Shown here one piece after another: positions 1 to 24,809 of a stretch of DNA of 24,809 bases; within the stretch, counting starts at the first letter, position 1; each line of letters starts with the position of its first letter. The position numbers were made by a program, and so were the translations under genes. The notes under the pieces were generated by a model. The model had not been told where the DNA came from and did no database searches. It saw nothing but the letters and a program-made list of their open reading frames with translations. The stretch comes from a virus: positions 1-24,809 of IMG/VR virus record IMGVR_UViG_3300042301_000709. One strand, written 5' to 3'.

Positions 1-19
1 GAACTCTAAAACAACGTTA

Positions 20-27
20 CAAATATA
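20..27 (-). promoter_or_regulatory. TAnnTTTG -7 promoter box for the gene beyond the left edge
   Basis: Read on the minus strand this is TATATTTG followed by TAACG, matching the Bacteroidota -7 consensus TAnnTTTG. It lies just after the stop of the 252-aa gene and so would drive the next leftward gene, outside the window. No clear -33 TTG is visible at the usual distance. The call rests on the match and on its recurrence in other intergenic gaps. Confidence 0.5.
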
Positions 28-34
28 ACATTAT

Positions 35-793
35 TTATGCATTCTCCAAATGGTGCTCTAACATTTTCAATGCTTCAACACCTTCATCAGTTTTAAGATA
101 CATAGCGACTAGCACATATGGGTCTTCTCCGTAAGGAATATTGAGCATTTTCTTTTTATTTGTTGGTGTACTATACCAAACTTCTTTGTTCCCATTTCGG
201 AAATTAAGTAACCCCATGTCAAAGAATATATGAACCTGTGATTGTAAATGTAGCATTGGATCCTCAAGAGCATTTAAGAAGTTGCCCGGATAATTACGAG
301 CATAGATAAGGATATCTCGCTTCATCTCTGCTGTTGTAACACGGCTTACATCTTTGTTGAACAATACTCGGTATACTGTCTCAAGTTGCTCAATGCCTAA
401 CTCGCGAGCTCTGATTAATGCATCTACTTCTGCTGCTAGGTATTCAACCTCTTCTTGTGCATCACGCTCTTTATTTACTTCCTCAAATACGATACCATTC
501 TGTGGATGGTAATATAAGAACTCCTGAAGTACAGGGTTTGTTCTTGGAACGTTTAAGAATCCGCTTTCAAAAATAATAGGTTGGATAAGTGGGTTTCCAT
601 CTTGCTCGTCCTCAAATGGGCTCTTTTGGTTTACTGCATAACGCAGAGGTCTATTTTGGTTAGTTTCCTCATCGTACCAAAGGAGTGCTGAGCGTTTTGT
701 GTTTCTTGCTGATAGCATGTAAGACAATGGTGCCTTATCATTTTTGAGCCTATAGACTCTGTCGGCAGGTGCCAACTTTTCTTTTTTTGACAT
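35..793 (-). CDS. Hypothetical protein following the major capsid gene (252 aa)
   Basis: I do not recognise a named family. The 252-aa protein is soluble, with no signal peptide or membrane segment, and mixed charge. Residues about 105-170 look helical and rich in Glu/Arg/Leu ('NKERDAQEEVEYLAAEVDAL'), and the C-terminus is also helical. It is the first gene after the capsid terminator and has its own ATG at 793, 27 bases beyond that terminator's T-tract, so it is probably expressed separately from the capsid. Genes in this position of tailed phages often encode head-completion or neck proteins, but that is inference from position only. It ends just before another promoter-like box, so it may be a single-gene unit. 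Confidence 0.75.
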   Translation of the reverse strand: MSKKEKLAPADRVYRLKNDKAPLSYMLSARNTKRSALLWYDEETNQNRPLRYAVNQKSPFEDEQDGNPLIQPIIFESGFLNVPRTNPVLQEFLYYHPQNGIVFEEVNKERDAQEEVEYLAAEVDALIRARELGIEQLETVYRVLFNKDVSRVTTAEMKRDILIYARNYPGNFLNALEDPMLHLQSQVHIFFDMGLLNFRNGNKEVWYSTPTNKKKMLNIPYGEDPYVLVAMYLKTDEGVEALKMLEHHLENA

Positions 794-820
794 AAGATAT
801 AATATAATTAAAGTTTACAA

Positions 821-852
821 TAAAAAAATAGAGAGGGACCGAAGTCCCTCTC
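821..852 (-). terminator. Rho-independent terminator after the major capsid gene
   Basis: On the minus strand a perfect 9-bp stem (GAGAGGGAC paired with GTCCCTCTC) closes a TTCG loop, giving the very stable C(UUCG)G tetraloop, and is followed by TATTTTTTTA. The stem arms are 831-839 and 844-852. It starts 16 bases after the capsid stop codon. This is a textbook intrinsic terminator and should define the 3' end of the scaffold-capsid transcript. Confidence 0.93.
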
Positions 853-868
853 ATATTTTGAGTGCTAA

Positions 869-2314
869 TTATGCACCGTAACGGAACAAGAAGAAGTTGT
901 TCGCGCCCAAGGTACAAAGTGCACGCTCAGACAAGAAGTTAACTTCCATTGCATCGAGGTCGCTAGTAGCAGCACCACCGGCAGAACCTGTGATCCAAGT
1001 TTTGTAACGACGATCTTCAGTTTCAGACGCACGGTAACGAACGTGTAAGAACGGACGCTTAGCGTTTTTACCAAGGATTTGGTCGTATACAGTTGTTGAA
1101 CCTGCAGGAACAAGCATACCTGTGATTACGTTAGCAGTTGAAGCTCCTGTAGTAGATGCAGTCAAGCCACCACGCATTGTTGGATCGTTGAGGTATTTCC
1201 AATCTGTTTTGTAGAAGTCATAACCACGACGGAAACCTGAGAAACCAAGGTTAAGGGCCATGTCACGGTCGTTATCAAACAAACCATAAGATGAACCACC
1301 TGCACCGTAAGAGTTTTGAGCAGCTAACATATCGTCGATGTCAAAAGAGAAATCACGGTTAACGAACAATACGTTCTCTTCGATAGAACCTTGTTTGTCA
1401 AGACGAGAAATCATATCATCGAAGTCAGCCAAAGTAGTTGGGTTACCACCACCCCAAACGTTACCGCGAGTGTTAACAACGTAGAATGCACCCTCAGAAC
1501 CTTTGTTACCATAGATTGGGTTGACACCTGAGTTAGCAACACCTGAACCCGGCTCAGCAGGAACAGCTTCTAACATTGCAGTTTCGAGGTAGTCTTCGAA
1601 ACGGAGACGAGTTTCGTGCTCAGATTTCAAATACCAAAGGTATCCGTTAGCACCATTCTCAGTAGTGATTTCAATCCAACCGATCTGAGCCATGTCAGAA
1701 CCATTGACAGCGTACTTATCTTTGATGATGATTGGGCTGTTAGAGAAGATTTCGTCTTCTGCTTCCAATGAACCAATCATACCTGTAGTACCTTTCTTGA
1801 ACTCAGAACCATAAACAAATACGCTAAATTCGTTAGCTGTAGAAGCATTGGTGAAACCTGCAGTTTCGTAGAAAGCAACTGTGAATTGGTCAGTAGCTGT
1901 GTTAACAGCAGTAACGATTGCCTTGTTTTGAGTAGGACCCGCAACGTTAGGGGTAATCATTACAGTTTGACCTGCGCGGATAGCGATACCTGTTACGTTC
2001 AAGTCATTCACTTGGAAGATAGCAGTGTTAGCACCTGTTGCAGTAGCTGTAGAAACAACTTTAGTGTACTTAGTGTGAAGACGACCTTGTTCTGCCCATT
2101 TGATTTGGTCAGAGATAGACGGCATCTCAGCACCTACCATACGAAGGAAAGATGCAACGGTACGGTTTCCGTAACGCTCAAATTCTTTCTCATATGTATC
2201 AGGTAAATACTGATTCATGAAGTTAAATCCGTTTGACGGGATGTAGTTTGTTGACAAGGCTACCTGCTCTGCACTTGGCTGCAACTGATAACCGGGTGTA
2301 GGTAATAAAGACAT
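869..2314 (-). CDS. Major capsid protein (probable HK97 fold)
   Basis: This 481-aa protein is probably the major head subunit that forms the icosahedral shell. Evidence is its length, its place directly after portal and scaffold genes, and its composition: rich in Gly/Ala/Thr/Asn with aromatic patches, no membrane segment. Residues 1-88 look like an N-terminal arm. About 90-172 form a beta-rich, Thr/Ala/Val-rich stretch that reads like an inserted domain. From 175 a Gly/Glu/Asp-rich core continues to the terminal 'NNFFLFRYGA'. The gap to the upstream scaffold gene is only 20 bases, with an A/T-rich leader and no Shine-Dalgarno sequence. A strong UUCG-loop terminator follows, fitting a highly expressed late gene. 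I cannot demonstrate the fold without a structure or profile search. The relation to crAss-like capsids is a guess from gene order. Confidence 0.82.
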   Translation of the reverse strand: MSLLPTPGYQLQPSAEQVALSTNYIPSNGFNFMNQYLPDTYEKEFERYGNRTVASFLRMVGAEMPSISDQIKWAEQGRLHTKYTKVVSTATATGANTAIFQVNDLNVTGIAIRAGQTVMITPNVAGPTQNKAIVTAVNTATDQFTVAFYETAGFTNASTANEFSVFVYGSEFKKGTTGMIGSLEAEDEIFSNSPIIIKDKYAVNGSDMAQIGWIEITTENGANGYLWYLKSEHETRLRFEDYLETAMLEAVPAEPGSGVANSGVNPIYGNKGSEGAFYVVNTRGNVWGGGNPTTLADFDDMISRLDKQGSIEENVLFVNRDFSFDIDDMLAAQNSYGAGGSSYGLFDNDRDMALNLGFSGFRRGYDFYKTDWKYLNDPTMRGGLTASTTGASTANVITGMLVPAGSTTVYDQILGKNAKRPFLHVRYRASETEDRRYKTWITGSAGGAATSDLDAMEVNFLSERALCTLGANNFFLFRYGA

Positions 2315-2334
2315 TTTTTTTCTTTTTTAATAGT

Positions 2335-3417
2335 TTATATTCTTTTTGCACTTTTGATTTTCAATCCATTGCCTGAGCCCGGATTTACTTCTCGGATTTG
2401 CATTCCTCCTTTAGAGATTGCCTCGGGTGCTCTGCGTTCAGACATATTCACGTTCTTGATTTTTTTAGTGACATCGTCTGTCGCATCAGCCTGACCTTGT
2501 TCGTAGAAGAACTTAGCAAACTTCTCAGGATTCATTGCGATCGCTAAAGCTCTATGGTATCCTGCAGCATCACTTACCATTCCATTCTCATCCAAATACT
2601 TATTGATAAAGTTAGTTGGAGTTGATTGGAGTTTCTTAAGCTCTGTTGCATCACCGGGAGAGAAAACCACTTTCTTGTCGTCAATATTGAACTCAAAACC
2701 TTTGAACTCTTGACTAAACACCTCATCAGTTTTCTTTAGGAACCAATCACGTTTGCGACCGTTTTCCTCCTCTAGGGTTTTAGCTTGTTGTATGTATTGT
2801 TTATATGCCTCAAATTCTTCTTTTTCTTCAGAAGCAATTGAACTTCCCCTTGACTCAAGAGGCTGTTTGTATTTCTCCTTTTCAGATGTGAAGTAATCCT
2901 TGGCTTTAGCAATAGCCTTTTTCTTAGCAATCTTAGCTTTCTTAATGTGAGAGTCATCATCTAAATCCTCATCATAAGAAAACTCTTCCATAATGGCATC
3001 AACATCGTCCTCATCTAGACCAATTTCTGTAGCCATGAAGTATTGCTTCAGCATTTTATCAGGATTCATGGAATCAAAATCTTCTTGCAATTTCAAGTAG
3101 TCTTGGATACCACGTCCTGTTTCTTTTTTGTACTTAAGAAATGCCTCAACATCTTCAGGTAATGGTTCGTTTTCCTGACGTTGAGCCATCAACTCGTCAA
3201 ACGAATTGATTTCCTTGTTGTACCTTTTTCCCAAATATGAAAGAACGTCTTCTTCTTTTAGTTCAGGTTTCTCAATTGGAGCCTCATCAATTGGAGGATT
3301 ATTTTCTACAGGTGGAATGTCATTTAGACTTTCCTCATGCTTTTGTAATAATTCCTCTTCAATTTGAGCTGCGCTCTTTTCAACAATTCCTGTTACTTCT
3401 TTTACTTTAAATTCCAT
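2335..3417 (-). CDS. Probable capsid scaffolding protein (360 aa)
   Basis: Likely the internal scaffold for prohead assembly. It lies between portal and major capsid genes, the standard scaffold position, and its composition is typical: very rich in Glu, Asp, Lys and Gln, no Cys-rich or membrane segments, predicted mostly helical. Residues 1-60 are acidic and Pro-containing (disordered). About 135-160 carry an acidic run ('DEDDVDAIMEEFSYDEDLDD') directly followed by a Lys/Ala-rich segment. About 185-245 are a charged coiled-coil-like region. The C-terminus is basic ('KIKSAKRI'), as expected for a scaffold tail that contacts the capsid. A TAnnTTTG box lies just upstream of its ATG, so scaffold and capsid may form their own late transcript. 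No protease motif was seen in this gene or its neighbours. Confidence 0.7.
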   Translation of the reverse strand: MEFKVKEVTGIVEKSAAQIEEELLQKHEESLNDIPPVENNPPIDEAPIEKPELKEEDVLSYLGKRYNKEINSFDELMAQRQENEPLPEDVEAFLKYKKETGRGIQDYLKLQEDFDSMNPDKMLKQYFMATEIGLDEDDVDAIMEEFSYDEDLDDDSHIKKAKIAKKKAIAKAKDYFTSEKEKYKQPLESRGSSIASEEKEEFEAYKQYIQQAKTLEEENGRKRDWFLKKTDEVFSQEFKGFEFNIDDKKVVFSPGDATELKKLQSTPTNFINKYLDENGMVSDAAGYHRALAIAMNPEKFAKFFYEQGQADATDDVTKKIKNVNMSERRAPEAISKGGMQIREVNPGSGNGLKIKSAKRI

Positions 3418-3432
3418 TAGATTTAATTTTTA

Positions 3433-3440
3433 CAAAGTTA
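3433..3440 (-). promoter_or_regulatory. TAACTTTG -7 promoter box upstream of scaffold-capsid unit
   Basis: The minus strand reads TAACTTTGTAAAAATT in the 42-base gap between portal and scaffold, matching TAnnTTTG. It starts 23 bases upstream of the scaffold ATG, leaving a leader of roughly 10 bases. A matching -33 TTG is not evident. Its place at a likely unit boundary and its similarity to other boxes here support the call. Confidence 0.5.
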
Positions 3441-3459
3441 TATATTATTTTTTATTGTT

Positions 3460-5895
3460 TTAACGTGGTTCAAATTCAGCCATGTCAAAGCCATCAAGGG
3501 AATCCTCATTGGATTCAAAATCTATCGGTGGTAGGTTGTTCTTTCGTTGATTAATCAATTTAGATTGCTCAGAGTTTTGCTGACTAATACGTTTAGCTTT
3601 AGCATCTTCTCTTTCCTTTTCTCTTTGATCAAGAGACTGAACATCCATTCCTTTTAGTTGCATTTGCATGTCAAACTCAGTCTGCATCAACTGTTGTTTG
3701 AGTATGGCCTCATTCTTCATCTTCTCAATCTCAAAAGCAACCTCAGCTTGCTTAATCTGCATTTTAGATTGTGTCTCAAGTTGAATCTTCTGCATAGCAG
3801 TTTGAGATGCCATCTGTTGGATTTGAACTTGCTGTTGAGCTTGAATAGCCTGAGTCTGCATTGCACGCTGTTGCTCCTTCTCTTCTTTCTTAACTCGCTT
3901 GAGTTTTAAGAGTTGGTTAGCCAACTTGAGATTTTTAATTTCGCGTATATCAATTGCATCCTCAAGGTTAATATCACCCTTAGATAAAGCAATTTGAATA
4001 TTTTGCTCAAGCTGCGCTTTCTCTTCTTCGTCGGGAGAGATGTCGATGAAAATTCCGAAGTCATATACGTATAGGTCTTTAATTTCATTTAAAATAGATA
4101 CATTGTATTTACCAATCTTATTGGCAAAGTCATCTCTAAAGTCAGCATACTCAAGAATATCTGCAATTCTATATGTAAGTGCCTCAGCTATTGATTTGAA
4201 CATATATAGACTACCGTCAAGAATGTGACGTGTAGCTGTATTTGAGTTAAGTGCAGCAAGCTTCTGTACACCAATTAATGCACGAGGATCAGGATCTGAA
4301 CCATCACGAGCCTCATTAAGACCTGTAACTGAACGCAACATATCCATGTAGTGGTTGTAATTTGCGATAAGCATCTGAGTCTTAGCAGCACCGGAGTTAC
4401 TGTTTAATTCTTGTATTGGAACACGAGCGTTATTGAACTCGCCGTCTTGGGTATAACTACGTCCAATTACACTACCCGTTTGGAAGTATAGTCGAAGTGC
4501 ATCCTCAGGATTGTAAGCAGCTCCTGTACCAAGGTCAACCTCATTGAGACCATCGGCGTCAATGAATACACCATCAGGCACAACGCGTGCAATTACTTGC
4601 TGAAGCTTCAAGTGCGTCAACTGAATCAAGTCAGCAAATGGTATCATTCGACGAACCATTGACTCAATAACACCTTTATACATACGTGGCGCAACAGCTA
4701 CATAGTTTGGTAAAGCGTGCTGAGTAGCTGATTTTGGTCTAACCATGTTCTCAGCCATCTCCCACTTAAGTAGGATATTGGTACCCATGACCATAATGCC
4801 ATTATACCAAACGTCAATTATCTTCTCGATTTTTTCAAAGCGACCTTCTTCCATCATCTCCACAGGAGGATTGAAGTTTTCGTCTTTCTCAATTACTCTT
4901 GTATTTCCATTGTCAAGAATTTTCTTCTTGTATACAATTTTCTTAGTAGTCTTATAGTTAAAGTAAAGAAGAGTGCACGTATCACGGTAAAAAACATTAT
5001 TCTCGTAGAATTGAGCTACATTATAGTAGTCATACCAACTTTGGCTGTATTTTGAAATTTGCTCCAAATCCTCACGTGTGAGTGATTGGTCAATCTTGTA
5101 AAGTTCTGTAATTGAAAGAGTTCTTATTTCACCCCAATAGAAACAGTCTCTAAAGTATGGGTCTTCAGTGTAGCTGTATACAATGTTTGCAGGATCTACG
5201 TATGAGATTTGAACACCTGCTCCCGGAAGGAACTCATGCTTCTCTACAGCGATACCAATGGTCATTAGGTCGTAGTCACACTGCTTACGAATATTGTCAT
5301 ATCTATTCTCATCAAGAATAGTATTGATAGCCTCCTCCTCTGCAATCTCAATCGCAGGTTTGTAGTTGAGGTTCATATACAATGATAGCTCTTCGTCAGT
5401 GCTTGGTAGCTCATCAGGGTTCATCACAAATGGATCAACACCTGTTTGATCTTTTATATTCATCAGAAGGTCTTTTGCAACCATCTGACTCTCAATCATA
5501 TCTTGATACTTATTTCTTTTTGCCTGAGACATTCCATCCTGAGCATATGCCTTAACCTTGAATAGACGGTCAGACATTCCATTGACAACAATATCAACAA
5601 ACTTAGGAATAATTGGAACAGGTGTCCAATCAAGGTTGATATATGATAAATCACCATCAACAGCAAGTTCATCCTTGTATTTAGCAATAGGCTGCTCACC
5701 ACGCGCATATAAACGCAAGCGGTGAAAATCACGCCATTGGCTGTAGTATCTACATTGATTTCCATCCTTACGGAACCACTCGTACTGTATGGCCTGTCCA
5801 ACTTGGAGACCAAATTCATCCGTTGCTTTCTCTGCATCAGTTGCGAATTGACTCGGAAATGATGTGGATGATATGTTTACAATTACTTCTTTCAT
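3460..5895 (-). CDS. Portal protein (811 aa)
   Basis: Forms the dodecameric DNA-entry ring at one head vertex, docking the terminase during packaging. Evidence is its position directly after TerL (the two overlap as ATGA at 5892-5895), its size at the large end for portals, and the usual mixed alpha/beta composition. Residues about 84-110 ('INLDWTPVPIIPKFVDIV') match a segment I associate with portals of crAss-like and related Bacteroidota phages. The C-terminal part, about 664-785, is a Gln/Met/Lys-rich coiled coil, which could form the helical barrel reaching into the head. The last 25 residues are acidic. The start at 5895 is the only ATG consistent with translational coupling to TerL; no Shine-Dalgarno sequence precedes it. 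Family assignment is confident by context, but the exact clade is not. Confidence 0.88.
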   Translation of the reverse strand: MKEVIVNISSTSFPSQFATDAEKATDEFGLQVGQAIQYEWFRKDGNQCRYYSQWRDFHRLRLYARGEQPIAKYKDELAVDGDLSYINLDWTPVPIIPKFVDIVVNGMSDRLFKVKAYAQDGMSQAKRNKYQDMIESQMVAKDLLMNIKDQTGVDPFVMNPDELPSTDEELSLYMNLNYKPAIEIAEEEAINTILDENRYDNIRKQCDYDLMTIGIAVEKHEFLPGAGVQISYVDPANIVYSYTEDPYFRDCFYWGEIRTLSITELYKIDQSLTREDLEQISKYSQSWYDYYNVAQFYENNVFYRDTCTLLYFNYKTTKKIVYKKKILDNGNTRVIEKDENFNPPVEMMEEGRFEKIEKIIDVWYNGIMVMGTNILLKWEMAENMVRPKSATQHALPNYVAVAPRMYKGVIESMVRRMIPFADLIQLTHLKLQQVIARVVPDGVFIDADGLNEVDLGTGAAYNPEDALRLYFQTGSVIGRSYTQDGEFNNARVPIQELNSNSGAAKTQMLIANYNHYMDMLRSVTGLNEARDGSDPDPRALIGVQKLAALNSNTATRHILDGSLYMFKSIAEALTYRIADILEYADFRDDFANKIGKYNVSILNEIKDLYVYDFGIFIDISPDEEEKAQLEQNIQIALSKGDINLEDAIDIREIKNLKLANQLLKLKRVKKEEKEQQRAMQTQAIQAQQQVQIQQMASQTAMQKIQLETQSKMQIKQAEVAFEIEKMKNEAILKQQLMQTEFDMQMQLKGMDVQSLDQREKEREDAKAKRISQQNSEQSKLINQRKNNLPPIDFESNEDSLDGFDMAEFEPR

Positions 5896-8153
5896 GTATT
5901 CAAGGAGCTAATATTCCCTTTATTATTATATGTAGCAAATTTAATGCTTATTTTTGACTCTTTTACCTCAGGTTGATATAAGTGCTTCTGACAAGCCATA
6001 ATAGCCAATCCTGAGCTAATTGTCGCATCAAACATTGTACGATCACTAATATCGAATTTAGCCCAATCTTCTAGTGTTTTGTTGAACGGCATAAAGCCCA
6101 TCTCACCATCTTCTTGAATACCAATGTACTTCTCAATGTAACTCTCAATGGCTGCAGCATGCGCCTGCTTTACATCTTCTGATGAGTTTGGTATACCACC
6201 TAGTTCACGCTCTGTCTTAGACAACTTAGCGTACACCTTGTCAGGACGATTGATACAGAACCCACGGTATCCCCTGTTCTTAAAGTGATACAGCAAACGC
6301 GGTTTGTTGTTCTCAATTAAGATTGGCATACCATAAAACACACAAGCCATTAATACCTCCTCAAAGAATATCTCTGCAGTCTGTGGACGAGCGATGTATT
6401 CCAAAAAGAATTGGTTTGTAGGTGCCTCATCCATGTGGTATTTAGTTAGACCATGTAAAGCTCCATTTGAACCTCTACCTACAACAACTCCTGAGATATC
6501 ATAGGAGTCACATCCAAACGCCCCAATGTGCTCATTACCGGGATATCTAATTCCATTCTTAGTGTATACTTGGTTTTGCAAATGCTTTGCAGGAGACCAT
6601 GAAATTAAGAACCTTCCCCTTCGATCAGGGGTGAATATCACTTGGGTATCTTTGATGCCATCCTTCCAACTAAATGAACCTCTAGTGTAGTGATGCTCTT
6701 TAATCAATGTATCGTTAAAGTCAATCTGCTGATATATCTTAGTCAAGTTAAATAGAGCGGCCTTACTCTCATCACGAAATGCGTGAGACTCTGTTCTTGG
6801 GAACTGACGATAAAATTCGTTGAGTGCATCAGGGTCATTCTTTAATGAGTCAACCTCTGCCTCCCAATAGTCAATGGCGCCATTAACAATCATGTTGCCA
6901 TCTACCCCCTTGATAGGAGTACTTGGTTTACGCAATACAGGCATTCCATAAAGGTCAATAAAGCCCTCCATATTCCACTCCATAGGAATGAATAGACCAT
7001 AAAGCCCCGACTTGGTCTGACCATTGGCATTTCGTGTAGACGGCTTAGAATCCTCATACAAGTCTTTGTAGTTCTGACCACCTTTGCTCAATGCATTTGA
7101 TGTAGAACCCATCATGCACTTACCGATAATCTTAGAACCCAATCGCAAACACGTCTTAGTTACACGCCAATTGTTCAGAATGTTATTTGGCTTAGTCCAT
7201 TTTGCACTCTCATCATGCGCTAAGAACAATAGTTTCTCACCATCGTAAGAGTTCTCATCTGTGTTCTTCCAATCTATTGTTGTGTCAAGGCCATCTACCC
7301 CATCCTCATCAATCTCATGCATATTCTTTTTGGTGATCTTTGAAGCAGGAACGCGATAGGCAAGTTCTGTCTTTGGCTTATCCATACCATCCATAACAGG
7401 CTTGAAGAAGAAAGGTAAGTTACTGTTGATAGGAACAACTTTGTCTGTGAACATCTTCTTGGCATCGGAACCTGTCTTAGATAGGATACCAACCCTAGAG
7501 TCTTTTGCAAGAGTTGCAATGTTTACACATTCTGATGATGACATGAAAGAAAATCCGGAACGACGTATCTTTAAATACACCATGCCAAAGCTTCTATAGT
7601 CAGCTTTACAGGCCTCCCAATATATAAAAAATATACGGTTTGCTTCTCGGAAGTCAGGATATCCGACGTCAATCTTAGACCACTGCAGGTACATGTAGTG
7701 AGAACCTGTCATGTATGTTGGAGTGCCGTTGTTCATGAACCAATGTCCTTGCTCTCGGCGATCAAACTCTTTCTCTATATAGTCAACATATTGCGCCTTA
7801 AAATCTTTAGGCATTTCGTGCCATTGGAATATTGACTGAATGCGACCCAACTGTTTTGGTATGTCAACACGCTCCCAATACTGTTCTGATGATTTAGAAC
7901 TTCTGCTCGTGCAATTTGAAGGAACATCAGGAAGAGCTATATTCACTCCATTGATATTGTATATATCACCTACTCTTCCTGTCTTTGATAATATTACGAC
8001 ATCGTATTGGTCATTATAACCGTATTGCCAACTGTGATTTCGATTCTTTTGATCTTTAACCTTCTTGGGTATGTGATCTTTAACAATGCGATATAGCTTA
8101 TTTAGCTCTTCGCTCTGCGAATCCTTGTTTAGTGTCAAGCTTTGGTGAGTCAT
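5892..8153 (-). CDS. terL: Terminase large subunit (TerL), ATPase plus nuclease
   Basis: The 753-aa motor pumps DNA into the prohead and cuts the concatemer. Visible ATPase motifs are a deviant Walker A around residues 195-203 ('KIRRSGFSF'), Walker B 'LLFLAHDE' with Asp314-Glu315, and a coupling motif 'GSTSN' at 349-353. A segment 'FPRTESHAFRDES' (451-463), common in phage TerL, precedes the nuclease domain. Nuclease acidic residues fit Asp549 ('FGCDSYD'), Glu614 ('ILIENN') and Asp709 ('FDATISS'). The first 90 residues extend beyond a minimal TerL. The gene overlaps the upstream 94-aa gene by 56 bases and the portal by 4, so all three should be co-translated. Both enzyme centres look intact. 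Confidence 0.95.
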   Translation of the reverse strand: MTHQSLTLNKDSQSEELNKLYRIVKDHIPKKVKDQKNRNHSWQYGYNDQYDVVILSKTGRVGDIYNINGVNIALPDVPSNCTSRSSKSSEQYWERVDIPKQLGRIQSIFQWHEMPKDFKAQYVDYIEKEFDRREQGHWFMNNGTPTYMTGSHYMYLQWSKIDVGYPDFREANRIFFIYWEACKADYRSFGMVYLKIRRSGFSFMSSSECVNIATLAKDSRVGILSKTGSDAKKMFTDKVVPINSNLPFFFKPVMDGMDKPKTELAYRVPASKITKKNMHEIDEDGVDGLDTTIDWKNTDENSYDGEKLLFLAHDESAKWTKPNNILNNWRVTKTCLRLGSKIIGKCMMGSTSNALSKGGQNYKDLYEDSKPSTRNANGQTKSGLYGLFIPMEWNMEGFIDLYGMPVLRKPSTPIKGVDGNMIVNGAIDYWEAEVDSLKNDPDALNEFYRQFPRTESHAFRDESKAALFNLTKIYQQIDFNDTLIKEHHYTRGSFSWKDGIKDTQVIFTPDRRGRFLISWSPAKHLQNQVYTKNGIRYPGNEHIGAFGCDSYDISGVVVGRGSNGALHGLTKYHMDEAPTNQFFLEYIARPQTAEIFFEEVLMACVFYGMPILIENNKPRLLYHFKNRGYRGFCINRPDKVYAKLSKTERELGGIPNSSEDVKQAHAAAIESYIEKYIGIQEDGEMGFMPFNKTLEDWAKFDISDRTMFDATISSGLAIMACQKHLYQPEVKESKISIKFATYNNKGNISSLNT

Positions 8154-8382
8154 CTTTTACCTCCTCTAGCGTAGCTTTCTCAGCTTCAATTTTATTTAGA
8201 ATTTCGAATGCATCAAATATAGCTAATCGTTTTGATGCGGCAGCATTTTTTAATTTATCCGCAGATAAATCATCCTCAGGATCAGGCTTAATGATATCCT
8301 CTTTAGCAACCTTAATGAGTTGTTCAACAGCTCTATAACCTGCCTCAATAATACTTCGTCTTAAGTCTTTCTCTCTGCTCAT
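8098..8382 (-). CDS. Small protein upstream of TerL, small-terminase candidate (94 aa)
   Basis: This short, highly charged, helix-rich protein has no membrane segment. Residues 1-28 are a basic amphipathic helix; about 33-42 hold an acidic segment ('DPEDDLSADK'); 43-75 form a second long helix region; the last ten residues are basic. It overlaps TerL by 56 bases and the upstream gene by 4 (ATGA at 8379-8382). A small terminase subunit, which recognises DNA for packaging, is normally encoded immediately before TerL and is helical, so this is the obvious candidate. However it is short for a small terminase and has no helix-turn-helix that I can point to. An unrelated packaging accessory protein is equally possible. 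Confidence 0.6.
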   Translation of the reverse strand: MSREKDLRRSIIEAGYRAVEQLIKVAKEDIIKPDPEDDLSADKLKNAAASKRLAIFDAFEILNKIEAEKATLEEVKDDSPKLDTKQGFAERRAK

Positions 8383-8942
8383 AGTTTTACTGTGATTTGA
8401 TGGTCATACATTCGGTATAGCTTCTCGTCATCTACGATGAACTCATACTCACTCTCAGGCTTAAAACATACCTTGTCTCCCGCCTTTATTCCGGCATTAA
8501 TAAGCGCCTCGTTTGGATAGCGCATAATACCCATCAATGGCTCTTCACTTAGTGGCTTATAGATATATGTTTCTTCGGGTTTTACAGGCTCAATGAAGCA
8601 ATACTTGTCGTATGCCATCCAAGACTCACCGTCATGGAACATATAGAATTGATCAGGCTCAATTAAGAACATATCCTCCTTGAAGAAGCTCTTACCGCTC
8701 TTACGTCGACCCTTCATGTCGTTGTAGAACTTGAACACGTTGTGATGTACAAGTAACTTATGCCCGGGCTTTATAGGTCCTTCATAACCTAGTGGCACCT
8801 CGATAACCTCAGCTTCACGATTTGAGAAACGATGGTCTTCTTCAGAAGTGCTTATAATAAGGTCGATACCACCAATCTCCTTGGTGTTATTGTATCTCTT
8901 CCCCTTAAGTGGTTTAGTGATAAAGTAAAATGGTGATTGCAT
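8379..8942 (-). CDS. Tandem GroES-like (co-chaperonin fold) protein (187 aa)
   Basis: Probably a two-domain protein of the GroES fold. The C-terminal part, residues 121-187, follows the GroES pattern: 'AGIKAGDKVCFKP' resembles the turn where GroES proteins have 'VGDxVxF', and 'DDEKLYRMYDHQITV' resembles the terminal strand 'EEVLIMSESDILAIV'. Residues 43-120 repeat the scheme less clearly ('IKPGHKLLVHH' and 'KEDMFLIEPDQFYMF') with a basic insertion 'MKGRRKSGKSF' where a mobile loop or roof might be. It sits between a virion-type small protein and the terminase genes, with ATGA overlap on one side and a TAATG junction on the other, so it is made with the assembly proteins. It may assist folding of capsid or tail proteins, or use the fold structurally. 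The match is from pattern reading, not a search. Confidence 0.55.
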   Translation of the reverse strand: MQSPFYFITKPLKGKRYNNTKEIGGIDLIISTSEEDHRFSNREAEVIEVPLGYEGPIKPGHKLLVHHNVFKFYNDMKGRRKSGKSFFKEDMFLIEPDQFYMFHDGESWMAYDKYCFIEPVKPEETYIYKPLSEEPLMGIMRYPNEALINAGIKAGDKVCFKPESEYEFIVDDEKLYRMYDHQITVKL

Positions 8943-9169
8943 TAGATATTTATATTGTACTCAATGGCAACAGGAACGGTATTGTTGAACTCTTTCCAAA
9001 GGACAATTTCGCTCTTATCATTAGCAATATAAATCTTAATTGATTGCTTATAGTCGTCGTACTTGATGAGGTGTATTTCTTGAGTCTCTCCTAATACTTT
9101 CTGACCAACAATGTAATGCATCGCTCCACCCTTATAATCCGGTCCAACAGATATTTTCCTGATTTCCAT
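8942..9169 (-). CDS. Small conserved phage protein (75 aa), function unknown
   Basis: A 75-aa beta-rich soluble protein beginning 'MEIRKISVGPDYKGGAMHY' and containing 'VLWKEFN' and 'PVAIEYNI' near its end. I recognise this pattern from many marine and freshwater phage genomes, where it is uncharacterised, and know no assigned function. It is joined by TAATG junctions to the fibre gene upstream and the GroES-like gene downstream, so it is translationally coupled to both and is probably a late gene. No membrane segment, signal peptide or Cys pair is seen. Confidence 0.75.
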   Translation of the reverse strand: MEIRKISVGPDYKGGAMHYIVGQKVLGETQEIHLIKYDDYKQSIKIYIANDKSEIVLWKEFNNTVPVAIEYNINI

Positions 9170-9942
9170 TAACCAACTTTGTTTACAGTGAGAATGACAG
9201 ATGGTGTCTCAGGATGAACTCCTGTGGCTGCTCCGGTAACAATTTGAATAGCCGTTGAAGTAGTAGCCCACATTAGTTGAGCCTCTGCCCCTGCATCCAA
9301 CTGAACAAAGAAGTTCCAAGCTGCAACTAAAAATCCTGCATTTGCTTGTACGTTTACAGCAGTATTTGTCCAAGCTAAATTAGAACCATTTTTCTTAAGC
9401 CAAATGTTAACAGTCTCAGATGAACCACCTGTTGTTCTTTGAAGCTGTGCAGAGAATGCAATATTGTATACACCTGCACTTGCAGCCTTAATAATGGTTG
9501 GGTTTCCAAGGCCATCATTAAGAATTGAAAATCCACTTGTAGCGGTGTTATCTGTAGAGTTCAACTTCATAGGATAAGCAGTGTTAGCCACTAAAGCTGT
9601 CTGCAAAGTTGTGTCATAGAAGCTACCATACCTAGGTGTTAATGCAGTAACTGATGCTGCTGTAGCATATGTAGTTGAATCTACTGATCCGTCAGCCTTT
9701 AAGAACTGTGAAGATGTACCACCTGTCTTAATAAAAGAATTAGCAGTAATGCCATGAACGCCTAAATTAACAGGTCCTGTAGCACCTGTGTAAGGAACGA
9801 GCAAACCTGATGATGCGCCAAGAGATAAAATTTGACCGATAGTAAAATTCTTAGTGGCATTCATGTCATTGACGTCAGTACCAATAAGTTTATCTCCTAC
9901 ATTAGGAGTTGAATCATTTGCATAGCTACTAATCTTACTCAT
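9169..9942 (-). CDS. Tail fibre or receptor-binding protein with jelly-roll-like C-terminus (257 aa)
   Basis: A virion adhesin by composition: rich in Thr, Ser, Asn, Gly and Ala, almost no Cys, no membrane segment. Residues 1-45 ('DKLIGTDVNDMNATKNFTIG' at about 17-36) look like an N-terminal attachment module; the beta-helix spike at 17122-18444 starts similarly. About 45-105 carry a phage-fibre linker ('FIKTGGTSSQFLKADGS' and following residues). Residues about 115-257 resemble a C1q/TNF-like beta sandwich of the kind found in baseplate and fibre tips, with 'GVYNIAFSAQLQRT' and 'VNIWLKKNGSNLAWTNT'. It lies four kilobases away from the main adhesin region, beside packaging genes, so it may be the primary fibre or a head fibre. 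Fold assignment is from pattern only. Confidence 0.72.
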   Translation of the reverse strand: MSKISSYANDSTPNVGDKLIGTDVNDMNATKNFTIGQILSLGASSGLLVPYTGATGPVNLGVHGITANSFIKTGGTSSQFLKADGSVDSTTYATAASVTALTPRYGSFYDTTLQTALVANTAYPMKLNSTDNTATSGFSILNDGLGNPTIIKAASAGVYNIAFSAQLQRTTGGSSETVNIWLKKNGSNLAWTNTAVNVQANAGFLVAAWNFFVQLDAGAEAQLMWATTSTAIQIVTGAATGVHPETPSVILTVNKVG

Positions 9943-9945
9943 CTC

Positions 9946-10179
9946 TTATTTTTTTGTGACCTCTCCGGTTTGGAGGTTGATTACAGCATCCTCACCGTAC
10001 TTATCCATTAATCCTTTTTCATGTTTCTGAAACTCTAGTCTCAACATATCAATATGCTTTAATAGACCATGTTTCTGTAGCTCAACGTCAGCAAGCTGAA
10101 TCTTTAGCTTATTAAACTCGTTGTGCATTGCTTGAGTAGCCTCTAGCTCCTCCTTAGTTAAAAATTTTTCTATTTTCAT
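9946..10179 (-). CDS. Small coiled-coil phage protein (77 aa)
   Basis: A charged, strongly helical protein. From 'TKEELEATQAMHNEFNKLK' it continues as a heptad-like coiled coil of about 50 residues, then ends 'YGEDAVINLQTGEVTKK'. I recognise this small protein type from many marine and Bacteroidota phages, always uncharacterised; it usually lies near fibre genes. I place the start at ATG 10179. An in-frame TTG at 10197 would add six residues, but that codon lies inside a TATCTTTG promoter box, so it would not be in the transcript. The gene ends 3 bases before the fibre gene. It could be a fibre-assembly chaperone or trimeric connector; neither is demonstrable here. Confidence 0.75.
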   Translation of the reverse strand: MKIEKFLTKEELEATQAMHNEFNKLKIQLADVELQKHGLLKHIDMLRLEFQKHEKGLMDKYGEDAVINLQTGEVTKK

Positions 10180-10194
10180 TGGATTTGATTTGTA

Positions 10195-10202
10195 CAAAGA
10201 TA
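10195..10202 (-). promoter_or_regulatory. TATCTTTG -7 promoter box before the fibre-packaging unit
   Basis: The minus strand reads TATCTTTGTACAAATC in the short gap after the phosphoesterase stop codon. It matches TAnnTTTG and is identical to the boxes at 11836-11843 and 19082-19089. It would start transcription a few bases upstream of the ATG at 10179 and drive genes from the coiled-coil protein through the portal. No convincing -33 TTG is seen. Confidence 0.55.
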
Positions 10203-10209
10203 CAATTTA

Positions 10210-11082
10210 TTAGATAATTATTTTATATGAATCAATGCTCTTCTCAACTCTATCAACACCACCTTTCATTATCCTAATATTTTTTAGTCTCAAAATGCGT
10301 CCACCAATTGGCTTTGGAGGAGCGCCTCTCTCAACGTGCCATCCATGATGCCCATCCTCATACTCCTCTTTGTATGTACCTGTAAGCATTAGGTGGATTT
10401 GACGCTGCTTCATTTGATATCCTTTGTTTGGATGATGTTGGATCATATCTCTTACATCATTTCGAGATGCATTCTCGTGGATGTGACCCATAGTAAATAC
10501 ATCAAAGTCCTCATATAACTCTAGTGCTCTAGTTAGATTTATTGCTCCCTTTGTAACAATTCCTCCACCACCTGATCCATGGAAATATTTTACTTTGTAA
10601 GTATTTACTGCTCTAGTACCAACCTTAAATACCAACCACCCGCCGTAGCCTCCAACCTGAACATTTGTTCCACACTTTAAATTAAGTAGATCAACAAAAC
10701 GCTGAAGGATATCTGTCTCCTGCCACTTGATAATTCCTGTCTCATGGTTACCATAACCAATAACAGTTAATATCTCAGCATATGGCGCCCACCATTCTAC
10801 AGCCGTCTCAACAATTGAGTCAAGATATCTGAAGTTGTTATGCTCAGGTCTAATGTCTGACTTGTTTCTACGATTATCACCGCGCCCCTGCATAAGGCAG
10901 AAGAAGTCTCCATTTATCATGACAGGTATGTCATACTTCTTAAAATAATCTAAGTGACTTTTTAATACATCCCAATCGCACTTTGGATTGTCCCAATGGA
11001 TGTCTGATAACATTGCTATATGAAAGTCATCCGTAGGGGCGATTATCTCATGTAAATTTTTTGAGTGCTTGACTAATTGCAT
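10210..11082 (-). CDS. Calcineurin-like metallophosphoesterase (290 aa)
   Basis: A two-metal phosphoesterase of the calcineurin-like superfamily, hydrolysing phosphomono- or diesters. The full signature is present: 'LSDIHWD' (Asp27, His29), 'NGDFF' (Asp59), 'GYGNHET' (Asn112, His113), 'YFHGS' (His168) and 'MGHIHE' (His200, His202). All metal ligands appear intact, so it should be active. The substrate cannot be read from sequence; candidates are host or phage nucleic acid, nucleotides, or a cell-wall phosphate. It sits at the end of a unit with a spanin-like lipoprotein, overlapping that gene by 35 bases, which is an odd place for a nucleic-acid enzyme and hints at a late, perhaps virion or lysis-time, role. 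No signal peptide is present. Confidence 0.88.
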   Translation of the reverse strand: MQLVKHSKNLHEIIAPTDDFHIAMLSDIHWDNPKCDWDVLKSHLDYFKKYDIPVMINGDFFCLMQGRGDNRRNKSDIRPEHNNFRYLDSIVETAVEWWAPYAEILTVIGYGNHETGIIKWQETDILQRFVDLLNLKCGTNVQVGGYGGWLVFKVGTRAVNTYKVKYFHGSGGGGIVTKGAINLTRALELYEDFDVFTMGHIHENASRNDVRDMIQHHPNKGYQMKQRQIHLMLTGTYKEEYEDGHHGWHVERGAPPKPIGGRILRLKNIRIMKGGVDRVEKSIDSYKIII

Positions 11083-11536
11083 ACCGTGTTATTAGGGTGA
11101 TTATTATTCCCGTCAGTAGACCAAACAGAAATAAGTTTGACTTTTTTTTCTTCGTCTTTATCTTGACCTTGTTATCCTGTTTATTGATCTTCACGGCAGC
11201 ATCTAAGCTATCATCGTGCATTTTAATTTCAGCTTTCAAGCTGTCATCGTACACTTTTCGTATGTGCCTTAAACTATCATTAAATCTTCTGTTATCGAAA
11301 CGAACTTTCCACTTAGGAACGTATTCAGTAACTAACTTAGGCACTAATGAATCTTTGTAGGTAATTACGGGATAAGGTTTACCCTCAATCCACATAGTGT
11401 CCACAGTGGATACCTTAAAGGTGTCCACATGGATAGTATGTACATATCCTTTATCAACAGCTTTTTGATGCAGGCGCTCAGCACCACACGATAAAAGTAA
11501 GTGCAATGACAGAATGATGAGTGCAAATCTTTTCAT
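11048..11536 (-). CDS. Lipoprotein with C-terminal membrane anchor, candidate unimolecular spanin (162 aa)
   Basis: Residues 1-16 are a lipoprotein signal peptide ending in the lipobox 'LLSC', so Cys17 would be lipidated. Residues 18-125 are charged and beta/helix-mixed with repeated 'DSL' and 'DT' segments. A Lys-rich stretch (126-132) leads into a single hydrophobic segment at 134-152, near the C-terminus. An outer-membrane lipid anchor plus an inner-membrane C-terminal helix is the architecture of a u-spanin such as phage T1 gp11, which fuses the two membranes at lysis. Its place close to the endolysin and holin supports this. Against it, the Lys cluster sits on the side of the helix expected to be periplasmic. 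It starts by TAATG from the upstream gene. Confidence 0.6.
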   Translation of the reverse strand: MKRFALIILSLHLLLSCGAERLHQKAVDKGYVHTIHVDTFKVSTVDTMWIEGKPYPVITYKDSLVPKLVTEYVPKWKVRFDNRRFNDSLRHIRKVYDDSLKAEIKMHDDSLDAAVKINKQDNKVKIKTKKKKSNLFLFGLLTGIIITLITRYAISQALKKFT

Positions 11537-11817
11537 TACTTGAAAAATGAGCGCTTCTTATCAGCGCGGTTTTTAGATTGAGACTGCATACGTGTGCGAG
11601 TGCGAGACTTGTGAGCTACGTCTTTTCCATCTCCATTCCCATAGGTACCACGCTCTCGGTTCTCTTTGTTGAGTCCGGCACGATATTCCTTGCGCTCATC
11701 TGTAGAGTGGTACTCCTTATCGTACTTTTCCTTTTTAGATTTCGCCTCAGGATTTGACTGATAGTACTTAGCGCTCTTTGATGAACCTTTTTTAGTTCCT
11801 GCTAGTTTGTTTCTCAT
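11536..11817 (-). CDS. Conserved small basic phage protein with GNGDGKD motif (93 aa)
   Basis: A very basic, hydrophilic protein with almost no hydrophobic residues, probably extended or nucleic-acid-binding. It begins 'MRNKLAGTKKGSSKSAKYY', carries 'EYHSTDERKEYRAGLN' in the middle and 'GTYGNGDGKDVAHKS' near residues 58-72. I recognise this motif set from many marine and freshwater phages, where it is uncharacterised and often listed among virion proteins. Its charge would fit a packaged protein that contacts DNA, but that is inference. It has its own TAnnTTTG box at 11836-11843 and is coupled by TAATG to the lipoprotein gene. Confidence 0.8.
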   Translation of the reverse strand: MRNKLAGTKKGSSKSAKYYQSNPEAKSKKEKYDKEYHSTDERKEYRAGLNKENRERGTYGNGDGKDVAHKSRTRTRMQSQSKNRADKKRSFFK

Positions 11818-11835
11818 CTATAACAATATTATATA

Positions 11836-11843
11836 CAAAGATA
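11836..11843 (-). promoter_or_regulatory. TATCTTTG -7 promoter box, overlapping a hairpin
   Basis: The minus strand reads TATCTTTGTATATAATATTG, a TAnnTTTG match 19 bases upstream of the ATG at 11817. Its first three bases belong to the 3' arm of the hairpin at 11841-11865, so hairpin and promoter are interleaved. It would start the unit of basic protein, lipoprotein and phosphoesterase. Confidence 0.55.
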
Positions 11844-11865
11844 GCAGTCTTTGTTAGACTGCTAT
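11841..11865 (-). terminator. Perfect 10-bp hairpin after the endolysin gene
   Basis: The arms 11841-11850 (atagcagtct) and 11856-11865 (agactgctat) are exactly complementary around a 5-base loop. It lies 31 bases after the endolysin stop codon. On the minus strand it is followed by CTTTGTATATAAT, a weak T-tract, so it may be an imperfect intrinsic terminator, an RNA-processing site or a regulatory element of the overlapping promoter box. Confidence 0.6.
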
Positions 11866-11895
11866 GCTTAGTACTTGGTGTCCAATATGCTATAA

Positions 11896-12363
11896 TCATT
11901 TGTAAGGGACATATACAGTCTTACTTCCAGAGCGCTTAGCAACAAGAATCTGTTTGCGTTGCGGACCATCAGAGTTATAAGATACGTGTACCCAATCAGG
12001 GTTAGCATCTGTTCCAAACTCCCAAATCAATTGGTCAAAATTTACGTTTGCTTTAATAAAGTCAAACACCATCTTGTTAGTAACACCGTTTGCGCTACCA
12101 TCCATGTCAATATCAATTGCCTCACCTTTTGAATGCTGTGAAGATGACGCACCACCAACCGCTTTATTAAGCGCTGCGGAGCGATATCCTGAGCTTAAAT
12201 GGATAGGTACACCGAAATGGTCACGGATTGGTTGAAACACGTTCTCAGCTAACTTCTTGAAGTTCTCAATGTGTTCAGGTGTTGGCATATTAGAAATGCC
12301 ACGACGTTTTGCAGTTTCGCTTCTTGTTACTTCTGCAAGTGATAGGTTTTTACTTAGTTGCAT
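11896..12363 (-). CDS. Endolysin: M15-family peptidase (155 aa)
   Basis: A zinc peptidase of the M15 (VanY/D-Ala-D-Ala carboxypeptidase-like, M15_3 type) family that would cut peptidoglycan stem peptides at lysis. The family signature is clear: 'SSGYRSAALN' (57-66), 'SQHSKGEAIDID' (75-86) giving zinc ligands His77 and Asp84, and 'PDWVHVSY' (122-129) giving His126. The length matches single-domain phage endolysins of this type. There is no signal peptide, so release to the cell wall needs a holin; the holin candidate immediately upstream overlaps it by 14 bases. The active-site set is complete. A virion-associated or host-wall role is less likely given the lysis neighbours. Confidence 0.93.
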   Translation of the reverse strand: MQLSKNLSLAEVTRSETAKRRGISNMPTPEHIENFKKLAENVFQPIRDHFGVPIHLSSGYRSAALNKAVGGASSSQHSKGEAIDIDMDGSANGVTNKMVFDFIKANVNFDQLIWEFGTDANPDWVHVSYNSDGPQRKQILVAKRSGSKTVYVPYK

Positions 12364-12604
12364 CTTTATCTTTATTTTTAAGTTTTAAAATACGTCCGGC
12401 AGTTGTGATACCAAACGCGCCCAAAGTTAGTAACATAAATCCATCAAAAATAAATTCTTTAATTACTAATTCATTACCAATTACACCGGTGATTACATCT
12501 ATCAATAAGACAAACACCATTGCGAAAAACGAGATGACACCTACAAATGCCTGCTCGTTAATTTGATTATCGTCTGAGATTAACTCTCTAAAAAAATTCT
12601 TCAT
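12350..12604 (-). CDS. Holin candidate, two membrane segments (84 aa)
   Basis: A small membrane protein with two hydrophobic helices at about residues 20-43 ('VGVISFFAMVFVLLIDVITG' and following) and 51-70, a short polar N-terminus, and a Lys/Asp-rich C-terminal tail ('LKNKDKDATK'). This size and layout match class II-type phage holins. It overlaps the endolysin start by 14 bases and the upstream gene by 4 (ATGA at 12601-12604), so it is co-translated with the lysis proteins. Several other small membrane proteins lie upstream, so which one is the true holin cannot be settled from sequence; this is the best candidate by position. Confidence 0.72.
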   Translation of the reverse strand: MKNFFRELISDDNQINEQAFVGVISFFAMVFVLLIDVITGVIGNELVIKEFIFDGFMLLTLGAFGITTAGRILKLKNKDKDATK

Positions 12605-13155
12605 AGTTTAAAAATATTTAGTTTAGGTCTTTTTGGTTTTACAAAATCAGTGTGCCAACCAACAGGCGGTTCTTTTTGTTTATTATCATTAGGACAATCT
12701 TCTGTTCTCTTGTAGAACATAATATCACCTGTGTAGTCATCCTTTCTTACAACATAGTCAGAGAGATCTACGGCTACTATCTCATTGTTTATATATGAGT
12801 AGTATATCCAAGCTCCCTCAATAGCTCTCTTCTCAAGCCACTCACGTATAGTATCTAACTTATCCTCACGTACAATCTGTAAATCAATAACGCTTCTGTA
12901 CTGCACAACCTGTTGGCTATAGAACATAAGCACTGTATCTCTAACTGATATAATAGAGTCCTTTGTCTTTACATCGGACTTAAATCTTGCAATCCTAGCC
13001 TTCTGATTTTCAAATATTGCGTTTATCGTGTCAGCTTGTGCTTTGGTAAGAATGACAACAGAGTCACCATTAATTATCGTCTGAAGTGGGTAGCGTGATT
13101 GGCTGAAAATCAAATTGGCTACCACTAGACTGACTACGAACAATATCCTTTTCAT
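12601..13155 (-). CDS. Secreted helical protein in the lysis cluster (184 aa)
   Basis: Residues 1-19 form a Sec signal peptide ('MKRILFVVSLVVANLIFSQ') with a likely cleavage near 'FSQS'. No lipobox Cys is present, so the product would be periplasmic. Residues about 35-110 are charged and helical (coiled-coil-like), and the C-terminal 70 residues hold aromatic and Pro-rich segments ending 'KPKRPKLNIFKL'. Its first 86 bases overlap, in another frame, the 3' end of the upstream membrane coiled-coil gene, recalling nested spanin genes. It may partner that protein in the envelope, but it lacks the lipoprotein anchor of an o-spanin. I know no named family for it. Confidence 0.72.
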   Translation of the reverse strand: MKRILFVVSLVVANLIFSQSRYPLQTIINGDSVVILTKAQADTINAIFENQKARIARFKSDVKTKDSIISVRDTVLMFYSQQVVQYRSVIDLQIVREDKLDTIREWLEKRAIEGAWIYYSYINNEIVAVDLSDYVVRKDDYTGDIMFYKRTEDCPNDNKQKEPPVGWHTDFVKPKRPKLNIFKL

Positions 13156-13429
13156 TTGCTAGTTCTTTTTTAATATCTTTCACAACCGACTTGGTACTAT
13201 CTAGGTCTCCTATGACCTCAGATACCATCTGTTGTAAGTTCTCTTTATCTTCTGTCAACTCCTCATTCTCTGCCTTCAATTTCTTGTTGGCTGTTGTAAG
13301 CTTCTTGTTCTCACCTGTCAGCTGTATGTTATCCTCAACCACAACGACGTGACCATGTCCGCTCGAGAATACTTGTAATACCACAAGCACAATAAATAAA
13401 GAGCCTACAATAATGAGCTTACGTTTCAT
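13070..13429 (-). CDS. Inner-membrane coiled-coil protein, i-spanin-like (119 aa)
   Basis: One N-terminal membrane helix (about residues 4-22, 'KLIIVGSLFIVLVVLQVFS') is followed by a long coiled coil at about 33-95 ('ENKKLTTANKKLKAENEELT' and onwards) and a polar tail. This is the architecture of the Rz-type inner spanin: anchored in the inner membrane with a periplasmic coiled coil. It lies in the lysis cluster and overlaps the downstream secreted-protein gene by 86 bases and the upstream gene by 4. The presence of a separate u-spanin candidate at 11048-11536 makes a spanin role redundant, so an alternative is a holin regulator or membrane scaffold. Confidence 0.68.
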   Translation of the reverse strand: MKRKLIIVGSLFIVLVVLQVFSSGHGHVVVVEDNIQLTGENKKLTTANKKLKAENEELTEDKENLQQMVSEVIGDLDSTKSVVKDIKKELANEKDIVRSQSSGSQFDFQPITLPTSDDN

Positions 13430-13668
13430 TTTTTGCTTAAGAACATAAGAACTATCTCTTTTAGGCTCTTAGAGCTCTCAGTGCTCTCTGTGAGCTTACT
13501 ATCAAGCTTCTCACGATACTCATCCTCTAGCTCATTTACTTTTGCTTTGAGATCATCCTCGCTCTTCATGAGTCGATTAAGAAACATCCAACACAAATAA
13601 CCAAGTGCTAGGACAGCAAATCCTAATACACCGTATTGAGTTAATACTTCAAATGGACCGAATGACAT
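13426..13668 (-). CDS. Small membrane protein with coiled-coil tail (80 aa)
   Basis: A single membrane helix at about residues 12-31 ('YGVLGFAVLALGYLCWMFLN') is followed by a charged coiled coil to the end. It is clearly paralogous to the 46-aa protein encoded immediately upstream: both share the order L..YG..G.A.LALGY..W.F..R around the membrane helix. The arrangement resembles small holin-like or holin-associated proteins of phage lysis clusters. It is coupled by TAATG upstream and ATGA downstream. Confidence 0.7.
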   Translation of the reverse strand: MSFGPFEVLTQYGVLGFAVLALGYLCWMFLNRLMKSEDDLKAKVNELEDEYREKLDSKLTESTESSKSLKEIVLMFLSKK

Positions 13669-13808
13669 TACTTCTTGGTTTCGTCTAAGTGTCGTTTAAT
13701 AAATACCCAAGCTACATAGCCAAGTGCTAGTGCTGCTAATCCGATTGGTCCGTAATCAGACAATTGGCTAAATACACCAAAGTCAGGTGCTGTTGATACT
13801 GTATCCAT
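13668..13808 (-). CDS. Small membrane protein, truncated paralogue of its neighbour (46 aa)
   Basis: This ORF reads from an ATG at 13808 to a TAA at 13668 and encodes 46 residues. It has a polar N-terminus, one hydrophobic segment at about 20-37 ('GPIGLAALALGYVAWVFI') and a short charged C-terminus. Both ends join neighbouring genes by TAATG, which strongly supports translation. The membrane segment is a paralogue of that in the 80-aa protein at 13426-13668, but the coiled-coil tail is missing. A short/long pair could act as holin and antiholin; that is a hypothesis. Confidence 0.72.
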   Translation of the reverse strand: MDTVSTAPDFGVFSQLSDYGPIGLAALALGYVAWVFIKRHLDETKK

Positions 13809-14071
13809 TATTTAAGTATTAATTGTTTGACTGCGTCTGACAGTTCAGCCACGCTTCTAGCTAAGTTTTTGATTTCAAGTTGTGTCTGCTCCTGAATGGC
13901 CTGATATTTAAGACGCGACTCCTGCTCTACTAGTTCAATCTTTCCTTTAAGCTTTCCTAGTGACTCAGTATTTGTTCTAACATCATTGTGTACCATCTTT
14001 AGAAAATACCCAATTATAGCTACTACTGAGCCCAAAACTAACATCCATATATCTGCCATCGTCACAGTCAT
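13808..14071 (-). CDS. Holin-like membrane protein with coiled coil (87 aa)
   Basis: An N-terminal membrane helix at about residues 7-25 ('IWMLVLGSVVAIIGYFLK') is followed by a coiled coil from about 33 to the end ('LGKLKGKIELVEQESR' and onwards). This layout is common in small phage proteins near lysis genes and resembles hemolysin XhlA-type holin-associated proteins. It starts by ATGA overlap from the basic 45-aa gene and ends by TAATG with the 46-aa gene. Whether it forms holes or anchors other proteins cannot be told. Confidence 0.65.
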   Translation of the reverse strand: MTVTMADIWMLVLGSVVAIIGYFLKMVHNDVRTNTESLGKLKGKIELVEQESRLKYQAIQEQTQLEIKNLARSVAELSDAVKQLILK

Positions 14072-14205
14072 TTTCCTTGCCCTCTATACTTCTTGGTATA
14101 GTTCTTGCTTGTTTTCAATTTACTTGTCTTGCTCTTTGCATGAACACCTGTTCTGCTTTTCTTTGGAGCTTCTACAAATTTACTAATTTCTTTAATCTTT
14201 GCCAT
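14068..14205 (-). CDS. Very basic small phage protein (45 aa)
   Basis: This ORF reads from ATG 14205 to TGA 14068, with a TAATG junction upstream and an ATGA overlap downstream. The 45-aa product is rich in Lys, Ser and Thr, with 'RTGVHAKSKTSKLKTSK' and a terminal 'YTKKYRGQGK'. I recognise this 'GVHAK..TSK...Y.K.YRGQG' pattern from marine and freshwater phages, where it is uncharacterised. Its charge suggests nucleic-acid or membrane-surface binding. No hydrophobic segment is present. Confidence 0.75.
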   Translation of the reverse strand: MAKIKEISKFVEAPKKSRTGVHAKSKTSKLKTSKNYTKKYRGQGK

Positions 14206-14408
14206 TACTCTCCTTTTAAGGCTACTACAAACAAGTTGATGTCAGTGTATGCAACATCATTAATGGTACATGACAAGTCAAGTAGAATGATTCCCTTATC
14301 AGTAGGTACATGACATTGTGTCTCTGAAATAATCTCAATCTCACCATCGAACAAGTAATCTGAACTGTTCATGATGAATCCGTTTGGTATTGTAATTAAG
14401 TTAAGCAT
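14205..14408 (-). CDS. Hypothetical small beta-rich protein (67 aa)
   Basis: A 67-aa soluble protein starting 'MLNLITIPNGFIMNSSDYLF' and ending 'NLFVVALKGE'. It looks like one small beta domain with alternating hydrophobic residues and no membrane helix. It follows the last of the tandem adhesin genes after 17 bases and is joined by TAATG to the basic 45-aa gene, so it lies at the border of the adhesin and lysis regions. I do not recognise a family. A small virion or fibre-tip protein is possible. Confidence 0.62.
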   Translation of the reverse strand: MLNLITIPNGFIMNSSDYLFDGEIEIISETQCHVPTDKGIILLDLSCTINDVAYTDINLFVVALKGE

Positions 14409-14425
14409 ATATATGTGATTTTAAA

Positions 14426-14953
14426 TTAAGCATATTTTACAACTCTTGCCATCTGAACAACATTACTGTCTGAAGCAGAATTATTCTGAACACAGAATAG
14501 AAGATAATTATTTACAGATGCATTAAATGGAACTACTGATTCACTAGAATACGCAGCATAATCTTGAATAGTTATTGATGTAGCAAGTAAGGTATATAGG
14601 TTAGATGTATTTATTCTTATAATTCTATTACCTTGAATTAATGTACTAGTGTTTGAAGATACAAAAGTTATTACTAACGCAGCTCCTGTTAATGTTGGTG
14701 ATGTGTTTAAATAGACAGAGCAAGATTGAGCACCTGCAGTCCCCGTCTTTTGATATCTAGCCATGACTTCAATAACTGACTCACCTGTAATAGTATTTGC
14801 AGGAATTAAAAGAGAACGAGATATAGATAGTGCAGTTGTACCTGCAATAACAGTTCCATTAGTTGCACTCAATGCAATAACTGATGGGTTTGAACCCAAT
14901 ATTAATGGAGCTCCATTAACTTTGTACTGACCGCTTATATTTATGTTTGTCAT
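14426..14953 (-). CDS. Putative fibre/adhesin, tandem paralogue 1 (175 aa)
   Basis: One of three full-length paralogues in a row, plus a fourth gene sharing only the N-terminus. It opens with the module 'INISGQYKVNGAPLI', then 'NPSVIALSATNGT', and contains 'LLIPANTITGESVIEV', 'LNTSPTLTGAALVI' and the terminal 'MARVVKYA'. The protein is rich in Thr, Ser, Asn and Val with no membrane segment, and probably forms a beta-sandwich tip on a short N-terminal anchor. Its C-terminal half is the most diverged of the three. It overlaps the upstream paralogue by 4 bases (ATGA). Position among spike and fibre genes indicates a receptor-binding or decoration role; no catalytic motif is seen. Confidence 0.72.
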   Translation of the reverse strand: MTNINISGQYKVNGAPLILGSNPSVIALSATNGTVIAGTTALSISRSLLIPANTITGESVIEVMARYQKTGTAGAQSCSVYLNTSPTLTGAALVITFVSSNTSTLIQGNRIIRINTSNLYTLLATSITIQDYAAYSSESVVPFNASVNNYLLFCVQNNSASDSNVVQMARVVKYA

Positions 14954-15483
14954 ACCTCTAAATATTTTACAGCTCTAGCCATTTCAACTACTGCGCTATC
15001 TGCAGCATTAGCCAACTGAACAGCAAAAATTAAGTAATTATCTACTGACGTATTAAATGTAGCCGATGTTAGGGGATTTGTATTAAGATTATAGTCTAGT
15101 AATATAGTTGCACCTGTCGGCCAAGTAGTTAATGTATTTGAGTTTACTCTGCCTGTCCTAATTCCTTGAATAATGTTATTAGCTGAATTTGCAAATACTG
15201 CAATCTGAGTAGAACCTGTTAATGTTGGTGATGTGTTTAAATATATAGCAAACAAACAACTTCCTGCAGCCCCAACTTTATTATATCCTACTGCCATATC
15301 AAGCATTCCATTTGTAGTAAAGGTATTTGCAGGAATTGTCAATATTCTTGACGCAGTAAGAGCTGTTGTACCCGTAACACTAGTTCCATTTGTTGCATTA
15401 AAGGCAATGACTGATGGATTTGGGCTACCTCCAATAGGAATTCCATTAATCTGATACTGACCATCTATATTTATATCTACCAT
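14950..15483 (-). CDS. Putative fibre/adhesin, tandem paralogue 2 (177 aa)
   Basis: A close paralogue of the next gene to the right (15486-16019). It opens 'MVDINIDGQYQINGIPIGG' and contains 'SPTLTGSTQI', 'GIRTGRVNSNTLTTWPTGA' and 'VDNYLIFAVQLANAADS'; the last two blocks are nearly identical in the neighbour. At DNA level the 3' part keeps long exact matches at a constant 530-base offset, while the middle differs, consistent with recent duplication plus local divergence or recombination. Small, beta-rich, without membrane segments: probably an exchangeable receptor-binding head on a common anchor. It starts 2 bases after the upstream paralogue and runs into the downstream one by ATGA. Confidence 0.75.
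   Translation of the reverse strand: MVDINIDGQYQINGIPIGGSPNPSVIAFNATNGTSVTGTTALTASRILTIPANTFTTNGMLDMAVGYNKVGAAGSCLFAIYLNTSPTLTGSTQIAVFANSANNIIQGIRTGRVNSNTLTTWPTGATILLDYNLNTNPLTSATFNTSVDNYLIFAVQLANAADSAVVEMARAVKYLEV
14996..15172 (-). repeat. Duplicated block, copy A (partner 15526-15702)
   Basis: Within paralogue 2 this stretch aligns with 15526-15702 at a fixed 530-base offset. The 53 bases 14996-15048 differ from 15526-15578 at one position. A second run, cacctgtcggccaagtagtt plus 11 bases (15111-15141), is exact, as is cctgtcctaattccttgaat plus one base at 15152-15172. Between these runs the copies differ strongly, giving a mosaic. Confidence 0.85.
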
Positions 15484-15485
15484 AT

Positions 15486-16019
15486 CTATGAATATATAAC
15501 TGCCCTTGCGATATTTACCACCATACTATCTGCAGCATTGGCCAACTGAACAGCAAAAATTAAGTAATTATCTACTGAGGTAGTAAATGCAGCCGAGTTC
15601 CTTGTTCCTGAATTTGACGCCCAATCCAATAAAAAAGCAGCACCTGTCGGCCAAGTAGTTAATGTATTTGAAATTATTCTTCCTGTCCTAATTCCTTGAA
15701 TATATAAAGATGAAGAATTATTTACATATCTTGCAATCATTACAGCTCCTGTCAATGTTGGAGATGTGTTTCTATAAGCAAAACAATTCACAGTACCTGC
15801 AGCCCCTGTCTTTTGATATTTTACTAAAAACTCAAGCATCCCATTTGAAGTAAATGTATTGGCAGGAATAAGCAAAGACTGTGACATTGTAATAATTGTT
15901 GTTCCTGTTACAGGTGTTCCACCCGCAACACTTAATTCAATGACAGAAGGGTTTGAAGTTACACCTAAAGGAACTCCATTTACCTTGTACTGACCATCTA
16001 TATTAAAATCAACAGGCAT
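15486..16019 (-). CDS. Putative fibre/adhesin, tandem paralogue 3 (177 aa)
   Basis: The first of the three full-length paralogues in transcription order. It opens 'MPVDFNIDGQYKVNGVPLG' and contains 'SLLIPANTFTSNGMLEFL', 'NTSPTLTGAVMI', 'GIRTGRIISNTLTTWPTGA' and 'VDNYLIFAVQLANAADS'. The central segment differs from paralogue 2, where a binding surface would be expected to vary, while the ends are conserved. Composition (Thr, Ser, Asn, Gly) and absence of membrane or catalytic motifs indicate a beta-structured virion protein. It starts at a TAATG junction with the 51-aa gene. Confidence 0.75.
   Translation of the reverse strand: MPVDFNIDGQYKVNGVPLGVTSNPSVIELSVAGGTPVTGTTIITMSQSLLIPANTFTSNGMLEFLVKYQKTGAAGTVNCFAYRNTSPTLTGAVMIARYVNNSSSLYIQGIRTGRIISNTLTTWPTGAAFLLDWASNSGTRNSAAFTTSVDNYLIFAVQLANAADSMVVNIARAVIYS
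15526..15702 (-). repeat. Duplicated block, copy B (partner 14996-15172)
   Basis: Second copy of the mosaic repeat. Exact runs at 15541-15578, 15641-15671 and 15682-15702 match the first copy at a constant 530-base offset; intervening bases differ. It lies in the 3' half of paralogue 3. The equal spacing shows the two genes arose by tandem duplication with few indels in this part. Confidence 0.85.
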
Positions 16020-16174
16020 TACTCTCCTTTTAATCTTTTAAGTTCTTCATATAAAGCAAGAAGCTCAGCTTCTTTTTGCGCTACTAATTCTTCTTGTGTT
16101 GGTTCGTCAACCTCTATGAACTCTACACGGACCAAGCCGTTGTCGTCGTATATTTCGTTTCTTACTTGTGGCAT
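16019..16174 (-). CDS. Small acidic protein in the adhesin array (51 aa)
   Basis: This ORF reads from ATG 16174 to TAA 16019 and encodes 51 residues. The N-terminal part 'MPQVRNEIYDDNGLVRVEF' is beta-like; the C-terminal 25 residues ('QEELVAQKEAELLALYEEL') form an acidic coiled-coil helix. Its stop overlaps the start of paralogue 3 (TAATG), and it begins 11 bases after the upstream adhesin gene, so it fits the operon exactly. It may be a trimerisation or fibre-assembly helper. I recognise no named family. Confidence 0.72.
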   Translation of the reverse strand: MPQVRNEIYDDNGLVRVEFIEVDEPTQEELVAQKEAELLALYEELKRLKGE

Positions 16175-16185
16175 TGTTTAAATTT

Positions 16186-16779
16186 TTAAGCAGGTGTTAA
16201 CGCTATCCATGGCATATTTCCCGATTGAAAAGATGGGCTTGTTATGTTTGCAGGTGCAGAACCTAAAGATGCATTTACAAAATATCCTTGTACTGAGTTA
16301 ACTGTACCTCCGGATTGCGCAATTACATATGTGCTTGATAATGTTGTTTGTATAATGTTTGCAATTGTTGCATTACCATGAAAGGCTAACCAATAAGTTG
16401 TACCCGCAGTGAATGTAAATGATGTTGTAGCAACTTTAAAACCCGTTGTTGATAGGTCTAAGTTTGCACTTTCATAAAGTTTAGCATCGGGCAATCCATT
16501 GTTATCTGAATAAATTAACAAACGACATAAAGAACCTGCAACGGCAATATTGCCAAACATTAAAATCTCAGAAATTGTAAATGTATTTGCGGGAAAAAAT
16601 GGTATTAACACCAATCTGTTTGCTGTGAAAGTCGCACCCGTTGTTGCAGTAGTAAGTTGATACGTTAAACGTCTACCACTTACCGGCTTAGGAAAGGCAT
16701 GAATACCTTTTACGCCACCACCACCAATAGGCACACCATTCTGAAGATATTGCCCACTTATGTTAATATCTACAGCCAT
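16186..16779 (-). CDS. Putative fibre/adhesin sharing the GQY-NG N-terminal module (197 aa)
   Basis: The N-terminus 'MAVDINISGQYLQNGVPIGG' is the same module that begins the three tandem paralogues, but the rest is unrelated to them. Residues about 60-197 look like a beta sandwich, with 'LCRLLIYSDNNGLPDAKLY' and 'TFTAGTTYWLAFHGN', a pattern I associate with carbohydrate-binding or concanavalin-like domains in adhesins. No membrane segment. It lies 1 base from the upstream 112-aa gene. A shared anchor with a different head is best explained by modular exchange of receptor-binding domains. Confidence 0.72.
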   Translation of the reverse strand: MAVDINISGQYLQNGVPIGGGGVKGIHAFPKPVSGRRLTYQLTTATTGATFTANRLVLIPFFPANTFTISEILMFGNIAVAGSLCRLLIYSDNNGLPDAKLYESANLDLSTTGFKVATTSFTFTAGTTYWLAFHGNATIANIIQTTLSSTYVIAQSGGTVNSVQGYFVNASLGSAPANITSPSFQSGNMPWIALTPA

Positions 16780-16780
16780 C

Positions 16781-17119
16781 TTACTTGATGATTATGTTGC
16801 AAATCTTATTGTTTAACTTGTAGTTGTAAGCTCCCATCTTGATACCCTCAACACCATTGTCAAGCGCAAGGTCAAATGAGATGAGCTCATACAAGTCACC
16901 TTCCTTTAAGGCAGGCTTGAACATATTGTATACCGTCTCAACCTCAGCGAGCTCAGCACCTTCAATTGCTACATCAGAAAAACGAACATCTAGCTCATTG
17001 TAGATTGCTTCTCTTTCTTCTTTGGTAGCAGTGCTTAATCTTTGTATATCCTCTTCTGTAAATTCAACATCTACAATTCTAAGGAACTCTGTATCGCTAA
17101 TTGCTCTATATCTATTCAT
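16781..17119 (-). CDS. Hypothetical acidic protein (112 aa)
   Basis: A 112-aa soluble, acidic, largely helical protein ('VEFTEEDIQRLSTATKEERE' at about 18-37) with a more beta-like C-terminal third ending 'LNNKICNIIIK'. No signal, membrane or enzyme motif is seen. It sits between the beta-helix spike and the GQY-NG adhesins with gaps of 1-2 bases, which suggests a helper for one of them, for example a fibre chaperone. I recognise no family. Confidence 0.65.
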   Translation of the reverse strand: MNRYRAISDTEFLRIVDVEFTEEDIQRLSTATKEEREAIYNELDVRFSDVAIEGAELAEVETVYNMFKPALKEGDLYELISFDLALDNGVEGIKMGAYNYKLNNKICNIIIK

Positions 17120-17121
17120 AA

Positions 17122-18444
17122 TTAAATGTTTACAACACCTGTGGTGTCAATTCCTAATACTATTCTTCCTCCACCTGTAGCTCCTACTGAAAATGTATCA
17201 GCTAATAAAGTACATCTCAATATATCATTAAGAATCCAAGATGAATTGTTATTGCAGAAACTTGTAGCTGATGCGATACATTCAATTATAAGTCCTGAAT
17301 TTTGACCATTTTCACCACAAAAACCTGCTCCATTAATATAGCAATTTAATATCTGTCCGCTATTTAAACCTATAATAAAGCCATCATTTATAACAATTCC
17401 AAATGCTCCTGCATCGGTTACTCTGCAATTTGAAATAAAACCTTGATTAAAAGCAGAAGCATTAGCAATACTAGACCCTGCATAAAAACAAATACTTGAA
17501 TCCACTGCTGTGCAATTAATTATGCTTCCTGTATTAAGTGAACTTCCGTTATTAATAACGTCATTTGTGGCGGCAAATACAAAATCTCTACCCTCACAAT
17601 TTTGAATTGTTCCTGCGTTTAGAACTCTAAATTCTGAATAGCAAAATGAATTACTTACACCCTTACAATTCTCAATAGTACTATAATTATTAATTGTACC
17701 TGCAGGGGCACTTATTGAATCTATTCCTGATACAAATGAAAAGGAACTTGCTGTACAGTTCTTAATACTTCCAAAGTTTTCAAAATTACCTGTTACCGAA
17801 AAAGCTGTAATACCTGCGGGTGTACTTCCATCACCTGTTGAACAGAATGAGTAACTACCGCCAAAGCAGTTTGTGTACGAACCTTTAAAACCTTGAGAGA
17901 ATGAGCTAAATGAATAGTCTCCTCCAACGCAGTTCGTTACAACTATATTCTCATTGCCGCCTGCCTCTGTTGTAATTGCAAATGCAGCGTGAGTGTAAAA
18001 GAAGTTTTTAGTAGTGTCAATTCCACTTAAAAACACATTAATACCTCCTCCTGTGCTATCTACTTGAATACTTGAAAAGTAAACGTCAGGGTTTCCACTC
18101 AATGACTCAAAATCAATATATGATTGGTCTACGGTAAATGGTCCATCAACAGCCTCATTAAAAGTGTAGTATCCCGGAGCAAGCAAAATAACAACTCTGT
18201 TAAAAGATGAAATAGGGTTACCATTTGGTGTCATTGCCTGAGCTGCAGTATATGCAGACTTAACAGCAGCACCATTTTGAGCAGGAGTACCATTAGCATT
18301 AACAAAGATGTAATTAGTACCACCTAAGGTAAAGTTTCCGATATTAGCTTTGTAGCTACCTGTGCCATTTGCTGACACCTCGATGATGTCTGTCGCGTTA
18401 AACGGTCTACCTAAAGCAGGTAGGTCTATAATTTTATAACTCAT
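17122..18444 (-). CDS. Beta-helix tail spike-like protein (440 aa)
   Basis: Residues 1-40 ('PALGRPFNATDIIEVSANGT' and following) form an N-terminal module resembling that of the fibre at 9169-9942. About 45-90 read like the start of a parallel beta-helix ('NYIFVNANGTPAQNGAAVKS', 'VVILLAPGYYTF'), and from about 150 to 430 the protein shows repeated short turns with 'INC', 'IENC', 'IQNC', 'ISNC' and 'ILNC', about 30-35 residues apart, marking stacked rungs with an Asn-Cys ladder. This is the layout of right-handed beta-helix spikes that bind or cleave surface polysaccharide. No catalytic Asp/Glu pair can be assigned by eye. It follows the 47-aa gene after 2 bases. Confidence 0.82.
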   Translation of the reverse strand: MSYKIIDLPALGRPFNATDIIEVSANGTGSYKANIGNFTLGGTNYIFVNANGTPAQNGAAVKSAYTAAQAMTPNGNPISSFNRVVILLAPGYYTFNEAVDGPFTVDQSYIDFESLSGNPDVYFSSIQVDSTGGGINVFLSGIDTTKNFFYTHAAFAITTEAGGNENIVVTNCVGGDYSFSSFSQGFKGSYTNCFGGSYSFCSTGDGSTPAGITAFSVTGNFENFGSIKNCTASSFSFVSGIDSISAPAGTINNYSTIENCKGVSNSFCYSEFRVLNAGTIQNCEGRDFVFAATNDVINNGSSLNTGSIINCTAVDSSICFYAGSSIANASAFNQGFISNCRVTDAGAFGIVINDGFIIGLNSGQILNCYINGAGFCGENGQNSGLIIECIASATSFCNNNSSWILNDILRCTLLADTFSVGATGGGRIVLGIDTTGVVNI

Positions 18445-18446
18445 AA

Positions 18447-18590
18447 TTAGTCTATTATTCTATATTGTCCACTGTCTACAATTCTCGCAATATTATCATC
18501 AGCAATGCGAACATTCAAAGGAATCAAGTTGACAACATGCTTGCCGTCAACTGACATTTGAATTGATATCTGTATACCGTTGATAATCAT
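18447..18590 (-). CDS. Small protein between spike base-like protein and spike (47 aa)
   Basis: This ORF reads from ATG 18590 to TAA 18447 and encodes 47 residues, beginning 'MIINGIQISIQMSVDGKHVV' and ending 'RIVDSGQYRIID'. It starts 1 base after the stop of the upstream gene and ends 2 bases before the spike start, so it fills the gap exactly. It is a small beta-rich protein without Cys or a membrane segment. It may be a virion joint or fibre accessory. I recognise no family. Confidence 0.72.
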   Translation of the reverse strand: MIINGIQISIQMSVDGKHVVNLIPLNVRIADDNIARIVDSGQYRIID

Positions 18591-18591
18591 C

Positions 18592-19062
18592 TTACCAAAG
18601 AGCTACAATGTTAGATGCAGTTGTACTTGCAGTAACTTTTAAAACTTGAACAGGAAGGAATGATCCACCTACGATGCCAACAAAGGTAACAGATTGACCA
18701 CCTGCTGTAACAACATCAAGATCACCACCTGTACCTACGTACAATACACATCCTTCTTTACTACCATTTGCCGCATAGACAATATAGTTCTGAGGAGATG
18801 CTGTAAAGATATTTACGTTTAGTTGAATGACAGTCTCGCTAATAACTTTGGTTACAGTAGCAGCGGTAGATGAAGTTGTGTTGTACACAACATCTCCAAC
18901 CTGAACATTTCGAGTGACGAAAAATGCAGTTGAGTCAACTAACTGAAGTGCCACTATAGACGTGTTAGTACCTGATGCTGAAATATTTGTAGACGGAATG
19001 TTAGCGTTATTGCTAGGTATTACCTCAAGAGCTCTAGACGTCTGTAATTTTTGATATGCCAT
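18592..19062 (-). CDS. Spike base-like virion protein with inserted beta domain (156 aa)
   Basis: The N-terminus 'MAYQKLQTSRALEVIPSNNA' and the C-terminal block 'GCVLYVGTGGDLDVVTAGG', 'VTFVGIVGGSFLPVQVLKV', 'TASNIVALW' match a small structural protein common in marine phages and resembling the spike base protein family of gene transfer agents (Rcc01079 type), where it anchors spikes to the virion. That family is usually near 90-100 residues; here residues about 29-101 are an insertion with a beta-barrel-like pattern ('VQVGDVVYNTT', 'AATVTKVISETVIQLNV', 'NYIVYA'). It is the first gene after a terminator and promoter box, and is followed by the 47-aa protein and the beta-helix spike, which fits a spike-anchoring role. 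Family naming is from memory. Confidence 0.6.
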   Translation of the reverse strand: MAYQKLQTSRALEVIPSNNANIPSTNISASGTNTSIVALQLVDSTAFFVTRNVQVGDVVYNTTSSTAATVTKVISETVIQLNVNIFTASPQNYIVYAANGSKEGCVLYVGTGGDLDVVTAGGQSVTFVGIVGGSFLPVQVLKVTASTTASNIVALW

Positions 19063-19081
19063 GTCTTATATATTAATAACA

Positions 19082-19089
19082 CAAAGATA
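19082..19089 (-). promoter_or_regulatory. TATCTTTG -7 promoter box before spike and adhesin unit
   Basis: The minus strand reads CCTATCTTTGTGTTATT between the bidirectional terminator and the ATG at 19062. It matches TAnnTTTG and is identical in its eight bases to the boxes at 10195 and 11836. Terminator followed at once by promoter marks a clear transcription-unit border. A -33 TTG is not evident. Confidence 0.6.
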
Positions 19090-19106
19090 GGCAATATTTT
19101 AAAATG

Positions 19107-19136
19107 AAAAAGCCACCGTTTAAGGTGGCTTTTTTT
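19107..19136. terminator. Bidirectional rho-independent terminator
   Basis: A 7-bp GC-rich stem, agccacc (19111-19117) with ggtggct (19124-19130), closes a 6-base loop and is extended by A-T pairs on both sides (aaaa and tttttt). On either strand a T-run follows the stem. It lies 20 bases after the stop of the 38-aa gene, ending the fibre unit on the minus strand. Confidence 0.9.
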
Positions 19137-19156
19137 AGAACGAATAAAGTAGTAGT

Positions 19157-19273
19157 TTATTTTTTTATTGCTTCTAAAGCTGCTATAATCATTTTCATAT
19201 CTTCAAGGCTATAGACACCCTTTCTTGTTGCAGCGTCAATTGCCTGCTCGATTATTTGAATTGCGTCCTCCAT
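19157..19273 (-). CDS. Small helical protein at the end of the fibre unit (38 aa)
   Basis: This ORF reads from ATG 19273 to TAA 19157 and encodes 38 residues, starting 'MEDAIQIIEQAIDAATRKG' and continuing 'VYSLEDMKMIIAALEAIKK'. It is made of two amphipathic helices joined at Lys-Gly. Its ATG overlaps the stop of the collagen-like fibre gene (TAATG), so it should be translated by re-initiation, and a terminator follows 20 bases later. This exact fit in the unit supports it as a real gene. It might be a fibre-assembly helper; no family is recognised. Confidence 0.72.
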   Translation of the reverse strand: MEDAIQIIEQAIDAATRKGVYSLEDMKMIIAALEAIKK

Positions 19274-20466
19274 TATGCTAATAGAATTTTATGACCCACT
19301 CCGTTGATTACAACTGCCCAAGTACGAGTGCTTGATACAGTCTCAGTTGTGACAGTACCTGCAGCATTAGATGAGCTACCTACTACAAATTGGTTGTTTG
19401 CTGTAGCTGTAGCACCATTACCTAATAACACACCTCCTGTAAATGTTGCTGATGTAGCACCTGTACCTATTACAACAGTACTTGAACCCGCAATAGCAGA
19501 CCTTCCGATTGCAATAGCATTTGATGTTGAAACTAATGCAGCATTAACATTATTTCCTATAAATACGTTATTAGATCCTGTTTGTAAATCTGATGCACCT
19601 GAAACTCCAAGTATAACATTATTAGATCCTGTTGATAAAGCTTGAGATGCACCTGTTCCTATACCGATGTTGCTTGCACCTGAAGAAACATTAAGTAATG
19701 CACCTGCTCCAACCGCAGTGTTATTTGAATTTGTTGCATTTGGAAGAGACTGAACTCCAATAGCTGTATTATTACTTCCTAATGTATTAAGCTCTAAACT
19801 ACCAACACCTATAGCAGTATTTGAAACACCTGATATATTATTTAGTAAACTTCCACCACCTACTGCAGTATTGTTAGCTCCCGTTGTGTTAGCTCTTAAT
19901 GCACCTTCTCCAATTGATGTATTTGCACCACCTGTTGTATTAGACTTTAAAGCCTCTGACCCAAATGATGTATTTGATGTAATATTTCCTTGACCATTAT
20001 TCCACATTGTTTTATCAGTAGAATTATATTCAAAGAATACAGGAACACCGGGGCCTGTAGCACCTGTAGGACCTTGAGCACCTGCAGGTCCGGCAGGACC
20101 TTGAGCGCCTTGAGAAGCAAGAAGAGCCCAATTCGCTGTAGCTAAGTCAGGTGGTGTTGTACCTGATGTAGCTAAAATACAAAAGTATGATGCGCCATTG
20201 TAACCAACAGCATTGTTCAAAACATAAGATGTACCTGACACCCAAGCACCTTGCCAAGTTAATCCCGCAGGGCCAACAGGTCCGATAGGGCCGGCAGGGC
20301 CGACAGGGCCTTGAATACCTTGCGGTCCGGCAACACCTGCAGTGTCAATAATATCTTGCATTGTATAAATCTCACGCTGAGAATTGGCTAATTTAGAGCC
20401 TAATTCTTTTGTCTCAACATTTTCCGGAACCGTGCGGAACTTCTGTCCTGATGGTACTTGTGCCAT
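19273..20466 (-). CDS. Collagen-like tail fibre with sugar-binding-like module and head repeats (397 aa)
   Basis: A modular virion fibre. Residues 1-45 are an attachment module shared with the next gene upstream ('MAQVPSGQKF', 'REIYTMQDIIDTAG'). About 46-69 are Gly-X-Y collagen-like triplets, then 71-119 resemble a family 5/12 carbohydrate-binding module ('WQGAWVSGTSYVLNNAVGYN' then 'SYFCILATSGTTPP', 'NWALLAS'), then a second collagen-like stretch at 120-140. Residues about 161-365 contain repeats of the form 'NNTAIGVQSL', 'SNTAIGVGSL', 'NNTAVGGGSLLNN', as in YadA/Hia head beta-rolls. The end 'WAVVINGVGHKILLA' is a typical fibre terminus. The protein should form a trimeric fibre with a beta-roll tip for receptor binding. 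It is translated into the 38-aa gene by TAATG. Confidence 0.85.
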   Translation of the reverse strand: MAQVPSGQKFRTVPENVETKELGSKLANSQREIYTMQDIIDTAGVAGPQGIQGPVGPAGPIGPVGPAGLTWQGAWVSGTSYVLNNAVGYNGASYFCILATSGTTPPDLATANWALLASQGAQGPAGPAGAQGPTGATGPGVPVFFEYNSTDKTMWNNGQGNITSNTSFGSEALKSNTTGGANTSIGEGALRANTTGANNTAVGGGSLLNNISGVSNTAIGVGSLELNTLGSNNTAIGVQSLPNATNSNNTAVGAGALLNVSSGASNIGIGTGASQALSTGSNNVILGVSGASDLQTGSNNVFIGNNVNAALVSTSNAIAIGRSAIAGSSTVVIGTGATSATFTGGVLLGNGATATANNQFVVGSSSNAAGTVTTETVSSTRTWAVVINGVGHKILLA

Positions 20467-20468
20467 AA

Positions 20469-20759
20469 TTATAAAATATTTAATGTTGTTCCCGTAGGAA
20501 TTATTAGTGTGTATCCTGATGCCATTGATAAAGGACCTGTATAATTTACAGTTGCATTCTGAGGTAAAGTAACATTTGCTGCAATTGGCCCTACAACAGT
20601 AAAACCATTTGTATAAAATGAATTACCACCTGAAGCCGTAGCAATATCCTCAATAGTATATGCCTCTGACTCTGCATTAATAAGAGCAGAACGTCTTTGA
20701 GTTGTATCAACAAACGATGCTAATCCTATAAATTGAGTACCTGATGGAACTGTTGCCAT
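20469..20759 (-). CDS. Short fibre protein sharing the attachment module of its neighbour (96 aa)
   Basis: Residues 1-44 ('MATVPSGTQFIGLASFVDTT', 'ESEAYTIEDIATASGG') align with the N-terminus of the collagen-like fibre downstream ('MAQVPSG' and 'IYTMQDIIDTAG'), so both probably dock at the same kind of virion site. The rest is a short beta-rich tail ('VTLPQNATVNYTGPLSMASG', 'TLIIPTGTTLNIL'). It may be a minimal fibre, a stub left by loss of a tip domain, or a competitor that tunes fibre occupancy. Gaps of 2 bases on either side place it in one operon. Confidence 0.72.
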   Translation of the reverse strand: MATVPSGTQFIGLASFVDTTQRRSALINAESEAYTIEDIATASGGNSFYTNGFTVVGPIAANVTLPQNATVNYTGPLSMASGYTLIIPTGTTLNIL

Positions 20760-20761
20760 GA

Positions 20762-21637
20762 TTATTTATTTTCTAATAGTTCAACTTTAACTGCCAAATC
20801 TTTGATAGCTTGAACTAATACAGGAATCAATCGTCCGTAAGATGCCTCAAGCTTCTCAGGGTTCTCATCATATACTAATTTAAGAACATCAGCGACATTA
20901 TGCTTATCCTCAAGAGCCTTTAAGTCTTGAGCAATAAATCCTGAATCAGCGACATCATGCTTGCCATTCTCTTCACGGTCATTCCATACGAACTTGACAG
21001 GATTCAATTCTTTAACAAAGTCAAGACCCAATTCAATTGGCTCAACATCTTTCTTATCACGTGCATCAGATAATGAAGTGATAGATGTAACTGCGCAACG
21101 AAGAGTTGTAACAGATGAGTTACCTAATGTAACTGAGTTATTTGTTGTAGCAGTTGCTGTTGCTGCTCCTGCTCCAATTACAATATTATTATCTCCTGTA
21201 GTAAGCGCAACAGGTGTAAATCCTGCAAAATTACCAATTAACACATTGTTTTCACCATCAGTTATATTTCTTCCTGCGCTTGAACCTATAGCAACATTAT
21301 TTATCCCTTGTATTCCAGTTGCATTTTGCAATGCATTTGCTCCAATTGCTGTATTACCACCCGTCCATTGAGAGTTTTGCATAGCAAAAGGACCAATGGC
21401 AATTGAAGGACCATTAGTACTAAAAGCAAGTGAATTTCCTGCAGATGGGCCAATATTTAAAGCAAAAGCTAATGGAATTGAATTACTTCCTCCAATACCT
21501 ATATAACCTAAAGACCTATCGGTATAAATCATTCTTGCACCGCTTTCATCTATAATTTCTACATTATCATTATTACCTGTTAAAGCAGGACCTGTATATC
21601 CTAAAGGAGCTACTACGTTTACGTTAATCTGACTCAT
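20762..21637 (-). CDS. Tail fibre with C-terminal S74 intramolecular chaperone (291 aa)
   Basis: A trimeric fibre or spike with a self-cleaving tail. Residues 1-50 form an N-terminal module; about 75-175 hold YadA-like head repeats ('GGNTAIGANALQNATG', 'NNVAIGSSAGRNITDG', 'NNVLIGNFAGF'); from about 185 begins the peptidase S74 intramolecular chaperone domain, with 'SLSDARDKKDVEPI' containing the Ser190-Asp191 cleavage site and Lys195, then 'FIAQDLKAL', 'ASYGRLIPVLVQAIKDL' and a short coiled-coil end. In this family the chaperone helps trimer folding then cuts itself off. All key residues are present. It is first in its unit, behind a TATATTTG box and a long A/T leader. Confidence 0.9.
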   Translation of the reverse strand: MSQINVNVVAPLGYTGPALTGNNDNVEIIDESGARMIYTDRSLGYIGIGGSNSIPLAFALNIGPSAGNSLAFSTNGPSIAIGPFAMQNSQWTGGNTAIGANALQNATGIQGINNVAIGSSAGRNITDGENNVLIGNFAGFTPVALTTGDNNIVIGAGAATATATTNNSVTLGNSSVTTLRCAVTSITSLSDARDKKDVEPIELGLDFVKELNPVKFVWNDREENGKHDVADSGFIAQDLKALEDKHNVADVLKLVYDENPEKLEASYGRLIPVLVQAIKDLAVKVELLENK

Positions 21638-21654
21638 GTCTTATTTTTTTTTTA

Positions 21655-21662
21655 CAAATATA
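21655..21662 (-). promoter_or_regulatory. TATATTTG -7 promoter box before the S74 fibre unit
   Basis: The minus strand reads CCTATATTTGTAAAAAAAAAATAAG, a TAnnTTTG match 18 bases upstream of the ATG at 21637. The leader is almost pure A/T, as often seen in strongly translated Bacteroidota genes. It starts only 5 bases after the upstream gene's stop. A -33 TTG is not evident. Confidence 0.55.
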
Positions 21663-21666
21663 GGGG

Positions 21667-21843
21667 TTATTTTTGATAAGGGAAAGCCTTGTTAAGGGCC
21701 TGACGGCGCTTCTCACATGGAGTACACTCAGCTGTACCCTTCTTCTTCTTGGCAATTGTATCGGCTATCTTCTTGATACCCGTAACAGTAGTGACCTTGT
21801 GGATTGTATCACCAAGGCCACGGCTTGTACTTGTTAATTTCAT
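21667..21843 (-). CDS. Small phage protein with CxxC pair (58 aa)
   Basis: This ORF reads from ATG 21843 to TAA 21667 and encodes 58 residues. It starts by ATGA overlap with the gene upstream. It contains 'GLGDTIHKVTTVTGIKKIAD' (about 9-28), a Lys run, then 'ECTPCEKRRQALNKAFPY' with a Cys-x-x-Cys pair. I recognise the combination 'GLGD...TGI...C.C.KR...LN..FPY' from many marine and Bacteroidota phages, uncharacterised. The Cys pair could bind a metal or iron-sulfur cluster between subunits. The role is unknown, but the pattern strongly supports a real gene. Confidence 0.78.
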   Translation of the reverse strand: MKLTSTSRGLGDTIHKVTTVTGIKKIADTIAKKKKGTAECTPCEKRRQALNKAFPYQK

Positions 21844-22184
21844 TTTCTTTTTACATTAGATACACGACTACCCATACCTACTCTTGACTTCTCAGCCTTC
21901 TTGGATGCAAGCTTAGATGGGCTCATTTCACTCTTGGTGACAGGTGTCTTTGAAGACACTCTCTTTGATGGTCGGCAGTACTCATTGCTACCACCCGCAC
22001 CACATGCTTTGCCTGTTCGCGTGTCAACCCACTTCTCTTTCTCCCATCTCTTAAGACTAGCTCCCTTCTCAGTCTTCTTTACATTGCCTGACTCTTTTCG
22101 GCATTTAGCAATAGCCTGCGAAGCTCGAGCTGAGGGGAACACATCATAAGATGCCTTTACTTTCTTGTAGCAGGCGTCCTTCAT
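21840..22184 (-). CDS. Basic Cys-containing protein of a virus-wide small family (114 aa)
   Basis: The N-terminus 'KDACYKKVKASYDVFPSARA' with 'AIAKCRKE' and then 'WEKEKWVDTRTGKACGAGG' and 'EYCRPSKRVSSKTP' match a small protein that I recall both in marine phages and in large algal DNA viruses (DUF5872-like, number from memory). Four Cys residues in two pairs suggest metal binding or disulfides; the C-terminal third is a basic, disordered tail. It starts by TAATG from the gene upstream and overlaps the next by ATGA. Function is unknown; basic charge fits a DNA-associated virion protein. Confidence 0.72.
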   Translation of the reverse strand: MKDACYKKVKASYDVFPSARASQAIAKCRKESGNVKKTEKGASLKRWEKEKWVDTRTGKACGAGGSNEYCRPSKRVSSKTPVTKSEMSPSKLASKKAEKSRVGMGSRVSNVKRK

Positions 22185-22474
22185 TAGTACTTGCCTCTAC
22201 GATTTGATGGTGATGATTTGGTTGATCCACCCGGTCCTGCCCATAATTTCTTACAAGCCCAATATCTTGGTGTTAATTTGTCATTGGCAGTGTCACAGCT
22301 GTGACGAGCCTTAAACGATTTGCGTGCAGCAGCGCTATAATTGTGGCCATAGCCCTTCGCGCCAAAATGCAACAACTTCTCAGTACCTCCTGAGCAAGCC
22401 TTAACCATCATCTTCTTACCTGCGCGGTCAGAAGGACGTGGTGAGTTGCATTTCATCTTACTTTTGTCAGCCAT
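22184..22474 (-). CDS. Basic protein with HFGAKGYGHNYS motif, virus-wide small family (96 aa)
   Basis: A very basic 96-aa protein with 'GKKMMVKACSGGTEKLLHFG', then 'AKGYGHNYSAAARKSFKARH' and 'LTPRYWACKKLWAG'. The combination HFG, KSFKARH.CD and YWA(C/N)K is known to me from small uncharacterised proteins of marine phages and of large eukaryotic viruses (DUF5754/DUF6321-type, from memory). The conserved Cys and His could bind a metal. It is grouped with two other small basic proteins in one unit. It probably binds nucleic acid or is packaged, but no function is established. Confidence 0.75.
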   Translation of the reverse strand: MADKSKMKCNSPRPSDRAGKKMMVKACSGGTEKLLHFGAKGYGHNYSAAARKSFKARHSCDTANDKLTPRYWACKKLWAGPGGSTKSSPSNRRGKY

Positions 22475-22477
22475 GTC

Positions 22478-22723
22478 TTATTTTCTTGGTCGTTGGTACC
22501 CTTGAGGCATCTTCATGCCTACTGAACTGCCGAGCTGTGCGAGGCCGCGCTCCGCGTAGGCCGCTGCAATATTGCGCTTTTTGCGTCCAACGTCGTTTTT
22601 AACGGCATATTTTGCGTCCAAAAGCTTCATTGCCTGTGCATTCTTGATGTTCAATGCCATCAGGTCAGTCTTTAGTGACGCTGTCTTCTCAGAATAGAGA
22701 GGTTTTTTCTTTTCTTCAGCCAT
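22478..22723 (-). CDS. Hypothetical basic helical protein (81 aa)
   Basis: An 81-aa soluble, Lys/Ala/Leu-rich protein, mainly helical (about residues 10-60, 'LKTDLMALNIKNAQAMKLLD' within it), with a C-terminal 'GMKMPQGYQRPRK'. No membrane segment, Cys or enzyme motif. It is spaced 3 bases from both neighbours in the basic-protein unit. Its DNA at 22501-22560 is 38 of 60 G+C by hand count, richer than most of the window. I recognise no family. Confidence 0.65.
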   Translation of the reverse strand: MAEEKKKPLYSEKTASLKTDLMALNIKNAQAMKLLDAKYAVKNDVGRKKRNIAAAYAERGLAQLGSSVGMKMPQGYQRPRK

Positions 22724-22726
22724 TAG

Positions 22727-23251
22727 TTATTGGAAAAATTTTCCTGTTTTAGAACGACTTTTGCTAGTCATCACATCACCTTTTTGGTCATATCTAGTTC
22801 TACTTTTAGTCATATCACCTGCTGAAGATACAGTCTTACTAGTTTCAACCATCTTACCGCCTCTAGGATTAGTAGCTGATCTTGAATAAGTTGTAGAACC
22901 TGTTTCGTAATCTTTAACTACTTTTTTAGTAATAGTTCTGTCTCCTGTTAATCCCTTTCTTGTGGTTGTTGTTTCTTTACCAATTGGACTAGTTGTTATA
23001 AATTCAGAACTCTTCTCTACTTTAACAGGATTGTTAATCTTAGTATCGGCTATAGCCTTACCTGTATTTTTAATACCTTCAACACCTTTTTTAATTCCTG
23101 CAACTCCTTTATTGAGAACATTCTGAACGCCCATTAAATTTACAGGACCTTCTACTTTAGGTTTATCAGGATCATTCTTTCCAAACTTTCCTTTTAAACG
23201 ATCAATTGCTCCATTACGGAAAGAGCTGCTGTTATAATCCATTTTTTCCAT
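22727..23251 (-). CDS. Hypothetical Thr/Lys-rich repetitive protein (174 aa)
   Basis: A hydrophilic, basic, low-complexity protein likely to be extended. Residues about 40-70 repeat 'GVAGIKKGVEGIKNTGKAI', and from about 85 there are alternating Thr/Ser-Lys-Arg segments ('TTTTRKGLTGDRTITKKVV', 'SRTRYDQKGDVMTSKSRSK'), giving a repeat of roughly 20 residues that resembles beta-roll turns. No hydrophobic core, signal or catalytic motif. First gene of its unit, with a TAAATTTG box upstream. The start could also be Met4. It could be a virion-internal or host-surface protein; I cannot say which. Confidence 0.65.
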   Translation of the reverse strand: MEKMDYNSSSFRNGAIDRLKGKFGKNDPDKPKVEGPVNLMGVQNVLNKGVAGIKKGVEGIKNTGKAIADTKINNPVKVEKSSEFITTSPIGKETTTTRKGLTGDRTITKKVVKDYETGSTTYSRSATNPRGGKMVETSKTVSSAGDMTKSRTRYDQKGDVMTSKSRSKTGKFFQ

Positions 23252-23270
23252 GATATCTTTTTTAATTACT

Positions 23271-23289
23271 TAACTTTGAGACAAATTTA
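23271..23289. promoter_or_regulatory. Back-to-back TAnnTTTG boxes in the divergent intergenic region
   Basis: In the 53-base gap 23252-23304 the plus strand carries TAACTTTG at 23271-23278, pointing to the winged-helix gene, and the minus strand carries TAAATTTG at 23289-23282, pointing to the gene starting at 23251. Only 3 bases separate them, so two polymerases could not bind together. Direct repeats aaatttaataaaatttaata (23284-23303) follow. No -33 element is evident for either. Confidence 0.5.
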
Positions 23290-23304
23290 ATAAAATTTAA
23301 TAAC

Positions 23305-23748
23305 ATGGATGACTACCTAAAATATTGGAAGGTCATACGCCAATACGTCAAGATAAAGTATGGACTAAACCAAGCTGATCTTGATATGATCCTGTTTCTC
23401 TACTCAGAGGCGTACTTCAATAAAGATAAGTTTGATGAGTTTACCCGCCTAGTTGGGTGGGATGCAAAGCGTTTTAAGCGAATGCTCAAAGAGGGATGGC
23501 TTGAGTCGTTCCGTAAGCATGACCCAAAAACAAATAGGAGAGCCCTGTATAAGCTCTCCTTTAAAGCGAAGCATCTTGTGACGCTAATCTATAAATACCT
23601 GAATGGTGAACAACTCATCGCTGAGTCTTATGTCAACAACCCACTACTTCTCAAAAAGAGCAAGCGCTACCGTGATGCTGTAATGAGAGGTGCCGTGCTA
23701 AAGCTAAACGACTCTATACGACAACAACAACATCGCGCTCGTGAATGA
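23305..23748 (+). CDS. Winged-helix-like protein, possible regulator (147 aa), only plus-strand gene
   Basis: The order of segments suits a winged helix-turn-helix: helix at about 22-36 ('QADLDMILFLYSEAYF'), helix pair at 42-66 ('DEFTRLVGWDAKRFKRMLKE' within it) with a basic second helix, a hairpin-like wing at 68-86 ('RKHDPKTNRRALYKLSF') and a closing helix at 88-100. This resembles MarR-type or related DNA-binding proteins, though no family can be assigned. The C-terminal third is basic and Gln/Arg-rich. It is transcribed against all other genes from a shared promoter region, as expected of a regulator, and its last 35 bases overlap the 3' end of groES in the opposite direction. No terminator is seen after it. 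Confidence 0.7.
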   Translation: MDDYLKYWKVIRQYVKIKYGLNQADLDMILFLYSEAYFNKDKFDEFTRLVGWDAKRFKRMLKEGWLESFRKHDPKTNRRALYKLSFKAKHLVTLIYKYLNGEQLIAESYVNNPLLLKKSKRYRDAVMRGAVLKLNDSIRQQQHRARE

Positions 23749-23971
23749 TGGTGTACGGCTTGTCGTTGATCACCATCGTGTAGGAGTGACTCTTGTCGTA
23801 GTAAATCTCATCGCCTGACTTTATTGCAGCCACCTCAGTACCCGCCACCACGACCTTGCCAATCTTATAGCGAAAGTCATTTGCGTCATGCGCACTCAAG
23901 AGGAGGCCTGACTCAGTCTTGACCTCCTTCTCAATTGTCTCAATAATTATATTCTTGCCGATTGCAATCAT
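23714..23971 (-). CDS. groES: Phage co-chaperonin GroES
   Basis: An 85-aa GroES, the lid that closes the GroEL folding chamber. The family layout is present: 'IGKNIIIETIEKEVKTESG' at the N-terminus, a mobile loop at about 18-32 ('ESGLLLSAHDANDF'), then 'GKVVVAGTEVAAIKSGDEIY', and 'IIHERDVVVVV' as the closing strand. The usual roof loop is shortened. It overlaps groEL by 4 bases (ATGA at 23968-23971), giving the order groEL-groES, the reverse of most bacterial operons. Its stop lies inside the opposing winged-helix gene. As phage T4 gp31 shows, phage GroES can adapt the chamber to capsid proteins. Confidence 0.9.
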   Translation of the reverse strand: MIAIGKNIIIETIEKEVKTESGLLLSAHDANDFRYKIGKVVVAGTEVAAIKSGDEIYYDKSHSYTMVINDKPYTIIHERDVVVVV

Positions 23972-24809
23972 CTCGCGTCATATGTTCGCGCCATTGTGAT
24001 AATGGCGTCAGTTGATAAAATTGTCGTTGCCACACTCACAGCGTTCTGTAGCGCGCTTCTTGTCACCTTGAACGGGTCAATGACACCCATCTGCAATAGG
24101 TCACCATACTCACCCGTCTTCACGTTGTAGCCCTTGCCATCCTCGAGCAACATCCCATCAAACTTGTAGATGTCCTCAAACTTAAGCCCGGCATTCGCCA
24201 AGATTTGCTTCGCAGGAGTCTCTAACGCGCGACATATGATGTTAAATGCAGCCTCAAGCTCCGCAGTCTCACTCACCACACCATGCAGGTGTAGCGACTC
24301 ATCAAGGAGTGCCTTGCCACCACCGGGCAGCACACCCTCCTCCAAAGCCGAGCGTACCGCACACACAGCATCATCGACCCTGTCGTATAGCTCCTTCTGC
24401 TCAATGTCAGTCGTACCACCCACGAAGATGACACCAACGCCACCTGTGAGTGATGCAATGCGCGACAAGATAAAGTCCTTCTCATGCTTCTTAGTCGCCT
24501 CACCATGCGCAGCCCATAGCTGCTCCACGCGCTCAGCCAATGCCTCTTCATCAGTGCGCACCGGTGAGTTAATGATCACAGTGTTCTGCGAGTCCACAAT
24601 GATCTTCGCAGCATGACCCAAGTCAGCGTATGTCATCAAACTCAAGTCATCACCTGTCTTCTCACTGAAATACTTGGCACCAACCGCCAAGGCAATGTCA
24701 CCCATCAGCTCATGCTTCTTGTACCCAAAGTTAGGCGGCTCAATAGCACACACCTTGAGGTTGCCCTTGGCTACGTTCGCTGCCAATGTGTTGATCACCT
24801 GTGTCGCAC
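23968..24809 (-). CDS. groEL: Phage chaperonin GroEL, C-terminal half (cut by the window edge)
   Basis: Corresponds to about residues 260-525 of E. coli GroEL: the end of the apical domain, the second intermediate segment and the C-terminal equatorial part. The frame stays open to the window edge; the Met sometimes assigned at 24798 is an internal GTG (Val), since 'ATQVINTLAANVAKGN' aligns across it with the substrate-binding helix. Counting from that codon, the key ATPase residue equivalent to Asp398 is Asp143 ('DRVDDAVCAVRSALEEG'), 'LPGGGKAL' is at 158-164, and Asp241 ('GVIDPFKVTRSAL') equals Asp495. The Gly-Gly-Met tail of bacterial GroEL is absent; it ends 'MARTYDAR'. G+C is near 60-65% in sampled lines, against about a third in the adhesin region. 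The enzyme part appears functional. Confidence 0.95.
   Translation of the reverse strand, partial: ATQVINTLAANVAKGNLKVCAIEPPNFGYKKHELMGDIALAVGAKYFSEKTGDDLSLMTYADLGHAAKIIVDSQNTVIINSPVRTDEEALAERVEQLWAAHGEATKKHEKDFILSRIASLTGGVGVIFVGGTTDIEQKELYDRVDDAVCAVRSALEEGVLPGGGKALLDESLHLHGVVSETAELEAAFNIICRALETPAKQILANAGLKFEDIYKFDGMLLEDGKGYNVKTGEYGDLLQMGVIDPFKVTRSALQNAVSVATTILSTDAIITMARTYDAR

Follow-up and report, generated by a model that had tools for sequence, protein, structure and literature searches.

The end of a 24,809-base virus fragment (IMG/VR record IMGVR_UViG_3300042301_000709, referred to here in its entirety as the window) encodes both a GroEL and a GroES, which raises the question of whether this phage carries a folding chamber of its own. 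Both genes scored above Pfam cut-offs, with 110.9 bits against 34.3 for the groEL fragment (positions 281–488 of the 490 in the Cpn60 profile) and 43.5 bits against a curated 21.1 for groES. The smaller protein thus qualifies as a Cpn10-domain protein, and the original prediction of a phage-encoded GroEL with its own GroES was confirmed. The groEL fragment covers the apical domain from about residue 256 together with the C-terminal parts of the intermediate and equatorial domains, and its N-terminus is missing only because the contig ends there, with the 279 codons (23968–24807) still open at that point.

Apart from this chaperonin end, the window is a late region encoded on the minus strand, with terminase, portal, capsid-type, and tail-fibre genes, and within it lies a gene absent from the original prediction, coding for a 187-aa predicted second co-chaperonin (Table 1). 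Elsewhere in this region, four consecutive minus-strand ORFs of 175–197 aa (14426–16779), each starting with an (N/D)I(S/D)GQY..NG.P motif, form an array of tandem paralogues close to the genes for tail fibres. A 290-aa minus-strand ORF (10210–11082), uncalled by Pfam, carries the calcineurin-like phosphoesterase motifs SDIHWD, NGDF, GNHE, and GHIH.

Table 1 Chaperonin-related and late-region features of the window, with the basis of each assignment
Feature	Coordinates	Strand	Basis
groEL, C-terminal 279 codons	23968–24809	minus	Pfam PF00118, E 8.7e-32; phrog_5725, E 2.4e-64
groES, 85 aa, roof hairpin deleted	23714–23971	minus	Pfam PF00166, E 3.4e-11
ATGA shared by the groEL stop and groES start codons	23968–23971	minus	read directly in the sequence
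groES mobile-loop hydrophobic motif SGLLLS	23894–23911	minus	alignment with E. coli GroES GGIVLT
Second co-chaperonin, 187-aa predicted tandem Cpn10 (Cpn20-like)	8379–8942	minus	phrog_13932 co-chaperonin GroES, E 8e-21
94-aa ORF where a small terminase would lie, immediately after the tandem co-chaperonin gene	8098–8382	minus	position only
Terminase large subunit	5892–8153	minus	phrog_6681, E 8e-174
Portal protein	3460–5895	minus	phrog_6547, E 9e-144
Virion structural protein	869–2314	minus	phrog_13704, E 7e-97

Gene order and distribution of the groEL–groES pair

On the minus strand, the groES start codon (ATG, 23971–23969) overlaps the groEL stop codon (TGA, 23970–23968), so that the predicted joining of the two genes through ATGA could be read directly. 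An identical −4 spacing was observed in relatives L003–L012, L029, L128, and L146; because groEL and groES lie 0–1.9 kb apart in most of the GroEL family, the ATGA junction is limited to the nearest relatives and a few others. groES was located downstream of groEL in every relative examined, and since small accessory genes separate the two in most of them, tight coupling is evidently not essential. In most relatives the interval is occupied by variable small ORFs of membrane-like, zinc-finger-like, and possible homing-endonuclease types, and examples of this accessory-gene hot spot include L016 (10838–11824), L025 (10157–10876), L053 (10829–11627), and L070 (6667–8533).

Two further features of the locus were observed. 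G+C content reaches 52% over the groEL fragment (24001–24800) compared to 39% for the window, with a comparable rise over groEL in the nearest relatives and a smaller one in AT-rich relatives; this could reflect codon selection or an older transfer. On the other side of the pair, a 147-aa plus-strand ORF (23305–23748), which weakly resembles a family of phage transcription regulators (phrog_12817, phrog_17028), is convergent with groES, the 3′ ends of the two overlapping by 35 bases.

Complete GroEL–GroES pairs had been expected to be rare in phages, an expectation that was not borne out, as isolates with such pairs are documented and relatives of the window GroEL are encoded by at least 598 stretches in IMG/VR. 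Relatives of the GroEL fragment were also identified in 199 of 50,697 phage records, with Vibrio and Flavobacterium phages dominant. GroEL and GroES occur together in ctfjg026 (MW202828, Podoviridae sp., Manatee Spring), Elemovirus (the Flavobacterium phages vB_FspP_elemo, with 68 entries in the phage collection), immuto, phi38:1, and Calle, as well as in Maribacter phage Panino (PMC11590407), and a GroEL has been reported in 36 environmental genomes related to phi38:1 (PMC5332604). That some phages own both proteins is likewise stated in the part of PMC7185714 that cites Marine et al. 2017. The pair itself is already known, then, from related aquatic phages. In the record L223 (CAKLQH020000021, ‘Acinetobacter phage MD-2021a’), groS-groL genes sit beside dgkA, glpQ, and a lipid kinase gene, so that this stretch has the look of bacterial chromosome and not of a phage.

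The gene order, described as reversed in the original prediction, is indeed groEL before groES, but this is not peculiar to the window, since Elemovirus and ctfjg026 are organized alike; in phi38:1 and immuto, groES lies ahead of groEL. In ctfjg026, the two genes overlap as in the window, although by an annotated 44 bases instead of through ATGA, and a convergent regulator ORF again follows, with the same tail-to-tail overlap with groES; identity to the window is 61% for GroEL and 59% for GroES. Elemovirus differs in that its GroEL is only ~37% identical and keeps L234, its GroES is without the Arg-Tyr pair described below, and its chaperonin and late genes lie on opposite strands. Cellulophaga phi38:1 and Calle (Pervagoviridae) encode a small GroES, as the window does, but place it before groEL with one gene in between, and the sequences of both, like those of Panino, are ~30% identical to the window's.

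Conservation of GroEL and of its partner GroES

Full-length GroELs were available from 75 relatives (L003, L005, L004, and others), including a near-identical contig (L003, 96% identity over 279 GroEL residues). These proteins are mostly 535–550 aa long and align end to end with GroEL, in line with the anticipated 520–550 aa; in L003 and L005, the mechanically assigned start, a TTG, precedes an ATG by two codons, which makes ~539 aa likelier than 541. Residues D52, D87, D398, and D495 are kept in 75 of 75 full-length relatives, as are G32, P33, T89–T91, R197, G416, and the GDGTTT loop, and positions 386 (as Asp), 409, and 501 are kept in nearly all. The middle Gly of the GGG loop, replaced by Ala in most of the GroEL family, is Gly in the window, where Asp398, Asp495, and this loop are intact, as had been claimed. 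The N-terminal domain and the equivalents of Asp52 and Asp87, on which the notion of a working phage chaperonin hinged, are likewise present in the relatives. The window GroEL ends with ...IITMARTYDAR and has lost the Gly-Gly-Met tail, again as predicted; the tail is also missing from aligned family members and from Elemovirus, so its loss appears common among aligned phage relatives and is diagnostic of nothing by itself.

The GroEL family can be aligned over its whole length with group I chaperonins (E 1e-100 to E. coli chains), and it shares ~40% identity with bacterial GroELs. In the phylogeny of host and phage chaperonins that had been proposed as a check, it formed a single phage-specific clade (SH-aLRT 100), outside the Bacteroidota sequences included in the tree. 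Branches within the family are short, while one long branch (2.1 changes per column) separates it from all other GroELs, a pattern which indicates that groEL is under constraint. A recent capture from a host was ruled out by this separate, long-branched position, and the same long branches make the deep placement of the family relative to the Elemovirus and phi38:1 GroELs unsafe. Host capture is further opposed by the sole match in the genome collection, obtained in a non-exhaustive scan with query-specific peptides, which was a phage-like contig (L166, NHEP01000119) carrying this phage GroEL and binned in MAG TMED88. A second contig of this MAG has a 190-aa ORF with a weak Cpn10 match, and both are probably phage contigs binned with a bacterium.

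Of the solved structures, Thermus Cpn10 is the best relative of the window GroES (E 6e-9), and their alignment does not contain the roof segment. About nine roof-hairpin residues of E. coli and Thermus GroES are deleted between strands in the phage protein, which thus lacks the roof beta-hairpin of GroES/Cpn10; as the AlphaFold model of this GroES is poor (pLDDT 58), the deletion is read from the alignment. T4 gp31, which is also without GroES roof loops, a feature believed to let it accommodate the larger capsid protein (PMC6318259), indicates that a missing hairpin is compatible with the wider Cpn10 fold family. Both gp31 and RB49 CocO are phage lids like the window GroES, but T4 has no GroEL of its own, the mobile loop of gp31 is longer, and sequence similarity is low. 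A G-[LI]-hydrophobic-L-S loop motif was found in every GroES family member examined.

The lid site of GroEL and the loop of GroES both carry changes specific to this clade. Relative to E. coli, the lid-site changes noted for the window are L234E, V263A, and V264A. Position 234, where the Leu of E. coli GroEL is a hydrophobic contact for both lid and substrate, is Glu in 74 of the 75 full-length relatives and Gln in one, and Arg-Tyr occupies GroES loop positions 34–35 in every partner examined; neither feature occurs in Elemovirus, immuto, or E. coli. Judging from these alignments, Glu234 and Arg-Tyr may form a cognate contact. Because both are invariant in the family, they represent a single between-clade correlation based on few independent events, which is not proof of contact.

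The predicted tandem Cpn10 protein of the packaging gene run

Public records annotate the 187-aa gene either as hypothetical or simply as GroES, and within a literature search limited to open-licence papers the protein is apparently without earlier description. Its gene sits in the run of terminase, portal, and capsid genes, directly before the 94-aa ORF and the terminase, after which come the portal and capsid-type genes. The homologue is found just upstream of the terminase in phi18:3 and, alongside a GroEL, in phi38:1, Calle, and Panino. It takes the same place in Elemovirus, as a 180-aa ‘co-chaperonin GroES’, and in ctfjg026, where it is 69% identical to the window protein and annotated as hypothetical.

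An AlphaFold2 model of the 187-aa protein, built with 36 relatives, is almost all beta (pLDDT 76, pTM 0.71). In Foldseek, chloroplast Cpn20 and Cpn23 come out as its best solved matches, with both domains covered by the alignment (E 3e-4 and 1e-3, TM 0.53–0.58); about thirty chains of single Cpn10 come next, with gp31 lower in the ranking. The best named match among viral models is the phi18:3 cpn10. The C-terminal half of the phi18:3 and phi38:1 homologues scores above the Pfam Cpn10 cut-off. When the window family was aligned with Elemovirus, phi38:1, Panino, and phi18:3, the C half of this diverse alignment matched a GroES profile with P 5e-7 and the N half with P 5e-4, the latter collinear and including the mobile-loop region. 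N halves alone gave no Pfam match, the tandem was not proven by sequence in the window family alone (hhalign P 0.3–0.9 for the N half), and the internal N-versus-C similarity is weak (P 0.01–0.02). Taken together, the model and the profile comparisons make two Cpn10 domains placed head to tail the probable architecture. In the first predicted domain, a loop with a Gly-hydrophobic pattern (GG-I-x-L/F) is kept, and the second is too short for a mobile loop; a loop was therefore not found in both domains, and we name the protein Cpn20-like rather than Cpn20. Chloroplast Cpn20/Cpn23, which also consist of two head-to-tail Cpn10 domains and are used beside single-domain Cpn10 (PMC5780408), share only 14% identity with it over the alignment, and the comparison gave no evidence for common descent of the tandem.

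The tandem gene and GroEL are largely inherited together in the window lineage. Among 48 records searched (47 found through a window-type GroEL and one Elemovirus), 41 carry the tandem gene, including 19 of 19 of at least 58 kb. Starting from the tandem gene, GroEL was found in 16 of 42 records, among them each of the six that reach 60 kb or more, and those without GroEL are mostly fragments. Tight in the window lineage, the association is loose outside of it: Cellulophaga phage phi18:3 carries the tandem gene but lacks a GroEL, and in immuto, phi14:2, VAP7, K469, and DAC16 a GroEL is present and the tandem gene was not detected.

A serious rival, though on balance one we lean against, is that the 187-aa product is a Cpn10-fold packaging or virion protein without lid function. 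Its gene lies between tail or structural genes and the terminase in every phage examined, and the protein is more conserved than GroES (81% against 66% mean column identity). In addition, a ring of these subunits would show one loop per two domains, given the C-terminal domain without a mobile loop in the alignment. The loop kept in the N-terminal domain argues for a lid instead, as does the resemblance of phi18:3 TESGLEL to the TESGLLL of the window GroES, and the best fold matches, about thirty in a row, are Cpn10/Cpn20 lids. This alternative concerns the second co-chaperonin only and is compatible with a dedicated GroEL–GroES chaperonin.

Proposed chaperonin system and its alternatives

The best explanation for this locus, which we consider probable, is a dedicated phage group I chaperonin made of GroEL and its cognate GroES, plus a tandem second lid protein. 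A full-length, ATP-driven GroEL and its GroES would be translated from one coupled message and would form a closed folding chamber, whose dome would be larger or open, given that its lid, like T4 gp31, is without the roof hairpin; the lid would be shaped for larger substrates. The tandem-Cpn10 protein, made from the packaging/head gene run, would probably serve the same chamber or host GroEL and act while late proteins (capsid, portal, or tail) fold; if one lid is specific to the late stage or to certain substrates, it is the best candidate. The virion structural protein, whose gene follows that of the portal, is on this basis likely to be the major capsid protein, and we regard it as a candidate client. 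For such a system, ring formation, the ATP cycle, lid exchange, and substrates are what we infer.

At the level of sequence, the gene content, the intact ATPase residues, the cognate-looking changes at the lid site, the conservation, and the co-inheritance of these genes are established. Peptides of the homologous phi38:1 GroEL have been detected by mass spectrometry both in Cellulophaga cells under infection and in samples of free virions (PMC13288928). A ‘chaperonin cpn10’ entry in Table 2 of PMC8776804 was dropped as virion evidence, as that table lists core genes and not virion proteins. The proposal of a self-sufficient chamber retains the complete, conserved pair and the intact ATPase residues, but is complicated by the presence of a second co-chaperonin.

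A single chaperonin may also work with two lids, a roofless GroES encoded in the operon of groEL and a tandem Cpn20-like lid encoded in that of the packaging genes, with the choice of lid selecting the substrate or setting an asymmetric chamber for capsid and portal proteins. We regard this version as unlikely; if true, it would be the first such system outside plastids.

We give little credence to a single-ring machine like OBP/AR9, in which GroEL would be a lone holdase or foldase and groES only partly needed. Residues R452, E461, S463, and V464 of E. coli, whose mutation gives single-ring GroEL, are mostly replaced across the family (K452, K461, E463, and D464 in the window), so that a single-ring mode is conceivable, and the changed lid-site residues point the same way. 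With these inter-ring contacts replaced and Ala at 263–264, the phage machine may, from its sequence, be mechanistically different from GroEL. The phage-encoded GroEL homologues EL, OBP, and AR9 need no co-chaperonin, and single-ring forms are known (PMC9598537, PMC7185714), namely those of AR9 and OBP (PMC9598537). However, these homologues are far more divergent than the window GroEL, which is ~40% identical to group I along its length and falls outside their group, as its best matches are GroELs of group I (E 1e-100 or better), compared with 4e-35 for the GroEL-like chaperonin 6tmt, and groES invariably follows groEL in the relatives examined, with its mobile-loop motif kept.

Just as improbable is a system in which the phage lids mainly redirect host GroEL like T4 gp31, the phage GroEL being a helper or mixed with host subunits: phi18:3, having no GroEL, must use the host chaperonin if its tandem protein is a lid, but the phage GroES loop and GroEL site carry matching clade-specific changes, and the distance from bacterial GroELs together with the altered inter-ring residues makes mixed rings unlikely.

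Beyond the known pair, what sets the proposed dedicated chaperonin apart is its roofless lid, its altered interface, and its predicted tandem second co-chaperonin, for which the annotation of the 187-aa gene is corrected here. The result is a compact system of three co-inherited genes, for GroEL, GroES, and the tandem Cpn10 protein, and among its relatives Elemovirus and phi38:1 are available in culture as isolates. Two questions are thereby made testable: why some phages carry a whole chamber and others a lid only, and whether tandem lids arose outside plastids.
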